Shown: positions 1 through 64,000 of the stretch, piece after piece | Position numbering within the stretch: position 1 is the first letter of the stretch | Layout: every line of letters starts with the position of its first letter | Origin: Pseudomonadota bacterium | Lineage (GTDB): Bacteria > Pseudomonadota > Gammaproteobacteria > Burkholderiales > Casimicrobiaceae | Length of the DNA: 64,000 nucleotides | Direction of reading: 5' to 3' | Assembly (NCBI GenBank): GCA_018241745.1 | Contig: JAFEDG010000144.1 | Span: forward strand, 1 to 64,000 | Notes under the pieces: model-generated | Seen by the model: the letters and a program-made list of their open reading frames with translations, nothing else | The model's database searches: none | Told to the model about the DNA's origin: nothing | Position numbers and translations under genes: made by a program

Positions 1-395
1 GTCGTGCGGATGCCGAAGCGCGGCAGCGTGTAGTCGAGCAGGTTGTGCGAGCCGCCGTACAGCGCGCTCGACGCGACGACGTGCCCGCCGGCGCCCATCA
101 GCGTGGAGATCGCGAGGAACAGCGCGGCCTGGCCGCTCGCCGTGGCGATGGCGCCGACGCCGCCTTCGAGCGCGGCGATGCGCTCCTCCAGCACGGCGAC
201 GGTGGGATTGGAGAGCCGCGAGTAGACGTGGCCCGCACGCTCCATGTTGAACAGCGACGCCGCGTGGTCGCTGTCGTCGAACACGAACGACGCGCTCTGG
301 TAGATCGGCGTGGCACGCGCGCCGGTGGCGGGATCGGGCGCGGCACCGGCGTGCAGCGACAGCGTGTCGAACCCGTGCTTCTTCGGCGTGGTCAT
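1..395 (-). CDS. O-acetylhomoserine (thiol)-lyase-type PLP enzyme, N-terminal part only
   Basis: Only the first 131 codons are present; the gene runs off the left edge. The ATG at 395 opens a protein with the trans-sulfuration family signature: [10 protein letters not shown] near the N-terminus, then [23 protein letters not shown] and [19 protein letters not shown]. Members use pyridoxal phosphate to make homocysteine (or methionine) from O-acetylhomoserine and sulfide or a thiol in the cytoplasm. The PLP-binding lysine lies outside the window, so the exact subfamily (MetY versus MetZ or MetB) is not certain; the opening best fits MetY. No partner gene is visible on this side. Confidence 0.85.
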
Positions 396-462
396 CGAGC
401 GGTGGACGGCAGCGCGGCGGGCGGGCCGCCATCATAGCGCAGCAGGCGCGCGCCCGCGCCCG

Positions 463-1575
463 CTAGAACAGCTCGCGCTGCGGTCCTTCCGCGCGCGGCA
501 CGGCGAAGCGCGCGACGTCGAATTCGTAGCGGCGCGCGTTGAGGCCCAGCCGGCGCGTCGCCAGCGTGAAGCGCTTGGCGATCAGCTCGGCGAAAAGCCC
601 CGCGCCGCGCATCCGCGTACCGAACTCGCTGTCGTAATCGCGACCGCCCCGCATCTGGCGGACGATGCTCATCACGTGCTCGGCCCGCAACGGGTAATGC
701 GACTCGAGCCATTCGACGAACAGGTCACGAATTTCGAGCGGCAGCCGCAGGATGACGTAGCCTGCGCTGTCGGCACCCGCTTCGGCGGCGGCTTCGAGCA
801 CCGTCTCCAGCGCGACGTCGGTGATCGCGGGGATGATGGGCGCCGTGATCACGCCCACCGGGATGCCGGCCGCCGCGAGCGTGCGCACCGCCTCGAGCCG
901 GCGGCGCGGCGCGGACGTGCGCGGCTCGAGTGTGCGCGACACGTCGTGGTCCAGCGTGGCGATGGACAGGAACACGCGCACGAGGCGCTTCTCGGCCATC
1001 CGCGCCAGGATGTCGATGTCGCGCTCGACCAGCGCCGACTTCGTGGTGATGCCCACCGGGTGGTTGAACCGCTCGAGCACCTCGAGCACCGCGCGCGTGA
1101 TGCCGCGCTGCCGCTCGGCCGGTTGATACGGGTCGGTGTTGGCGCCGAGCGCGATGAATCGCGGCTGGTAGCCAGGACGGCGCAGCTCGCGCTCCAGCAG
1201 CTCGGCCGCGTTGACCTTGGCGCGGATCCGGGTCTCGAAATCGAGCCCCGGCGACAGGCCGAGATACGCGTGCGTGGGCCGCGCGTAGCAATAGATGCAG
1301 CCGTGCTCGCAGCCGCGGTAGGGATTGATCGAGCGATCGAACGGGATGTCGGGAGACGCGTTGTGCGCGACGATGCTCTTGGCGACTTCGTCGGTGACTT
1401 CCGTGCGCGCGACGACGCCCGTGGGCGCGTCGTCGTCGCGCCGCGCGTCCTCCAGATAGCCGAGGTCGGTCTCGCGCTGCCACGCGTCGAACCGCGATTC
1501 CCGATTCGACGTGGCGCCGCGGCCCTTGGCCGGGACGATGGGGATGATGCCCCGGGGCGTGCGCAGCGCAGCCAT
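463..1575 (-). CDS. PA0069-family radical SAM protein
   Basis: A 370-residue radical SAM protein of the PA0069 type, distantly related to spore photoproduct lyase. The CxxxCxxC cluster that binds the 4Fe-4S centre is C89, C93, C96 within RGCEHGCIYCYARP. It is followed by GANTDPYQP and KSALVERDIDIL, both typical of this family. The reaction is not established; a DNA-repair role is suspected from fold relatives only. The ATG at 1575 follows no Shine-Dalgarno sequence, but a TATAGT -10 hexamer ends 6 bases before it, so the mRNA may be leaderless. A LexA-like palindrome sits directly upstream (1588-1603). It is separate from the GlsB-like gene upstream. Confidence 0.9.
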   Translation of the reverse strand: MAALRTPRGIIPIVPAKGRGATSNRESRFDAWQRETDLGYLEDARRDDDAPTGVVARTEVTDEVAKSIVAHNASPDIPFDRSINPYRGCEHGCIYCYARPTHAYLGLSPGLDFETRIRAKVNAAELLERELRRPGYQPRFIALGANTDPYQPAERQRGITRAVLEVLERFNHPVGITTKSALVERDIDILARMAEKRLVRVFLSIATLDHDVSRTLEPRTSAPRRRLEAVRTLAAAGIPVGVITAPIIPAITDVALETVLEAAAEAGADSAGYVILRLPLEIRDLFVEWLESHYPLRAEHVMSIVRQMRGGRDYDSEFGTRMRGAGLFAELIAKRFTLATRRLGLNARRYEFDVARFAVPRAEGPQRELF

Positions 1576-1577
1576 CG

Positions 1578-1611
1578 GGCCACTATACCGTATATCCGAA
1601 CGGTAGTGGCC
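1578..1611 (-). promoter_or_regulatory. Nested dyad with LexA-like CCGT-N8-ACGG box over the promoter of the PA0069-type gene
   Basis: An inner palindrome CCGT-ATATCCGA-ACGG occupies 1588-1603. On the coding strand it is followed at once by TATAGT (1587-1582), a good -10 hexamer. An outer perfect 8-bp inverted repeat, GGCCACTA (1578-1585) and TAGTGGCC (1604-1611), encloses it. The spacing and arms resemble the classical LexA box CTGT-N8-ACAG with the second base changed. A nearly identical 16-mer lies before the radical-SAM repair operon at 50281-50296. The operator role is inferred. Confidence 0.5.
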
Positions 1612-1671
1612 ACTCCGCGCGGGAAGCCCGGCGCGCGCGGCCTCGCGACGGCGCGCGCCGGCGTCAGCGCG

Positions 1672-1923
1672 TCACGCGCGCTTGATCAGTCCCACGATGA
1701 ACAGCAGGACGACCGCGCCGATGACGGCGGTGATGATCGACCCGAGGATGCCGCCGGCGAACACGCCCAGGCTGCCGAGCAGCCAGCCGCCGATGAACGC
1801 ACCGATGATGCCGACAACGATGTTGCCGAGGACGCCGAATCCCCTGCCCTTCATGATCAGCCCGGCAAGCCAGCCTGCGATAGCGCCGATGATCAGCCAG
1901 ACGATCAGTCCCGTTGGTTCCAT
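1672..1923 (-). CDS. GlsB/YeaQ/YmgE-family stress-response membrane protein
   Basis: An 83-residue, glycine-rich inner-membrane protein with three hydrophobic helices (about residues 5-23, 29-50 and 57-80). The repeated GxxxG pattern (AIAGWLAGLIM, GIIGAFIGGWLLG, ILGSIITAVIGA) is typical of the transglycosylase-associated GlsB/YeaQ/YmgE family. These small proteins are induced by general or envelope stress; their molecular function is unknown. The start ATG at 1923 has a strong GGAGGAG ribosome site just upstream. It appears to be a single gene, separated by about 180 bp from the sugar-acid operon, in which I saw no other gene. Confidence 0.9.
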   Translation of the reverse strand: MEPTGLIVWLIIGAIAGWLAGLIMKGRGFGVLGNIVVGIIGAFIGGWLLGSLGVFAGGILGSIITAVIGAVVLLFIVGLIKRA

Positions 1924-2104
1924 GAGCTCCTCCGTGAAATTGAATGGGCCAGTTCAATGGGCGCCCGTCGTATCGGGACGCTCCGGTGCTGCGGGTCCCG
2001 ATGCTACGCCGATTGCCCGGGGAGTAAATGCGCGGTGCCCCCATTGGCATGCAGGAGAAACACCGGCACGCGCGTCGCCGTCGCGGGCCGGACGTCCTCT
2101 GGTG

Positions 2105-3856
2105 TCAGTGGCTTTCGCGGCCGACCTTCGCGCCCGACCCGCCGACCAGGAAGTCGAGGTCGACGCCCTTGTCCGCCTGGAGCACCGTCGCGCAATAGAG
2201 CTTGACCCAGCCACGGTCGCTGTGGGGTGGCAGCGGCGTCCAGCGCGCACGGCGACGCTCGAGCTCGGCCTCGTCGACGTGCAACTGCAGCTTGCGCGCC
2301 GGCACGTCCAGCGTGATCCGATCACCGGTCTCGACCAGCGCCAACGGGCCGCCTACCGCGGCTTCCGGCGCCGTGTGCAGCACGACGGTGCCGTACGCGG
2401 TGCCGGACATCCGCGCGTCCGAGATGCGGATCATGTCGGTAACGCCCTTCTTCAGCAGCTTGGCAGGCAGCGCGAAGTTGCCGACCTCCGGAAACCCGGG
2501 ATAGCCGCGCGGTCCGCAGTTCTTGAGCACCAGGATGTCGGTCTCCTGCACGTCGAGCTTCGGGTCGTCGATGCGCGCATGCAAGTCGTCGATGCTCTCG
2601 AACACGACCGCGCGACCGCTGTGCTTCATCAGTTTCGGCGTGGCCGCCGATGGCTTCAGCACTGCGCCGTCGGGGGCCAGGTTGCCGCGCAGGACCGCGA
2701 TGCCGCCCTGCTTCTTGAACGGCTTGGCGAGCGGCGTGATCACCTCGGTGTTGTAGTTGACCGCGTCGCGGCAGTTCTGCCACAGCGTGCGCCCGTTCAC
2801 GGTCAGCGCCTTCTTGTGGATGAAGGACTCGATCTCGCGGATCACGACGGGCAGGCCGCCCGCGTAGTAGAAATCTTCCATCAGGAAGCGTCCCGACGGC
2901 ATCAGGTCGACGAGGCAGGGCACGTCGCGGCCCAGCCGGTCCCAGTCGTCGAGCGTGACGTCGATGCCGAGCCGCCCGGCGATCGCGAGCAGGTGGACGA
3001 CGGCATTCGTCGAGCCGCCGATCGCGCCGTTGACGACGATCGCGTTCTCGAACGCGTTCTTCGTGAGGATCTTCGACATCACCAGATCCTCCTTCACCAT
3101 CTCGACGATGCGCCGGCCGCTCATCCGGCACAGGACCTTGCGGCGCGAGTCGACGGCGGGGATCGCGGCGTTCGTCGGCAGCGCCATGCCCAGCGACTCG
3201 ACCATCGACGCCATCGTCGACGCGGTGCCCATCGTCATGCAATGGCCGGCGCTGCGCGACATGCAGGCCTCCGCCTCGGTGAGATCCTTCAGCTTCATCT
3301 CGCCGGTCTTCAGCGCTTCCGTGAACTTCCACACGTGCGTGCCGGAGCCGATGTCGTGGCCGCGGAACTTGCCGTTCAGCATCGGGCCGCCGGAGATGCC
3401 GATCGTCGGCAGGTCGCACGACGCGGCGCCCATCAGCAGCGCGGGCGTCGTCTTGTCGCAGCCCATCATCAGCACGATGCCGTCGAACGGGTTGGCGCGG
3501 ATCGATTCCTCGACGTCCATCGCCACCTGGTTGCGGAACAGCATCGTCGTCGGCCGCATCAGCGTCTCGCCGAGGCTCATGACCGGGAACTCGAGCGGGA
3601 AGCCGCCGGCTTCCAGCACGCCGGCCTTCACGTGCTCGGCGAGCTCGCGGAAGTGCGCGTTGCACGGCGTCACCTCGGACCACGTGTTGCAGATGCCGAT
3701 GACCGGGCGGCCGTCGAACAGGTCGTGCGGCAGCCCCTGGTTCTTCATCCACGACCGGTGCACGAGCGCGTCGCGGTCGTGGCGGCCGAACCATTCGGTG
3801 GAGCGGAGCTTGCGCGGCGGCGTGCCGTGCTTGGAGGGCTTGCGGGACTTGGGCAT
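2105..3856 (-). CDS. IlvD/Edd-family sugar-acid dehydratase (L-arabinonate/pentonate dehydratase-like)
   Basis: A 583-residue dehydratase with a 2Fe-2S cluster, of the IlvD/Edd superfamily. The three cluster cysteines are visible in ICNTWSEVTPCN, MMGCDKTTPA and SAGHCMTMGTAS. VNGAIGGSTNAVVHL and the C-terminal ISDARMSGTAYGTVVLH are also family hallmarks. Its length and the SAGHC motif fit the pentonate group (L-arabinonate or D-xylonate dehydratase) better than amino-acid biosynthetic IlvD. Such enzymes remove water from an aldonic acid to give the 2-keto-3-deoxy acid. It is the last gene of the leftward sugar-acid operon, 36 bp after the UxaA-type gene. Exact substrate not determinable from sequence. 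Confidence 0.88.
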   Translation of the reverse strand: MPKSRKPSKHGTPPRKLRSTEWFGRHDRDALVHRSWMKNQGLPHDLFDGRPVIGICNTWSEVTPCNAHFRELAEHVKAGVLEAGGFPLEFPVMSLGETLMRPTTMLFRNQVAMDVEESIRANPFDGIVLMMGCDKTTPALLMGAASCDLPTIGISGGPMLNGKFRGHDIGSGTHVWKFTEALKTGEMKLKDLTEAEACMSRSAGHCMTMGTASTMASMVESLGMALPTNAAIPAVDSRRKVLCRMSGRRIVEMVKEDLVMSKILTKNAFENAIVVNGAIGGSTNAVVHLLAIAGRLGIDVTLDDWDRLGRDVPCLVDLMPSGRFLMEDFYYAGGLPVVIREIESFIHKKALTVNGRTLWQNCRDAVNYNTEVITPLAKPFKKQGGIAVLRGNLAPDGAVLKPSAATPKLMKHSGRAVVFESIDDLHARIDDPKLDVQETDILVLKNCGPRGYPGFPEVGNFALPAKLLKKGVTDMIRISDARMSGTAYGTVVLHTAPEAAVGGPLALVETGDRITLDVPARKLQLHVDEAELERRRARWTPLPPHSDRGWVKLYCATVLQADKGVDLDFLVGGSGAKVGRESH

Positions 3857-3892
3857 GTCAGGTCTTCGTCGGGAACAGGGTTGGCACCGGCG

Positions 3893-5416
3893 TCACATGA
3901 CGGCGCCGAGGTACCACGGCACGAACTCGTTCTGGCCGTAGCCGTGCACTTCGCTCTTGGTACGCTGGCCCGAGCAGGTCTCGAGGATCAGCGCGAACAG
4001 GTGCTGCGCGACCTCGTCCATCGACGCGGTGCCGTCGGCGATGACACCGCAGTTGAGGTCGATGTCCTCTTCCTGCCGCGTCCACAGCTGCGAGTTGGTT
4101 GCGAGCTTCAGCGACGGCGCCGGTGCGCAGCCATAGGCCGAGCCGCGGCCGGTCGTGAAGCAGATCAGGTTGGCGCCGCCGGCCACCTGGCCCGTCGCGG
4201 ACACCGGATCGTAGCCGGGCGTGTCCATGTAGACGAAGCCGTGCGCCGTCACCGGCTCCGCATATTCGTAGACGTCGACGAGGTTGGTGGTGCCACCCTT
4301 GGCCACCGCGCCCAGCGATTTCTCGAGGATCGTCGTGAGCCCGCCCGCCTTGTTGCCGGGCGACGGGTTGTTGTTCATCTCGCCCTTCTCGCGCGTCGTG
4401 TAGTCCTCCCACCATTTGATCCGCGACACGAGCTTCTCGCCGACGGCGCGCGATACGGCGCGCCGCGTCAGCAGGTGCTCGGCCCCGTAGATCTCGGGCG
4501 TTTCCGACAATATGGCCGTGCCGCCATGGCGCACGAGCATGTCGACGGCAGCGCCCAGCGCGGGATTGGCCGTGATGCCCGAATAGCCGTCCGAGCCGCC
4601 GCATTGCAGCCCGATCGTGATGTGCGAAGCGGGCACCGTCTGCCGGTGGACCTGGTTGGCGTGCGGCAGCATCGCCTCGACGAGCTCGATGCCGTGCGCG
4701 ATCGTCCTGGCCGTGCCGCCCGTGTCCTGGATGCTGAACGTCTGCAGCAGCGGCCCTTCCGCCAGCCCTTCGGCGCCCATCAGCGACGAGATCTGGTTGG
4801 CCTCGCAGCCGAGGCCGATCATCAGCACGCCGGCAAAGTTGGCGTGCCGCGCGTACCCGCCCAGCGTGCGGCGCAAGAGCTGCATGCCTTCGCCCTGCGT
4901 GTCCATGCCGCAGCCCGAGCCGTGCGTCAGCGCGACGACGCCGTCGACGTTGGGCCAGCGGGCGAGCCGCTCGCGCGTGAAGTGCCCCGCGATGCCGCGC
5001 GCGACCGTGGCGCTGCAATTGACGGTGGACAGGATGCCGATGTAGTTGCGCGTGGCGACGCGCCCGTCGGGCCGCACGATGCCCTCGAACGTCGCCTGCG
5101 GCGCCGCGGGCACCGTGGGTCGCGCGTCCGCGCCGAACGCGTAGTCGCGGTCGAACGCACCCATCGCCAGGTTGTTGAGATGCACGTGCTCGCCGGGCGC
5201 GATGTCGCGGCTCGCGAAGCCGATGATCTGGTTGTAGCGCTTGACGGGGTCGCCTTTCTTCAACGCGCGCGTCGCGACCTTGTGGCCGGGCGGGACGAGC
5301 CCCGAGACCGTGACGTTCTCGTCGCCGAGCCGCGTGCCACCGACCAGCTGCGAGCGTGCGATGACGACGTCGTCGTTCGGGTGGAGGCGGATCGTGGGTG
5401 AAGCGGCGGTAACCAT
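3893..5416 (-). CDS. UxaA-family (altronate/galactarate) dehydratase
   Basis: A 507-residue protein with the two-part UxaA/GarD architecture. An N-terminal SAF domain (about residues 8-85, TIRLHPNDDVVIA to PGEHVHLNNLAM) is followed by the large catalytic domain, which carries GYRRPDGR-like IVRPDGRVATRNYIGIL, THGSGCGMDT and GLQCGGSDGYSGITANP. Known members are iron-dependent dehydratases of D-altronate, galactarate or related acids, or sulfolactate lyases. The ATG at 5416 lies 2 bp after the preceding enolase-family gene, so translation is probably coupled. A longer open frame extends to 5872, but it antisenses nothing useful and overlaps the upstream gene in another frame, so it was not used. 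Confidence 0.87.
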   Translation of the reverse strand: MVTAASPTIRLHPNDDVVIARSQLVGGTRLGDENVTVSGLVPPGHKVATRALKKGDPVKRYNQIIGFASRDIAPGEHVHLNNLAMGAFDRDYAFGADARPTVPAAPQATFEGIVRPDGRVATRNYIGILSTVNCSATVARGIAGHFTRERLARWPNVDGVVALTHGSGCGMDTQGEGMQLLRRTLGGYARHANFAGVLMIGLGCEANQISSLMGAEGLAEGPLLQTFSIQDTGGTARTIAHGIELVEAMLPHANQVHRQTVPASHITIGLQCGGSDGYSGITANPALGAAVDMLVRHGGTAILSETPEIYGAEHLLTRRAVSRAVGEKLVSRIKWWEDYTTREKGEMNNNPSPGNKAGGLTTILEKSLGAVAKGGTTNLVDVYEYAEPVTAHGFVYMDTPGYDPVSATGQVAGGANLICFTTGRGSAYGCAPAPSLKLATNSQLWTRQEEDIDLNCGVIADGTASMDEVAQHLFALILETCSGQRTKSEVHGYGQNEFVPWYLGAVM

Positions 5417-5418
5417 GG

Positions 5419-6531
5419 TCAATCCTTGCGGGTGATGCGGTCGCGCGTGACGGCGAGCCGGGCGAGCGCGTCCTCGTCCCAGTCGATGCCCAGGCCCGGC
5501 GTCATCGGCGCCAGCGCATGGCCGTCCGCGATGGCCATCCGCGACGTCGTGATCGCGTCGAGTTGCGGGATGTACTCGACCCAGGCGCCGTTGGGCACCG
5601 CAGCGGTCAGCGACACGTGCAGCTCCATCAGGAAATGGGGACAGACGGCGACATTGAAAGTTTCGGCCAGGTGGGCCACCTTGAGCCAGGGCGTGATCCC
5701 GCCGATCCGCGCGCAGTCGACCTGGACGATCGAACAGGCGTCGCGTTCCAGGTATTCGCGGAAATGCGCCGGGTGGTAGATCGACTCGCCGACGGCGATG
5801 GGCATCGTCGCGTGGCGCGCGAGCTCGACGTGCCCGGCGAGGTCTTCCGCCGGCAACGGTTCCTCGAACCACGCGAGGTTGAGCGGCGCGTACGCGTGGG
5901 CCCGGCGCAATGCCTCGCCGACGGTGAACGCCTGGTTGGCGTCGATCATCACCTCGAAATCATCGCCGACGGCGGCGCGGACAGCGGCAAGCCGCGTCAC
6001 GTCCTCGGCGAGCGACGGCTTGCCCACCTTGAACTTGGCGCCCTTGAACCCTTCCGCCTTCGCCGCCAGCGCTTCGTCGACGAGCTGCTGCGCCGGGTGG
6101 TGCAGCCAGCCGCCTTCGGTCGTGTACGTCGGCACGCGCGGCTGCGCGCCCCCGGCCATTTGCCACAGCGGCAAGCCGGCGCGCCGGCACCGCAAGTCCC
6201 ACAGCGCCGTGTCGATCGCGGCCAGCGCGAGCGCGGTGATCGCACCCACGGCCGTCGCATGCGTGTGGAAGAACAGCTCCTTCCACAGCCGCTCGACTTC
6301 GGCCGCGTCGCGGCCGATCAGCCGCGGGCACAGGTGATCGCGCAACAGCGCGACGACCGACGAGCCCCCGGTGCCGATCGTGTACGTGTAGCCGGTGCCC
6401 ACCGCGCCGTCGGCGCACCTGATGCGTACGATCGGCGTTTCCTGCGTGACGAAGGACTGGATCGCGTCCGTGCGCACGACCTTCGGCGGCAGGTCGACCT
6501 TCAGGATCTCGATGTGCTCGATTGGTGACAT
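5419..6531 (-). CDS. Mandelate racemase/enolase-superfamily sugar-acid dehydratase
   Basis: A 370-residue enolase-superfamily enzyme of the mandelate racemase subgroup. The catalytic KxK is in GAKFKVGK. The metal ligands are in MIDANQAF (Asp), WFEEPL (Glu) and AVGESIY (Glu), and the partner dyad is VQVDCARIGG (Asp) and CPHFLMELH (His). These residues support proton abstraction next to a carboxylate, usually dehydration of an acid sugar such as galactarate, L-talarate or L-fuconate. It follows the TRAP large permease gene with 1 bp between stop and start and precedes the UxaA gene by 2 bp. The operon partners suggest a transported hexuronic or 6-deoxy acid substrate. Confidence 0.9.
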   Translation of the reverse strand: MSPIEHIEILKVDLPPKVVRTDAIQSFVTQETPIVRIRCADGAVGTGYTYTIGTGGSSVVALLRDHLCPRLIGRDAAEVERLWKELFFHTHATAVGAITALALAAIDTALWDLRCRRAGLPLWQMAGGAQPRVPTYTTEGGWLHHPAQQLVDEALAAKAEGFKGAKFKVGKPSLAEDVTRLAAVRAAVGDDFEVMIDANQAFTVGEALRRAHAYAPLNLAWFEEPLPAEDLAGHVELARHATMPIAVGESIYHPAHFREYLERDACSIVQVDCARIGGITPWLKVAHLAETFNVAVCPHFLMELHVSLTAAVPNGAWVEYIPQLDAITTSRMAIADGHALAPMTPGLGIDWDEDALARLAVTRDRITRKD

Positions 6532-6532
6532 G

Positions 6533-7936
6533 TCAGTGGTAGAACATCCGCGGCAGCCACAGCGAGACCGCCGGCACGTAGGTGATCAGCACGAGGCTCA
6601 GCAGCAGCGGCACGAGCCACGGCAGGATGGCGATCGTCGTCCGCTCGAGCGACATGTTGGCGACGCGCGCCAGCACGAACAGCACCATGCCCATCGGCGG
6701 ATGCAAGAGGCCGATCATCAGGTTCAGCACGACGATCAGGCCGAAGTGCACCGGGTCGATGCCGAGCTGCAGCACAACCGGCATCAGTACCGGCGTCGCG
6801 ATCAGGATGGCGGCCGTCGGCTCGAGGAAGCAGCCGACGAACAGCAACAGCAGGTTGACGAGCAGCAGGAACACCCACGGCGAGTGCGTAAACGACAGCA
6901 CCCACATCGCCACCATGTCGGTGACGCGCGTGGCCGTCAGCAGCCATCCGAAGATCGACGCCGCGGCGACGATGAACAACACGGTGGCCGTCGTCTCGAT
7001 CGTGTCCATCGACACCTTGACGAGCATCTTCCACGACAGCGTCCGGTACCAGACGAGGCCCAGGAACAGCGCCCAGACGCAAGCCGCGACCGCGCCTTCG
7101 GTCGGCGTGAACACGCCCGTGCTCATGCCGCCGATCAGCAGCACCGGCGTCATGATCGGCAGCACGGCCTCGAACTTGAACTTCCAGTCCAGGCCGAACA
7201 GCACGACGAGCGCGACGACGGTCGCGACGACAGCGTTGACGTCCAGCGCCACGGCGCCCCAGATGACGAGCGGGAATGCGATGACGATCAGCAGCTCGAC
7301 CAGCGCCCGCGACACGCGCGGCCACTGGAATTTGACGTCGGCGCCCCAGCCGTTGCGGTGCGCGAACCAGGCCACCGTCAGCATCATCAGGATCGTCATC
7401 ACGCCGCCTGGCAGGATGCCCGCCAGGAACAGCTGGCCGACCGACACGTTGGCGACCATCGCGTAGATGACGAAGGGCAGCGACGGCGGGATGATCGGGC
7501 CGAGCGTTGCCGACGCGGCCGTGACGCCCACCGAGAACTCCTTCGAGTACCCGTGGTCGCGCATCGCCTTGATCTCGATCGTGCCCAGGCCCGCGGCATC
7601 CGCGATCGCGGTGCCCGACATGCCGGCGAAGATCACCGAGCCCACGATGTTGACGTGGCCCAGCCCGCCCTTCATCCAGCCGACGAGCGCCAGCGCGAAG
7701 TTGTAGATGCGGTTGGTGATGCCGGCGTTGTTCATCAGGTTGCCGGCCATGATGAAGAACGGGACGGCCAGCAGCGGGAAGCTGTCGATGCCGCTGATCA
7801 TCCGGTGCACCACCACCATCGGCGGGATGTTGCCGGTCAGCAGGATGTACAGCAGCGACGCGCCGGCCATCGCGATGGCCACCGGCACGCCGGTGACCAT
7901 GAACGCCAGGAAGGACGTGAGGAGCGTGCCGGTCAT
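6533..7936 (-). CDS. TRAP transporter large permease (DctM family)
   Basis: A 467-residue integral membrane protein with about 12 hydrophobic segments, of the DctM/SiaM type. Clear family sequences include PFFIMAGNLMNNAGI, GMSGTAIADAAGLG, IPPSLPFVIYAMV and LIVVLNLMIGLLHPPMG. It forms the Na+-coupled transport channel with the small permease and the periplasmic receptor. The ATG at 7936 overlaps the stop of the small-permease gene by 4 bp (ATGA), which fixes the start. The frame extends further upstream but without family similarity. The complete three-part TRAP system is encoded between 6533 and 9499 and probably imports the acid degraded by the neighbouring dehydratases. Confidence 0.95.
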   Translation of the reverse strand: MTGTLLTSFLAFMVTGVPVAIAMAGASLLYILLTGNIPPMVVVHRMISGIDSFPLLAVPFFIMAGNLMNNAGITNRIYNFALALVGWMKGGLGHVNIVGSVIFAGMSGTAIADAAGLGTIEIKAMRDHGYSKEFSVGVTAASATLGPIIPPSLPFVIYAMVANVSVGQLFLAGILPGGVMTILMMLTVAWFAHRNGWGADVKFQWPRVSRALVELLIVIAFPLVIWGAVALDVNAVVATVVALVVLFGLDWKFKFEAVLPIMTPVLLIGGMSTGVFTPTEGAVAACVWALFLGLVWYRTLSWKMLVKVSMDTIETTATVLFIVAAASIFGWLLTATRVTDMVAMWVLSFTHSPWVFLLLVNLLLLFVGCFLEPTAAILIATPVLMPVVLQLGIDPVHFGLIVVLNLMIGLLHPPMGMVLFVLARVANMSLERTTIAILPWLVPLLLSLVLITYVPAVSLWLPRMFYH

Positions 7937-8505
7937 TCGATCGCCTCCTCGATGGCGTGTTCCGGACGCTCCAGGACCGAGTAGCCGCGCTTCCAGTTCT
8001 CGCGCGCCACCTGGACGGAGCGCCACGTCGCGCACGCGAAGCCGAACAGGCAGACGCCGTAGACCAGGTTCATCGGCAGGTCGACGATCGTCATCTTGTA
8101 GTTGCTCATCTTCTCCATCATCGACAGCGTCAGCACGACGGCCGTCGCGAAGAACGCGATGCGGACGCCGTCGACGAGCGTCGACAGCACGCGCCCCGCC
8201 CCCGCGGGGAGCAACCGGTACAGGAAATCCACGTGCACGTGACGGGTCCGCCGGGCCGTCGCCGAGATCGCGACGAACACGGTGCAGATCAGCAGGTAAC
8301 GCGCGATCTCCTCCGTCCAGGCGGCCGAGTCGTTGATCACGTAACGCGTGACGAACTGGTAGAACACGTCGAGGGCCAGCAGCACGAAGAAGCCGAGCGC
8401 GAGCCAGTCCTCGAACAGGTAGCCGGTGAGGTCGATCGGATCGTCGGTCGTGTGGAAATGACCGGACTCGTCGATCACCGGCGCGGGGGCGGTGTCGTGG
8501 GCCAT
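7933..8505 (-). CDS. TRAP transporter small permease (DctQ family)
   Basis: A 190-residue protein with four predicted membrane helices and the DctQ core (FEDWLALGFFVLLALDVFYQF, read in two parts; TEEIARYLLICTVFVAISA; RRTRHVHVDFL). DctQ proteins bind DctM and are needed for assembly of the TRAP permease. The ATG at 8505 gives a charged cytoplasmic N-terminus of about 40 residues before the first helix. The gene starts 13 bp after the receptor gene and its stop overlaps the DctM start by 4 bp. Confidence 0.93.
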   Translation of the reverse strand: MAHDTAPAPVIDESGHFHTTDDPIDLTGYLFEDWLALGFFVLLALDVFYQFVTRYVINDSAAWTEEIARYLLICTVFVAISATARRTRHVHVDFLYRLLPAGAGRVLSTLVDGVRIAFFATAVVLTLSMMEKMSNYKMTIVDLPMNLVYGVCLFGFACATWRSVQVARENWKRGYSVLERPEHAIEEAIE

Positions 8506-8518
8506 GGTGGACGCGGCG

Positions 8519-9499
8519 TTACTTGATCGCCTGGATCGCTTCCCAGTCCGACTTCTGGTAGCCGAGCGATTCGAACGATACCTGCTTCAGCACCGCGTCG
8601 CGGAACGACGACTTGTCGACCGTGTGGACGTTGAGCCCCTTCTTTTTGAATTCCTCGGCCAGCTCGCCTTCGCGCTTCTTGATGTCGTTGGAGGCGCCCG
8701 CCGCGGCCTGCTGCATCACCTCGGTGAACATCGCCTGCTCGGCCGGCGTCAGCTTGTTCCACACGTGCGGCGCCACCTGCGTGGCCAGCGAGTCGACGAT
8801 GTGGCCGGTCAGGATGATGTTCTTCTGCACCTCGTAGAACTTCTTCGCCTCGATCGTCGTCAGCGGGTTCTCCTGCGCTTCGACGGTGCCGTTCTGCAGC
8901 GCGAGGTAGACCTCGGCGAACGCGATCGGGGCGGGATTGGCGCCACAGCTCTTGGGCATCGCCAGGTAGGCCGGCACGTCGGGCACGCGGATCTTCAGGC
9001 CTTTCATGCCCGCGCAGTCGTTGAAGTCGCGGTTGGACGTCGTCTGCCGGATGCCGTAGTACGTCATCGCCGTGATCTGGATGCCGCCCGACTTGTTGCG
9101 ATAGCCGTCGGCCATGTCCTTGAACAGCGGGCTCTTGGCGAACGCCAGCAGGTGGTCCGCGTCACGGAACGTGTACGGGTAGTAGCCGACGCCGATGCGC
9201 GGGTACGTGCGCGCCGCGAACGAGAGGCCCGAGATGATGATGTCGACAGTGCCGAGCTGGAGCCCCTGGTTGATGTCGCTTTCCTTGCCGAGCGTCGAAG
9301 CCGGGAACACCTCGATCTCGAACTTGCCGTGGCTCCGCTTCTTGATCTCCTCGGCGGCCCACACCGACCACTTGTGGAACGGCTCGCTCGCCTCGTAGAC
9401 GTGCGCCCACTTGAGCTTGGTTTGCGCGGCCGCGGGCGTTGCCGCGATCGCCACCGCCGCGACCACCGCGGCCAGCACTGCCTTGGTCTTTCCGAACAT
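8519..9499 (-). CDS. TRAP transporter substrate-binding protein (DctP family)
   Basis: A 326-residue periplasmic receptor. A signal peptide (MFGKTKAVLAAVV to TPAAAQ, cleaved near residue 26) is followed by the DctP fold. Family segments include LKWAHVYEASEPFHKW, FPASTLGKESDINQGLQLG, KGLKIRVPDVPAYL and FAEVYLALQNGTVEAQENP, the last being part of the ligand site including a conserved region before the carboxylate-binding arginine (LKIRVP). Two ATGs are possible, at 9505 and 9499. The AGGAGG site abuts the first but lies 7 bases from the second, so 9499 is preferred. Likely ligand: an aldonic or aldaric acid, judged from the three downstream dehydratases. Confidence 0.93.
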   Translation of the reverse strand: MFGKTKAVLAAVVAAVAIAATPAAAQTKLKWAHVYEASEPFHKWSVWAAEEIKKRSHGKFEIEVFPASTLGKESDINQGLQLGTVDIIISGLSFAARTYPRIGVGYYPYTFRDADHLLAFAKSPLFKDMADGYRNKSGGIQITAMTYYGIRQTTSNRDFNDCAGMKGLKIRVPDVPAYLAMPKSCGANPAPIAFAEVYLALQNGTVEAQENPLTTIEAKKFYEVQKNIILTGHIVDSLATQVAPHVWNKLTPAEQAMFTEVMQQAAAGASNDIKKREGELAEEFKKKGLNVHTVDKSSFRDAVLKQVSFESLGYQKSDWEAIQAIK

Positions 9500-9537
9500 T
9501 GCCATTCCTCCTGTATGCCGTCTCGTGCGGCGATGGA

Positions 9538-10569
9538 TCAAACGTGGCCGAGCACCACCTGGACCTTGGTGCTGCGGTTCTTGTCGGCGGCCGCGTGGAA
9601 CGCGGCCACCGCATCCTGCAACGGGAACTGGGCGGACAGCAACGGGCGCACGTCGACGCGCCGCGTCGCGATCGCGTCGACGGCCCAGTCGAACTCGACG
9701 CCCCAGCGGAACGCGCCGACGACGTCGAGCTCGCGCGCCATGATGTCGTTGACGACGACCGGCAGCGGCTGCTGCGGCAGCGTGCCCACCTGCACGATAC
9801 GCGCGCCGCGCCGCGCCGACGCGAGGCACGCGGCGAACGCTGCGGGATGGCCGGATACCTCGAACGCGACGTCGAACTGGGGTGTCGCCAGCGCCGCAGC
9901 ATCGCGATCGACGCGCACGGTGCGGTCGGCGCCCACTTCCGCGGCCTTCGCCAACGGCCGCTCCAGCACGTCGCTGACCGTCACGTGCGCGGCGCCTGCG
10001 AGCCGCGCGGCGATCACCGTCAGGCAACCGATCGTACCGGCGCCCGTCACCAGCACGCGCTTGCCGAGCAGGTCGCCGGCGCGCCGCACCGCGTGCAGCC
10101 CGACTGCGAGCGGCTCGGCGAACGCGAGCTCGCCGAGCGTGACGTCGGTGGTGACCGGGTAGCACTGCCGCTCGCCCGTCACGAAGCGCTGGCGGAACAT
10201 CCCCTGCATGTGCGGGTAGCGGCTGGCGCTGCCGAGGAAGCGCATGTCGGTGCACAGCTGCTCGCGGCCCTCGCGGCAATAATCGCAGCGGCCGCACGGA
10301 TGCGACGGCGACACGGCGACGCGGTCGCCTGCGGCCACGCGCGTGACGCCCGCGCCGACGCCGACGACGGTGCCGGATGCCTCGTGCCCGGGAATCAGCG
10401 GCTCGCGGATGACGAAGTTGCCGTTGGCCCCTTCGAAGTAGTAGTGGAGGTCGGAGCCGCAGATGCCGGCCGCACCGAGCTCGACGACGACCTCGCCCGC
10501 GCCGGGCGCGGGCGCGGCGTCCGGCTCGATCCGCAGGTCCTCCTTGGCGTGTATCCGGCAGGCAAGCAT
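9538..10569 (-). CDS. Zinc-dependent alcohol dehydrogenase (L-idonate 5-dehydrogenase-like)
   Basis: A 343-residue medium-chain dehydrogenase. It has the catalytic-zinc motif CGSDLHYYFEG and GHEASGTV, the structural-zinc cysteines CGRCDYCREGREQLC, and the nucleotide-binding VLVTGAGTIGCLTV. The SDVLERPLAKAAEVGAD region points to NAD use. The closest recognisable group is L-idonate 5-dehydrogenase or sorbitol/threonine dehydrogenase, enzymes that oxidise a sugar-acid hydroxyl. ATGs at 10575 and 10569 are both possible. GAAGG touches the first and is 6 bases from the second, so 10569 is chosen. It is the second gene of the operon, 20 bp after the regulator. Confidence 0.9.
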   Translation of the reverse strand: MLACRIHAKEDLRIEPDAAPAPGAGEVVVELGAAGICGSDLHYYFEGANGNFVIREPLIPGHEASGTVVGVGAGVTRVAAGDRVAVSPSHPCGRCDYCREGREQLCTDMRFLGSASRYPHMQGMFRQRFVTGERQCYPVTTDVTLGELAFAEPLAVGLHAVRRAGDLLGKRVLVTGAGTIGCLTVIAARLAGAAHVTVSDVLERPLAKAAEVGADRTVRVDRDAAALATPQFDVAFEVSGHPAAFAACLASARRGARIVQVGTLPQQPLPVVVNDIMARELDVVGAFRWGVEFDWAVDAIATRRVDVRPLLSAQFPLQDAVAAFHAAADKNRSTKVQVVLGHV

Positions 10570-10589
10570 CGGCATCCTTCGTGGCGCGG

Positions 10590-11291
10590 TCAGTGTTGCG
10601 CGTCCCAGCCCGCGCTGAAGCGGCGATACGCCTGGTTCAGGTGGCGGCGCATCGCGGCGCGCGCGGCATCGGCGTCGTGCGCCGCGATGGCCCGGGCAAT
10701 CGCATGATGCTCGCGAAGCGCCGCCTGCCAAAGCCCCGGGTCGTCGTAATGGTGCTCGAGCTGCTTGTACAGAGGGCCGGTCCGCTCCTCCCACAGCATC
10801 TTGACGACGTGGACGAGCGCGCCGTTGCCCGTGGCTTCGGCGATCCGCAGGTGAAACAGCCGGTCGCCGGCCAGCGGCTGCACGCCGCGCGCGAGCTCGG
10901 CTTCCATCTCCGCGAGCGACGCTGCGATCGCCTCCACCTGCGCGCGGCGCGCGGACCTGGCCGCGAGCACCGCGCATTCCGCCTCGATCACGTTGCGCGC
11001 GCGCAGCAGTTCGAACGGCCCCGCCGCGGCCTGCGCCGGCTCGCCACCGGCGGCGCGCGGCACCGCGCGGACGTAAATGCCGGAACCGATGCGCACGTCG
11101 ACGAGCCCTTCCACTTCCAGCGCGATCAGTGCCTCGCGGACCGACGGGCGCGACACGCCCAGCTGCCGTGCGAGGTCGCGTTCGGGCGGCAGCCGCGCGC
11201 CGATCGCGAATTCGCCCGCGGCGATCATCCCGCGGATCTGGTCGGCGATCTGCTGGTACAGCCGGCGCGGTTCGATGCTTGCAAGCGGCAT
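10590..11291 (-). CDS. FadR-subfamily GntR transcriptional regulator
   Basis: A 233-residue regulator. The N-terminal winged helix spans about residues 5-75 (RLYQQIADQIRGMIAAGEF, ERDLARQLGVSRPSVREAL, VEGLVDVRIGSGIYV). A C-terminal all-helical FCD domain carries the usual metal and ligand residues, including DRLFHLRIAEATGN and EHHAIARAIAAHD. FCD regulators are typically repressors released by a small carboxylic acid. The ATG at 11291 matches where the conserved region starts; a TTG at 11366 would add a low-complexity leader. It heads the sugar-acid operon, and a TGGTATTACCA site is present in the divergent gap, so autoregulation is likely. Confidence 0.9.
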   Translation of the reverse strand: MPLASIEPRRLYQQIADQIRGMIAAGEFAIGARLPPERDLARQLGVSRPSVREALIALEVEGLVDVRIGSGIYVRAVPRAAGGEPAQAAAGPFELLRARNVIEAECAVLAARSARRAQVEAIAASLAEMEAELARGVQPLAGDRLFHLRIAEATGNGALVHVVKMLWEERTGPLYKQLEHHYDDPGLWQAALREHHAIARAIAAHDADAARAAMRRHLNQAYRRFSAGWDAQH

Positions 11292-11337
11292 GGGAGGGGG
11301 GACGGCGCCACGCCGTGCGCGCGGCGAGCGGGAACGC

Positions 11338-11399
11338 ACGTTAGCCGTGCCGGCCGTGGTGGTCAAGTGGTATTACCAATTCGAGCACGCGCGTACAAT
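11338..11399. promoter_or_regulatory. Divergent promoter region with FadR/LldR-type operator TGGTATTACCA
   Basis: The perfect palindrome TGGT-ATT-ACCA (11368-11378) matches the TnGTnnnACnA pattern of FadR/LldR-type regulators. Directly next to it, on the leftward strand, TTGACC (11366-11361) and TAACGT (11343-11338) are separated by 17 bases and form a plausible promoter for the regulator operon. Rightward, TACAAT at 11394-11399 is a candidate -10 for the SDR-hydrolase pair. A protein bound to the palindrome could control both units. Confidence 0.6.
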
Positions 11400-11475
11400 C
11401 GCGGGCTTGGGCGCCGCTGCCTGCCGCGCGGCGCCAGCCCGGCGAACACGGGCAATCCGGCCACCAGGAGGAGAC

Positions 11476-12231
11476 TTGGGCGATCGACTCAAAGGCAAGC
11501 TCGCGTTCGTGACGGCCGCGGGCCAGGGCATCGGCTACGCCGCGGCGACGGCGATGGCGCGCGAAGGCGCGACGGTGCACGCGACGGACGTGAACGAGGC
11601 GGCGCTCGCCGCCTTCGCCGGCATCCCCAACGTGCACACGGCGCGACTCGACGTCATGGACGACGCCGCCGTCGTCCGCGCGGTCTCCGCGCTGCCGCCG
11701 CTCGACGTGATGTTCAACTGCGCCGGCTGGGTGCACCAGGGCTCGATCCTGGAGACGTCCGCCGCCGACTGGGACCGGAGCTTCGCGCTCAACGTCCGCG
11801 CGATGTACGTCGCGATCAAGGCCGCGTTGCCCGCGATGCTCGAGCGCAACGCGCGCGACGGCGCCGCGTCGTCGATCATCAACATGGCCTCCGTCGCGGG
11901 TTCGGTGAAGGGCATCGCCAACCGCTGCGCGTATGGCGCCAGCAAGGCGGCCGTCATCGGCCTCACGAAGTCGGTGGCGGCGGACTACGTGCAGAAGGGC
12001 GTGCGCTGCAACGCGATCGCGCCCGGCACCGTCGACACGCCGTCGCTCGCCGACCGCATCAACGCGTTCGCCGACCCCGTGGAAGCGCGCAAGATGTTCG
12101 TCGCGCGCCAGCCGATGGGGCGCCTGGCCAAGGCCGAGGAGATCGCGCCGATCGTCGTCTACCTCGCATCCGAGGAATCCCGCTTCGCCACCGGCCAGGT
12201 ATTCTCGGTCGACGGCGGCATGACCATCTGA
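11476..12231 (+). CDS. SDR-family sugar-acid dehydrogenase (2-keto-3-deoxy-L-fuconate dehydrogenase-like)
   Basis: A 251-residue classical short-chain dehydrogenase. It shows the cofactor motif TAAGQGIGYA, NCAG, the catalytic Ser region NMASVAGS, and the YGASK Tyr-Lys pair, and ends in the family tail YLASEESRFATGQVFSVDGG. The start is a TTG at 11476 with AGGAGG four bases upstream, in frame with the conserved first strand; no ATG fits. Together with the FAH-family hydrolase 24 bp downstream it resembles the last steps of non-phosphorylating L-fucose or L-rhamnose breakdown: oxidation of a 2-keto-3-deoxy acid, then cleavage of the diketo product. Substrate is inferred from context. Confidence 0.85.
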   Translation: MGDRLKGKLAFVTAAGQGIGYAAATAMAREGATVHATDVNEAALAAFAGIPNVHTARLDVMDDAAVVRAVSALPPLDVMFNCAGWVHQGSILETSAADWDRSFALNVRAMYVAIKAALPAMLERNARDGAASSIINMASVAGSVKGIANRCAYGASKAAVIGLTKSVAADYVQKGVRCNAIAPGTVDTPSLADRINAFADPVEARKMFVARQPMGRLAKAEEIAPIVVYLASEESRFATGQVFSVDGGMTI

Positions 12232-12255
12232 TCACACCCGCACTGGAGACATTGC

Positions 12256-13113
12256 ATGAAGCTCGTACGCTACGGCCCCGCCGGCAAGGAAAAGCCCGGC
12301 CTCATCGACGCCGACGGCCGCTTGCGCGACCTGTCGCGCAAGGTCAAGGACATCGACGGTTCCACGCTCGCCCCCGCGTCGCTCGCCGCGCTGCGCAAGC
12401 TCGACACGAAGAAGCTGCCGCTGGTGGCGGGCAAGCCCCGCCTCGGCCCCTGTGTCGCCAAGCCGGACAAGTTCATCGCCATCGGCCTCAACTTCATCGA
12501 CCACGCGAAGGAAACGGGCGCGCCCATCCCCGAGCACCCGATCGTGTTCTACAAGCCCCAGACCTCGATCTGCGGACCCAACGACAACGTGATCATGCCG
12601 CCGGGGTCGACGCAACTCGACTGGGAAGTCGAGCTCGCGTTCGTCATGGGCCGCAAGGCGAGCTTCGTCGACGAGAAGAACGCGTTGAAGTACGTCGCGG
12701 GCTACTGCATCGTCAACGACGTGTCCGAGCGCGAATACCAGATGAAGCGCAGCGGCACGCAGTGGAGCAAGGGCAAGTCGTTCGACACGTTCGGCCCGAT
12801 GGGGCCGTGGCTGGTGACGACCGACGAGATCAAGGACGTGCAGAACCTGCCGATGTGGCTCGACGTCAACGGCAAGCGCGTCCAGAACGGCAGCAGCAGT
12901 ACGATGATCTTCGGCATCGCCGCGCTGGTGGCCGACCTGTCGCGCTACATGACGCTGATGCCGGGTGACGTGATCACCACGGGCACGCCGCCGGGGGTCG
13001 GCCTCGGCATGAAGCCGCCGACGTTCCTCAAGGTCGGCGACACGATGACGGTCGGCATCGAGGGCCTCGGCGTGCAGAAGCAGAAGGTCGTCGCGTTCAA
13101 GTCGAAGAAGTGA
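12256..13113 (+). CDS. Fumarylacetoacetate hydrolase family protein (2,4-diketo-3-deoxy-L-fuconate hydrolase-like)
   Basis: A 285-residue FAH-family enzyme beginning MKLVRYGPAGKEKPGLID, as in 2,4-diketo-3-deoxy-L-fuconate hydrolase and its relatives. Metal-binding acidic residues are visible in LDWEVELAFVMG and the downstream FDTFGPMGPW. IGLNFIDHAKETG and the C-terminal MPGDVITTGTPPGVGLG loop are also typical. Such enzymes cleave a C-C bond of an acylpyruvate with a divalent metal. The ATG at 12256 follows GGAGA. It is co-transcribed with the SDR gene and probably yields pyruvate plus a short hydroxy acid. Isomerase or decarboxylase activity is known for other family members and cannot be excluded. 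Confidence 0.88.
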   Translation: MKLVRYGPAGKEKPGLIDADGRLRDLSRKVKDIDGSTLAPASLAALRKLDTKKLPLVAGKPRLGPCVAKPDKFIAIGLNFIDHAKETGAPIPEHPIVFYKPQTSICGPNDNVIMPPGSTQLDWEVELAFVMGRKASFVDEKNALKYVAGYCIVNDVSEREYQMKRSGTQWSKGKSFDTFGPMGPWLVTTDEIKDVQNLPMWLDVNGKRVQNGSSSTMIFGIAALVADLSRYMTLMPGDVITTGTPPGVGLGMKPPTFLKVGDTMTVGIEGLGVQKQKVVAFKSKK

Positions 13114-13146
13114 GGGTGGGGCGCAGGGCGGCGGGCGACGCCCCCA

Positions 13147-14091
13147 ATGACTGACTGGCTGCACCCCGACATCGAGCCGCGCGCGACGGGCCGGCTCGCC
13201 GTCGACGCACGGCACACGCTGTATTGGGAAGAGTGCGGCAACCCTGCGGGCGTGCCGATCGTGTTCCTGCATGGCGGACCGGGTGGCGGATGCCTGCCGC
13301 ACCACCGCCGCTTCTTCGATCCCGTGCGCTGGCGGATCGTGCTGTTCGACCAGCGCGGCGCGGGGCGCTCGACCCCGACCGCCGACATCGTCGACAACAC
13401 GACATGGGACCTGGTCGCGGACATGGAGCGGCTGCGGGAGCACCTTGGCATCGATCGCTGGGCGCTGTTCGGCGGGTCGTGGGGCTCCACGCTTGCGCTC
13501 GCGTATGCGCAGACATGGCCCGCGCGGGTGCTGGGACTGGTGCTGCGCGGGATCTTCCTCGGGACGCCGGCGGAGATCGATTGGTTCCTGCACGGAATCC
13601 GCGCGTTCCAGCCCGAGGCGTGGCAACGCTATGCGCACTTCCTGCCGGAAGGCGAACGCCACGACCTCCTCAGCGGCTACCTGACGCGGCTGTGCGATCC
13701 TGATCCGGCCGTGCACCTGCCCGCCGCGCGGCACTGGGATGGTTACGAAAGCGCCTGCCTCACGCTGATGCCGCCGGCCGAGCCGGCACTGCCCGACAGC
13801 GACGCGGCCTCGCTCGCGATCGCCCGCATCGAGGCGCACTACTTTCGCCACCGCGCCTTCCTCGGCGACGACGAGCTGGTGGGCAACGTCGACCGGCTGC
13901 GCCACCTCCCCTGCACGATCGTGCAGGGCCGCTACGACGTCGTCTGCCCGCCGGTGAGCGCGCATGCGCTCGCGGCGGCGTGGCCCGAGGCGGAGTACAT
14001 CGTCGTGCCCGACGCGGGACACTCGGTCCGCGAGCCCGGCATCTCGCGCGCGCTCACCGCTGCCGTCACGCGCTTGCGCGACCAGCTCTAG
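13147..14091 (+). CDS. pip: Prolyl aminopeptidase
   Basis: A 314-residue alpha/beta-hydrolase of peptidase family S33. The nucleophile serine is in GGSWGSTLALAYAQ, the oxyanion motif is HGGPGGG, the catalytic Asp is in QGRYDVVCPP and the His is in PDAGHS. DQRGAGRSTP is the family signature. It removes N-terminal proline from peptides in the cytoplasm. Its stop codon shares the CTAG palindrome with the stop of the convergent YceI gene (14088-14091). It seems independent of the sugar-acid pair upstream. Confidence 0.95.
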   Translation: MTDWLHPDIEPRATGRLAVDARHTLYWEECGNPAGVPIVFLHGGPGGGCLPHHRRFFDPVRWRIVLFDQRGAGRSTPTADIVDNTTWDLVADMERLREHLGIDRWALFGGSWGSTLALAYAQTWPARVLGLVLRGIFLGTPAEIDWFLHGIRAFQPEAWQRYAHFLPEGERHDLLSGYLTRLCDPDPAVHLPAARHWDGYESACLTLMPPAEPALPDSDAASLAIARIEAHYFRHRAFLGDDELVGNVDRLRHLPCTIVQGRYDVVCPPVSAHALAAAWPEAEYIVVPDAGHSVREPGISRALTAAVTRLRDQL

Positions 14092-14690
14092 CGACGCTCG
14101 AGCACGAACTCCAGCTCGACCTCGTCGCCGACGAGCGGCTGGCCGTAGTCCATCGCGTAGTCCGCGCGATGCAGCGTGAGCGTCGCGCGCAGCGGACAGC
14201 CCGGTCCCGCGACGCACGCGGTCGGCGCCACCGTCCATTCGACCTCGTGCTCGACGCCGTGCAGCGCGAGCACGCCCGCGACCGTGCGCAGCGCGCCATG
14301 CTCGAAGCGCGCGCTGGTCGAGTGGAACCGGATCAGCGGAAAGCGCGCGGCGTCGAATACCGTCTCGCTGCGCAGGAACGCGTTGCGCCATGCGGCCCCC
14401 GCGTCGACGGCGGCGACGTCCGCCGCCAGGTCGACGGCAGCGGTGCGCGCCGCTTCGTCGACGCCGACGGTGCCGGTGACGCGCGGAAAATCGCCTTCCA
14501 GCCGCGTCCAGCCGAACGCCGGCAGCGAAAAGTGCACATGGGCGTCACCGGGCTGCAACGTGCGCACCGCGGGGTCCGCGTGCGTCGGGGTGCCGAACGC
14601 GAGCGCCGCCACCGCTGCGACGAATGCGGCGACGACGCCCGGTATACTCGGCCTGGCTGCGGTGACTTCCACTCGCCCTCTGATGCACAT
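14088..14690 (-). CDS. YceI-family periplasmic protein
   Basis: A protein of about 200 residues with a hydrophobic signal segment (GVVAAFVAAVAALAFGTPTHA) and the YceI lipocalin-like fold: HVHFSLPAFGWTRLEGDF, FDAARFPLIRFHSTSARF, LHGVEHEVEWTV and the C-terminal DYAMDYGQPLVGDEVELEF. Relatives bind isoprenoid lipids or quinones in the periplasm. The start is uncertain: the ATG at 14690 has no ribosome site, whereas a GTG at 14672 has GAGGG three bases upstream. It is divergent from the patatin autotransporter gene; the two 5' ends are about 10-30 bp apart. Confidence 0.85.
   Translation of the reverse strand: MCIRGRVEVTAARPSIPGVVAAFVAAVAALAFGTPTHADPAVRTLQPGDAHVHFSLPAFGWTRLEGDFPRVTGTVGVDEAARTAAVDLAADVAAVDAGAAWRNAFLRSETVFDAARFPLIRFHSTSARFEHGALRTVAGVLALHGVEHEVEWTVAPTACVAGPGCPLRATLTLHRADYAMDYGQPLVGDEVELEFVLERR
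14643..14648 (+). promoter_or_regulatory. Candidate -10 element for the patatin autotransporter gene
   Basis: TATACT stands out in this GC-rich sequence and would place transcription start near 14655, leaving a leader of about 45 bases before the GTG at 14700. It lies inside the 5' part of the opposite YceI gene. No convincing -35 hexamer was found. Confidence 0.4.
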
Positions 14691-14699
14691 GCACGCGGC

Positions 14700-17060
14700 G
14701 TGAACAGGCACGCGAACAGTATCTCGCGCAGTATCCTTCCCGCCACCCGCGGCGTCGTTGCGATCGTCCTCGTCGCGTTGGGGCCGGTTGCCCATGCGCA
14801 GGCGCCGGGCACGGCGCCGCGTGCCGCCGCGCCGGCCGCGGCCGCCCCAGCGGCCCCGCAGGCGGCGCCGGCTCCCGCGCCGACGCTCGCGCCCCCGCCG
14901 GCGCTCGCGGATCGCGCCGACAAGCCCCGCCCGCGCATCGGGCTCGTGCTGTCGGGCGGCGGCGCGCGCGGGCTGACGCACGTCGGCGTACTGCACGTGC
15001 TGGAGCAGATGCGCATTCCGATCGATTACATCGCCGCGACGAGCATGGGGTCCATCGTCGGCGGGCTCTACGCGTCCGGGATGTCGTCGGCGGAGCTCGA
15101 GAAGCAGGTGCGGTCGATGGACTGGCCGCTGATGTTCTCCGACCGCCCGCCGCGCCAGGACCTGTCGATCCGGCGCAAGGAGTACCTGGCACAGTACCCA
15201 TTGCCGATCGAGCTCGGCATCCGCGACAACCAGGTCCACGTGTTTCGCGGTGCCATCTCGGGCGCCAACCTCGAGCTGTGGTTGCACGACCGCACGCGCC
15301 AGGACGACACGCTCGGGTCGTTCGACGAGCTGCCGATCCCGTTCCGTGCCGTCGCGACCGACATGGTCACCGGCCAGCAGATGGTGTTCCGCTCGGGGCC
15401 GCTGTACGAGGCGATCCGCGCGAGCATGTCGGTGCCGGGCCTGTTCGCGCCGGTGACGATCGGCGACCACATCTACGGCGACGGCGGCCTCGTCAACAAC
15501 CTGCCCGTCGACGTCGTGCAGGCGATGGGCGCCGACATCGTCATCGCGATCAACATCGGCACGCCGCTGATGAGCAAGGCGCAGCTGCAGTCGATCGTCG
15601 GCTTCACGTCGCAGTCGCTCAACATCCTGACCGAGCAGAACGTGCGCGCGCAGCTCGCACGGCTGCGCTCGGGCGACGTGCTGATCGAGCCCGACCTCGG
15701 CGACCTCACGTTCCTCGATTTCGAGAAGGGTGACCAGTTCATCGCGCTCGGCGAGGAAGCGGCCCGGCGCGCTGCGGACAAGCTCGCGCCGCTGTCGCTG
15801 TCGCCCGCCGCGTATGCCCAGTACCAGGTCGAGCGCAGGCAGTCGCCCGCCGCGACGACGCCACGCATCGACTACGTGAAGATCGAGGGGACGAACCACG
15901 TCAACCCCGCGGCCATCGCGCACGTCGTCGACGACAACATCGGCAAGCCGTTCAGCGTCGACCGCGTGTCGTCCCAGATCTCGGACCTTTACGGAAGCGG
16001 CGACTTCGACAGCATCGAGTACCGGCTCGTCGACGAGCAGCACCGCGCCGGCCTCCAGTTCCAGATCGGCGAGAACTCGCTCGGCCCCAACTACCTGCGC
16101 TTCGGGCTCAACCTGTCGACGGACCTGCAGGGAGAATCGCAATTCAACGTCGTCGCCGGGACCAAGTCGACGTGGCTCAACCGCTGGGGGCTCGAGTGGA
16201 CCAACGAGCTGGAGCTCGGCAGCGTCCGGCGTTTCACGTCGGAGCTGTACCAGCCGCTGGGCCCCGGCTCGCCATGGTTCGCGTCGTTGTACGGGCAGGT
16301 CAAGCGCGAGCCCATCTATATCTTCCAAGCCAACGGCTCGCGGCTGGCCGAGTACAGCCTGCTGACGACGCCGGCGGGCCTCGACCTCGGCTACGCGTTC
16401 TCGCCGTATGCAGAAGTGCGCGTCGGCTTCTCGCACAACCAGTACCGCGCCGACCTGCAGATCGGCGACCCGGCGTTTCCGAACGAAAGCGTCAAGGAGA
16501 ACGGCGTCGCGGTCCTCGCGCGCTACGACCAGCTCGACAACCCCTATTTCCCGCGCACCGGGCTGCGCGCGGAACTTGCGGGCTTCTACGGCCAGCAGAA
16601 CGACTCCATGGACTTCGTGTCCGGCAAGGTCGGTCGCGGCCGGGTGGAAGTGCTCCAGGCGATCCCCGTGACCAAGGAGAGCCAGCTGCTGCTGGGAGGG
16701 CGCGTCGCGTTGTCGAGCCAGGACGACCTGTCGTTCGCCGATGATTACCAACTGGGCGGCTTCCTCAACCTCTCCGGCCTGAAGCTCGACCAGTTGTACG
16801 GCCCGTACGTCGGGCTCGCGCGCGCCGAATACCTGTACAAGATGGGCCAGCTGTCGTTCATCGGCCGCGACTGGTACGTCGGCGCCTCGGCCGAGATCGG
16901 CAACGCGTGGCAGAAGCGCAGCGACGTGAGTTTCGGCAACACGATCAAGGCCGGCGCGCTGTTCGTGGGCCTCGACACGTTCCTGGGCCCGTTCTACGTC
17001 GCGTACGGCCGCGCGACCGGCGGCTCGTCGAGCTGGTACATCTTCCTGGGCCGGCCGTGA
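14700..17060 (+). CDS. Type Vd (PlpD-like) autotransporter: patatin phospholipase fused to POTRA and outer-membrane barrel
   Basis: A 786-residue protein with four parts. A signal peptide ends near ALGPVAHAQA (residue 35). An Ala/Pro-rich linker covers about 36-75. A patatin domain (about 78-290) has the oxyanion loop LSGGGARG, the nucleophile Ser115 in ATSMGS and Asp261 in GDGG. A POTRA-like segment (about 385-460, IDYVKIEGTNHVNPAAI) precedes a 16-stranded D15/BamA-type barrel ending in a terminal beta-strand (SSWYIFLGRP). This matches PlpD of Pseudomonas, where the barrel exports the lipase. The usual GxSxG is AxSxG here. Start is GTG. Its stop overlaps the bioA start by 4 bp. Confidence 0.9.
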   Translation: MNRHANSISRSILPATRGVVAIVLVALGPVAHAQAPGTAPRAAAPAAAAPAAPQAAPAPAPTLAPPPALADRADKPRPRIGLVLSGGGARGLTHVGVLHVLEQMRIPIDYIAATSMGSIVGGLYASGMSSAELEKQVRSMDWPLMFSDRPPRQDLSIRRKEYLAQYPLPIELGIRDNQVHVFRGAISGANLELWLHDRTRQDDTLGSFDELPIPFRAVATDMVTGQQMVFRSGPLYEAIRASMSVPGLFAPVTIGDHIYGDGGLVNNLPVDVVQAMGADIVIAINIGTPLMSKAQLQSIVGFTSQSLNILTEQNVRAQLARLRSGDVLIEPDLGDLTFLDFEKGDQFIALGEEAARRAADKLAPLSLSPAAYAQYQVERRQSPAATTPRIDYVKIEGTNHVNPAAIAHVVDDNIGKPFSVDRVSSQISDLYGSGDFDSIEYRLVDEQHRAGLQFQIGENSLGPNYLRFGLNLSTDLQGESQFNVVAGTKSTWLNRWGLEWTNELELGSVRRFTSELYQPLGPGSPWFASLYGQVKREPIYIFQANGSRLAEYSLLTTPAGLDLGYAFSPYAEVRVGFSHNQYRADLQIGDPAFPNESVKENGVAVLARYDQLDNPYFPRTGLRAELAGFYGQQNDSMDFVSGKVGRGRVEVLQAIPVTKESQLLLGGRVALSSQDDLSFADDYQLGGFLNLSGLKLDQLYGPYVGLARAEYLYKMGQLSFIGRDWYVGASAEIGNAWQKRSDVSFGNTIKAGALFVGLDTFLGPFYVAYGRATGGSSSWYIFLGRP

Positions 17061-18352
17061 CGTCTGCCAACGACGAGTGGCTCGCGCGGAGCCGCGCCGC
17101 CGTCTGGCACCCGTGCACGCAGATGAAGGTGCACGAGGCGCTGCCGCTGGTGCCGATCGCGCGCGGTGAAGGCGCGTGGCTGGTCGATTTCGACGGGCGG
17201 CGCTATCTCGACGCGGTGTCGTCGTGGTGGGTCAACCTGTTCGGCCACGCGAATCCGCGCATCAACGCGGCATTGCATGCGCAGCTCGACACGCTCGAGC
17301 ACGCGATGCTCGCCGGCTTCACGCACGCGCCGGCCGTGGAGCTTGCCGAGCGGCTCGCGACGCTGGCACCGGCCGGACTCGGTCACGCGTTCTATGCGAG
17401 CGACGGGGCCTCCGCCGTGGAGATCGCGCTGAAGATGAGCGTCCACTACTGGCGCAATCGGGGCCAGCCGCACAAGCGCCGGTTCGTGCACCTCGCGGGC
17501 AGCTATCACGGCGAAACGCTGGGAGCGCTGGCCGTCACCGACGTCGCGATCTTCCGCGACGCGTACGGTCCGCTGCTCGGCGCGCACGCGACGGTGCCGA
17601 GCCCGGCCGCTGGCGACGGCGACGCGCTGGAGCGTTCCGCGCGCGCGGCGGCGGGGTTGGCGCGCCACCTTGCCGTCCATGGGCGCGAGACCGCCGCGCT
17701 GATCGTCGAGCCGCTGGTGCAGGGCGCTGCCGGCATGCGGATGTACGACGCGAGCTACCTGGCGGCGGCATCCGCGCTGTGCGCCGAACACGGCGTGCAC
17801 CTGATCGCCGACGAGATCATGACCGGCTTCGGCCGCACCGGGACGCTGTTCGCGTGCGAGCAGGCGGGCATCCGGCCTGATTTCCTGTGCCTGTCCAAGG
17901 GCATCACCGGCGGCTACCTGCCGCTGTCGGCGGTCATGACCACCGATGACGTCTACGCCGCGTTCTATGACGACGACGTGGCGCGCGGCTTCCTGCATTC
18001 GCATTCGTACACGGGTAACCCGCTCGCGTGCCGGGCCGCGCTCGCGGTGCTGGACATCTTCCGCGATGACGACGTCGTCGCGGCCAACCGGGCGGCGGCG
18101 GCGCGCCGCGCGCCGCAGCGTGCAAGGCTGGCTGCACACCCGCGCATCGCCAACCTGCGCCGCTGTGGAATGATCGACGCGTTCGAGGTGACGTCAGCGC
18201 GACCGGACTTCGCGCGTTGGTTCTTCGGCGAGGCGCTCGCGCGCAACGTGCTGCTGCGCCCGATCGGCAACACCGTCTATTTCATGCCGCCCTACATCCT
18301 CACCGACGACGAGTACGCCCAGCTCGTGGACGCCGTGCTGGCCATCGCGTGA
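17057..18352 (+). CDS. bioA: Adenosylmethionine-8-amino-7-oxononanoate aminotransferase
   Basis: A 431-residue fold-type I PLP aminotransferase of biotin synthesis; it converts KAPA to DAPA using S-adenosylmethionine as amino donor. WHPCTQMK, AVSSWWVNLFGHANPRIN, YASDGASAVEIALKM, LAGSYHGETLGALAVTD, ADEIMTGFGRTG and the PLP lysine in LCLSKGITGGYLPLS are all BioA signatures. The GTG start at 17057 overlaps the autotransporter stop by 4 bp and its own stop overlaps the dacB ATG by one base, so translation is coupled across unrelated functions. No other bio genes are in the window. Confidence 0.95.
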   Translation: MTSANDEWLARSRAAVWHPCTQMKVHEALPLVPIARGEGAWLVDFDGRRYLDAVSSWWVNLFGHANPRINAALHAQLDTLEHAMLAGFTHAPAVELAERLATLAPAGLGHAFYASDGASAVEIALKMSVHYWRNRGQPHKRRFVHLAGSYHGETLGALAVTDVAIFRDAYGPLLGAHATVPSPAAGDGDALERSARAAAGLARHLAVHGRETAALIVEPLVQGAAGMRMYDASYLAAASALCAEHGVHLIADEIMTGFGRTGTLFACEQAGIRPDFLCLSKGITGGYLPLSAVMTTDDVYAAFYDDDVARGFLHSHSYTGNPLACRAALAVLDIFRDDDVVAANRAAAARRAPQRARLAAHPRIANLRRCGMIDAFEVTSARPDFARWFFGEALARNVLLRPIGNTVYFMPPYILTDDEYAQLVDAVLAIA

Positions 18353-19824
18353 TGCTGCACCGCAGGGTCCGACCCTATTTATTGGCGCTGCTCGTCGCCG
18401 CGACGGCCGGGCAGGCCGCGGACCTGCCGCGACCGATCTCGCGGGCGTTCGGCGCGGCGGGTATTCCCGTGGGCGGGTATGCGGTGGTCGTGCGCGCGGC
18501 CGGCGCCACGCGGCCCATCGTCGCGCACCAGGCCACGAAGCCGATGACGCCGGCGTCGGTCATGAAGCTCGTCACCACGCTCGCCGCGCTGGAGACACTC
18601 GGCCGCGATTATCGCTGGAAGACCGAGGCCTACCTCGGCGGTCCGCTGGATGCCGACGGAACGCTGCACGGGGACCTGATCCTCAAGGGCTATGGCGACC
18701 CCAAGATCACCGTCGAGCAGTGGCAGTCGTTCATCGCGCAGCTGCGCGCCGCCGGCCTCCACCGGATCGACGGCGACCTGGTCCTGGACCGAAGCTGGTT
18801 CGCGGTGCCGCCGTACGACCCTGCCGCGTTCGACGGCGAGCCGCTGAAGCCCTACAACGTCGGCCCGGACGCGTTGCTCGTGAGTTTCAAGTCCGTGCGC
18901 TTCCTGTTCACGCCGAACGTCACGGCCGGCGCAGCCGCGCCGCCGGCCGCCGTCGGCGTCACCGTCGATCCGCCATTGCCCAACATCGCGCTGGGCGCGA
19001 ACGTTGTCGCCGACGGCGTGGGGCGCTGCGGCGACTGGCGCCAGGCGGTCGGCGGCACGTTCATCGACCAGGGCCGCACGGCCGCCGCGAAATTCGACGG
19101 TCGCTTCCCGCTCGATTGCGGCGAGCGCGACTGGTACGTGTCGCTGCTCGACCACCCGCACTACGTGCAGGGCATCTTCACGTGGGCGTTCACCGCCGCG
19201 GGCGGCGACTTCGCCGGGGGCGTGCGCAACGGCCGCGCGCCGGTGAACGCGAAACCGTTCGCGACGCTCCAGTCGCCGCCGCTGTATGACGTGATGCGCG
19301 ACATCAACAAGCTGTCGAACAACGTGATGGCCGCGCAGCTGTTCCTGACGCTCGGTGCGATCAACGGCCCTCCGGGCACGCCGGAAAAGGCACGCGCGGC
19401 GATCGCGCGCTGGCTCGCGACGCAGAAGCTCAGGATGCCGGAACTCGAGATCGCCAACGGCTCCGGCCTGTCGCGGACGGACCGCATCTCGGCACAGTCG
19501 CTCGCGGCACTGCTCGACGCCGCCGATCGCAGTCCCGTCCGCGAGGAGTTCGCGAGCTCGCTCGCGGTGGCCGCGATGGACGGCACCGTGCAGCGTCGCT
19601 TCGTCAACGGCGACGTCGCCGGCCAGGCGCTGCTGAAGACCGGCACGCTGGACGGCGTGCGCGCGCTGGCCGGCTACGTGATCGACGCCGAAGGCCGGCG
19701 CTGGATCGTCGCCGTGATCGTCAATCATCCGCGCGCGGCCGTCGCGCAGCCGGCACTCGATGCGGTCGTCGACTGGGTCTACCATGACGCGGGCAAGCTG
19801 CGGACCGAACGTGCACAGCCTTGA
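18352..19824 (+). CDS. dacB: D-alanyl-D-alanine carboxypeptidase/endopeptidase PBP4
   Basis: A 490-residue periplasmic penicillin-binding protein (peptidase S13). A signal peptide (YLLALLVAATAGQAA) is followed by the active-site SxxK in TPASVMKLVTT, the SxN motif in KLSNNVMAAQ and the KTG motif in LLKTGTLDGVRA. The insertion between SxxK and SxN, which carries domains II and III in PBP4, is present. It trims or cuts peptidoglycan cross-links. The ATG at 18352 is the first base after the bioA stop TG, and its 3' end overlaps the next gene by 14 bp. Confidence 0.93.
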   Translation: MLHRRVRPYLLALLVAATAGQAADLPRPISRAFGAAGIPVGGYAVVVRAAGATRPIVAHQATKPMTPASVMKLVTTLAALETLGRDYRWKTEAYLGGPLDADGTLHGDLILKGYGDPKITVEQWQSFIAQLRAAGLHRIDGDLVLDRSWFAVPPYDPAAFDGEPLKPYNVGPDALLVSFKSVRFLFTPNVTAGAAAPPAAVGVTVDPPLPNIALGANVVADGVGRCGDWRQAVGGTFIDQGRTAAAKFDGRFPLDCGERDWYVSLLDHPHYVQGIFTWAFTAAGGDFAGGVRNGRAPVNAKPFATLQSPPLYDVMRDINKLSNNVMAAQLFLTLGAINGPPGTPEKARAAIARWLATQKLRMPELEIANGSGLSRTDRISAQSLAALLDAADRSPVREEFASSLAVAAMDGTVQRRFVNGDVAGQALLKTGTLDGVRALAGYVIDAEGRRWIVAVIVNHPRAAVAQPALDAVVDWVYHDAGKLRTERAQP

Positions 19825-20167
19825 CTGGATCGCCGAGCAGAAGATCGCCGCCGCCGCGCGCGAAGGCGCGTTCGACGGGCTGCCCGGCGAGGGAAGGCCG
19901 CTGCCACCGGACGCGGTCGCCGACGCGCCGGAGCACCTGCGCCTCGCGATCCGCGTGCTGAAGAACGCCGGCTACGTGCCGCCCGAGATCGAGACGCGTC
20001 GCGAGATGGCGGCGCTGCTCGCGCTCGTCACGACGTCCGCCGACGACGCCGAGCGCCGCCGCGCCGTCACGCGGCTCGCATTGCTCGAGGCGAAGCTCGA
20101 GGCCGCGGGAAGGTCAGCGGATTTCGGGGCCTACCGTACGACGCTGCTCGGGCGCTTGGCTCGTTGA
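19811..20167 (+). CDS. DUF1992 (DnaJ homologue subfamily C member 28-like) protein
   Basis: A 118-residue protein with the DUF1992 core: WIAEQKIAAAAREGAFDGLPGEGRPL (read in two halves), LRLAIRVLKNAGYVPPEIETR (read in parts) and a helical C-terminal half. Bacterial members are small cytoplasmic proteins of unknown function; the domain is found in DnaJC28 in animals. The start is taken as the GTG at 19811 because it gives the family's usual short N-terminus (VHSLDWIAEQ); it overlaps dacB by 14 bp. Its job is not predicted by the neighbours. Confidence 0.85.
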   Translation: MHSLDWIAEQKIAAAAREGAFDGLPGEGRPLPPDAVADAPEHLRLAIRVLKNAGYVPPEIETRREMAALLALVTTSADDAERRRAVTRLALLEAKLEAAGRSADFGAYRTTLLGRLAR

Positions 20168-20192
20168 GCCTGGCCGACCGTCGGGTTGGCGC

Positions 20193-20206
20193 TGCCCGCG
20201 CGGGCA
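20193..20206. terminator. Short GC hairpin between convergent genes
   Basis: TGCCC-GCGC-GGGCA is a perfect palindrome in the 44-bp gap between two convergent genes. It could act in both directions, but there is no T-run on either side, so intrinsic termination is only a possibility. Confidence 0.3.
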
Positions 20207-20211
20207 CACGA

Positions 20212-21615
20212 TCAGTTGCAAAGCTCCGGACGGCTTTCCGAAGGCAAGACGCGATCGCCGACCAGCAGCCGTCCTTCTCGGTCCGTGTCGCGCGCAGTAG
20301 TGAGCTGCAATACCTGGTCGAGTTCTACGGGAATGAGTTCGTTCGATGAAGCAAACCCATAGCTCGGCTGTCCAGCCAGCTTGAACCCGGAGGCGGCAAG
20401 CGCGATCGCAACCGCCTCCCCCGAACTCGTCGTACCCGCGCAGATCCAAGCTTCGCGTTGGCCGTCGAACCTTGCGCCAGCCGCTCCAGCCTCCATCACT
20501 TTCGCGTCTCCTTCAAGCAGCGTCGTGCCGTTGAAACGCACCCAACGCACGCTACCGTCGCGCTGTTGGAATCCAAGCAGTGGCCCACCGGCGAGCAGCG
20601 AGCGCAGTGCACCGAGCATTGGCCACATGTTGCCACCCTGGTTGCCGCGCAAATCGACGACGATCGTCACCGGTCGATCCCGCCGGATATGTCGTTCGAG
20701 CCGCTTCGCGTTGACGCGCACGTAACCCTGGACGCAGTACCAGGGTTGCGAGAACGCCCCGAGCACGACCCGCAGCACACGCGTGCTCGCATCGAAGTGC
20801 ATCGGCACGTCCGGAAAGGCTGCGCAGATCGCCGCGGCGTCACCGGGCTTCCGGGTGGGCGCATTCGTCGCGTCGCGCACCAGAACGCCGCTGTGAGGCA
20901 AGCCGCTGGCACGCAGCGCATTGCGCAGGACCCCGCCGTACGTCGCGGCATCGAGAGGCAGGCCGGCCGTCGTGGCGAGCGCCAGGGCTTCTATGCGCGT
21001 CCACTCGTCTGGCGCCCGCGATGCGATGGAGCGATCTCGAACGATGCGCATCGCGCGCCCCACGGCTGCGGCGACCGCGCGATCCGGCGGAATCATAGCC
21101 ACCACGTCGGCCGTCAAGCCGACGACGTCGAGCGGGGCGCCCGAGCCGCTCGTCACGAACAATGTCAGGGGCGCCTGCGCATAGTCCCGCGGCAGCTGCA
21201 GACGCATGTCGAAGTAACCGTCGACCGCCGTGGAAGCTACGTAGCCAAACAAAGTAGTCGGTGGGCCTGGGACGTCGACGTCGACGTCGACGCGAAAGGC
21301 GAAATTGGGCAACGAACCGTCGGGATTGGCACGCACGCGGGCGTGTATCAACACGGCATCGTGCTCACCCACGGCGCCGAGAAGAGGCCGCGCATCGAAA
21401 GTCGCGTAGACGGTGCAACGGGATGCACTCGGCTGCGCGCCCGCTGGCATGCCTCCAAACACGACATGTGCCGGGTCGGGCACCACCGTTGCCGCGCGCC
21501 CGGGCGCGGCGCAATAGCGCGTCCATCCAGCTTCGGCCAACAGATCGGCATGCGCGAAGGAGGCGGCCGCCAGCGCGATCACCGCGGCCACGATACCTCG
21601 AACATCCGACCGCAC
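20212..21615 (-). CDS. S41-like peptidase/hydrolase, Ser-His variant, secreted
   Basis: A 467-residue protein with a signal peptide (IVAAVIALAAASFAHA) and an S41 tail-specific-protease core in the C-terminal half. The core shows IVVDLRGNQGGNMWPML (about 318-334) and the nucleophile region AGTTSSGEAVAIAL (Ser398). The lysine expected in the GEKTFG loop of CtpA enzymes is replaced (GQPSYG). A histidine at 241 in GLPHSGVLVR lies where nisin-resistance-type S41 enzymes carry their catalytic His. The N-terminal half (24-200) is not recognised. GTG start, 6 bp after the cytochrome gene; there is no PDZ domain. Substrate unknown. Confidence 0.7.
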   Translation of the reverse strand: MRSDVRGIVAAVIALAAASFAHADLLAEAGWTRYCAAPGRAATVVPDPAHVVFGGMPAGAQPSASRCTVYATFDARPLLGAVGEHDAVLIHARVRANPDGSLPNFAFRVDVDVDVPGPPTTLFGYVASTAVDGYFDMRLQLPRDYAQAPLTLFVTSGSGAPLDVVGLTADVVAMIPPDRAVAAAVGRAMRIVRDRSIASRAPDEWTRIEALALATTAGLPLDAATYGGVLRNALRASGLPHSGVLVRDATNAPTRKPGDAAAICAAFPDVPMHFDASTRVLRVVLGAFSQPWYCVQGYVRVNAKRLERHIRRDRPVTIVVDLRGNQGGNMWPMLGALRSLLAGGPLLGFQQRDGSVRWVRFNGTTLLEGDAKVMEAGAAGARFDGQREAWICAGTTSSGEAVAIALAASGFKLAGQPSYGFASSNELIPVELDQVLQLTTARDTDREGRLLVGDRVLPSESRPELCN

Positions 21616-21621
21616 GGGCCG

Positions 21622-21960
21622 CTACTTCGCCTGCTCGTTCCCGTACGTCTTGACGAGGTAGTCGACGATCGGCGCGATGTCGCCTTCGGGGACCGGCGCC
21701 TTGAAGACGTCGCGCATCCGCTTGACCATCGCCTCCCAGTACGCGCGCGGCGCGGTGGGCGGCTGGTACAGCATGTATTCGGCGGAATGGCAGACGACGC
21801 AATCCTTGCGCGCGAGCGCGTAACCTGGCAGGTCCGACGGCTTCAACTGCGCACCGTCCGGCGGGAGCGTGATCGTCTTGGCGTACGCGAGCGCCGCGAA
21901 CGACACGGCGAGGAGTGCGGCGGCCGCCGCAGCGGTGATGCGCAGCGTCGAGGTCTTCAT
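21622..21960 (-). CDS. Monohaem cytochrome c, sulfite dehydrogenase small subunit (SorB-like)
   Basis: A 112-residue periplasmic c-type cytochrome. The signal peptide ends near SFAALAYA. One haem site, DCVVCH, and a distal Met in MVKRMRDVFKAPV are visible. The ATG at 21960 overlaps the stop of the molybdenum subunit by 4 bp, the arrangement of sorAB. It should accept electrons from sulfite oxidation and pass them to the respiratory chain. Confidence 0.88.
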   Translation of the reverse strand: MKTSTLRITAAAAAALLAVSFAALAYAKTITLPPDGAQLKPSDLPGYALARKDCVVCHSAEYMLYQPPTAPRAYWEAMVKRMRDVFKAPVPEGDIAPIVDYLVKTYGNEQAK

Positions 21961-23189
21961 GCCGCCCTCACTTTCACCGATTCGACGACGTTGCGCATGT
22001 AGCCGCCGGGTTGCCACAGCGCGTCCAGCGCCTGGCTTTCGCCGGCGCGGTTCCATGCCCGGACGCGAATGTCGAGGTCGCCCGCGGCCGGCACGAAGCC
22101 GAACGTGAACGGGCGGAACGAGTAGCGGCCGAGGTCCTCGCCGAGCTTCGCCTCGCGCCACGTCGCGCCGCCGTCGGCCGACCACGCGACTTCGTTGACG
22201 CCGATGCCGCTGTCGAACGCGATGCCGCGCACGGTGAGCGGCACGCCGGCCGGGACGCTTGCGCCATTCTGCAGCGACGTCACGAACGAGCGCACGGTGA
22301 AGCGACCGATCGGCCGCGTCGCGGTGGGCGCCGTGCCGGGAGCGACGCACGCGCAGGCATTGTCCGGCACCCGGTACGCGGGCTTCATCCAGAAGCCGTC
22401 GAACTCGTTGGGGATGACGTGGATGTCGGACAGGTGCTTGACCCAGTACGTACCGTAATAGCCGGGCACGACGAGCTTCACCGGGTAGCCGTTGAGGAAC
22501 GGGATGTCGGCGCCGTTCATCTGGTACGCGACCATCACCTCGCCGTCCATCGCGTGGCTGATGTCCAGCGCCTTGACGAAGTCGCCGCCGCCGAAGATCG
22601 CGGTGTCGAGGCCGTTGAACGTGACCTGCTTGGCGTCCGCCTTGGGGGCCGCCTGCGCGAGGATGTCCTTCAGCGGCACGCCCACCCAGCGCGCGTTGCC
22701 CATCGCGCCGTTGTACAGCTGCCCGCCCGTCACGCGCGGGTTGAACATGCCGCGGCTGTTGCCCGAGCACTGGTTGACGGCAACGATCTCGACGCTCTTG
22801 AACTTCGTCTTGAGGTCGGCGAGCTTGAGCTCGTAGGGCTTGTCGACGGACGCGCCGCCGATACGGATCACGTAACCGTCGGCGTCGATCGTCGTCGGTA
22901 TCCCCGCGTTGTGATAGCGGACGAAGAACGCGTCGTTCGGCGTGATCATGCCGTCGTCGAACACCCCGAACGGCGTCTCGAGCTGCGGCGGCCGCGACGT
23001 CAGGACGATCAGCGGTCGCTTCTCGGGATAGGCGGCGAGCCTGCGCTCGCCGTTGACGAAAGGAAGCGTCACCGTATCCGCGGCGCGCGCCAGCGCCGGG
23101 GAAACCAGCGCACCCACCGCCGCGGCGCCCAGCATGCGGCGACGCATCGGGTCAGGTGCCCCCGTGCGTCGCGATCGATCGCGTGTCAT
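21957..23189 (-). CDS. Sulfite dehydrogenase molybdopterin subunit (SorA-like)
   Basis: A 410-residue sulfite-oxidase-family enzyme. The Moco cysteine ligand is in VNQCSGNSRGMF. GYVIRIGGASVDKPYELKL and FLNGYPVKLVVPGYYGTYWVK belong to the Moco domain, and a C-terminal dimerisation domain (about 290-405, VRGIAFDSGIGVNEVAWSAD) follows. The N-terminus MRRRMLGAAAVGALVSPALA looks like a twin-arginine-type signal, as expected for a folded molybdoenzyme. It oxidises sulfite to sulfate in the periplasm, with the downstream cytochrome as partner. No sulfur-oxidation genes beyond these two are nearby, so a detoxifying role is as likely as an energy-yielding one. Confidence 0.92.
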   Translation of the reverse strand: MTRDRSRRTGAPDPMRRRMLGAAAVGALVSPALARAADTVTLPFVNGERRLAAYPEKRPLIVLTSRPPQLETPFGVFDDGMITPNDAFFVRYHNAGIPTTIDADGYVIRIGGASVDKPYELKLADLKTKFKSVEIVAVNQCSGNSRGMFNPRVTGGQLYNGAMGNARWVGVPLKDILAQAAPKADAKQVTFNGLDTAIFGGGDFVKALDISHAMDGEVMVAYQMNGADIPFLNGYPVKLVVPGYYGTYWVKHLSDIHVIPNEFDGFWMKPAYRVPDNACACVAPGTAPTATRPIGRFTVRSFVTSLQNGASVPAGVPLTVRGIAFDSGIGVNEVAWSADGGATWREAKLGEDLGRYSFRPFTFGFVPAAGDLDIRVRAWNRAGESQALDALWQPGGYMRNVVESVKVRAA

Positions 23190-23275
23190 CGCTCCTCCTG
23201 GCTCGGCGCTTCCTGTCGCAACCGGGATGGCCGCGCGGGCGCCTGTCGTGTGGCGATGCTACGCCGATTCGGGCG

Positions 23276-23689
23276 TCAGTTCATCGGCAGCGGCCTGCTG
23301 TCCTTGAAATACAGGTAGCCGCGGATGATCCGGTACAGGATCCAGATCCCGGTGAAGAACCAGATCGCGAGCGCGATCGGGATGCCCAGGAACGTGATGA
23401 AGAACAGCACACCCACGGCGGAGGCCGCGAGCGCCCACCAGAACGTGCGGATCAGGTAGGTGAAGTGCGACGCGACCCACGTCCCTCGCGCGTCGCCGCG
23501 CTTGACGTAGGCGATGATCAGGCCCACGACGCCCACCGTGCTGAGCAGCGGCGCGGCATGCGTGCCGGCGGTGGCCAGCGCGACGACGCCCGCCAGCGTG
23601 TAGAGCGCGTAGACGACCAGCGCCGCGGTGACCGGCGGCTCGGCCGCGACCGGCGGCGGGGAGGCAGGGGGCGACATTTCGTCCATCAT
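23276..23689 (-). CDS. DUF4870-like small inner-membrane protein
   Basis: A 137-residue protein with a Pro/Ala-rich cytoplasmic head (about 1-22) and four hydrophobic segments. The pattern HFTYLIRTFWWALAAS, FLGIPIALAIWFFTGIWILYR (read in parts), RGYLYFKDSRPLP is typical of DUF4870/TIC20-like membrane proteins common in proteobacteria. Function unknown. ATGs at 23689 and 23686 both lie near an AAGGAG site; the first is used. It is transcribed away from the YqjD-like cluster. Confidence 0.8.
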   Translation of the reverse strand: MMDEMSPPASPPPVAAEPPVTAALVVYALYTLAGVVALATAGTHAAPLLSTVGVVGLIIAYVKRGDARGTWVASHFTYLIRTFWWALAASAVGVLFFITFLGIPIALAIWFFTGIWILYRIIRGYLYFKDSRPLPMN

Positions 23690-23883
23690 GGTTCTCCTTG
23701 GGGGTCCGGGGCCGATTGTGGCCGACCCCGACTGTGGCTGGAAGTGGGGGCGGATGCCACGTACACCAAGGCTAGCCATGGCCGGGGAGCTCGCGGGCAG
23801 CCGGCGCCGGGAGTTGGGAAGGGGGGCGGTTGGCCTACATGTGCCGTCGGCGCCCGCCGACACGGGCGGCCGTGCGGGGTGGC

Positions 23884-23889
23884 TATAAT
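23884..23889 (+). promoter_or_regulatory. Candidate -10 box for the YqjD-YqjE-like cluster
   Basis: TATAAT, a perfect consensus -10 in otherwise GC-rich DNA, lies 48 bases before the ATG at 23938. No good -35 is present 16-18 bases upstream (the region is nearly all G and C), which would suit a promoter that needs an activator or another sigma factor. The remaining 23690-23883 gap holds no gene that I can support. Confidence 0.5.
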
Positions 23890-23937
23890 CACCAAGCCCC
23901 AGACGCTAGCCCAGATCAGACACAGCGAGGAACTTCC

Positions 23938-24249
23938 ATGAGCACTCCCTTCGATCGCACGCGCGACCAACTCGTCGACGATTTCGCGGCTGTCCTCAGC
24001 GAAGCCGAGGACCTGCTCGCGAAGGCATCCAGCGAATCCGGCGACCGCGCGCGCCAGCTTCGCGACCAGGTCCAGGCCAAGCTGCTGTCGGCCAAGATCC
24101 GCCTGCAGGAACTGCAAGGCGACGCCGTCGACCGCGCCAAGGACGCGGCCCGCTACACCGACGACTACGTCCACGACAACCCGTGGCAGGCGGTCGGCGT
24201 CGCCGCGGCCGTCGGCTTCATTGCTGGCCTGATCATCACGCGCCGCTGA
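23938..24249 (+). CDS. DUF883/YqjD-ElaB-family membrane-anchored ribosome-associated protein
   Basis: A 103-residue protein: a long amphipathic helical stalk rich in Asp, Glu, Lys and Arg (about 5-75), then the DUF883 signature YVHDNPWQAVGVAAAVGFIAG and one C-terminal membrane anchor ending in ITRR. E. coli relatives bind ribosomes at the inner membrane in stationary phase. ATG at 23938 has GAGGAA upstream. It leads a three-gene cluster with the same order as yqjD-yqjE-yqjK. Confidence 0.93.
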   Translation: MSTPFDRTRDQLVDDFAAVLSEAEDLLAKASSESGDRARQLRDQVQAKLLSAKIRLQELQGDAVDRAKDAARYTDDYVHDNPWQAVGVAAAVGFIAGLIITRR

Positions 24250-24271
24250 CCGGCGTGAGTCCTTCCTGGCC

Positions 24272-24679
24272 ATGACCGCCACCGGGCCCGACGAGGCGCC
24301 GCCGCGCGAGGGCGTGCGCGAAGCACTCGGCAACGTCGCCTCGCACCTGATGGCGCTGGTGCAGACCCGAATCGCGCTGGCGGGCGTCGAGCTCGCCGAG
24401 GAACGCGATCGCGTCAAGACGACGCTGACGCTGGCGATCGTCGGCATCGTGTTCGCCGCATTCGCGCTGATGACGGCGACGCTGCTCGTCATCGCGGCGT
24501 TCTGGGACACGCACCGGATGGAGGCGATCATCACGGTCACCGTCGTCTACGCGGCCATCGCCGGGCTCGCGCTGTGGCGCGCGTCGACGATCCGCCGCGA
24601 CGCGCCGGCACCGTTCGCCGCGACGCTCGCAGAACTGGACAAGGACCGCGAGCAGTTGAAGCGCGCGTTCGACCGATGA
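24272..24679 (+). CDS. YqjE-like phage-holin-superfamily membrane protein
   Basis: A 135-residue protein with two membrane helices (about 50-75 and 84-103) flanked by charged helices (VQTRIALAGVELAEERDRVK). This is the YqjE/putative Actinobacterial holin-X superfamily pattern. It is a partner of the YqjD-like gene 22 bp upstream and not evidence of a prophage. Function unknown. ATG at 24272; its stop overlaps the next start by 4 bp. Confidence 0.9.
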   Translation: MTATGPDEAPPREGVREALGNVASHLMALVQTRIALAGVELAEERDRVKTTLTLAIVGIVFAAFALMTATLLVIAAFWDTHRMEAIITVTVVYAAIAGLALWRASTIRRDAPAPFAATLAELDKDREQLKRAFDR

Positions 24680-24942
24680 ATCCCGTGGCGCTCGCCGCGC
24701 ACAAGCAGGCCTTGATCGCCAAGGCGGAGCTCGAGCGCGCCGAGCTGGCCGTCGCCTGCCACGACGTGCGGATGCTCGTGGCCCCGCCGGTCACGGAGCG
24801 TGCGGCGGAACGCGTGCATGGCTTCACGTCCACGGCCGTGCGCACGCTGTTGCCGCTGCTCGGCTACACGCGCTTCGGCAAGCTGATCCGCTACCTGTCG
24901 ATCGGCCTCACCGCGTATCGCGTCGCGCGCCGCTGGCGCTGA
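24676..24942 (+). CDS. Small YqjK-position protein of unknown function
   Basis: An 88-residue basic protein, mainly helical, with a weakly hydrophobic stretch ([22 protein letters not shown]) near the C-terminus. It occupies the third place of the yqjD-yqjE-yqjK-type cluster and its ATG overlaps the preceding stop by 4 bp. I do not recognise a domain. Its last 35 bases overlap the convergent ubiD-like gene. Confidence 0.7.
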
Positions 24943-26473
24943 CGCCGGCGCTGCCGCCTGCGAACAGCTCGGCGTACAGCGCGTCGACGCGCGCCTGGAC
25001 GGCGGCGTCCATCGCGATGCCGCGGCCCCATTCGCGGGACGTCTCGCCGGGCCACTTGTTGGTCGCGTCGATCCCCATTTTGCTGCCCAGCCCCGCGACA
25101 GGCGACGCGAAGTCGAGGTAGTCGATCGGCGTCGAATCGACGATCGTCGTGTCGCGCCGCGGGTCGACGCGCGTGACGAGCGCCCAGATCACGTCGTCCC
25201 ACTTGCGCACGTCGATGTCGTCGTCGACGACGACGATGAACTTCGTGTACATGAACTGGCGCAGGAAGCTCCAGACGCCGAACATCACGCGCTTGGCGTG
25301 GCCGGCGTACTGCTTCTTCATCGACACGACGGCCATCCGGTAGCTGCACGCTTCCGGCGGCAGGAAGAAGTCGACGATTTCGGGGAACTGCTTTGCCAGC
25401 AACGGCACGAACACTTCATTCAGCGCTTCACCCAGCACGGACGGCTCGTCCGGCGGCCGGCCCGTGTACGTCGAGTGGTAGATCGGGTCGCGCCGCAGCG
25501 TGATGCGGTCGAGCGTCAGCACGGGAAAGCGCTCGACCTCGTTGTAGTAGCCGGTGTGGTCACCGAACGGACCTTCGAGCGCTGTCTCGTAACCCGACGG
25601 ATCGTTCGCGTCGGGCCGGATGTGGCCCTCGAGCACGATCTCGGCGTGCGCGGGCACCTGGAGGGGCACGCCGAGCGCATCCGCGATCTCCGTACGTGCA
25701 TCCCGCAGCAGCCCGGCGAACTGGTACTCGGACAGCGTGTCCGGCACCGGCGTCACGGCGCCGATGATCGTCGCGGGATCGGCACCCAGTGCCACCGCCA
25801 CGGGGAACGGCTCGCCAGCGTGCACCTGTGCGTGATCGCGGAAATCGAGTGCGCCGCCGCGATGCGCGAGCCAGCGCATGATGACGCGATTGCGGCCGAT
25901 CACCTGCTGCCGGTAGATGCCGAGGTTCTGCCGCTTCTTGCCCGGGCCGCGCGTGACGGTGAGGCCCCACGTGATCAGCGGCCCCGCATCGCCGGGCCAG
26001 CACGTCTGCACGGGCAGCCGCGCGAGGTCGCAATCGTCGCCTTCCCACACGACGTCCTGGCACGGCGGGTTGCGCCGCGCCTTGGGCGTCATGTCGATCA
26101 GCTTGCGCAGCAGCGGCAGCGAATGCTGCCACGCGTCGGCGAGGCTCTTCGGCGGCGCCGGCTCCTTCAGTGCCGCGAGCACGCGTCCGACCTCGCGCAG
26201 CTGCGTGCGCCACTGCGCCGGGTCCGCGTTCAACGCCCGTGCGACGCGTTCTGGCGTACCGAACAGGTTGCCGAGCACGCGAAGCGGCTTTCCATCCGGG
26301 CCGCGCCGTCCGCCGGCCGGCGCCTCGAACAGCAGCGCCGGCCCGCCTGCCTTCAGCGTGCGGTCGCACAGCGCCGTCATCTCCAGGTGCGGATCGACGG
26401 GCTGTGCCACGCGCACGAGGTCGCCGTCGGCTTCGAGTTGCGCGCAGAACTCGCGCAGGTCGCGATAGGCCAT
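24908..26473 (-). CDS. ubiD: UbiD-family decarboxylase
   Basis: A 521-residue UbiD-type (de)carboxylase that uses prenylated FMN. It begins [22 protein letters not shown] and shows [53 protein letters not shown] (with the catalytic Glu-Arg-Glu region) and [16 protein letters not shown]. In ubiquinone synthesis it decarboxylates octaprenyl-4-hydroxybenzoate, the product of UbiA, which is encoded 1.3 kb upstream on the same strand. No ubiX is in the window. Other aromatic decarboxylases share the fold, but the ubiA neighbour supports the quinone role. Confidence 0.9.
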
Positions 26474-26490
26474 CCAGGTCGTCGCAGCCG

Positions 26491-27264
26491 CTAGGGCAGC
26501 GCCTGCGCGCCGCCTTCCATCGCGACGTTCGCGCCTGTCACGTAGCTCGCTGCATCCGACGCGAGGAACACCGCGACACGCGCGATTTCCTCGGGCGTGC
26601 CGATGCGGCCCAGCGGGATCCGCGCTTGCTGGCGCGCGAGCAGCACGTCGGGGGTTTCGCCGGTCATTCGCGATTCGGCAGCAAGACCCGTCTGCACGCG
26701 ACCGGTCAGCGTAATGCCCGGGTTGATCCCGACGACGCGCACGCCGCGCGGGCCGAATGCGGCGGCAAGCCCTGCCGTCGCCAGCATCAGCGCCGCATTG
26801 GCGGCACCGCCCGGCAGGTGGACGGGGCTGGCGACACGACCGCCCGCGCCAATGATGTTGACGACCACGCCGCGGCCGCGCGCCGCCATCCGCTGGACGG
26901 CCAGCGTCGCGATCTGCACATAGCTGAAGAACTTGGCGTCCATGGCCGCGTGCCATGCGGCTGCGTCGAGTTCATCCGGCGGGTAGCGCTTGGCCGCCCC
27001 CGCGGAATTGACGAGCACGTCGAGCGGCCCGAGGGCCGCCTCGGCCTCATCCAGCGCGCGCGCCGCCTCGGCGGCGTGCACGAGGTCCGCCGTGATCGTC
27101 GCCGCCGCGGGCACTCTCGCGCGCGCGGCCTCCAGGTTGGCGCGATCGCGCGACACGATCGCGACCCGTGCCCCTTCGGCGACGAACGCCTCCGCGCACG
27201 CGAGCCCGATCCCCTTGCTGCCGCCGGTGACGAGCACGCGGCGATCGGTCAGGTGAAGATCCAT
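26491..27264 (-). CDS. Non-canonical SDR-family protein lacking the Ser-Tyr-Lys triad
   Basis: A 257-residue Rossmann protein with an intact cofactor motif ([11 protein letters not shown]), NSAG (86-89) and the C-terminal [20 protein letters not shown]. Where other members have the catalytic Ser, Tyr and Lys, it has NIIGAGG (136-142) and [11 protein letters not shown] (149-159): Gly or Ala for Ser, Gly for Tyr, Asn for Lys. It may bind NAD(P) without classical oxidoreductase chemistry, or use other residues. It lies between the DNA glycosylase and ubiD genes (17 bp from the latter). No function is assigned. Confidence 0.85.
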
Positions 27265-27308
27265 GCCGCAACTTTACCGCGTCGCGCTTCGCTCGCCGGC
27301 GACGGGCG

Positions 27309-27812
27309 TCACAGCCAGCGCGCGAGCGCACGCCACGCCGCCGTCTTCTCGGCCAGCGGCCGCGTGTACGCGGGACTGGTCGACGGCAGGCGCAGCGTCG
27401 CGTAGCCCGCGTCGCGCCACGCCGGTTCGGCGCGCGCAGCGGTATTGCCGTTGAACGCGACGGCCTCGAGGTTGCGCGCGACCCGCGCGATCCGTTCGAT
27501 CTCGCCGCGCACCGGATTGCGGATCGACGCATCGAGGCTGCCGCTCCGCTGGCACGCGACGATCGTGTCCCACAGACCGACGCGCCGCGCCTTGAGCCGG
27601 GCGAGCCGCGCCGGATATGGAAGCGCGGGCAGCGGCTCGTCGAGCACCGTGCCCAGGATCGTCCAGAAATGATTGCGCGGATGCGCATAGTATTGCGCCG
27701 CCGCGAGCGACGCCACCCCGGGAAAGCTGCCGAGGATCAGGATGCGCGCGTCGCGGCCGACGACCGGGGCCAGCCCGGCGAGCGGCGCGTCGCTCAATGC
27801 ATCGATGGCCAC
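27309..27812 (-). CDS. DNA-deoxyinosine glycosylase (uracil-DNA-glycosylase superfamily)
   Basis: A 167-residue member of the hypoxanthine-DNA glycosylase branch of the UDG superfamily. It has ILILGSFPGVASLAAAQYYAHPRNHFW, shown here as two halves (LGSFPG and YAHPRNHFW), then RRVGLWDTIVACQRSGSLDASI, FNGNTAA and LPSTSPAYTRP. It removes deaminated bases from DNA. A GTG at 27812 is used; it overlaps the 3' end of ubiA by about 19 bp and has no ribosome site, so translation probably depends on ubiA. Its place in a quinone operon is unusual. Confidence 0.85.
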   Translation of the reverse strand: MAIDALSDAPLAGLAPVVGRDARILILGSFPGVASLAAAQYYAHPRNHFWTILGTVLDEPLPALPYPARLARLKARRVGLWDTIVACQRSGSLDASIRNPVRGEIERIARVARNLEAVAFNGNTAARAEPAWRDAGYATLRLPSTSPAYTRPLAEKTAAWRALARWL

Positions 27813-29014
27813 GCGCCGAACTTGACGACCAGCGCGAGCACGGTGCCGCCGAACACGATCGCGCCGAGCCACGCATTGTTGCGGAACGCCCAGAAGCAGG
27901 CATCGCGCTCGCGCGTGCGGATCACCCACACGTGGTAGCCCGCGAGCGCCGCCGCGGCGGCGATGCCGCCGAAGTAGACGATGCCGAGCCGCCGCAGCCA
28001 GCCCACCCACGCCATGCCGGCGAGATAGCCCGCGTAGCACAGCGCGACGATCAGCACGTCGTAGCGTCCGAACGTGATGGCCGACGTGTGGATACCCGTG
28101 CGCACGTCGTCGTCGCGGTCGACCATCGCATATTCGGTGTCGTACGCGAGCACCCAGAACAGGTTGATGCCCAGCATCGCCCACGCGAGCCACGGCACGC
28201 GGTCCATTTCCGCGGCGAACGCCATCGGGATGCCGAAGCTGAACGCGATGCCCAGGAACGCCTGCGGGATCGCGAACACGCGCTTGACGAACGGATAGGC
28301 GACGGCGATCGCGAGCGCCGGCAGCGACATCAGGATCGTCGTGCGGTTGGTGAACCATACGAGGACGAACGCGGCGAACGCGAGCGCCGCAGCCACGTAC
28401 AACGCCTCGCGTGGCGCGATCTCTCCGGTGACGAGCGGCCGGTGGGCCGTGCGCTTGACGTCGCCGTCGAAGTCGCGGTCGGCCCAGTCATTGAGCGCGC
28501 ACCCGGCCGAGCGCATCAGGATCGTACCGACGACGAAGATGATGATGTCGGCGACCGTCGGGCGGCCCCACGCCGCGATCCACAGCGCCGTCAGCGTGGG
28601 CCACAGCAGCAGCATCCAGCCGACGGGCTTGTCGAGGCGCACGAGCCGCTCGTAGGCGTCGAGCCGCGCCCGCAACGTCGTCGCGCGCGGAACCGCGATG
28701 GCGTGCGCGCCCAGTGGCAGCGCCGCGCCCTCGCCGCCCGCGGGTGACGCATCCTCCCGCGCACGTGCTTGCGGACGAGGCGGCTTCGCGCGCGCATCGC
28801 GACGCGCCCCGTCCTCCCGCCGCGGCACGGTTGCCGTGACCGGCGTGGCGGGCTTCGGCTTCGCGGGTAGCGCGAGCGTGCCGTCGGACTGCCGCGGCGC
28901 CTCGTCGATCAGCTTTTGCGCGGCGGCCACGCGTTGCTCGCGCTCCAGCTTGCGCCGCAACCTGGCGAGCGCGGCGTCCTGTGGCGAGCGCGCGGGCGGC
29001 TTGCTTTCGCTCAC
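27794..29014 (-). CDS. ubiA: 4-hydroxybenzoate octaprenyltransferase with long N-terminal extension
   Basis: A 406-residue protein. The C-terminal 290 residues are a typical UbiA prenyltransferase with nine membrane helices. Both Asp-rich diphosphate motifs are present: NDWADRDFDGDVKRT, and YDTEYAMVDRDDD. It joins 4-hydroxybenzoate to the polyprenyl tail. Residues 1-115 are an extra charged, Pro/Ala/Arg-rich region (ALARLRRKLEREQRVAAAQK, then KPKPATPVTATVP), much longer than normal. The GTG at 29014 overlaps the epimerase stop by 4 bp (GTGA), and I saw no good start nearer the prenyltransferase domain. Confidence 0.88.
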   Translation of the reverse strand: MSESKPPARSPQDAALARLRRKLEREQRVAAAQKLIDEAPRQSDGTLALPAKPKPATPVTATVPRREDGARRDARAKPPRPQARAREDASPAGGEGAALPLGAHAIAVPRATTLRARLDAYERLVRLDKPVGWMLLLWPTLTALWIAAWGRPTVADIIIFVVGTILMRSAGCALNDWADRDFDGDVKRTAHRPLVTGEIAPREALYVAAALAFAAFVLVWFTNRTTILMSLPALAIAVAYPFVKRVFAIPQAFLGIAFSFGIPMAFAAEMDRVPWLAWAMLGINLFWVLAYDTEYAMVDRDDDVRTGIHTSAITFGRYDVLIVALCYAGYLAGMAWVGWLRRLGIVYFGGIAAAAALAGYHVWVIRTRERDACFWAFRNNAWLGAIVFGGTVLALVVKFGAWPSMH

Positions 29015-29910
29015 AGCGCCAGTTGCATCTGCCGCGCCGGCGCGCGCGGCGGCGCGGCCGCGAACATCGCGGAGGGTTCCGGATATGCAAGGCGCACGCG
29101 CAGCTCGCGCTTCATCCGCGTGTTGGCGAGGCGCCGCGACTCGCTCATGAACGACAGCAGCAACGGCGCGATGCGCGTCTCGGCTTCGTCCCAGTCGACG
29201 CGCGGCGGGTGGGGCAGGCCGTGGGCGTCGGCGACGAGGTCGAACCACGCGCCCATCTTGAGCTCCGCGTCGTCCGTGACGTTGTACGCGCGGTTGGCGC
29301 GCCCGCGGAACAGCGCCGCCACGACCGCGCGCGCGAGGTCGTCCGCGTGCACATGATTGGTGTAGACGTCGTGCGCGTCGACGAGTACCGGGGTTTGCTG
29401 GCGAATGCGGTCGAGCGGCAGGCGTGTGGATGCGTAGATGCCGGGTGCGCGCAGGATCGACAGCACGACGCCGTTGTCCGCGGCCCAGCGCCGGAGCCGG
29501 TCCTCAGCCGCCACGCGCCGCTGTGCACGCGGCGTCTGTGGGTGCCGCGGCCGCGTCTCCGCGATGCGCGCGCCGCCGCAGTCGCCGTAGACGCCGGACG
29601 TCGAAATGTAGACGAAGCGCTGTGGTATCCTGCGCGCCGATCCGAGAGCTGCGACCAGGTTGCGCGTGCGCGGATCGTCGCGGCCCTCGCCGGGCGGCGG
29701 CGCGGTGTGCAGCACCGCGTCAGCGAGCGACGCGAGCCTTGCGAGCGTACGCGGCTTGTCGAGGTCTCCCACCACCGGCACGACGCCGCGCTCGCGCAAG
29801 CGAGCGACATCGGACGCGTCGCGGGTGAGGCCCACGATGCGTGCACGGCCCCGCAGCATTTCCGCGGCGCGCAACGCAATGTCGCCACAGCCGATCAGCA
29901 GGATTCGCAT
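29011..29910 (-). CDS. NAD-dependent epimerase/dehydratase-like (extended SDR, atypical)
   Basis: A 299-residue extended-SDR protein. The cofactor motif is ILLIGCGDIALRAAEML (GxGxxA type), followed by VVPVVGDLDKP, VYISTSGVYGD and LRAPGIYA. It resembles the YeeZ-like group of small nucleoside-diphosphate-sugar epimerases, whose substrates are unknown. YGDCGG replaces the usual YxxxK start. ATG at 29910 begins exactly at the Rossmann strand. It is the first gene of the leftward operon with ubiA and only 45 bp from the divergent flavin reductase gene. Confidence 0.85.
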   Translation of the reverse strand: MRILLIGCGDIALRAAEMLRGRARIVGLTRDASDVARLRERGVVPVVGDLDKPRTLARLASLADAVLHTAPPPGEGRDDPRTRNLVAALGSARRIPQRFVYISTSGVYGDCGGARIAETRPRHPQTPRAQRRVAAEDRLRRWAADNGVVLSILRAPGIYASTRLPLDRIRQQTPVLVDAHDVYTNHVHADDLARAVVAALFRGRANRAYNVTDDAELKMGAWFDLVADAHGLPHPPRVDWDEAETRIAPLLLSFMSESRRLANTRMKRELRVRLAYPEPSAMFAAAPPRAPARQMQLAL

Positions 29911-29955
29911 CACGCGCGAAAGCCGCGGCGCGAGAACGCCGCGAGAAGAGCATCG

Positions 29956-30978
29956 ATGTCGTTTCAGATTACCATAAAGCCCAGTGATCACGCGTTCGCG
30001 TGCGGTGTCGACGACACGGTGCTCGAGGCCGCGATGCGCGCGGACCTGCTGCTTCCCTACGGCTGCCGGAACGGCGCGTGCGGCTCGTGCAAGGGCCGCA
30101 TTCTCGCGGGCGACGTCGACTACGGGCAGTACCAGCCGACGACGCTCACCGACGACGACAAGCGCCAGGGCCTCGCGTTGTTCTGCTGCGCGAAGCCGCT
30201 GACGGACCTGACGATCGAAGTGCGCGAGGTGCGGCGCGCCGGCGACATCCCGATCAAGCGGCTTCCGGTGCGCGTCGAGACGATCGACAAGCCGGCCGCC
30301 GACGTCGCGATCGTGAAGCTCAAGCTGCCGACCACCGAGCGGTTGCAGTATCTCGCTGGCCAGTACGTCGACTTCCTGCTGAAGGACAACAAGCGGCGCA
30401 GCTTCTCGCTGGCCACGCCGCCGCACGCGGATTCGCTGCTCGAGCTGCACATCCGCCATGTAGCGGGCGGGCTTTTCACCGACCCGTTGTTCACGCAATA
30501 CAAGGGCCGCGAGATCCTGCGCATCGAAGGTCCGCACGGCAGCTTCTACCTGCGCGAGGATTCGGACAAGCCGATGATCTTCGTCGCCGGCGGCACCGGC
30601 TTCGCGCCCATCAAGGCGATGCTCGAGCACTGCTTCTATCACGAGGTCACGCGGCCGATGGTGCTGTACTGGGGCGTGCGCTCGCTCGCCGACCTGTACC
30701 TGCCGCACCTGCCCGGTGAATGGCAGACGCGGCACAAGCACTTCACGTTCATCCCCGTGCTGTCGGACCCGAAGCCCGACGACGCGTGGCCCGGGCGCAC
30801 GGGCCTCGTGCACCAGGCGGTGCTGGACGACTTCCGCGACCTTTCCGGCTACCAGGTGTACGCGTGCGGCGCGCCGCCGATGATCGACGCCGCGCGGCGC
30901 GACTTCACGGCGCTGCGCAACCTGCCGGCCGACGAATTCTTCGCCGACAGCTTCACGTACGCGGCCGCGACGGAGTAG
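29956..30978 (+). CDS. 2Fe-2S ferredoxin-flavin reductase (CDP-6-deoxy-glucoseen reductase type)
   Basis: A 340-residue electron-transfer protein. An N-terminal plant-type ferredoxin (about 1-90; YGCRNGACGSCKG with C-x4-C-x2-C, and a fourth Cys in ALFCCAKPL) is followed by an FAD domain (RSFSLATPPH) and an NAD domain (VAGGTGFAPIKAML, YWGVRSLADLYL, YACGAPPMIDAARRDF). Such proteins feed electrons from NAD(P)H to an oxygenase or dehydratase. The AscD/RfbI name is inherited from homologues; in betaproteobacteria this stand-alone version may serve quinone hydroxylation. ATG at 29956 with GAGAAGAG upstream. Confidence 0.88.
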   Translation: MSFQITIKPSDHAFACGVDDTVLEAAMRADLLLPYGCRNGACGSCKGRILAGDVDYGQYQPTTLTDDDKRQGLALFCCAKPLTDLTIEVREVRRAGDIPIKRLPVRVETIDKPAADVAIVKLKLPTTERLQYLAGQYVDFLLKDNKRRSFSLATPPHADSLLELHIRHVAGGLFTDPLFTQYKGREILRIEGPHGSFYLREDSDKPMIFVAGGTGFAPIKAMLEHCFYHEVTRPMVLYWGVRSLADLYLPHLPGEWQTRHKHFTFIPVLSDPKPDDAWPGRTGLVHQAVLDDFRDLSGYQVYACGAPPMIDAARRDFTALRNLPADEFFADSFTYAAATE

Positions 30979-30980
30979 CG

Positions 30981-32198
30981 TCAGGCGCGCGGCGCGTCGA
31001 GTTCCTTGCGCCGCAGCTCGGCCAGTGCGAGCTTGAGCGCAGCCGCGAGGTGCGCGTTGGACGCATCGGCGCGGTCGAGGCGGCCCAGCATCTCGCCCAG
31101 CGCCACGTGCGCGCGCCAGCCGTTGTCGAGCGCGAGGCTCGCCTCGTAATAGGTCTGGGCCTTGCCCCACAGCTGCGCGCGCTCGCAGAGCTTGCCGAGC
31201 GCGTAGAGCAGCGATGCGTCCTGGCTGTGCGCGGACAGCCAGCGCTCCGCGTTCTCGAGCAGACGCGACGTATCCGTCGTCCGGCACTCCGCATACAGCA
31301 GCACGAGCTTCGGATCCCAGTGCGCGTCGAGGCTTCTCGCGATCAGCTCGGCCGCCTCGCGGTCACCACCCAGCGCAAGGAAGCTGCGCGCCGCCGCATC
31401 CGCGACACGCGTGCTCAGGCGGTCCGCGTCCGGCAGCCGCTGCCAGTAATCGCGCAGGCCGCCCGCGTCGTGCGCCAGCTGGCGCAGCGCCTGCGCATGC
31501 GCGCCGGCGCGGATCAGCTCGGCATGCGGCGCGTCGTAGACCTTGCGCTTGACGAGTTCCGCGACGACGCGCGGCACGTCGGCATACCGGCGCGACGCCA
31601 TCAGCGCCCGCATCTCGAGGCGCAGCGCCGCCGTGTGCGAACCCGCGTCCTTCTTCAGCGCCGCCAGCTGCTGCAATGCGTCGGCCGGCAGCCCGCGTTC
31701 CAGCGCGAGCTCCGCTTCCAGCATGCGCCGCGGGATGTCGAGGCTGTGCGCGTGCGCATCGTCGCGCGCGAGGAACGTCTCGGCGACGTCGAAGTCGCGC
31801 GTCTCGATCGCCGCGCGTGCGCCAATCAGCGCGGCGAGGCCGGACGCGTGCGGCAGTGCCAGCGCTTCTTCGACGCGCTGCCGCGTGCGCCCATAGCGTC
31901 CCTCGAGCAGTGCGATCACGGCACCGTCCTGCTTCAGGCGGACGCGCTCCGCGTCGCGCATGCGCCGGCGCTCGCGCACCTCGCGGGGCAGCTCTACGAT
32001 GCGCACGACGAGTCGTGCGAGCGCGATGGCCACGATGACGGCCAGCACGGCGCCCACGATGAACGCATTCAGCGAGATCTCGACGCGCCACGGCGGCGCG
32101 ACGAACATCGCGTAGCCGTCGTTGGCGCGCGCGACCAGCGCCACGCCGATCGCGACGCCCGCGAGGATCAGGAACCACAGGACCCTGCGCGCGTTCAC
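30981..32198 (-). CDS. hemY: HemY-type membrane TPR protein
   Basis: A 405-residue protein. It has two N-terminal membrane helices (VLWFLILAGVAIGVALVA and NAFIVGAVLAVIVAIALA), then the HemY region (RRRMRDAERVRLKQDGAVIALLEGRYGR, here abbreviated to its ends) and TPR-like helical repeats to the C-terminus (LLYALGKLCERAQLWGKAQ, YYEASLALDNGWRAHVALG). In proteobacteria HemY lies downstream of hemX and aids late haem synthesis at the membrane; it is not the protoporphyrinogen oxidase of the same name. The GTG at 32198 overlaps the hemX stop by 4 bp. Convergent with the flavin reductase, 2 bp apart. Confidence 0.9.
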   Translation of the reverse strand: MNARRVLWFLILAGVAIGVALVARANDGYAMFVAPPWRVEISLNAFIVGAVLAVIVAIALARLVVRIVELPREVRERRRMRDAERVRLKQDGAVIALLEGRYGRTRQRVEEALALPHASGLAALIGARAAIETRDFDVAETFLARDDAHAHSLDIPRRMLEAELALERGLPADALQQLAALKKDAGSHTAALRLEMRALMASRRYADVPRVVAELVKRKVYDAPHAELIRAGAHAQALRQLAHDAGGLRDYWQRLPDADRLSTRVADAAARSFLALGGDREAAELIARSLDAHWDPKLVLLYAECRTTDTSRLLENAERWLSAHSQDASLLYALGKLCERAQLWGKAQTYYEASLALDNGWRAHVALGEMLGRLDRADASNAHLAAALKLALAELRRKELDAPRA

Positions 32199-33307
32199 CG
32201 CGGCGTCTTCGTCAGCGCGGCGAGCGCGGACAGCGTCGGCGCGAGGTCGGGCAGCGAGCCGGGCATCGCGACGCCCGCGAGGTCGGCGAGCGTCGCGTCG
32301 ACCCCCTGCACCGGCCGGGACTGCGTATCGAAGTACTTGTTGATCCACAGCGTCGCCGCGCGGATGTCGGCCTTGAAGCTCGCGTCGTTGCGCGCAATCA
32401 GCGCGTTGCGCGCAGACAAGAGGCGCAGCCGCAGGTTCTCGCGGAGGAAGTACTCCTCGCTGGGCAGCAGCAGCGGCGGCGCCGGCGCGGCCGTCGACTG
32501 GATGCGCACGATGTCGTGCATGCGCGCGAGCATGTCGTCCAGCCAGCGGCGCCACGGCGGACGCGGGTCGACGGGCGGCGCGTCCAGCTGTGGCGGGGGC
32601 ACCTCGACGGGGCGCGGCGTCGTTTTCGCCGTGCCCTTCCGCGGCGCCACCGCGTTGGCGGGTGCCGGCGTGGCGGCGACCGCCGGCTTCAGACGCGCGT
32701 CGCGCGCGAGCGGCAGTGTGTCGATCGCCGCGATGACACTGTCGATCCGCGCGGTGAGCCCGGGCACGTCCAGCGACGGCACCTTCTTCAGCCGGTCCAT
32801 GTCCGCGGCCAACGCGCGGCGCAGCGGTGCGAAGCGCGGTCGGTCGAGCCGCGCGAGCTTCGCGTCGGCGAGCTGCAGCGCGACGAGCGCCGCCTGCACG
32901 TTGCCCGCGAGCGCGAGCTGCTGGACGGCGACGTTGACGCTCTCCTCGATCTCGGCCAGCGCCAGGTCGTCGCGCGTCGGCGCAATGTCGCGGTACAGCG
33001 TTTCCAGCGCTTCCTCGCGCGACTGCATCTCCGCGATCCGCGCGTCGAGCAGCGCGCCCTTGGCCTGCGCATCGTGCAGCGCGGACAGGATTTCACTCTG
33101 CTGCGCCACGACCCGCGCGGTCGCCGCGCTCGATGCCGCGAGCTTGTCCGCGACGTCGGCGGCCAGCTTCCTTTGCGCGTGGCGCATGTCCAGGACGGTG
33201 ACGACGCCCGCCGCCAGCAACGCGAGCGCGACGACGGCGAGCGCAAGCGGCAGCGCGCGGCGCGGCTCGCGCGTCGACGGCGGGGGTGCGTACGGCGTAT
33301 CGCTCAC
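32195..33307 (-). CDS. hemX: HemX-type membrane protein (uroporphyrinogen-III C-methyltransferase family)
   Basis: A 370-residue HemX protein. A short Pro-rich head and one membrane helix (ALPLALAVVALALLAAGVV) are followed by a coiled coil (about 45-105, AADVADKLAASSAATARVV) and the HemX domain (DDLALAEIEESVNVAVQQL, FLRENLRLRLLSARNALIARND, TLWINKYFD). A Pro/Lys-rich insertion (about 205-250) is present. Despite its family name it has no methyltransferase motifs. GTG start at 33307. Its promoter shares a 13-base block with that of hemC. Confidence 0.9.
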   Translation of the reverse strand: MSDTPYAPPPSTREPRRALPLALAVVALALLAAGVVTVLDMRHAQRKLAADVADKLAASSAATARVVAQQSEILSALHDAQAKGALLDARIAEMQSREEALETLYRDIAPTRDDLALAEIEESVNVAVQQLALAGNVQAALVALQLADAKLARLDRPRFAPLRRALAADMDRLKKVPSLDVPGLTARIDSVIAAIDTLPLARDARLKPAVAATPAPANAVAPRKGTAKTTPRPVEVPPPQLDAPPVDPRPPWRRWLDDMLARMHDIVRIQSTAAPAPPLLLPSEEYFLRENLRLRLLSARNALIARNDASFKADIRAATLWINKYFDTQSRPVQGVDATLADLAGVAMPGSLPDLAPTLSALAALTKTPR

Positions 33308-33338
33308 GATCGAGTCCGGTGCGTGTTCGTCGGCGAGC

Positions 33339-33351
33339 CGATTCTAGCAAG
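33339..33351 (-). promoter_or_regulatory. hemX promoter -10 block CTTGCTAGAATCG
   Basis: Read on the hemX strand the block contains the -10 hexamer TAGAAT (33346-33341), giving a start near 33334 and a short leader of about 27 bases. The same 13 bases occur before hemC at 37738-37750. A recognisable -35 is lacking at both. Confidence 0.5.
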
Positions 33352-33408
33352 CGTGCCCGTGGCGCCAGGTCCGTAAGGCAGGGGGTCGGGGTCGTCGCCA
33401 CGCTGCTC

Positions 33409-33414
33409 TAGAAT
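33409..33414 (+). promoter_or_regulatory. Candidate -10 for the HhH protein gene
   Basis: TAGAAT, 30 bases before the GTG at 33444, facing away from the hemX promoter. The intergenic gap 33308-33443 thus appears to hold two divergent promoters and no gene. Confidence 0.4.
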
Positions 33415-33443
33415 CCCGCTTTCGGTTGCGGGAGAAGGCAGTC

Positions 33444-34142
33444 GTGAACGGCATCACGCTCGTGGCGCTGCTGGTGCTCGCGATCGCGCTGCCCATCGCC
33501 TTCCGCATCGGCTACGACCGCGGCCGGCGGACGCCAGCCCGCGCGGCCGACATCCTGCGTCCCAACGGCTACGCCGCCGAGGTGGCGGCCCCGCCTTCGC
33601 CGCCGCCCGCGGCCCCGCTTCCCCCGGCGCCAGCCGTCGCGCCGCGCGCGCCCGCCGCGGCAGATGAACACGCAGCTGCGTACGCCGGCCTCGACGCCGA
33701 GCGCGCGCGGATCATCCGCAATGCCAGTGGCGAGACCTGGGCGCTGCGCGGCGCGCTGGCGGCCGGCAGTGCTTCGGCCTGTCGCGACGCCGAGCTCGCC
33801 GAGGACCGCCGCCGCCTGTACCGCGAACTCGCCGCCGCGCGGACGGCGATGGCGGGCTACCGGCAGCTGCTCGTCGAGCTCGAGGACAACGCCCCGCCGC
33901 CGCTGCTCGACGGCCCCAACGCCCCGGACGACCTCAAGCTGATCGTCGGCGTCGGGCCCGTGCTCGAGCGGATGCTGCAGCAGCTCGGCATCACGACCTA
34001 CCGCCAGATCGCGCGGTGGAGCGAGCACGACATCGACACGTTCGACGCGCGGCTGCCGGAATTCCACGGCCGCATCCGCCGCGACGCGTGGGTCACGCAG
34101 GCGCGCGCGCTGCACCAGAGCAAGTACGGCGAGAAGCCGTGA
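33444..34142 (+). CDS. Membrane-anchored protein with C-terminal helix-hairpin-helix domain
   Basis: A 232-residue protein. One N-terminal membrane helix (ITLVALLVLAIALPIAFRIG) is followed by a Pro/Ala-rich linker (about 45-75), a charged helical middle and a C-terminal HhH5-type domain (about 162-230: DDLKLIVGVGPVLERMLQQLG, in parts; YRQIARWSEHDIDTFD; FHGRIRRDAWVTQARAL). This C-terminal domain is found in many envelope proteins of unknown role and may bind protein or DNA. GTG at 33444 with GAAGG five bases upstream is preferred over a TTG at 33426. Overlaps the transporter gene by 4 bp. Confidence 0.85.
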   Translation: MNGITLVALLVLAIALPIAFRIGYDRGRRTPARAADILRPNGYAAEVAAPPSPPPAAPLPPAPAVAPRAPAAADEHAAAYAGLDAERARIIRNASGETWALRGALAAGSASACRDAELAEDRRRLYRELAAARTAMAGYRQLLVELEDNAPPPLLDGPNAPDDLKLIVGVGPVLERMLQQLGITTYRQIARWSEHDIDTFDARLPEFHGRIRRDAWVTQARALHQSKYGEKP

Positions 34143-35047
34143 CGGCGTCGACGCCGCGCACCGTGGCGGCCATCGTGCTGCTGGCGCTCGTCTGGGGCTG
34201 CAACTGGCCGATCCTGAAGCTCGGCGTCGCCGAGATCCCGCCGCTCACGTTCCGCGCGCTGACGCTGCCGCTGGCCGCGCTGGGCATGCTCGCGTTGTCC
34301 CGCGCATGGGGCGCGACGCTGACGATCCCGCGCGCCTACCGCGGCAAGCTGCTCGTGCTCGCCGCGTTCAACATCACGGGCTGGAACGCCTTCGTGCTGT
34401 TCGGCGTCCGCGAGCTCGAATCCGGCCGCAGCGCGATCCTCGCGTACACGATGCCGATCTGGGCCACGCTGATCGCGTGGCTCACGCTGCACGAGCCGCT
34501 GTCGCGGCGCAAGCTCGCCGGCTTTGCGCTCGGCTTCGGCGGCCTCGCGGTGCTCCTCGTCGACGAACTGTCGCTGCTGCGCAACGCGCTGCACGGCACG
34601 CTGATGATCCTGGCCGCGGCCTTCCTGTGGGCGCTCGGCACCGTGCTGATGCGGCGCTGGCGCACCGATCTTCCGCAGACCACGCTGTCGGGCTGGATGA
34701 TGCTCGTCGGCTGGGTCCCGATCGCGCTGGCGGTGCCGCTGTTCGATGCGCATCCGTTCGCGCGTTTGTCCGGGCTGTCGGGCGCCGCGTGGTTCTCGCT
34801 CGCCTACAACGTCGTGCTCGCGGGGACGATCGCCAACGGCATCTGGTTCATGCTGGCGCGGACGCTGCCGGTGGCCGTGTCGTCGCTGTCGTCGCTGCCG
34901 ATCCCGATCGTCGGCGTGTTCTCCGGGATGCTGGTGCTGGGCGAGCGGCCCGGGACGCCCGAGTGGATCGCGCTCGCACTGGTCGTCGGCGCGCTCGCGG
35001 CCGTGCTGATGCCGACGCGACTGCGCGCCCCGCCTGCGAAGACCTAG
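34139..35047 (+). CDS. EamA/DMT-family transporter
   Basis: A 302-residue membrane protein with ten predicted helices as two EamA repeats (about 10-140 and 150-290). VWGCNWPILKLGV, the EPLSRRKLAGFALGFGGLAVLL junction and SSLSSLPIPIVGVFSGMLVLGE are typical. Members export metabolites or amino acids; the substrate is unknown here. The GTG at 34139 overlaps the preceding stop (GTGA). Its TAG stop shares CTAG with the stop of the convergent dehydrogenase. Confidence 0.9.
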   Translation: MTASTPRTVAAIVLLALVWGCNWPILKLGVAEIPPLTFRALTLPLAALGMLALSRAWGATLTIPRAYRGKLLVLAAFNITGWNAFVLFGVRELESGRSAILAYTMPIWATLIAWLTLHEPLSRRKLAGFALGFGGLAVLLVDELSLLRNALHGTLMILAAAFLWALGTVLMRRWRTDLPQTTLSGWMMLVGWVPIALAVPLFDAHPFARLSGLSGAAWFSLAYNVVLAGTIANGIWFMLARTLPVAVSSLSSLPIPIVGVFSGMLVLGERPGTPEWIALALVVGALAAVLMPTRLRAPPAKT

Positions 35048-35994
35048 CGCAGCTCCGGCACCAGCGTCAGCAGCGTGCCGGTGTCGAACCAGCGCTCGAC
35101 ATTGGCGCGGCACAGGTCCGCCATGGCAGCCCGCGTTTCCTGCGTCGCGCTGCCGACGTGCGGCAGCAGCACGACGTTGGGCAGCGCACGCAACGCAGCG
35201 GGCACGTCGGGCTCGTGCGCATAGACATCCAGCGCGGCGCCGCGCAGGCGTCCTGCGGCCAACGCCTCGATCAGCGCGGGCTCGTCGACGATGGAACCAC
35301 GTGCGATGTTGACTAGCGTGCCCTTGGCGCCCAACGCTCCCAGCACGCGCGCATCGACGAGGTTGCGCGTCGCCGGGCCGCCCGGGCACGCGACGATCAG
35401 GAAATCCGCTTCCGCGGCGAGCACGGCGAGGTCCGGCACGTAGCGATAAGGCACCGGCTGCGCGCTGCGCCCCGTATACGCGATGTCCATGCGCATCGCC
35501 GCGAGCCGCTCCGCGATCGCCTTGCCGATCCGCCCGAGCCCCAGGATGCCCGCCCGCTTGCCGGCGAGTCGCGTCGTCAGCGTGCCCGTGCCGCGCGCCC
35601 AGTCGCCTGCCATCAATGCAGCGTTGGCGGCGACGAGGCCGCGCGCGCTCATCAGCACCAGCGCCACGGCGATGTCCGCGACGTCGTCGGTCAGCACGTC
35701 CGGCGTGTTCGTGACGCGAATGCCGCGCGCGCGGCAATAGTCGATGGGGACGCCGTCGTAGCCGACGCCAAACACCGAGATCAACTCCAGCGCCGGCAGG
35801 CGATCGAGCAATGCCGGCGGCGAGACGCCGCCGCCTCCCTGCACGAGCGCACGCACCGTGGCGCCTTCGCGTGCCAACAGCCCGTCCTGGTCAGCGGCGC
35901 CCGCGTAGTCGACGCAGCGGAAGCGCGCCGCGAGCGGTCCCTTCAGCATCGGTGGCAGCGTGGATGCGAGGAGCACCGATGGCGTGGCGTTCAT
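35044..35994 (-). CDS. D-2-hydroxyacid dehydrogenase (hydroxypyruvate/glyoxylate reductase-like)
   Basis: A 316-residue NAD(P)-dependent D-2-hydroxyacid dehydrogenase. The nucleotide site is GILGLGRIGKAIAERLA. The catalytic Arg is in VNIARGSIVDE, the Glu in YAHEPDVP, and the His in LLPHVGSATQETR. The short cap and SVFGVGYDGVPIDYC suggest hydroxypyruvate or glyoxylate as substrate. The ATG at 35994 overlaps the hemD stop by 4 bp, so it is the third gene of a hemC-hemD unit. No metabolic link with haem is known; the coupling is probably for expression only. Confidence 0.9.
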   Translation of the reverse strand: MNATPSVLLASTLPPMLKGPLAARFRCVDYAGAADQDGLLAREGATVRALVQGGGGVSPPALLDRLPALELISVFGVGYDGVPIDYCRARGIRVTNTPDVLTDDVADIAVALVLMSARGLVAANAALMAGDWARGTGTLTTRLAGKRAGILGLGRIGKAIAERLAAMRMDIAYTGRSAQPVPYRYVPDLAVLAAEADFLIVACPGGPATRNLVDARVLGALGAKGTLVNIARGSIVDEPALIEALAAGRLRGAALDVYAHEPDVPAALRALPNVVLLPHVGSATQETRAAMADLCRANVERWFDTGTLLTLVPELR

Positions 35995-36800
35995 GACGTT
36001 TCCTTGCGTGGCGCGCCGGCGTGCGCGAAATGACGGAGCAGCGCGGCGACGATGCCCATGTCGCCGGGCGCGGTGACGATCGCGTCGAGGCCCAGCGCAC
36101 GCGCGGCCTCCGCGATGCGCGGGTGCGGCGCGAACGTCGGGATGGCGCGCAGCCGCGCGCGCGTCGGTTCGTCGAGCATTGCCCACAGGTTGCCGACTGC
36201 TTCGCTGGACGTGACGGTCAACGCCTGCACCGCACCGCGCGCGACGAGCGCGACGAGGCCTTCCGCGAGTCCTTGCGGCGCGATGCGGCGGTAGCAGCCG
36301 ACGACGTCGACCGTCGCGCCGCGCTCCCGCAACGTGGCGGCGAGCAATTCGCGACCGCCGTCGCCACGCAGGACCAGGAAACGCTTGCCGCCGACCGCGG
36401 CGAGCTCCGGCAGCGCGAGGAGGCCTTCGCTGTCCTGCGAGCCCTTCGGGTAGCGCGCATCGGCGATGCCGGCGTCGATCAGCTCGGCTGCCGTCGCGCG
36501 CCCGGGGGCGTACGCCGGAACGCCTCCAGGCCATGCGCCCGGCGCCGGCGCGCCATACTCGACGGCGCTGCCTGAGACGAAGAACACGCCGTCATAGCGC
36601 GCGAGGTTGGCGTGCGCGGCGTCCAGCGCGTCGCGCGACTCCGGTGGCAGGATCACGATGGCCGGCACGACGATCGCGCGCGCACCCATCGCTTCCAGCT
36701 TTTGCGCGAACAGCGCTGCACGGCGCGCGGGTCGCGTGACGACGATGCCCAGGTCCGCCAGCGGCCCGACGCGCGCCGGCGCGACGGACGCGGGCGTCAT
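35991..36800 (-). CDS. hemD: Uroporphyrinogen-III synthase
   Basis: A 269-residue HemD-family protein: [21 protein letters not shown] at the N-terminus (shown in part as [12 protein letters not shown]), [39 protein letters not shown] and [12 protein letters not shown]. HemD sequences vary strongly, but these two-domain landmarks and the position after hemC make the call firm. It closes hydroxymethylbilane to uroporphyrinogen III. The ATG overlaps the hemC stop by 4 bp. Confidence 0.92.
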
Positions 36801-37732
36801 GGCTGCACGAAGCGATGCGCGCCGCGCGCGAGCAGGTCGCTTGCGAGTGCGACGCCTTGCGCGTGCGCCTCGTCGGCGGTGGCGACGACGCGCTCGTCCT
36901 CGCCGCGCAGCATCTCGCTGCCATCCGGGCTCGCGATGAAGCCGCGCAGCCACAGCGTGTCGCCGAGCCATTCGGCGTGCGCGCCCATCGGTGTCTGGCA
37001 GTTGCCGAACAACGTGCGGGCGAACGCGCGCTCCGCGGTCACCGCGATCGTCGTGCCGGCATCGGCGAGCGGTGCCAGCACGTCGACGAGGTCGGCACGC
37101 TCGCTGCGACACTCGATGCCCAGCGCCCCCTGCCCGGGCGCGGGGATGCTGTCGCCGATGTCGACGAGTTCGCGGATGCGTTCGTCCAGCGACAACCGCT
37201 TGAGACCCGCGGCCGCGAGCACGATCGCGTCATAGTCGCCGGCATCGAGCTTGGCCAGCCGGGTGTTGACGTTGCCGCGCAGCGGCTTGATCACGAGTGC
37301 CGGGAAGCGGGCGCGAAGCTGCACTTCGCGCCGCGTGCTGGACGTGCCAACGATCGCACCGGCGGGCAGGTCGGCGAACGTCGCGTACGTATTCGAGACG
37401 AACGCGTCGCGCGGATCCTCGCGCGCCATCACCGCCGCCAGCACGAAGCCCTCCGGCAGGTCCATCGGTACGTCCTTCAGCGAGTGCACGGCGAGGTCGG
37501 CGCGACCGTCGGCCATCGCCATCTCGAGTTCCTTGATGAACAGTCCCTTGCCCCCGATCTCGGCGAGCGGACGGTCGAGCACGCGGTCGCCGCGCGTCGT
37601 CATGCCGAGCAGGTCGATCGTCGCGCCGCGGTAGAGGCGCGCCAGCTGCCCACGCACGTGCTGGGCCTGCCACATCGCGAGTGCGGACTCGCGCGTTGCG
37701 ATCACGAAGCGACGTGATGTCCCCTTGGCCAC
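36797..37732 (-). CDS. hemC: Porphobilinogen deaminase (hydroxymethylbilane synthase)
   Basis: A 311-residue HemC. Landmarks are [79 protein letters not shown], and the cysteine that carries the dipyrromethane cofactor in [14 protein letters not shown]. It joins four porphobilinogens in the cytoplasm. The GTG at 37732 starts 7 bases after a TAGAAT -10 box and has no ribosome site, so the mRNA may be leaderless. Confidence 0.95.
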
Positions 37733-37737
37733 GCCGG

Positions 37738-37750
37738 CGATTCTAGCAAG
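37738..37750 (-). promoter_or_regulatory. hemC promoter -10 block CTTGCTAGAATCG
   Basis: Identical over 13 bases to the block before hemX (33339-33351). TAGAAT at 37745-37740 would start transcription about 7 bases later, at or next to the GTG start codon of hemC. Confidence 0.5.
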
Positions 37751-37765
37751 GCCGGGCCCGGATGC

Positions 37766-38779
37766 TCAGCCCGCGCGGTCCAGCACCTCGTCGACGCTGT
37801 GGTCCGTGGGCTCGACGGCGGCGATCGCCGCGTGCAGCGCCGCGATGCCCGCGCCCGCACCGCGATGCGGGTCGGACAGCAGCTGCCGGAAGCGCCGGCC
37901 GCCCGGCTGGCCGAGGTAGAGCCCGAGAATGTGACGCGTGATCGCCCGCACCGGCACGCCGCGCGCGTGCTGGCGCTCGACGTAGGGCAGCAGCGCGTGC
38001 AGCACGTCGCGCCGTGTCGGGACGCGGCCTTCGTCGCCGAAGACGCGCCAGTCGACTTGCGCGAGCAGGAAGGGATTGTGGTACGCCGCGCGACCCAGCA
38101 TCACGCCGTCGACGTGCGCGAGCGCGGCGTCGACGCCCGCCCAGTCCGCGATGCCGCCGTTCAGCACGAACGTCAACGCCGGGAACTCGCGCTTCAGCCG
38201 GTGCACGACGTCGTACCGCAGCGGCGGGATCTCGCGGTTCTCCTTCGGCGACAGGCCCTTCAGCACCGCGTTGCGGGCGTGCACGATGAACGTCCCGCAA
38301 CCGGCGGCGGCAAGCGTGCCGACGAAGTCACGGACGAAGCCGTAGTCCTCGTTGGCGTCGAGCCCGATCCGGTGCTTGACTGTCACGGGCACCGCCACCG
38401 CGTCGCGCATCGCGGCGACACATTGCGCGACGAGCGACGGCTCCGCCATCAGGCAGGCGCCGAAGCTGCCGCTCTGCACGCGCTCCGACGGGCAGCCGCA
38501 GTTGAGGTTGACCTCGACATAACCCCAGCGCTCGCCGAGTTTCGCAGCATGCGCGAGCGCCGCCGGGTCGGAGCCGCCGACCTGCAGCGCCACCGGTTGC
38601 TCGGCCGGGTCGAAGTCCAGGTGGCGCGGAACGTCGCCATGCACGAGCGCCGGCGCCGTGACCATTTCGGTGTACAGCAGCGCGCGGCGCGTCAGCAGCC
38701 GGTGGAAATACCGGCAGTGACGGTCCGTCCAGTCCATCATCGGCGCCACCGCAAAGCGCCACGTCGAGTGAGTCGTCAT
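37766..38779 (-). CDS. dusA: tRNA-dihydrouridine synthase A
   Basis: A 337-residue flavoprotein. DusA marks are FAVAPMMDWTDRHCRYF, LYTEMVTAPALVHGD, EVNLNCGCPSERVQSGSFGA (catalytic Cys), VKHRIGLDANEDY and HARNAVLKGLSPKENREIP. It reduces uridine 20/20a in the tRNA D-loop with NADPH. An ATG at 38779 begins at the conserved domain; an upstream extension of the frame lacks family similarity. Confidence 0.94.
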   Translation of the reverse strand: MTTHSTWRFAVAPMMDWTDRHCRYFHRLLTRRALLYTEMVTAPALVHGDVPRHLDFDPAEQPVALQVGGSDPAALAHAAKLGERWGYVEVNLNCGCPSERVQSGSFGACLMAEPSLVAQCVAAMRDAVAVPVTVKHRIGLDANEDYGFVRDFVGTLAAAGCGTFIVHARNAVLKGLSPKENREIPPLRYDVVHRLKREFPALTFVLNGGIADWAGVDAALAHVDGVMLGRAAYHNPFLLAQVDWRVFGDEGRVPTRRDVLHALLPYVERQHARGVPVRAITRHILGLYLGQPGGRRFRQLLSDPHRGAGAGIAALHAAIAAVEPTDHSVDEVLDRAG

Positions 38780-38971
38780 TAGTTGTCGCGTGTGCCGCCG
38801 AAACGCAGCCCACGTCCGCCGCCGCATTACGGGTCCAATCGGATAGTCGAAGCATCCGGCAGCCCGTCGCATAATCGGACGCAGGGTGGCGACCGCCACC
38901 GCGGAGCATACCGATCGCCGGCGCGACGCGGCCCGCCGGCGCGCAACACCGCCAGCGCGGTGGAATTGCGC

Positions 38972-38977
38972 TATGCT
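38972..38977 (+). promoter_or_regulatory. Candidate -10 for the small secreted protein gene
   Basis: TATGCT lies 36 bases before the ATG at 39008. The rest of the 38780-39007 gap also carries a weak dyad CGGAT-N9-ATCCG at 38840-38858 and no gene that I can support. Confidence 0.35.
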
Positions 38978-39007
38978 GCAAGCGGCCCTTCCGCCAATGG
39001 AGGCATC

Positions 39008-39217
39008 ATGCGCAAGATCCTGTTACTCGCACTGCTGGCCGTCTCGGGTTCCGCCTGCGCGGCCACTGCGCTGCTGGCCAACGAGAGAACCCAGTCGCTG
39101 CAGGGTTCGCTATATACCGTCTGCACCTACAGCAACGGCAACCAGTCCATCGTCAAGTTTCATGAAGGCATGGTCGCTTGCGCCCGCAGCATCGCGTTGA
39201 GCAACAAGCCGATGTAG
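39008..39217 (+). CDS. Small secreted protein of unknown function
   Basis: A 69-residue protein with a clear signal peptide (MRKILLLALLAVSGSACA). About 50 mature residues remain, with YTVCTYSNGNQSIVKFHEG and two cysteines (in VCTY and VACARS) that could form one disulfide. A good GGAGG ribosome site five bases before the ATG and a -10 box upstream support a real gene. I do not recognise a family, and neighbours (dusA, an efflux pump) do not hint at a role. Confidence 0.75.
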   Translation: MRKILLLALLAVSGSACAATALLANERTQSLQGSLYTVCTYSNGNQSIVKFHEGMVACARSIALSNKPM

Positions 39218-39284
39218 CCGGCCGTCGCCAGCGCGTGCGGGCGCGATGCCCGCGCGGCGCCGGCGCGAGCGTGGCCTGCGCCGG

Positions 39285-40766
39285 TCAATCGGCCAGCGAC
39301 GGACGCTCGGTCTTCCTGGCGAGCGCCACGTGCGGCACGCATGCCGCCACTGCCACCAGCAGCAGCGTCAGCACGCCCATCGCCACGAACATCGTGTGGA
39401 TCGCCGCCGCGAGCGCGGTGAGCAATTCGTTGTCGAGGACCTTCGCGTTCTCCGGATGTGCGAGCAGGTGCTTCAGCGCATCCGCATGCTCGGCGGCGTC
39501 ACCTGGCGCACGCGCGAGCCCGGCGTTGACCACCGCGCCGAACAGCGTTGCGCCCAGCGTGCTGCCCAGGTTGCGGGCGAACACGCTCGACGCCGTCACC
39601 GCGCCGCGCTCGGACCAGGCGACGACTTCCTGGATCAGCACCATCGCGCTGACGTTGACGAGGCCCATCCCGAAGCCCATCAGCGCGGAGCCGAGGCCGG
39701 CCTGCCAGACGCTCGATTGCGGCGTCAGCGCGACGAACAGCACGGCGCCGAGCGGCAGGAACAGGCTGCCGGCGAACAGCACGTTGCGCACGCCGAAGCG
39801 CGGGAAGAACCGTGTCGACAGCGCGGCGCCTACCGGCCACCCGAGCAGCATCATCGTCAGCGCAAGGCCGGCGACGACCGGCGAGCCGCCGAGCACCACC
39901 TGCACGTACATCGGCAGGAACGTCGTCAGGCCCATCAGCGCGATGCTCGCCAGGCCGCTGACGCCGTTGGCCGTGAGGATCGGCCGCCGCGCCCACATCG
40001 CGAACGACACGATCGGATCCGTCGCGCGGCGCTCCTGCGCGTAGAACGCGAGCGCTGCGGCGACCAGCACGGCGAGCGCCAGCGCGATCCGTGACATGCT
40101 CGCGGTGCCGATGTCGCCCAGCGCGAACATCAGTGCGCCGACGACGGCGACGAACAGCAACGAGCCCAGCACGTCGATCGCGCGTTCGCGGTGCTCGACG
40201 GTCTCGTGCAGGTGCCGCGCATAGATGGCCGCGGCCACGATGCCGACGGGCACGTTCAGCCAGAACACCCAGCGCCACGACAGGTCGTCGACGATGACGC
40301 CGCCGACCAGCGGCCCGACGACCGCCGAGAACGCCCACACGCTGGACAAAAAGCCCTGGATCTTGCCGCGCTCGGTGGCCGGATAGAGGTCGGCGACGAT
40401 CGTCATCGCGACCGGCTGCACGACGCCGGCCCCAATGCCCTGGATCACGCGGAACGCGACCAGCGACGGCATCGACCACGCGCACCCGCCCAGCAGCGTG
40501 CCGACGACGAAGATCCCGATGCCCGCCTGCATGACCGGCTTGCGGCCGAACATGTCGGCGAGCTTGCCCGAGATGACGGTCGTCGCGGTCTGCGCGAGCA
40601 GGAACGCCGAGAACACCCATGCGTAGTACGCGAGGCCGCCCAGCTCCGCGACGATGTGCGGCATCGCCGTCGACACGATCGTCGCCTCGATCGCGACCAT
40701 GAACATCGACGCCATGATCGCGGCGACGATCCGGGAGCGGTTGGGCGGCGGTTGCGGGGAACTCAA
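39285..40766 (-). CDS. DHA2-type MFS multidrug efflux permease
   Basis: A 493-residue, 14-helix major facilitator of the EmrB/QacA family. Motif D1 MFMVAIEATIVSTAMPHIV, motif A GKLADMFGRKPVM, motif C in FSAVVGPLVGGVIVDD and the WRWVFWLNVPVG signature are intact. It exports lipophilic compounds using the proton gradient. No membrane-fusion partner (EmrA) is encoded nearby. The start is a TTG at 40766 without a clear ribosome site; the next in-frame ATG would cut into the first helix, so TTG is preferred. Confidence 0.92.
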   Translation of the reverse strand: MSSPQPPPNRSRIVAAIMASMFMVAIEATIVSTAMPHIVAELGGLAYYAWVFSAFLLAQTATTVISGKLADMFGRKPVMQAGIGIFVVGTLLGGCAWSMPSLVAFRVIQGIGAGVVQPVAMTIVADLYPATERGKIQGFLSSVWAFSAVVGPLVGGVIVDDLSWRWVFWLNVPVGIVAAAIYARHLHETVEHRERAIDVLGSLLFVAVVGALMFALGDIGTASMSRIALALAVLVAAALAFYAQERRATDPIVSFAMWARRPILTANGVSGLASIALMGLTTFLPMYVQVVLGGSPVVAGLALTMMLLGWPVGAALSTRFFPRFGVRNVLFAGSLFLPLGAVLFVALTPQSSVWQAGLGSALMGFGMGLVNVSAMVLIQEVVAWSERGAVTASSVFARNLGSTLGATLFGAVVNAGLARAPGDAAEHADALKHLLAHPENAKVLDNELLTALAAAIHTMFVAMGVLTLLLVAVAACVPHVALARKTERPSLAD

Positions 40767-40892
40767 TTGCGGATGGTCAGGTCACCTGCGGCGCGCAGGC
40801 CTTGCGCACGAGGCCGATGGGATCGGACCCGCATTTTAGATCGTGTCTTCGTCGCGGTGATAGGATCGGGACATTGCTCCCAGGGGACAACG

Positions 40893-41828
40893 ATGGCTTC
40901 GCGCTTGCGAACTTTCGCCATGGCGGCGGTGACCTTTGCGGCGCTCGCCGCCACCGCCCCGGCTTCCGCCTTGCTCCCGGTCGCCCCGGCGTATCCCAAT
41001 CTGCAGTTCTCGCAAGGCCAGCTCGTCGAGGGCATCGACTTCAACTGGCTCGAGACCAACGCGTTTCGGATGTCCGGTGCCTACCGGGCGACCTACGCGA
41101 CGGTGTCGTTCAAAGGCACGGTGCTGAAGATCTGCGTGCACCGGACGCTGATTTCGGGTACGGCCACGATGGCGGACACGATCAGCGTGTTCCATCCGGC
41201 GCTACCCGCCGGCGAGTACATCGCGGAGGTGTCGGAGTCCACGTCCATCGACGGGGACACTGTACCGCCGTGCACGCTGCTCCTCGAGCGGACCTTCGTC
41301 GTGCTCCCGCAATCGGCGCTGGTCGACGTGATCGAGTTCTACAACGCGACGCTCGATCACTATTTCCTGACTGCCGACCCTGGCGAGGTTGCAGCGCTCG
41401 ACGCGGGTCTGTTCGCGGGCTGGTCGCGCACGGGGTACAGCTTCACCGCCTTCGCCGGCGACACGCCGTACACGCCGGACCTCGTGCCGGTGTGCCGCTT
41501 CTACGGCAGGCCCGAAGCCGGGCTCGACACGCATTTCTACTCGGCGAGCGCCGCGGATTGCGCGATCGTCGCGGCCACCTGGCCGGATCAATGGATCCTC
41601 GAGACTTCGTCGGCGTTCAAGGTAACCCCGGTCCTGAGCGCCCCGGATGTCGCGGGCACGTGCCCGACACCCGCGCGGACATACGGGCGCTTCTACAACC
41701 ACCGGCCCGACGTGAACCATCGCTACGTGAAGTCCAACGGAGGCGCGTTTTCGCAGCCGTTGCCCGCCTACGACGAGATGGTTGCCAAGGGGTGGACGTT
41801 CGAAGGCTCGGCGTGGTGCGCGTGGTAG
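40893..41828 (+). CDS. Secreted protein with DUF5648 repeats
   Basis: A 311-residue exported protein. The signal peptide is MASRLRTFAMAAVTFAALAATAPASA. The C-terminal 160 residues hold the DUF5648 pattern: EFYNATLDHYFLTADPGEVA, GWSRTGYSFTAFAG, CRFYGRPEAGLDTHFYSAS and GRFYNHRPDVNHRY. These WG/YG-type repeats are abundant in secreted proteins of Burkholderiales; function unknown. The N-terminal 130 residues are not recognised. ATG at 40893 with AGGGGA upstream. Confidence 0.88.
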   Translation: MASRLRTFAMAAVTFAALAATAPASALLPVAPAYPNLQFSQGQLVEGIDFNWLETNAFRMSGAYRATYATVSFKGTVLKICVHRTLISGTATMADTISVFHPALPAGEYIAEVSESTSIDGDTVPPCTLLLERTFVVLPQSALVDVIEFYNATLDHYFLTADPGEVAALDAGLFAGWSRTGYSFTAFAGDTPYTPDLVPVCRFYGRPEAGLDTHFYSASAADCAIVAATWPDQWILETSSAFKVTPVLSAPDVAGTCPTPARTYGRFYNHRPDVNHRYVKSNGGAFSQPLPAYDEMVAKGWTFEGSAWCAW

Positions 41829-41856
41829 CGATGCACGCGCGCGCGGCGCGGGGAGC

Positions 41857-42054
41857 CTAGCGCGTCATCGCCCGTACTGGCGCCACGACCAGCAGCTTGG
41901 CCAGCAGGACGAGGCCGCCGATCACGAACGCGACGAAGCCTACCGGCAGCAGCAGCAGCCAGAGCACCGGCCACAGCACCAGCAGCACGAGTACGGCCGG
42001 CCAGAACAGCAGGCAGAAGAAGCCGAGACACAGCAAGGTGAGCAAGAGTCGCAT
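41857..42054 (-). CDS. Small two-helix membrane protein
   Basis: A 65-residue protein, almost wholly hydrophobic: LLTLLCLGFFCLLFWPAVL, then VLWLLLLPVGFVAFVIGGLV, with a short basic tail ending APVRAMTR. A strong GGGAGG site lies 4 bases before the ATG at 42054. It looks like a genuine small inner-membrane protein of a kind common in proteobacteria, with unknown function. It is convergent with the DUF5648 gene. Confidence 0.75.
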   Translation of the reverse strand: MRLLLTLLCLGFFCLLFWPAVLVLLVLWPVLWLLLLPVGFVAFVIGGLVLLAKLLVVAPVRAMTR

Positions 42055-42176
42055 GGCGCCTCCCGGGGTCCACGAGTGGCTGACGATACGCACGGCGGGC
42101 GACGGCGCCAGCGCGGTGCGGCGAACTCCCGCCGCGACGCGACCAGCCGCGACGGGCGCTGACGGGCCGCGCGATC

Positions 42177-42791
42177 TCAGCGCGGGTCGGCGCCGGACGC
42201 GGTCATCAATCCGGCCAGCCCGCGTGCGTGCGACTCGGGTCCGAGGTCGCGCATGATCGTCGCCTGCACGATGTAGCCCAGCAGCGTCGACATCAGGGTC
42301 TCCGCGACATCGATCGCCGGCACCTCCGCGCTCGCGAGGCCCGCGCGCTGCCATGCCTCGACGCGCGCCACGATCTGCGCCCGGAACTGCAGGTAATAGC
42401 CGCGCAGCACGTTGCGCACTTCCTCGTCGCGTTGCGCCTCGCTCCAGCCGTGGATGCCGAGCGGCATCAGGTTGAAGTCGCGGCGCGCGCAGAAGCGCTC
42501 GATCCCCTTCAGCATCTCGCCCATCCAGCCGGCCGGCGGCTGCGGCTCGGCGCCGGTCAGCAGCGGACCGAGAGCCGCGCCCAGCCCGGTCAGCGAGCTC
42601 GCGATCGCCGTCCGGATGATGTCGTCCTTCCCGTTGAAGTACCGGTACATCGCGCTGGCCGACATCCCGGACTCGCCGATGATGTCGTCGATCGTCGTCG
42701 CCTGCACGCCGTTGCGGAAGAAACAGCGCCACGCAGCCTCGAGGATCTGCTGCCGGCGCTCCTGCCATTGCTGTTCACTGATCTTGGGCAT
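42177..42791 (-). CDS. TetR-family transcriptional regulator
   Basis: A 204-residue TetR regulator. The DNA-binding domain (about 10-57) reads RRQQILEAAWRCFFRNGVQAT, TTIDDIIGESGMSASAMYRYF; the C-terminal ligand domain is variable. It is divergent from a metallo-beta-lactamase hydrolase gene, and the gap between them carries two perfect, similar palindromes that overlap the hydrolase promoter. So it is very likely a repressor of that gene and perhaps of itself. Confidence 0.92.
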   Translation of the reverse strand: MPKISEQQWQERRQQILEAAWRCFFRNGVQATTIDDIIGESGMSASAMYRYFNGKDDIIRTAIASSLTGLGAALGPLLTGAEPQPPAGWMGEMLKGIERFCARRDFNLMPLGIHGWSEAQRDEEVRNVLRGYYLQFRAQIVARVEAWQRAGLASAEVPAIDVAETLMSTLLGYIVQATIMRDLGPESHARGLAGLMTASGADPR

Positions 42792-42811
42792 ATCCCGAGT
42801 CTATCCTAAAG

Positions 42812-42870
42812 GGAATAAATATTCCTTGACAGGCCAAGCCTCTGGCTGCAATATAGGGAACAGTTGTTCC
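42812..42870. promoter_or_regulatory. Two TetR-type operators framing the MBL hydrolase promoter
   Basis: Palindrome 1 is GGAATA-AA-TATTCC (42812-42825); palindrome 2 is GGAACA-GT-TGTTCC (42857-42870). They share the plan GGAAyA-NN-TrTTCC, and their centres are 45 bp apart. Between them lie a perfect -35, TTGACA (42826-42831), and CAATAT (42849-42854) at 17-base spacing. Site 1 touches the -35 and site 2 covers the likely start of transcription. Confidence 0.75.
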
Positions 42871-42894
42871 TTTTCAACCCATCAGGAGACCGCC

Positions 42895-43779
42895 GTGACC
42901 GCCCCCGCCGCTGCATCCGGATACCGTGTCCATCACCTGAACTGCGCCTGCATCCAGCGCCTGCGCATCCACGGGCGCCAGCTCGCCTGCCACTGCCTGC
43001 TCGTCGAGACGCCCAGCGCCGGCCTCGTGCTGGTGGACACCGGACTCGGCACGCCGGATCTCGTCGACCCGGCGGAGCGCCTGGGCCTCATGTTCACGTA
43101 CGTCTACGCGAAGCCCAAGCGCGATCCGTCGCTGGCCGCGGTGAACCAGATCCGCGCGCTGGGTTTCGACCCCCGGGACGTGCGGCACATCGTGATGACG
43201 CACATGGACCTGGACCACGTCGGCGGCCTGTCCGACTTCCCGCACGCCACCGTCCACCTGCACAAGCTCGAGTTCGACGCCGCGATGCAGCGACGCGGCT
43301 TCAAGGCCAAGCATCGCTACCTGCCCAAGATGTGGGCCCACATGCCGCGCTTCGCGACGTATTCGGAGGAAGGCGAACCGTGGATGGGTTTCGAGGCCGT
43401 CCGCGGCCTCGCGGGGCTGCCGCCGGAGATCCTGCTCGTCCCGTTGTTCGGCCACACGCTGGGCCACTGCGGCGTCGCCGTGCGCGACACGCGCGGCTGG
43501 CTGCTGCATGCCGGGGATGCGTACTTCGATCCGCGCGAGGTCAACGGTCCGCAGCGGCATTGCGCGTTCCAGGTGGGCCTATTCCAGGCGATGGTGCAGA
43601 CGCGGCGCCGGGACCGGCTGTCCAACCAGGCACGGCTGCGCGCGCTCACCGCGGCGCACCCGGAGATCCGCGTGTTCAGCGCGCACAACCCGTTCGAGTA
43701 TCTCGACGCGATCGGCAAGCCCGACCCAGCCGGCTCTCTCCACCGCGGCCGGCCCGATTCGGCGTGGGCGCTCGCCTGA
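42895..43779 (+). CDS. Metallo-beta-lactamase-fold hydrolase (AHL-lactonase-like)
   Basis: A 294-residue MBL-fold enzyme with the dinuclear zinc motif HMDLDHVGG (His103, Asp105, Asp107, His108), a further His in GHTLGHCGV, the bridging Asp in LLHAGDAYFD and a late His in VFSAHNPFEY. The arrangement resembles the N-acyl-homoserine lactonase group, but many hydrolases share it. No signal peptide. The GTG at 42895 with AGGAG six bases upstream fixes the start. Controlled by the divergent TetR protein. Confidence 0.88.
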   Translation: MTAPAAASGYRVHHLNCACIQRLRIHGRQLACHCLLVETPSAGLVLVDTGLGTPDLVDPAERLGLMFTYVYAKPKRDPSLAAVNQIRALGFDPRDVRHIVMTHMDLDHVGGLSDFPHATVHLHKLEFDAAMQRRGFKAKHRYLPKMWAHMPRFATYSEEGEPWMGFEAVRGLAGLPPEILLVPLFGHTLGHCGVAVRDTRGWLLHAGDAYFDPREVNGPQRHCAFQVGLFQAMVQTRRRDRLSNQARLRALTAAHPEIRVFSAHNPFEYLDAIGKPDPAGSLHRGRPDSAWALA

Positions 43780-43792
43780 TCGCGGTGGCGGC

Positions 43793-44287
43793 ATGCTCAT
43801 GAGCCCGGTATGGGTCAGCTTCGTCGCCGCCTGCACAGCGCTGGTCGCGTCGATCTGCGGGCCGCTGGTCACGCTCGCGATCACGCGGCGGCAGTTCCGC
43901 TCGAACGTGCTGTCGGTCAACCGCGAGAAGTGGATCGCGACGCTTCGTGAGATGACTGCCGAACTCATCTCGCTCGCGGCCGCCGTCGACGTCGTGCGGC
44001 GGCGCTCCGCCGGCGACTGGAAGGGCGGCCGCGACGCGCTGGCTGCAGACGTGGCTCATCTCGCGAAATTCGAGCGCCTCGTGCTGGTACGGTGGAACAT
44101 CCGGCTCCTGCTCAACGCCGAGGAGCCGGCGCATGCCGAATTGATCGAAACGATCGACGCGATGGTGGCCGCGCTGCAGCAGGATCCCGACCGCGCGCAG
44201 CCGTTGCTCGACTACTCGAACGCCGTAGCCGCAACCGCGCGCGTCGTGATCCGCGCCGCGTGGCAGCGCGTCAAGGCAGGGACCTGA
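43793..44287 (+). CDS. Membrane-anchored protein of unknown function
   Basis: A 164-residue protein. One N-terminal membrane helix (VWVSFVAACTALVASICGPLV) is followed by a soluble helical domain with VNREKWIATLREMTAELISLAAAVDVV (ends shown). This RQKW-TLR pattern is seen in small uncharacterised inner-membrane proteins. ATGs at 43793 and 43799 are both possible. It is 13 bp after the hydrolase gene and may be in its operon. Convergent with the GGDEF-EAL gene, 4 bp apart. Confidence 0.7.
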   Translation: MLMSPVWVSFVAACTALVASICGPLVTLAITRRQFRSNVLSVNREKWIATLREMTAELISLAAAVDVVRRRSAGDWKGGRDALAADVAHLAKFERLVLVRWNIRLLLNAEEPAHAELIETIDAMVAALQQDPDRAQPLLDYSNAVAATARVVIRAAWQRVKAGT

Positions 44288-44291
44288 GGCG

Positions 44292-47200
44292 TCAGCCGGC
44301 GGCGCGCGCGACGTCCGCGAACGCGCCCGCGGGCTTGCCGCGCGACCGCGCGATCCACTGCGCCATTTCGGCCGCAGGCATCGGCTGCGCGAACAGGAAG
44401 CCCTGCAGCTCGTCGCATTGCGCGGCGCGCAGCACGCGCGCCTGCTCGACGGTCTCGACGCCTTCCGCGACGACCTGCAGGTTGAGCGTCTGGCCGAGCC
44501 CGATGATCGCCATCGTGATCGCGCGGTCGGACGGGTCCTCGAGCATGTCGTCGACGAACGAGCGGTCGATCTTCAGCTTGTCGATCGGGAAGCGCGAGAG
44601 GTAGGTCAGCGACGAGTAGCCGGTGCCGAAGTCGTCGATCGACAGCACCACGCCCAGCTCCTTCAGCGATTGCAGCTGGCGCAGCGTCAGGTCAACGCTC
44701 TCCATCAGGATCGACTCCGTCAGCTCGAGCTCGAGGTCCTGCGGCCGCGCGCCGTGACGTTCGAGCGCGGCGGCGATCGTCTGCCTGAGGTTGGGGTCGC
44801 GCAGTTGCAGCGCGGACACGTTCAGCGAGAGCGTGAAGCCTTCGCGGCCGCGCGTGCCGCCGCTCCATTCCGCGAGCTGGCGGCAGCCTTCGTCGACGAC
44901 CCAGTCGCCGATCGACTGGATCAGGCCGCACTCCTCGGCGATGGGGATGAAACGGCGCGGCGACACCCAGCCGAGCTCGGGGTTGTGCCAGCGCAAGAGC
45001 CCTTCCACCCCGCGCAGCGTGCCGGTGGCCGCGTCGATCCGCGGCTGGTAGCAGAGCGACAGCTCGCCGCGCGCGATTGCATGGCGCAGCTGGTTCTCCA
45101 TGTTGAGCCGCTCCTGCGCGCGCAGGTTGAGGTCCTCCGTGAAGAAGTGCACCTGGTCGCGGCCGCTGGCCTTCGCCTCGTACATCGCGACGTCCGCGTG
45201 GCGCATCAGCGCGTCGATGTCGCCGCCGTCATCCGGATACAGCGCGATGCCGATGCTGCACGAGATGTGCAGCTCGTCGTTCATCACCGTGTGGGACTTG
45301 CGCATCAACGGCACGATCCGCTGCTCGAGCATGCGCGTGACCTCGTCCTCCGCGTTGATGCCGGCCAGGATCACGACGAACTCGTCGCCGCCCAGCCGGC
45401 TCACCGTGTCGCCGGCGCGCACGGCCGCCTGCAGCCGCGCGGCGACGGACCGCAGCAGCGCGTCGCCGACGTGGTGGCCCAGCGAGTCGTTGACGTTCTT
45501 GAAACGGTCGAGGTCGATGAACAGCACGCCGACCTTGTCGCCGCGCCGGTCCGCCTGGCGCATCGCCGCGCGCAGCCGCTCGACGCACAGCGAGCGGTTG
45601 GGCAGGTCCGTCAGCACGTCGTGGTGCGCAAGGTAGCGGATGCGCTCCTCGCTTGCCTTGCGATCCGTGATGTCGATCGAGATGCCGATGTAGTGCGAAA
45701 TCGTGCCCTGCGCATCCAGCACGGCGGTGAGCGCGAGCCACGCGGGGAAGCGGCCGCCGTCCTGCCGGCGAACCCACACTTCGCCCTGCCACGCGCCGCG
45801 CGCGTCGACGGTGCTCCACAGCGGCTCGATGTCGGCCGCGCCGTCGCGCTCCATCTGCAGGAACGAAGGCTTGGTGCCCACGACGTCACGGAACTCGAAC
45901 CCCGTGCTGCGTGAGAACGCGCGGTTCACGGACAACAGGTGGTGCGTGCCGTCCATGATCATGATGCTCTCGGACGACGCCTCGAACACCTTGGCCCACA
46001 GCTCGAGGCGTTGCTCGAGCGACTTGAGGTGGTTGATCGGCGCAAACGCGGTCAGCACCGCGTCGCGGCCGAGGTACTGCAGGCGCCGCGCCGACAGCAC
46101 GGCCCACGGCGTGTCGATGGCGCCGCGCCACTTGACCTCGAACTCGTCGACGGCGCCATGGTCCGCGAGCTGCTGGAACAGGCGCAACCGCACGCTCGAA
46201 TCGAGGCCGCGGCTCCATGGGTCGGTCGTCGCGCCCTCGAGCCACGGTTGTGCCGGCTCGTTCGCGTGCAGCACTTCGTGGTGCGGAATCGACGTCACGA
46301 CGAGCGGAATCGGGATCGCGTCGACGAGCTCCTGCTGCGCGGCCGCCGCGCGCGCATTCGCGGCCATCTCCTGCTGCACGATCCGGTTGCGGTCCAGCTG
46401 GTCCAGCATCGAATTGAACGCGCGCACCAGCCGCCCGATCTCGTCCTGGCTCGTCCAGCGCGCGCGCAACGCGTAATCGCCGGTGCGGCTCACCGTGTCG
46501 GCGACGTCGGCGAGGTGCTTCAGCGGCCGCGCGATCTGTCGCGCGACGAAGAACACCGCGGTCAGCAAGAGGCCCAGCAGCGCGAGCGCCGTGCCGAGAT
46601 GCAGCCACATGCGCACGAAGAAGCCGTGGATCCGCGCGTCGAGCAGCGTTTCCATCTCGGCGTTCGTGGCCTGCCACGCGCCGCCCAACGCCTCCAGCAG
46701 GTGGCCGCGCGCAGTGGCGATCGCCTCCCAGCGCGCAGGATCCGGGCCTTCCTCGACGAACGCGCGCGTCGCCTTGCGGTAGCCGTCGATTGCGGCGGCG
46801 AGGGCGGCACGGGTCGGCCCCAACGCGTCGGCGAGGCGCGGATCCGCCGTCGACGCGATCGCCTCGCCGTAGTCGCTCTCGATGCCCTTGGCGGTGGCGT
46901 CCAGCCGGCCTTCGCGGATGAAGTACTGCGTACGCTCTTCCGAGGTCACCGGGGCGCCCGAGGCCACGCGCTTCGCGAGCGAGCTGGCGATCCCGTCCTC
47001 GATCTCCAGCAGGTCGGGGAAGCGCAGCAGCAGCAGCGACATCGTGTAGTAACTGTCGAGGTCCGGGTCCAGGATCAGGTTGGACTGGTTGCCGATGCGC
47101 GTGACAAGCGCGCGGCCGGCGTCCATCGCCGCGGTCGCGTCGCCGTCGCTGTGGCCCAGGCGCGCGAGCGACTCGCGGAACGTCCGTTCCAGCTCGGCGC

Positions 47201-47495
47201 TCTGCATGGCGAAACCGTAGGCCTGCTGGGCGGCCGCCACGGCGGCCGCATGGTCCCCGAACGGCACGCGCGGGGCCTCGAATTGCGCGCGTCCGATGTC
47301 CAGCAGCGCCTCGCGCACGGCAGCGATGTAGCTGTTGCCGAGGAGCTCCTTGCGGGCGAAGTCGATCGCGATGAACTTCTCGTTGATCAGGATCCCCGAG
47401 ATGAAGATCACCGCCGACAGGTCGAGCAGGTAGATCAGCAGCAGCTTGCGGCCGACGGGCAGCCTGGCGAGCATCCGGGTGAAAAAGCCGCGCAT
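44292..47495 (-). CDS. HAMP-PAS-GGDEF-EAL cyclic-di-GMP protein
   Basis: A 1067-residue membrane sensor. Domain order: membrane helix (about 18-40), long periplasmic helical sensor (about 41-300), second membrane helix (about 304-325), HAMP (about 326-380), two PAS-like domains (about 395-505 and 515-635), GGDEF (intact RLGGDEFV, motif at 702-706), EAL (820-1060). The EAL signature is EGLLRW (831-833 EGL), keeping the metal-binding Glu; DDFGTGYSSL and AEGVET are intact. Both cyclase and phosphodiesterase could work. ATG at 47495 gives a short cytoplasmic head; longer frames upstream overlap the repair gene. Confidence 0.93.
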   Translation of the reverse strand: MRGFFTRMLARLPVGRKLLLIYLLDLSAVIFISGILINEKFIAIDFARKELLGNSYIAAVREALLDIGRAQFEAPRVPFGDHAAAVAAAQQAYGFAMQSAELERTFRESLARLGHSDGDATAAMDAGRALVTRIGNQSNLILDPDLDSYYTMSLLLLRFPDLLEIEDGIASSLAKRVASGAPVTSEERTQYFIREGRLDATAKGIESDYGEAIASTADPRLADALGPTRAALAAAIDGYRKATRAFVEEGPDPARWEAIATARGHLLEALGGAWQATNAEMETLLDARIHGFFVRMWLHLGTALALLGLLLTAVFFVARQIARPLKHLADVADTVSRTGDYALRARWTSQDEIGRLVRAFNSMLDQLDRNRIVQQEMAANARAAAAQQELVDAIPIPLVVTSIPHHEVLHANEPAQPWLEGATTDPWSRGLDSSVRLRLFQQLADHGAVDEFEVKWRGAIDTPWAVLSARRLQYLGRDAVLTAFAPINHLKSLEQRLELWAKVFEASSESIMIMDGTHHLLSVNRAFSRSTGFEFRDVVGTKPSFLQMERDGAADIEPLWSTVDARGAWQGEVWVRRQDGGRFPAWLALTAVLDAQGTISHYIGISIDITDRKASEERIRYLAHHDVLTDLPNRSLCVERLRAAMRQADRRGDKVGVLFIDLDRFKNVNDSLGHHVGDALLRSVAARLQAAVRAGDTVSRLGGDEFVVILAGINAEDEVTRMLEQRIVPLMRKSHTVMNDELHISCSIGIALYPDDGGDIDALMRHADVAMYEAKASGRDQVHFFTEDLNLRAQERLNMENQLRHAIARGELSLCYQPRIDAATGTLRGVEGLLRWHNPELGWVSPRRFIPIAEECGLIQSIGDWVVDEGCRQLAEWSGGTRGREGFTLSLNVSALQLRDPNLRQTIAAALERHGARPQDLELELTESILMESVDLTLRQLQSLKELGVVLSIDDFGTGYSSLTYLSRFPIDKLKIDRSFVDDMLEDPSDRAITMAIIGLGQTLNLQVVAEGVETVEQARVLRAAQCDELQGFLFAQPMPAAEMAQWIARSRGKPAGAFADVARAAG

Positions 47496-47557
47496 GGTCG
47501 TGGCGCGATGCAACAACCGTGCCGCACCGGCGCCGACCCCGCGCGAGCCGTCAGCCG

Positions 47558-49030
47558 TCAGTCCTCGCCGCCAGCCCCGAGCGCGCGGCGAAGGTCGCCG
47601 ACCAGCGCCGCATACAGTTCGCGCTTGCGCGCCTCGTCCGGTGCGCGCAGGACCGCCGACGGATGGTAGGTCGCCGTGACCCCGGCCCCGCTGCCGTGGC
47701 GCAACGCGGTGCCGCGCGCCTCGCCGACGCGGACGCGCCGGCCGAGCGTCGCCGCCAGAGCCGTCGCGCCCAGCGCGACGATCTGCACGGGACGCACCTG
47801 CTCGATCTCGGCCTCGAGCCACAACCGGCATGCCTCGATCTCGCGTTGGGCTGGCGTCTTGTGGATGCGACGCTTGCCGCGCAGTTCGAAGCTGAAGTGC
47901 TTGACCGCGTTGGTGATGTACACGGTGGTCGCGTCGCCCCCGGCTTCCGCGATGGCGCGGCGCAGCAGCTTGCCGGCCGGGCCCACGAACGGCCTGCCGG
48001 CCAGGTCCTCCTCGTCGCCTGGCTGTTCGCCGACCAGCATCACCCGAGCGTTGGGCGGACCCTCGCCCGGCACCCCCTGCGTGGCCCGCCCGCCCAGCGG
48101 GCAGCGGCGACATCCGTCCAGACGCGACTTGTCGGGGAATGGCAGGTCGTCGCTCGCAGTGCCGTCATCCCGCGTGCTGTCGTCCGCGGGCGCCACCGCG
48201 CAGTGCCGGGCTGCCGCTGCGCGCTGCATGCCCCGCCCCGGTGCAGGGGCGGCTGCGATCGGTGCCAGCGTCGGCGGGCGCGCATCGCGTGCGGCGACCA
48301 CCAGCGCGGGAATCACCGCGGCCTCCGGCAGCAGCTTCCAGTAGGCGCGCGGCATTTCACGCTCCATCGTCGCCACGTTGAGGCGCGCGGGATTGAAAAT
48401 GCTCGTGTAGTAGGTGAGCCACAGCGATTCCGCAGCGTCCTCCGACGGGGCGGGCGGCGCGTCCGCCACTGCGAACAGCGCAAGGCGACGCCGATCCCAG
48501 CGCGCGCACCCATCCGGCGTCACGAGCGTCCAATCCATCGTCGCGAAGCGCCGGACGAAGAACGGGGCCGTCAGCGCGAGGACATCGTGCTCGGGCTCGA
48601 ACACCGCGATCCACCGCTCGCCCGCTTCCGTGCCGACGCGCCGGAACCGCACGAACGCGGTCATCTTGTGCCGGGCGCGGCTGACGGCCTTGGCCATGCG
48701 CGTGAGCGCGATGACATCGGCGTCGGCGGCGTCGTCGAGCAGCCCTCGCTCGCCATGCGTCATTCGCCATAGCGCACCGTACATCCGCGCATGGCGCGAC
48801 GGATCCCGGTGCGCGGAAACCAGCCGGAACAGGTCGAGTGCCTGCGGGGAGATGCTCGCCACCGGCGTCGACGGCGCGTCGTCCGCGCCGGCCGCTGGCG
48901 CAGGGTCCGACCACAAGCCGCCGACGCCGGCCCAGGCATCCCAAGGAGCCGCATGCGGCGGGATGCCGGCGCGCAGCAATCGCCGCGACTCCGCGCGCCA
49001 TGCGGTGAACGCGTCGTGCGCACTCACCAT
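47558..49030 (-). CDS. udgX: DUF4130-UdgX fusion: uracil-DNA cross-linking glycosylase
   Basis: A 490-residue fusion. Residues 1-285 form the DUF4130/TIGR03915 radical-SAM-associated domain (ALTRMAKAVSRARHKMTAFVRF in part, WTLVTPDGCARWDRRRL, YYTSIFNPARLN). The C-terminal 200 residues are a UdgX-type UDG with CRRCPLGGRATQ, VGEQPGDEEDLAGRPFVG (from 334) and the R-loop KRRIHKTP, where His390 should bond covalently to the abasic sugar after uracil removal. Iron-sulfur cysteines are present (CRRC, ACRLWL). The ATG at 49030 overlaps the radical SAM gene by 7 bp; a GTG at 49027 is also possible. Confidence 0.93.
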   Translation of the reverse strand: MVSAHDAFTAWRAESRRLLRAGIPPHAAPWDAWAGVGGLWSDPAPAAGADDAPSTPVASISPQALDLFRLVSAHRDPSRHARMYGALWRMTHGERGLLDDAADADVIALTRMAKAVSRARHKMTAFVRFRRVGTEAGERWIAVFEPEHDVLALTAPFFVRRFATMDWTLVTPDGCARWDRRRLALFAVADAPPAPSEDAAESLWLTYYTSIFNPARLNVATMEREMPRAYWKLLPEAAVIPALVVAARDARPPTLAPIAAAPAPGRGMQRAAAARHCAVAPADDSTRDDGTASDDLPFPDKSRLDGCRRCPLGGRATQGVPGEGPPNARVMLVGEQPGDEEDLAGRPFVGPAGKLLRRAIAEAGGDATTVYITNAVKHFSFELRGKRRIHKTPAQREIEACRLWLEAEIEQVRPVQIVALGATALAATLGRRVRVGEARGTALRHGSGAGVTATYHPSAVLRAPDEARKRELYAALVGDLRRALGAGGED

Positions 49031-50271
49031 AGCGACGCCTGGCGCGCCGGCACGAGCGCCTTGCGCAACGTCGGTGTCGCCACGTCCGCATGGGGCGGTC
49101 GCCAGTCGGCCGTGACGACGAACGCCCGCGCCTTCGTGAGGTCGCAACGCATCGTCGCGAGATCGGCGTAGCGCAGCCGGCGCCGGCGCCGCGTCGCGAC
49201 GATCCGTTTGACATTGCGCACGCCGATGCCGGGGATGCGCAGCAGCGCTTCGCGCGGCGCAGCATTGACGTCGACGGGAAAGAACGCGCGATGCGCGAGC
49301 GCCCAGCCAAGCTTGGGATCGACATCGAGGTCGAGGTTGCCTTCCGGCAGCGTGGCGACGATCTCCGCCGCGTCGTAACCGTAGAAACGCATCAGCCAGT
49401 CGGCCTGGTAGAGCCGGTGCTCGCGGACGAGCGGGGGCGCGTCCGGCAACAGGCGAGGCGATGGCGACGGGATGGGACTGAACGCGGAGTAGTAGACCCG
49501 CTTCAAGTCGTACGCCGCGTACAGCCCGGAGGCCGTTGTCAGGAATGCAGCGTCCGTCGAGCGGTCGGCGCCGACGACAAGTTGCGTGCTCTGGCCTGCG
49601 CTCGCGAAGACGGGCGCGACGTCCTTGCGCGCCAACGCGCCGCGCGCGTCGCGGCGCCGTTCGCGGTCCTGCCGCCGCGCGACGTGGATGCGCGCCATCG
49701 TCTGCTTGGCCGCATGGGAGGATTTCTCGGGCGCGAGCGCCGACAACGATGCGTCGCTCGGCAACTCGAGGTTCACCGAAAGCCGGTCCGCATAACGCCC
49801 GGCCAGCGCGATGAGACGCTCGTCGGCCGCGGGGATGGTCTTCAGGTGGATGTATCCGCGGAAATCGTGGTCCTCGCGCAGCGAGCGCGCCACGGCCACG
49901 ACCTGCTCCATCGTGTAGTCGGGCGAGCGGATGATGCCCGACGACAGGAACAGGCCTTCGATGTAGTTGCGCCGGTAGAAATCGAGCGTGAGCCGCACGA
50001 CCTCGTCGATCGCGAAGCGCGCGCGGGGCACGTCGCTCGACCGGCGATTGACGCAATACTGGCAGTCGTACAGGCAGAAGTTGGTGAGCAGCAACTTGAG
50101 CAGCGAGATGCAGCGGCCGTCGGGCGCGTAGCTGTGGCAGATGCCCATGCCTGTCGTCGAGCCGACGCCGGCCTGCGCACTCGACCGCCGGCCCGCCGCG
50201 CCGCTCGACGCGCAGGAGGCGTCATACTTGGCGGCGTCCGCGAGGACAGCCAGCTTGTCGATAAGGTTCAT
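49024..50271 (-). CDS. Putative DNA modification/repair radical SAM protein
   Basis: A 415-residue radical SAM enzyme of the TIGR03916 group. The 4Fe-4S site is C66, C70, C73 in NFCLYDCQYCVNRR. Other landmarks are GICHSYAPDGRCISLLK, SSGIIRSPDYTMEQ and GYIHLKTIPAAD. A C-terminal helix-hairpin-helix (APREALLRIPGIGVRNVKRI) suggests DNA binding. Its regular partner, the UdgX fusion, follows with overlapping codons. The reaction is unknown. ATG at 50271 has no ribosome site and is directly downstream of a -10-like TATCGA and a LexA-like palindrome. Confidence 0.92.
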   Translation of the reverse strand: MNLIDKLAVLADAAKYDASCASSGAAGRRSSAQAGVGSTTGMGICHSYAPDGRCISLLKLLLTNFCLYDCQYCVNRRSSDVPRARFAIDEVVRLTLDFYRRNYIEGLFLSSGIIRSPDYTMEQVVAVARSLREDHDFRGYIHLKTIPAADERLIALAGRYADRLSVNLELPSDASLSALAPEKSSHAAKQTMARIHVARRQDRERRRDARGALARKDVAPVFASAGQSTQLVVGADRSTDAAFLTTASGLYAAYDLKRVYYSAFSPIPSPSPRLLPDAPPLVREHRLYQADWLMRFYGYDAAEIVATLPEGNLDLDVDPKLGWALAHRAFFPVDVNAAPREALLRIPGIGVRNVKRIVATRRRRRLRYADLATMRCDLTKARAFVVTADWRPPHADVATPTLRKALVPARQASLW

Positions 50272-50274
50272 GGA

Positions 50275-50296
50275 TCGATACCGTATGGATATACGG
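50275..50296 (-). promoter_or_regulatory. LexA-like palindrome and -10 region of the radical SAM/UdgX operon
   Basis: CCGT-ATGGATAT-ACGG (50281-50296) is a 16-base palindrome. Its reverse strand, CCGTATATCCATACGG, differs at only two positions from the box before the PA0069-type gene at 1588-1603. Toward the gene it is followed directly by TATCGA (50280-50275) and then, three bases on, the ATG. The layout equals that at 1575-1603. Confidence 0.55.
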
Positions 50297-50357
50297 ATGC
50301 TACCGCAACCGGGACACGCACGACCTCGTACGGTCGTACACATCGGAGCGCGCCTCG

Positions 50358-50363
50358 TAGAAT
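50358..50363 (+). promoter_or_regulatory. Candidate -10 for the two-component operon
   Basis: TAGAAT, 77 bases before the response-regulator ATG; CGTACA at 50335-50340 is a weak -35 at 17-base spacing. The 168-bp gap 50272-50439 contains this, the divergent repair-operon promoter and no gene. Confidence 0.4.
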
Positions 50364-50439
50364 GGGCGCCCTTCAACGGACGGCGGATCGCGGCGCGGGA
50401 CGCGGAGCAGGTATCGATGGCATCGTCCCGGGCATCCCG

Positions 50440-51117
50440 ATGAAGCTGCTCGTCGTCGAGGACGACGAGGTGCTGGCGGCCGCGCTCGCCCGCGCGCTGA
50501 CGCAGGCCGCGTATGTCGTCGACTGCGTCGCCGACGGCGAGGCCGCCAACCACGCGCTTGCCGGCGCCGACTACGACCTCGTGGTGCTGGACCTGTCGCT
50601 GCCCAAGGTCGACGGCCTCGCCGTGCTCGCGCGGCTGCGCGACCGGCGTTCGCGGATCCCGGTGCTGGTGCTGACGGCGCGCGACACGCTCGACGAGCGC
50701 GTGCGCGGACTCGACGCCGGCGCCGACGATTACATGACCAAGCCGTTCGACCTGCCCGAGCTGGAAGCGCGTGTCCGCGCGCTGCTGCGGCGCGGCCAGT
50801 ACAACGCGGGCGCGGACATGACGCACGGCCGGCTGCGCTTCGACGCCGCGGCACGGCGCCTGTTCCACGATGCCGTGCCGATCGAGATGTCGGCGCGCGA
50901 GCTCGCGCTGACGGAATTGCTGCTCGCGCGCCAGGGGCGTGTCGTCAGCAAGGAGCAGATCATCGACCAGATGTTCGGGTTTGCCGAGGACGTGGGCACG
51001 AACGCGATCGAGGTATACGTGCACCGCGTACGCCGCAAGCTCGAGCCGTTCGGCGTCGAGATCCGCACCGTCCGCGGGATGGGCTACCTGCTCGACAAGC
51101 ACGATGCGCGCGGCTAG
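50440..51117 (+). CDS. OmpR-family response regulator (QseB/PmrA-like)
   Basis: A 225-residue regulator. The receiver domain (1-115) has the acidic pocket VVEDDE, phosphoacceptor Asp51 in LVVLDLSLP, Thr79 and Lys101 in DYMTKPFDLPELEAR. The C-terminal winged helix (about 128-222) ends in IRTVRGMGYLLD. It is most like the QseB/PmrA/TctD branch. Its stop overlaps the kinase gene by 14 bp, so the pair is coupled. The stimulus is unknown. Confidence 0.94.
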   Translation: MKLLVVEDDEVLAAALARALTQAAYVVDCVADGEAANHALAGADYDLVVLDLSLPKVDGLAVLARLRDRRSRIPVLVLTARDTLDERVRGLDAGADDYMTKPFDLPELEARVRALLRRGQYNAGADMTHGRLRFDAAARRLFHDAVPIEMSARELALTELLLARQGRVVSKEQIIDQMFGFAEDVGTNAIEVYVHRVRRKLEPFGVEIRTVRGMGYLLDKHDARG

Positions 51118-52462
51118 CGCGACACTGCGCGGCCAGCTGCTGCGCTGGCTGCTGATCCCGCTGTGCCTGCTGTTCGTGGTCGTCGTCGCGACCAGCGTGC
51201 TGCTCGCGGGCCGGCTGTCGGACCGCGTCAATGACAGCGAGCTGGTCGAGATCGCGCGGGAGCTCGCATTGCACGTGCGCGCGGCCGACGGGCACGTGGG
51301 GTTCGACCTCGCGCCGGACGCGGAACGCACGCTGCTGCTCGACCCGTTCGACACGCTGCGCTACGCGGTGTTCGACGCCACTGGCGCGCGGATCGCGGGC
51401 GACGCGGAGCTCGCGCTGCCGCCGGCAGGCGCGCCGTTCCACGATGCGCGGGTTGGCGGCGCCGCGGTACGCGTCGCGCGCTACGCCACGCGTGTCGACG
51501 GCACGCCGGTCGCGATTGCCGTCGCGTCGACGCGCCACGGCAACGACGCGCTCGCGCGCGACATCGTCGCCGGCGTCGTGCTGCCGTCGCTCGCGCTGAT
51601 CCTCATCGCCGGCGCGCTCGTCGCGTGGGGCGTGCGGCGTGGCCTCGCGCCGCTCGACCCGCTGCGACACGCCGTCGCCGCGCGCTCGCACCGGGACTTG
51701 AGCCCGGTGCCGACGGCGGGCGTACCGGCCGAGGTCCGTCCCCTCGTCGCGGCGATCAACGACCTCCTGGCGCGACTCGACGAGGTCCTGGGCGTGCAGA
51801 ACCGCTTCATCGCCGACGCCGCGCACGAGATGCGCACGCCGGTGGCCGGCATGAAGGCCCACATCGAGCTCGCGCTGCGCGAGGAAGACCCCGCGCGCGT
51901 GAAGGCATCGCTCGCGCACCTGTACGTCAGCGTCGAGCGGATGACGCGGCTCGTCGGCCAGCTGCTGGCGCTCGCGCGCAACGAGCCGACGACGGTGAAG
52001 GCCCTCGAGCTCGCACCGCTGGACCTCGCGCAGGTGGCGTTCGACGTCACGACCGAATGGGTGCCGCATGCGTACCGCCACGGCATCGACCTGGGCTTCG
52101 AAGGCGCGGGCCGGCACGTGACGATCGCGGGCGATGCGGGACGGCTGACGGAACTCCTCAACAACCTGATCGACAACGCGATCCGCTACAGCCGCGAGGG
52201 CGGGCGCGTGACGGTCCGCGTGCTGACGACGCCGACGCCGCGCGTGTCGGTCAGCGACGACGGGCCGACGATCCCGGTGGCCGAGCGCGAGCGCGTGTTC
52301 GAGCGCTTCCATCGGCTGCTGGGGACGCGCGCGGACGGCAGCGGGCTCGGGCTCGCGATCGTCCGCGAGATCGCGTCGCTGCACGGCGCGACGATCCGCC
52401 TCGAGGACGACGTCGACGGCGTCGGGAACACGTTCACGATCGAGTTCCCGGGCCCGCTGTAA
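51104..52462 (+). CDS. Sensor histidine kinase (QseC/TctE-like)
   Basis: A 452-residue kinase. Two membrane helices (LLIPLCLLFVVVVATSVLLA and IVAGVVLPSLALILIAGALVA) enclose a periplasmic domain of about 130 residues. A short HAMP-like linker leads to the phospho-His at 241 in FIADAAHEMRTPVAGMKAH. The ATP domain has the N-box LLNNLIDNAIRYS and G-box GSGLGLAIVREI. Usual partner of the regulator just upstream. Confidence 0.93.
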   Translation: MRAASATLRGQLLRWLLIPLCLLFVVVVATSVLLAGRLSDRVNDSELVEIARELALHVRAADGHVGFDLAPDAERTLLLDPFDTLRYAVFDATGARIAGDAELALPPAGAPFHDARVGGAAVRVARYATRVDGTPVAIAVASTRHGNDALARDIVAGVVLPSLALILIAGALVAWGVRRGLAPLDPLRHAVAARSHRDLSPVPTAGVPAEVRPLVAAINDLLARLDEVLGVQNRFIADAAHEMRTPVAGMKAHIELALREEDPARVKASLAHLYVSVERMTRLVGQLLALARNEPTTVKALELAPLDLAQVAFDVTTEWVPHAYRHGIDLGFEGAGRHVTIAGDAGRLTELLNNLIDNAIRYSREGGRVTVRVLTTPTPRVSVSDDGPTIPVAERERVFERFHRLLGTRADGSGLGLAIVREIASLHGATIRLEDDVDGVGNTFTIEFPGPL

Positions 52463-52557
52463 GCCAGGCGAAAGGTCGGCGTAAGGGCTCGTTCAGCCCG
52501 GCATCGCAAGCTTGTTCCCACCCGCCGGCCGAGAGCGGGGTCCTGGAGGCAAGCCCG

Positions 52558-53292
52558 ATGCTCGCAACATTGATGCACGACCCGGACATGTGGACCGCGC
52601 TCGCCAAGATCGCGGTCATCAACATCGTCCTGTCCGGTGACAACGCCGTGGTCATTGCGCTGGCATGCCGCTCGCTGCCGCCGGCGCAGCAGCGCAAGGC
52701 CTTCATCGTGGGTGCCGCCGGCATCGTCGTGCTGATGACGGCATTGACGTCGGTCGCCGCGCTGCTGATGAGCCTGCCGTGGATCCAGCTCGCCGGCGCC
52801 GCGCTGCTGCTGTACATCGGCATCAAGCTGCTGCTGCCGGAAGAAGACGGCGACAACGTCACGCAGTCGCACAGCTTCTGGGCCGCGGTGCGCACGATCA
52901 TCATCGCCGACATCGTGATGAGCCTCGACAACGTATTGGGCATGGCGGGCGCCGCGCACGGTCACTACGGCATGCTGTTCGTCGGGCTCGCGATCACGAT
53001 GCCGCTGATCCTGTTCGGCTCCGCGCTGCTGATGCGCGTGATGGAGCGCTTCCCGATCGTCGTGTGGATGGGCGCAGGCCTGCTGGGCTACGTGGCCGGC
53101 GACATGGCCGTCAGCGACCTCGCCGTCGCCGGCTGGGTGGAAGCGCACGCGCCTGTCCTCGATTACGTGGTTCCCGCCGTCGGCGTCGGCGTCGTGCTCG
53201 CCGTCGGCTACCTGCTGTCGCGCCGCCATGCGGCGCGTTCGGAGGCGCCGGCGGGGCTGGCCCGCGACCTCGGCGCCAAGCCGGCCGCCTGA
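52558..53292 (+). CDS. TerC-family membrane protein (YjbE type)
   Basis: A 244-residue protein with seven membrane helices and the two acidic TerC signatures VLSGDNAVVIALACRSLP and VMSLDNVLGMAGAAHGHYG. Members of this group export manganese or other divalent metals, or help metal loading at the membrane. ATG at 52558 with GGAGG eight bases upstream. I looked for a yybP-ykoY manganese riboswitch in the 95 bases upstream and did not find its conserved core. Confidence 0.93.
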   Translation: MLATLMHDPDMWTALAKIAVINIVLSGDNAVVIALACRSLPPAQQRKAFIVGAAGIVVLMTALTSVAALLMSLPWIQLAGAALLLYIGIKLLLPEEDGDNVTQSHSFWAAVRTIIIADIVMSLDNVLGMAGAAHGHYGMLFVGLAITMPLILFGSALLMRVMERFPIVVWMGAGLLGYVAGDMAVSDLAVAGWVEAHAPVLDYVVPAVGVGVVLAVGYLLSRRHAARSEAPAGLARDLGAKPAA

Positions 53293-53307
53293 CGCGAAGG
53301 AACATCG

Positions 53308-53718
53308 ATGCCCACGCTGCTGCTGCCCATCGCCACGCGCGCGGAAGCGCGCCGCCTCGCCGAACAGGTCGTCGCCCGCCACGCGGGCGAGGCCATCCGC
53401 GTGCTGCTGCTCAACGTCCAACCGCCACTGCCGCGACACGTCGCGCAGTTCTTCTCGGCGGACGACGTGCACGCCTACCACCAGGAGGCCGGCATGGCCA
53501 TCCTGGCGCCTGCGATCGCCGTGCTGGACGCGGCGGGCATCGCGCACGACGCGACGGTCCGCGTCGGTCACGCGGCACGCACGATCGTAGGCGTGGCCGA
53601 GGCCGAGCACTGCGCCGACGTCGTGCTCCCCGAGCCCGCCCGTGGCCTCGCGTCGCTGCTGCGCGCCGGGTCCGTCGGCCGCCAGGTTCGCCACCTGCTG
53701 GAATCGCGCGCCGCCTGA
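53308..53718 (+). CDS. Universal stress protein (UspA) family protein
   Basis: A 136-residue single Usp domain. It opens with the strand PTLLLPIATRAEARRLAEQV, keeps VLLLNVQPPLPRHV, and ends with the degenerate ATP-loop region ARGLASLLRAGSVGRQVRHLL (in parts), in which the GS pair is kept. It lacks the usual Asp after the first strand, so nucleotide binding is doubtful. It is 15 bp after terC and probably in the same operon. Confidence 0.85.
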   Translation: MPTLLLPIATRAEARRLAEQVVARHAGEAIRVLLLNVQPPLPRHVAQFFSADDVHAYHQEAGMAILAPAIAVLDAAGIAHDATVRVGHAARTIVGVAEAEHCADVVLPEPARGLASLLRAGSVGRQVRHLLESRAA

Positions 53719-53726
53719 CGCGCCGT

Positions 53727-53749
53727 GGGCGGCCCGTAGCGGGCCGCCC
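53727..53749 (+). terminator. Strong GC hairpin after the terC-usp unit
   Basis: GGGCGGCCC-GTAGC-GGGCCGCCC is a perfect 9-bp stem with a 5-base loop, 9 bases after the usp stop. No T-run follows, so it may be a terminator of the GC-only kind, or an mRNA end stabiliser. Confidence 0.55.
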
Positions 53750-53788
53750 GGTTCACGCCCGCGCGCCGCGCGGCGTCACGATGCATTA

Positions 53789-53815
53789 ACCTTGCGGCGG
53801 TCCCGTACGCAAGGT
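53789..53815 (+). promoter_or_regulatory. Hairpin masking the FUSC gene ribosome site
   Basis: ACCTTGC (53789-53795) pairs with GCAAGGT (53809-53815). The AAGG in the right arm is the only plausible Shine-Dalgarno for the ATG at 53824, nine bases later. Folding would hide it. Confidence 0.35.
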
Positions 53816-53823
53816 CGCCCCGC

Positions 53824-55953
53824 ATGCGGCAGTGGTTCTTCTGGCATCGGTTGCCGGCCTACGCCGTCAACGGCATCGCGGTCGCGCTTGGCATCGCGCT
53901 GATCCAGCTGCTGGCGACGCTGATCGCGGGCCCGGCCGCGGCGCCACTCGTCGTCAGCGGCGCAATCTGCACCAGCCTCCCGGACCAGCCGAACCATCCG
54001 GCACGCACGTGGCACCGCGTCAGCGCGGCGGCCCTGCTCACGTTCGTCGCCGCGCTCGCCATCGACATCGCGCGCCCCTACCCGATGGCCCTGGGCATCG
54101 CGATCGGCATCGTCGCGTTCGCTTCGATGCTCGCGATGGCATGGGGCGCGCGTGCCGGCGCCGTCTCGTTCTCGCCCATCCTGTCGATGATTTTCGCGAT
54201 GGCCGTACCGCCCACCGGACATCCGCTGTCCGTGGCGATGTGGAGTGCATTCGGCGGCCTCGCTTACCTCGCGTGGGCGATGCTGTCGAACACGCTGCTG
54301 CAGCGCCGCTACCGGACGCTCGCGCTCGCGGCCGCCGTCGCCGGCGCGGCCGACCTGTTCCGCTCGCGCGGCCGCGTGCTGGGCGCAGCGGGCCGCAGCA
54401 CGCCCGGCGAGCGCGCCGCCGAAGCGTGGATCCGTGGCGAGTCCGAGCTCGCGGACCGGCTGCAGGCCGCGCGCGACGTGCTCTTCGCGGCGCCCGATAC
54501 GCCGCACTGGCGGCGCGACGTCGCAATCCTGCTGCGCGTGATCGACCTGCGCGACATCCTGATCGCGAGCCCGCTGGACGTCGAGCTGCTGGGCCACGAC
54601 GACGCCACGCGCACGATCCTCGACGCGACCGCCGCGTCGCTCGCGGAAGCGGGCCGCGGTCTGGACCTGTGCGCCAACGCACTGCGCGACGGTGTCGCGC
54701 CCGCTCCGATCACGTTCGCGGTCGACGCGTTCGCACGGCGCCTCGAGAGCGCCCCGCTTGCGCCAGGCGACGCCAGGCTGCGGCTGATCGCGCCGTTGCG
54801 CGACCGGATGCAGCGTTTCGTCGACGACGTGCAGCGCATCCAGCGACTCGCCGCGGGCGCGGACGAGCCGCTGCCATTGACCCACGCGCAGTTGATGCAG
54901 TTCGTCGCCGCGGAAGGCTGGCCGCTGTCGGCGGTCGCGGCGCAGATGAACCTCGGCTCGCCGGTGCTGCGGCACGCGCTGCGCAGCGGCATCGCGCTGG
55001 CGCTCGCGTACTACATCGGGCTCGTGCTGCCGTGGGGTGCCCATGCGTACTGGCTCGTGCTGAGCGTGGCCGTCGTGCTGCGTGGCACGCTGGGCGAGAC
55101 GCTCGCGCGCCGCAATGCGCGCGTGGCCGGCACCGTGCTTGGCTGCCTGATCGTCGTCGCGGTCGCGTCGCTGGACGCGCCGCTGCTCGTGAAGCCGCTG
55201 TTCTTCGTCGCGCTGGGTGCCGCGCACGCGTTCGCGATCCGCCGCTACTGGATGACCGCGATGGCCGCGAGCGTGATGGCGCTGCTGCAGGCGCACTTCG
55301 TCAGCCCGGAGGCCGGCTTCCCGATCGTCGAGCGCATCGCGGACACGTTGCTGGGCGCCGCGCTCGCGTGGTCGCTGAGCTACGTGCTGCCGTCGTGGGA
55401 GCGGCAGGCAGCGCGGCGCGGGATCACCCGGATCGCGGCGGCGCTGATGAACTACGCGAGCTATGCGCTGCACGCGCGCGAGGCCGATCCCGTGGCGGAG
55501 CGCCTTGCGCGGCGCCAGGCGTATGACGCGTTGCAGGCGCTGACGCTTGCGTTGCAGCGCAGCCACGTCGAGCCGCGCGCCGTGCGCCTGCCGGCGGCCG
55601 ACGTGTCCGCGCTGCTCGATCATGGCGAGCGGCTGATGGCGCACCTGTCGATGGTGCGCCTGCTGCTCGCGCAGGTTGGCGACGAGACGCCCGAATCCGT
55701 CGCGCACCTGCTCGCGAAATGCCACGCGACGCTGAAGGGCGCGCTGGACCTGCAGCTGCCGGCCCCCGCCGCACCGACGACCGCGCGCGTCGACGGCCTC
55801 GCGCTGCTGCCCGAGCGGCCGGCCCGCGCCGACCTGCTGCCGTGGCTCGCGCGCCGCCTGCACCTGCTCTCGGCCGAGGCGTTGCGGCTGCGCGAAATGA
55901 TCGAGCGCGTGCGCCCGCAGCCGGCGGCCGCCGCGCCTGCCACGTCGCACTGA
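53824..55953 (+). CDS. FUSC-family inner-membrane protein (YccS/AaeB-like)
   Basis: A 709-residue protein with the FUSC plan: an N-terminal block of six membrane helices (about 12-165), a cytoplasmic helical domain, a second membrane block (about 390-530, with LVLPWGAHAYWLVLSVAVVLRGTLGET in parts, RRYWMTAMAASVMALLQAHF) and a C-terminal cytoplasmic domain. The set resembles YccS and AaeB, proposed exporters of aromatic acids. Substrate unknown, and no membrane-fusion partner is nearby. Confidence 0.9.
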   Translation: MRQWFFWHRLPAYAVNGIAVALGIALIQLLATLIAGPAAAPLVVSGAICTSLPDQPNHPARTWHRVSAAALLTFVAALAIDIARPYPMALGIAIGIVAFASMLAMAWGARAGAVSFSPILSMIFAMAVPPTGHPLSVAMWSAFGGLAYLAWAMLSNTLLQRRYRTLALAAAVAGAADLFRSRGRVLGAAGRSTPGERAAEAWIRGESELADRLQAARDVLFAAPDTPHWRRDVAILLRVIDLRDILIASPLDVELLGHDDATRTILDATAASLAEAGRGLDLCANALRDGVAPAPITFAVDAFARRLESAPLAPGDARLRLIAPLRDRMQRFVDDVQRIQRLAAGADEPLPLTHAQLMQFVAAEGWPLSAVAAQMNLGSPVLRHALRSGIALALAYYIGLVLPWGAHAYWLVLSVAVVLRGTLGETLARRNARVAGTVLGCLIVVAVASLDAPLLVKPLFFVALGAAHAFAIRRYWMTAMAASVMALLQAHFVSPEAGFPIVERIADTLLGAALAWSLSYVLPSWERQAARRGITRIAAALMNYASYALHAREADPVAERLARRQAYDALQALTLALQRSHVEPRAVRLPAADVSALLDHGERLMAHLSMVRLLLAQVGDETPESVAHLLAKCHATLKGALDLQLPAPAAPTTARVDGLALLPERPARADLLPWLARRLHLLSAEALRLREMIERVRPQPAAAAPATSH

Positions 55954-55973
55954 CCCGCGGCACGTACCGTCGC

Positions 55974-56900
55974 TCAGTCGCCGGGAAACCCGTATAGCCG
56001 CGCCGCGTTCGTCGTGAACACACGGCGCGCGCTGTCGGCGTCGGGCAGCCATCGCTGCAACGTCTCGACGAGCGCGCCGTCGTTCGGCATCGCGGCCGGA
56101 TCGAACAGGCTCGTATGCGGCCAGTTGGTGCCGAACACGAGCCGGTCCAGCCGCGCGCCCGCGAGCGCGGCGACCAGCGGCTGCATGTCGCGATGCGCGC
56201 GGCCCGGCAGGTCGGAACGCCGGTACCAGCCGGACAGCTTGACCCACACGTGGTCGCAGTCGCGCAGCAGCGCCAGCAGCGCGACGAAGCCAGCCGCCAT
56301 GACGCCTTCGCCGCCACGGACGCCCGCCATGTGATCGAACACGACCGGCACCGCGAGCGCGCGCAGCGCAGGCGCGAGTTCCACGACTTCGGCGACGCGC
56401 GCCAAGTGCAGCTGCAGGTGCCAGCCGTAGGGCGCGATGCGCGCTGCCACCTCGGCCAGTCGCTCGGGGCCGCCATAGCTCCGCCGCGCCGTCGAGAGCC
56501 GCACGCCGCGGATGCCGCCCGCGTGCAACGCCGCGAGCTCCGCGTCTGCCACGTCCGCGGGCACGCCGACGACGCCGCGCGCACGGTGCTGGCCGCGCGC
56601 GGCAATCGCCGCCAGTGTCAGCGCGTTGTCGAAGCCGTACACGCTCGCCGTCACGAACACCGCGCGCTCGAGCCCGACGCGCTCGCACATCCGCATGTAG
56701 TCGGCGAGCGTCGCCCACGGCGGCGTGTAGCCGCGCGTCGCGGACATCGGGTACCGCGGGTCCGGATCGAACAAGTGGCAATGGCAGTCGGTGGCGCCCT
56801 GCGGCAGCGGGTGCGCGGGGCGGTCCGGCACGGGATCAGGCCCGAGGCAGCGCGGCGGTGCGGGACCCTCGCGTTGTCCGCTGCCGGTGCTAACATTCAT
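55974..56900 (-). CDS. Amidohydrolase (2-pyrone-4,6-dicarboxylate lactonase-like)
   Basis: A 308-residue TIM-barrel hydrolase of the amidohydrolase-2 family, LigI-like. TDCHCHLFDP carries the first metal-site His pair. GVRGVRLSTARR-like IRGVRLSTARRSY, VFDHMAG, VKLSGWYRRS and VFGTNWPHTS follow, as in 2-pyrone-4,6-dicarboxylate lactonase and relatives. ATG at 56900, AAGGAG eight bases upstream. Divergent from the first MmgE/PrpD gene (68-bp gap). It may open a lactone or act on a tricarboxylate-like compound in the same pathway. Confidence 0.85.
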   Translation of the reverse strand: MNVSTGSGQREGPAPPRCLGPDPVPDRPAHPLPQGATDCHCHLFDPDPRYPMSATRGYTPPWATLADYMRMCERVGLERAVFVTASVYGFDNALTLAAIAARGQHRARGVVGVPADVADAELAALHAGGIRGVRLSTARRSYGGPERLAEVAARIAPYGWHLQLHLARVAEVVELAPALRALAVPVVFDHMAGVRGGEGVMAAGFVALLALLRDCDHVWVKLSGWYRRSDLPGRAHRDMQPLVAALAGARLDRLVFGTNWPHTSLFDPAAMPNDGALVETLQRWLPDADSARRVFTTNAARLYGFPGD

Positions 56901-56968
56901 CGCGCGTTCTCCTTCCTGCGCACCGCGCCCGGCGTGTCCGGCGCGCGACGTGCGACATCCCTTTTGCC

Positions 56969-58327
56969 ATGACCCTGACCGCCAGCCAGACGCTTGCGCG
57001 CTTTGCCGCCGCGCTCGACTACGCATCGATACCCGAAGCCGCGCTCGTCAGTGCGCGCCAGTGCATCGCGGACACCGTCGCGGTGGCCACGTTCGGCGCG
57101 CGGCTGCCGTGGACGCGCATCACGCAGGACTACGCGCGCCGCTATGGCGACGGCGGCCGGTGCAGCGTGCTCGGCGCCCCCGCATTGCGCGTAACGGCAC
57201 CGCTCGCGGCGCTCGCCAACGGCGCCGCGGCGCATGCGTTCGAGCTCGACAGCCTGCGCTTTCCCGGCAGCGGCGTGCACCCGGGCGCGACGCTGCTGCC
57301 CGCGGCACTCGCGATTGCCGAGGAAAGCGGCGCCGACGGGCGTGCGCTCGTCACCGCGTTCGTCGCCGGCTGCGAAGTGATGTTCCGCATCGGCCTTGCG
57401 TCGCATCACAGCAGCGAGACGCTCGGCTTCCACGCACCGGGCCTCACCGGCGCGTTCGGCTCGACGGTCGTCGCCGGCAAGCTGCTGGGCCTCGACGCCG
57501 ATGCGCTCGCCAATGCGCTCGGCCTCGCCGGCTCGCTCGGCGCGGGGGTGCTCGCGTTCACGAAGTCGACGCGCGGCGGCATGGTCAAGCGGCTGCACAT
57601 GGGACGCGCCGCCGAGGCCGGCGTCGTCGCGGCGCGCCTCGCGCAGGGGCGCTACGAAGGCCCCGAGACGATCCTCGACGGCCGCTATGGCTACCTCGAC
57701 GTGTTCTGCGAGGAGTCCGATGCCGCCGAGTTCGGCAAGGAGCTCGGCACGCGCTGGGAGACGCAGACGATCTGCCTCAAGCGCTACGCGTGCCACATCA
57801 CCGCACACACGAGCGTGCAGGCGCTGTCGGCGCTGCGCGCGCAGGAAGGCTTTGCCGGTGACGCGATCGCGGAGATCACGATCGAAGCCGGCAAGAAGAT
57901 GCTCAGCCATCACGCCAACGCCGCGCCGGCCGACATCATGCAGGGCCAGTACTCGATCCCGTTCTGCGTCGCGCTCGCGGCGTATCGCGACGCGCTCGCG
58001 CCCGCGTCGTTCGACGATGAGGCCGTGGCGGATACCGCGATCCGCGCGCTCGCGTCCCGCGTCAAGCTCGTCCCGGCGACCGCGCCGCTGCCGTCGTCGT
58101 GGGCCACGCGCATCGCCGTGCGCCTCCACGACGGTCGCACGTTCGCGTGCGACGCATACACATTCAAGGGCATGCCCGGCGAGCCGCTGACCGCCGCGGA
58201 TCTCGAGGCCAAGTTCGTGCGCACGCTGGCGTCGGCCGGCGTCGACGACGCCGCGGCCGTCGCGAGCTTCGCGCGCTGGATGGCGGTGGACCGCGCTCCC
58301 GACGTCGCGACGCTCGTGCACGGCTAG
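56969..58327 (+). CDS. MmgE/PrpD-family protein, paralogue 1
   Basis: A 452-residue protein of the 2-methylcitrate dehydratase/cis-aconitate decarboxylase/iminodisuccinate epimerase family. Active-site regions are HAFELDSLRFPGSGVHPG, KRLHMGRAAEAG and CLKRYACHITAHTSVQA. The acidic motif is ELDS, where PrpD proteins have DFDD, so chemistry may differ. ATG at 56969; no clear ribosome site. Convergent with the ICL-family gene. Confidence 0.88.
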   Translation: MTLTASQTLARFAAALDYASIPEAALVSARQCIADTVAVATFGARLPWTRITQDYARRYGDGGRCSVLGAPALRVTAPLAALANGAAAHAFELDSLRFPGSGVHPGATLLPAALAIAEESGADGRALVTAFVAGCEVMFRIGLASHHSSETLGFHAPGLTGAFGSTVVAGKLLGLDADALANALGLAGSLGAGVLAFTKSTRGGMVKRLHMGRAAEAGVVAARLAQGRYEGPETILDGRYGYLDVFCEESDAAEFGKELGTRWETQTICLKRYACHITAHTSVQALSALRAQEGFAGDAIAEITIEAGKKMLSHHANAAPADIMQGQYSIPFCVALAAYRDALAPASFDDEAVADTAIRALASRVKLVPATAPLPSSWATRIAVRLHDGRTFACDAYTFKGMPGEPLTAADLEAKFVRTLASAGVDDAAAVASFARWMAVDRAPDVATLVHG

Positions 58328-58330
58328 CGC

Positions 58331-58354
58331 AGCCGCCGCGTCAGCGGCGCGGCT
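58331..58354. terminator. Possible bidirectional hairpin between convergent genes
   Basis: GCCGC-CGC...gtca...GCGGC stems around 58340-58343 (AGCCGCCGC pairs with GCGGCGCGGCT with a two-base bulge), covering the stop of the ICL-family gene. No T-run. Confidence 0.3.
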
Positions 58355-59318
58355 CGCCCGGGCGGATCACGTAGTCGGGCGCCGCGTCGCGATACTTGCG
58401 CTCGCGCTCGTCGGCCGTCAGGAATTCCGCCTCCAGCGCCGCGATGCGGTCGTAGTTCATCAGCGCCGTGATGTCCTCGATGCCGGCGACGAGGTCCGGC
58501 CGGTCCACGGTGACGCCCTGCTCGACCGCACCCGTGAACGCCTCCAGCGCGCGGCGCATGCCCATCAACGCGGCGGCCGGCAGCATCCGCGGCAGCGCGA
58601 CCCGCGCGACACCGAGCGCCTTGAGCCGCGAAAGCGGGATCTGCGGCGACGTCGGCCGCGCGCGGATGCCGAAGCCCATGTTCACGTTGACCGGCACGTC
58701 GCCCGCCGCCGCCACGATGCGCGCGATGTCGTCCTCGCCGCGTATCGCGTCGGCGTAGATCATGTCGGCGCCCGCGGCGACGTATTCGCGGATGCGCCGC
58801 TCGGTGCCCTCGATGCCTTCGACGGCGATCGCATCGGTACGCGCGTTGACGATGAAGTCCGGGTCCTGCTTGGCCTTCACGGCAGCCGCGATCTTCATCG
58901 CCATCTCGGCCGGCGCGATCAGCTCCTTGCCGCGCATGTGGCCGCAGCGCTTGGGGTTGACCTGGTCCTCGATGTTGATGCCGACGACGCCCGCGTCCTC
59001 GAACAGCCGCACGACGTGGTAGACCGTCACCGCGTTGCCGTAGCCGGTGTCCGCGTCGGCCATCATCGGGATCGCGATCGCGCGCGCGATGCGCCGGCAC
59101 GCGTCCACGTTGTCGGTGAGGCTCATGATGCCGATGTCCGGCATGCCGAGCACGCTGTTGGACAAGCCCGCGCCGGTCGTCGCGCAGGTCCTGAAGCCCA
59201 TCGCCTCGACGAGCAGCGCGCTGTAGCCGTCGTAGACCGCCGGCGAGATGACCGGCCGCGCGTGTGCCAACAGGTCGCGCAGCATGCGCGCCTTGGTCCG
59301 GGGCGCCGCGGTGTTCAT
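58341..59318 (-). CDS. Isocitrate lyase/PEP mutase superfamily enzyme (oxaloacetate decarboxylase or methylisocitrate-lyase-like)
   Basis: A 325-residue TIM-barrel enzyme. The metal site is MADADTGYGNAVTVYHVV, GINIEDQVNPKRCGHMRGKEL carries the catalytic KxCGH loop (KRCGH, keeping the Cys), and FIVNARTDAIA and NVNMGFGIRARPTSP are family regions. Members cleave or decarboxylate 2-hydroxy or branched dicarboxylates (2-methylisocitrate, 2,3-dimethylmalate, oxaloacetate). Surrounded by MmgE/PrpD genes, so a methylcitrate-like sequence of dehydration and cleavage is plausible. ATG at 59318. Confidence 0.9.
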   Translation of the reverse strand: MNTAAPRTKARMLRDLLAHARPVISPAVYDGYSALLVEAMGFRTCATTGAGLSNSVLGMPDIGIMSLTDNVDACRRIARAIAIPMMADADTGYGNAVTVYHVVRLFEDAGVVGINIEDQVNPKRCGHMRGKELIAPAEMAMKIAAAVKAKQDPDFIVNARTDAIAVEGIEGTERRIREYVAAGADMIYADAIRGEDDIARIVAAAGDVPVNVNMGFGIRARPTSPQIPLSRLKALGVARVALPRMLPAAALMGMRRALEAFTGAVEQGVTVDRPDLVAGIEDITALMNYDRIAALEAEFLTADERERKYRDAAPDYVIRPGEPRR

Positions 59319-59380
59319 CGCGCCACCCCGCCGCCGGCGCACGGCGCGCCACCCGGCGTAGCGCGTGCGACAATCGTCGA

Positions 59381-60091
59381 ATGAAGAAGAAGCCCCACGA
59401 TTCCAACGTGCTGCTGGGGGACCTCGCGTACGAGGCGGTGCGCGACGCGATCGTCGCCAACGAGCTGAAGCCCGGCGACCGGCTGTCGGAATACAAGGTA
59501 GCGGACTGGCTGAAGATCAGCCGCACGCCGGCGCGCGAAGGGCTGCGCCGGCTGGAGGCGGAGGGCTTCCTGGTGCCGGCGCCGCGGCGCGGCCTGGTCG
59601 TGGCATCGGTGGACGACGAGGCGATCTACGAGCTGTACGCCGCGCGCGAGGTGCTGGAAGCGGGCGCCGCGATGCTCGCCGCGCGCAACGCGACGGACGC
59701 CGAGATCGCCGCGCTGGAGCAGATGGTGGCCGCCGAATCCGCGATGGCCGACAGTCCCGACATGATGTTCGAGCACAACCGCCTCCTCCACCAGTTCATC
59801 TACAAGATGGCGCGCAACCGCTACGTCACGCGCTTCCTGCAGTCGATCTACGATACGTTGACCGCGCAGCGCAGCATGACGACGATGCGGATGAGTGCGC
59901 GCCGCGCGGCGGTGCTCATCGAGCACCGCAGGCTGTGCGACGCGATTGCGCGCCGCGACGAAGCCGCAGCGGGCCACGCCGCTGTCGATCACGTGCGCGC
60001 CGCGCTGCGCGCACGGATGCAGATCCAGCACGCCAACCTCACCGCAGAGCGCACGCGCGAACCGCGCAAGCCGCGCGCAGCCGGCCACTGA
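59381..60091 (+). CDS. GntR regulator with FCD domain
   Basis: A 236-residue regulator. The winged helix (about 10-78; GDRLSEYKVADWLKISRTPAREGLRRLE in parts, GFLVPAPRRGLVV) is joined to an FCD ligand domain with EHNRLLHQFIYKMARN and EHRRLCDAIARRDEAAA, whose His residues usually bind metal. Probably senses a carboxylic acid and controls the flanking genes. GACAAT (59369-59374) ends six bases before the ATG and no ribosome site is seen, so its mRNA may be leaderless. Confidence 0.9.
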   Translation: MKKKPHDSNVLLGDLAYEAVRDAIVANELKPGDRLSEYKVADWLKISRTPAREGLRRLEAEGFLVPAPRRGLVVASVDDEAIYELYAAREVLEAGAAMLAARNATDAEIAALEQMVAAESAMADSPDMMFEHNRLLHQFIYKMARNRYVTRFLQSIYDTLTAQRSMTTMRMSARRAAVLIEHRRLCDAIARRDEAAAGHAAVDHVRAALRARMQIQHANLTAERTREPRKPRAAGH

Positions 60092-60125
60092 GCGCGGCGT
60101 CCCGCGCATTGCCGCCGCCGCGGCG

Positions 60126-61532
60126 CTAGCGGCGCGCGAGCAGTCCCGCCAGCACGCGCGCATCGGGTTGCTCGTCGGCGTGCAGCATCCATTCGGCGAT
60201 CGCCGCCACCTGGGCATGCGGCAGAGCGTGGCGCGCGAGCGACGTGAACTTGGCCACGACGTCCGCTTCGCTCGCGAAGTCCTTCTCGTTGCCGCGGCCG
60301 GCCTGCACGGTCTTCTCGCGGACGGTCCCGTCGGTGAAGTGCACCTCGACGCGGACCTCGTGGCGCGATTTCGAGCCCTTGGCCGTGATCGTGTCGTCGT
60401 GGCGGACCTCGACCTTTTCCGCCTCGCGCATCCGCGCGGGGTCCGCCACCATGGCCTCGGTGAACTGGTCGACGAAGCAGTCGCCTTCCAGCAGCAGCGT
60501 GCCGACGCAATACGGCAGGTTGAGCTGCGCCGACACGAGGCCCTGCGGGACGTACTTCCAGCCCACGTGGTCCATCGTCACCTGCGAACCGTGGACGACG
60601 ATCTTCTCGACCTCGTCCGGCGTGAACGGCCGTTCCTCGCGGATCGCGCGGATGGCGTCGAGCGTCGTGTGGTTGCTGCCGACGCATGAATAGAACTTGA
60701 GCGCAATGCCCATCGTCTGCCAGACGGTGCCGAAGCCCGCCGTCAACTCCTCCAGCCTGAAGCGGTCCTGCGAACGCGAGAACGTCGTCGCAAACCCGCC
60801 GTACTCGCTCTCGAGCACGTTGCGGATGCCGGTGAACCCGGCTTCCGCGAACAGCGCGCCGTAGAGCCCGCTCTGCGCGGAGCGACCCGCGTGCATCCGC
60901 TTGACCATCGCGCCGTATTGCGCCGCCATCAGCCCCGCGGCCTGCGTGCCGGCGATGCCCAGCGCGTGGATCGTCCGTTCAGCGTCGAGCCCCAGCGCGC
61001 GCGCCGCGCCCGCCGCGGCCGAGAACACGCCCAGCGTCGCGCCCGAGTGCCAGCCTTGCGCGATGTGCTCGGGACCCATCGCGATGCCGACGCGCGGGCC
61101 GATTTCATAGCCGGCCACCGCCGCGGTCAGGAAGTCGCGCCCCGTCATGCCGGGGCGCATCTCGACGATCGTCATCAGCGCGGGCAGCACGACGGCGCCG
61201 ACGTGCAGCACGCCCTGGCGGTGCACGTCGTCGAGCTCGAACGACTGCACTTCCGTCCCGTTCACCAGCGCCGCGTGCGGTGACGACAGCCTGAGGTCCG
61301 TGCCCCAGACCGCGCACTCGCGCGTGGTGTCCAGCCGCGTCAGCGTGTCCTGCAGGATCCGGCACCACTCGAGATGGGCGCCGTACAACGCGCAGCCGAG
61401 CGAATCGAGGATCAGCAGCCGCAGGCGGTGGATGACGGCGGGCGGGACGTCCTCGAACCGCAGCCCGGACACGAAGCGCGCGATGCCCGCCGTGTAGCGG
61501 TTGTCCTGGGTGGCGGCGGTGTCATGGCTCAT
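60126..61532 (-). CDS. MmgE/PrpD-family protein, paralogue 2
   Basis: A 468-residue MmgE/PrpD protein. Active-site regions: FELDDVHRQGVLHVGAVVLP, VKRMHAGRSAQSGLYGALFA and LKFYSCVGSNHTTLDAI. It keeps ELDD where paralogue 1 has ELDS, and has an extended C-terminus with KGSKSRHEVRVEVHF. ATG at 61532. It is divergent from the Bug receptor gene; the gap holds a perfect palindrome that suits the nearby FCD regulator. Confidence 0.88.
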   Translation of the reverse strand: MSHDTAATQDNRYTAGIARFVSGLRFEDVPPAVIHRLRLLILDSLGCALYGAHLEWCRILQDTLTRLDTTRECAVWGTDLRLSSPHAALVNGTEVQSFELDDVHRQGVLHVGAVVLPALMTIVEMRPGMTGRDFLTAAVAGYEIGPRVGIAMGPEHIAQGWHSGATLGVFSAAAGAARALGLDAERTIHALGIAGTQAAGLMAAQYGAMVKRMHAGRSAQSGLYGALFAEAGFTGIRNVLESEYGGFATTFSRSQDRFRLEELTAGFGTVWQTMGIALKFYSCVGSNHTTLDAIRAIREERPFTPDEVEKIVVHGSQVTMDHVGWKYVPQGLVSAQLNLPYCVGTLLLEGDCFVDQFTEAMVADPARMREAEKVEVRHDDTITAKGSKSRHEVRVEVHFTDGTVREKTVQAGRGNEKDFASEADVVAKFTSLARHALPHAQVAAIAEWMLHADEQPDARVLAGLLARR

Positions 61533-61577
61533 CGGGGGAAGGACTCGCGGGAATGGCGACCCGGACGGATCGACGTT

Positions 61578-61595
61578 TATAGTATACCATGGTAT
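61578..61595. promoter_or_regulatory. Divergent promoter with palindrome ATACCATGGTAT
   Basis: A perfect 12-bp palindrome ATACCATGGTAT (61584-61595) overlaps TAGTATACCA (61580-61589), which resembles the TnGTATACnA sites of FCD-type GntR regulators. Candidate -10 hexamers TATAGT (61578-61583, rightward) and TATACT (61586-61581, leftward) lie within it, so a bound protein would block both directions. Confidence 0.6.
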
Positions 61596-61669
61596 TCTTG
61601 CCCGACGCGTGCCGCAGCCCCGGCATCCGCGCATCCGGGTCGCCAGAACCCTCGAGGAGGACAGTCCCC

Positions 61670-62668
61670 ATGAACGCCAAACGACGCCAGTTCACGCAGA
61701 TGAGTGCCGCGCTTGCCGCGCTCGCGATCGCACCTCGCGCGCTGGCGCAAGGCAACGCTGCCGCAGGCTATCCGTCGCGGCCGATCCACCTGGTCGTCCC
61801 GTTCGCGCCCGGCGGCGGCACCGACATCGTCGCGCGGACGATCGCGCAGAAACTGGGCGAGGCATGGGGCCAGTCGGTGGTCGTCGAGAACCGCGCAGGG
61901 GGCAATGGCACGATCGGCGCCGCGCTCGTCGCCAAGTCGCCGCCGGATGGCTACACGTTGACGATGATGACGGCGAGCCACTCGGTGAACGTGACGCTGC
62001 AGGGAACGAAGCATCCGTACGACCTGCTGAAGGACTTCGCGCCGATCAGCCAGGTGACGACGCAACCCTATGTGCTGGTCGTCAATCCCAAGGTGAAGGC
62101 GACGAGCGTCAAGGACATCATCGCGCTGGCCAGGGCCAACCCGGGCAAGCTGACGTACGGCTCATCGGGCGTCGGCGGCACCAGCCACCTGTCCGGCGCC
62201 CTCTTCTGCGCGCTCGCGGACATCCAGATGACGCACGTCCCGTACAAGGGCGGCGAGCCGGCGATGACCGATGTCGTGTCGGGCCAGATCGACATGCTGT
62301 TCTCGACGCTGCTGCAGTCGAAGGGCTTCATCGACGCAGGCCAGCTGCGTCCGCTTGCCGTGACCACGGTGACGCGCTCCCCGGCGCTGCCCGACCTGCC
62401 GACGATGCAGCAGGCGGGCGTTCCGGGCTACGAGGTGGCCGGCTGGTACGGCGTTCTCGCGCCCGCTGGCACGCCGGCGCCGATCATCGACAAGCTGAAC
62501 AAGGAGATCGTGCGCATAGTCCACCTGCCCGACGTGACGGCCAAGATGGCCGCCGATGGATCCGAGCCAGTGGGCAGCACGCCCGCCCAGTTCCAGGCGC
62601 ATATCGCGAAGGAAGTCGCGAAGTGGCGCGACCTGATCCAGCGCACGGGCATCCATACGGAGTCCTGA
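61670..62668 (+). CDS. Tripartite tricarboxylate transporter receptor (Bug family)
   Basis: A 332-residue periplasmic binding protein of the Bug/TctC family. The signal peptide ends RALAQGNA. YPSRPIHLVVPFAPGGGTDIVAR, VVVENRAGGNGTIGA, ITHVPYKG-like MTHVPYKGGEPAM and AGWYGVLAPAGTP are hallmark segments. These receptors bind carboxylates through two loops and usually serve a TctAB permease, none of which is in the window. ATG at 61670; GAGGAGG nine bases upstream. Confidence 0.94.
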   Translation: MNAKRRQFTQMSAALAALAIAPRALAQGNAAAGYPSRPIHLVVPFAPGGGTDIVARTIAQKLGEAWGQSVVVENRAGGNGTIGAALVAKSPPDGYTLTMMTASHSVNVTLQGTKHPYDLLKDFAPISQVTTQPYVLVVNPKVKATSVKDIIALARANPGKLTYGSSGVGGTSHLSGALFCALADIQMTHVPYKGGEPAMTDVVSGQIDMLFSTLLQSKGFIDAGQLRPLAVTTVTRSPALPDLPTMQQAGVPGYEVAGWYGVLAPAGTPAPIIDKLNKEIVRIVHLPDVTAKMAADGSEPVGSTPAQFQAHIAKEVAKWRDLIQRTGIHTES

Positions 62669-62672
62669 CCGG

Positions 62673-64000
62673 ATGAGCGACATCGCGACGGCAGCCGCGG
62701 CCCGGGATGGCCACGCTGCGCACGCACCGGCAACCGGCACCGGGCTGGCCGCCGCGTTCGCGACCCGCGTCGCGGCGTTGCATTTCGACGACCTGCCGCC
62801 GGCCGCCGTGCATTGGGCCAAGGTCGGCATTCTCGACACGATCGGCGTCACGCTCGCGGGCAGCCGCGAGGAAGGTACGCGCCTCGTCGCGCGGGCCCTG
62901 GACCTGGCGCCGGGCGCGAGCCTGTTGTGGGGCAGCGCGCGGCGCACGGGCGCGCTCGACGCCGCGATGGTCAACGGCACCGCGTCGCACGCGCTCGATT
63001 TCGACGACTGCAACAACACGCTGGGCGGACACCCGTCGGCGCCGGTGTTGTCCGCGCTGTTCCCGCTCGCCGACGAGTTGCACGCGAGCGGGCGCGAATT
63101 CATCAACGCCTACGTCGCCGGCTTCGAGGTGGAGACCAAGCTCGCGCTGGCCGTGAACTTCCACCACTACACGAAGGGCTGGCATCCCACTGCCACGCTC
63201 GGCACGTTCGGCGCCGCGGCGGCCTGCGCGCGGCTGATGGATCTCGATGCGCAGCAGACGGCCGTCGCTATCTCGCTCGCCGCGTCGTTCGCGGCGGGCA
63301 TCAAGGCCAACTTCGGCACGATGGCCAAGCCGATGCACGTGGGCCACAGCGCGCGCAACGGGCTGCTGGCCGCGCGGCTCGCGCGCGAAGGCTTCACCGC
63401 CAACACCGTCAACGTGTTCGAGCACGATCAGGGCTTCCTGAACGTGTTCAACGGGCCGGGCAACTACGACGCGGCGCGCGCGCTGGCCGCGTGGGCCGCG
63501 CCGCTCGACATCGTGGCGCCCGGCATCGCCATCAAGCAGTACCCGTGCTGTGGCAGCACGCACCCGGCGATCGACGCGATGCTCGCGATCGTCGAGCGTC
63601 GCAAGCTCGCACCCGACGACATCGCGCGGATCGACGCATGGATCCATGCGCGGCGGCTCAAGCACACGAACCGGCCCGATCCCAACAGCCCGCTCGACGC
63701 CAAGTTCAGCCTGCAGTACGTGCTGGCGCGTGCGCTCGCCGACGGCCACGTGGGCGTCGCGGACTTCGAAGGCGACGCCTACCTCGATCCGCGCGTGCGG
63801 GCGCTGCTGCCCCGGGTGCACGTCGCGCCCTACGACGACAGCCAGTTCGCCGCCGACAATCACTTCGGCGGCTCGGTACGGGTAACGCTGAAGGACGGCA
63901 GCGTCGAGACCGCGCGCGTCGAATCGGCACTCGGCCGCACGTCCGCCAACCCGGTGCCGGAAGACCGGCTGAGGCAGAAATTCACGCTGTGCGCGACGAC
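62673..64000 (+). CDS. MmgE/PrpD-family protein, paralogue 3 (runs off the window)
   Basis: The first 442 codons of an MmgE/PrpD protein with no stop before 64000. It has the standard ALDFDDCNNTLGGHPSAPV, KPMHVGHSARNGLLAARLA and IKQYPCCGSTHPAIDAML regions, including the DFDD motif that the other two paralogues have altered. ATG at 62673, 4 bp after the Bug receptor stop, so the two are probably co-transcribed. That suggests a transported acid is the substrate. Confidence 0.88.
   Translation, partial: MSDIATAAAARDGHAAHAPATGTGLAAAFATRVAALHFDDLPPAAVHWAKVGILDTIGVTLAGSREEGTRLVARALDLAPGASLLWGSARRTGALDAAMVNGTASHALDFDDCNNTLGGHPSAPVLSALFPLADELHASGREFINAYVAGFEVETKLALAVNFHHYTKGWHPTATLGTFGAAAACARLMDLDAQQTAVAISLAASFAAGIKANFGTMAKPMHVGHSARNGLLAARLAREGFTANTVNVFEHDQGFLNVFNGPGNYDAARALAAWAAPLDIVAPGIAIKQYPCCGSTHPAIDAMLAIVERRKLAPDDIARIDAWIHARRLKHTNRPDPNSPLDAKFSLQYVLARALADGHVGVADFEGDAYLDPRVRALLPRVHVAPYDDSQFAADNHFGGSVRVTLKDGSVETARVESALGRTSANPVPEDRLRQKFTLCAT

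Follow-up and report, generated by a model that had tools for sequence, protein, structure and literature searches.

LexA, the repressor of the SOS response, of the E. coli type binds a 16-bp palindrome, CTGT-N8-ACAG, whose 4-nt arms are separated by 8 bp. LexA is known for changing its operator over evolution (17 motifs reported, PMC8565304), but the steps of such changes are rarely visible. An altered-specificity mutant of E. coli LexA made in the laboratory, LexA408 (Thliveris, Little and Mount 1991; used by Dmitrova et al. 1998), probably carries P40A, N41S and A42S and probably reads CCGT-N8-ACGG, although the published reports found establish only that its DNA-binding domain reads a mutated operator. 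Two further LexA types are relevant here: the alphaproteobacterial type, with the direct repeat GAAC-N7-GAAC (PMC8565304), and the Sideroxydans lithotrophicus type (Sanchez-Alberola et al. 2015, listed in PMC8565304), for which the motif appears to be GAACGaaCGTTC. In the present study, we examined two palindromes of the form CCGT-N8-ACGG in a 64,000-nucleotide stretch of DNA (the window; contig JAFEDG010000144.1 of assembly GCA_018241745.1) from an uncultured betaproteobacterial genus.

On the minus strand, CCGTATATCCATACGG was located at 50296-50281, 9 nt before the ATG at 50271-50269. A second site matching it at 14 of 16 positions, CCGTTCGGATATACGG, was located at 1603-1588, 12 nt before the ATG at 1575. 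The arms CCGTAT/ATACGG (50281-50296) and TACCGT/ACGGTA (1586-1605) were perfect inverted repeats. The first site precedes an rSAM_link_UDG gene (49024-50271, minus strand; 415 aa; TIGR03916, 537.6 bits), which encodes a putative DNA modification/repair radical SAM protein, and a UdgX-type gene (47558-49030, minus strand) that overlaps the stop of the radical SAM gene, has a likely start at MVSAHDAFTAW, and contains DUF4130 and uracil-DNA glycosylase domains (PF13566 and PF03167). The second site precedes a PA0069 family radical SAM gene (463-1575, minus strand; NF033668, 501.6 bits). The sequence-only reading had proposed that both sites directly abut a -10 hexamer. This was credible for the PA0069 gene, in which the candidate -10 hexamer TATAGT (1582-1587, minus strand) abuts the box, but weak for the UdgX operon (TATCGA), and in lexA orthologues the -10 TATAAT lay upstream of the main box or inside the first of two tandem boxes. 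The bare pattern CCGT-N8-ACGG was not significantly enriched in the window (3 found against 2.1 expected). In contrast, when the full 16-mer was searched with up to 3 mismatches, exactly these two sites were found against 0.11 expected, and 0 of 100 shuffled sequences reached two. By base composition, two unrelated 16-mers in this 70% G+C window would agree at 14 or more positions with a probability of about 2e-6.

We next searched the whole 3.47-Mb draft genome. Only four places were within 2 mismatches of CCGTATATCCATACGG, whereas a control pattern gave 1. In addition to the two sites in the window, an exact copy was present directly before dnaE2, an error-prone DNA polymerase gene (PRK05672, 1420 bits), and CCGCACATCCATACGG was present directly before lexA itself. 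The lexA promoter had a second box, CCGCCTATAATCACGG, 18 bp upstream, which contains the -10 TATAAT. The encoded protein had the LexA DNA-binding and S24 peptidase domains (PF01726 and PF00717) and scored 242.9 bits against TIGR00498 (cut-off, 110.95). The sequence-only reading had inferred a small damage regulon from a LexA-like palindrome and had named lexA, dnaE2 and recA among the genes to be searched for the motif. The first two did, whereas the recA promoter had no CCG box. As judged from pattern searches, a small regulon therefore fits, but the damage response as a whole appears to be split.

To examine conservation of the box, eighty lexA loci were collected by similarity, together with further loci from the genus and from other genera of the family. 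Two of the records, titled Bordetella parapertussis MAG and Klebsiella pneumoniae MAG, carried lexA genes that grouped with uncultured Betaproteobacteria or Rhodocyclaceae, and their titles are probably misassigned. All 19 lexA loci of genus members had a CCGN-N8-ACGG box beside a TTGAC/TATAAT-type promoter, about half of them as a tandem pair 18-19 bp apart, and dnaE2 had such a box in 9 genomes. Genus-wide, there were 29 matches within 2 mismatches against 1 control match, mostly before lexA and dnaE2. Because a box pattern was used to pick most sites, their arms look more invariant than those of an unbiased set would. Outside the genus, lexA had CTGT-N8-ACAG or a near match in nearly all loci.

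Interestingly, the LexA protein changed together with the box. E. coli LexA reads its site with helix III, in which Ser39, Asn41, Ala42, Glu44 and Glu45 are contacting residues (PMC3091678). When 22 LexAs of the S41-S42 group were aligned with 75 others, only three columns of the whole protein separated the two groups, namely 39 (T or A against S), 41 (S against N or T) and 42 (S against A), all of which are DNA-contacting. Position 40 was not part of the switch, because many CTG-box LexAs also have A40. The Ala84-Gly85 cleavage site and the catalytic Ser119 and Lys156 were retained in 22 of 22 members of the S41-S42 group and were invariant in both groups. Among 106 lexA loci, some of which were the same species fetched twice, 29 of 30 LexAs with the S41-S42 helix had a CCG box, and the 30th, from the sister genus G083 (V-S-S helix), had no recognisable box upstream. 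LexAs with the N/T helix had CTG boxes. A crude automatic rule did not call CTG for three of these loci, of which two were ties and one, L095, had a GC-rich CCG match that outscored the one-mismatch CTG site CTGTATATATTACCAG. In a maximum-likelihood tree, the S41-S42 group had a single origin (support 100/92). A search for this helix found it only in the same genus among 399 genomes of the order and only in the window's own genome among 369 genomes of the class, although the search patterns were degenerate and would miss some codon choices and the V-S-S form. The association of helix and box is thus strong as a pattern but represents one evolutionary event.

These findings bear on whether the CCG box is only GC-driven drift of the ordinary CTGT-N8-ACAG box without a change in LexA specificity. 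The G+C content of the window, and the fact that CTG to CCG and CAG to CGG are A/T to G/C changes, would favour drift. However, both symmetric positions changed together in every examined site while the AT-rich core was kept, and the three diagnostic LexA columns are DNA-contacting residues. We therefore consider drift very unlikely. N41S and A42S, which LexA408 probably also carries, were present in 22 of 22 members of the S41-S42 group and in 0 of 75 others. If LexA408 carries the substitutions and reads the operator given above, most members of this genus have exactly A40-S41-S42 and the matching operator naturally. The natural protein would then differ from LexA408 in also having S39T and D45, in having P or V at position 40 in some members, and in coming with a matching set of natural promoters.

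The radical-SAM/UdgX operon was found only in the window's genome among 26 genomes of the family searched, indicating that it is probably a recent arrival there. Homologous operons on plasmids of other lineages carried a LexA-type box of their own lineage. At -27 to -29, three operons from Caballeronia had CTGTATAAATATACAG or CTGTATAAACATACAG, and that of Cupriavidus had CTGTATATCCATACAG, which differs from CCGTATATCCATACGG only at the two symmetric bases. Two operons from Leisingera and one from Azospirillum had GAAC-N7-GAAC within 45 bp, and Novosphingobium had one at -118. The operon is thus wired to the local LexA wherever it was examined, and the retention of CTGTATATCCATACAG in Cupriavidus is a further argument against drift.

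The PA0069 gene showed a similar but less tidy trend. Its orthologues in the outgroup genus g2 had the CTG boxes CTGTGCATAATCACAG or CTGGCTAAAAATACAG. A CCG box was present in only 2 of 20 genus members examined, the window's genome and G410, in which CCGTATATTTATCCGG lies at a comparable place; about six others had a second palindrome, described below, or a near match to it, and nothing was recognisable in the rest. The PA0069 site, with 2 mismatches to the consensus, is the least certain of the four, and it is possible that it is a coincidence while the UdgX-operon, dnaE2 and lexA sites are real. We regard this as unlikely, because the arms are perfect and extended to TACCGT/ACGGTA directly at a -10-like TATAGT, G410 has a box at a comparable place, and outgroups have a CTG box.

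Taken together, the results support, with high confidence, the explanation that the sites are operators of LexA, and that in this genus the chromosomal E. coli-type LexA, with S39T, N41S and A42S in its recognition helix, has exchanged the ancestral operator CTGT-N8-ACAG for CCGT-N8-ACGG. Binding, repression and induction are inferred from sequence. Most likely, without damage a LexA dimer covers the box over the promoter and start region and represses lexA, dnaE2, the radical-SAM/UdgX operon and the PA0069-type gene, and after damage the RecA filament triggers cleavage at the Ala84-Gly85 bond and these genes are induced. The change appears confined to three DNA-contacting residues and one base per half-site, with close outgroups on the old code and a newly wired operon showing the new code, and offers a directly testable case of protein-operator co-evolution. 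By inference, it also places the poorly understood radical-SAM/UdgX operon and the PA0069-type gene under damage control in several lineages.

Most genomes of the genus also encoded a smaller LexA-like S24 protein, about 36% identical to LexA, which scored 104.3 against TIGR00498, just below the cut-off. Its promoter carried CGAACGNTCGTTC (GAAC-N4-GTTC) between -35 and -10, and usually a second copy at the start of the gene. The same palindrome was present in the recA promoter of every genus member whose recA locus was read, although many of these loci were found through the palindrome itself and are not an unbiased sample. In the window's genome, the second repressor gene (contig C76, 23816-24307, minus strand) and recA (contig C124) shared CGAACGATCGTTC in their promoters. 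Genus-wide, the pattern was strongly enriched over its control, and it is probably the motif of the Sideroxydans-type LexA; here, the second repressor coexists with the E. coli-type LexA rather than replacing it. The presence of this second repressor with its own conserved operator, and the occurrence of either operator before PA0069 genes in different species, raise the possibility that another regulator binds the CCG box. This is very unlikely, because the second repressor's own promoter and recA carry CGAACGNTCGTTC, whereas the CCG box is in every promoter of the first lexA examined in the genus and covaries with the helix of that protein.

Among the few family members examined, the second repressor was found in the genus and in G083, where the first LexA has S41 and S42, and not in genus g2, which keeps the N41-A42 helix and the CTG box. 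It is somewhat more likely than not that a natural counterpart of LexA408 has evolved together with its promoters in a genus whose second LexA has taken over recA, so that the SOS response is split between two repressors with different operators. The second LexA may have left the first a small regulon and so made its change of specificity easy, which fits the published duplication-and-divergence model (PMC8565304) but is inference. Two genus members, G409 and G415, each about 95% complete, had the second repressor but gave no hit for the first LexA, a possible loss of the primary LexA. In the window's genome, CGAACGATCGTTC also preceded an ORF starting MALSADVLNPEQQRAV (contig C113, 24239) with an ATP-binding helicase look, for which no NCBIfam family matched in the frame used. 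In addition, the palindrome preceded a gene for a ligase-associated DNA damage response DEXH helicase (TIGR04121) in the window's genome (contig C115, 4515) and in genus member G413.
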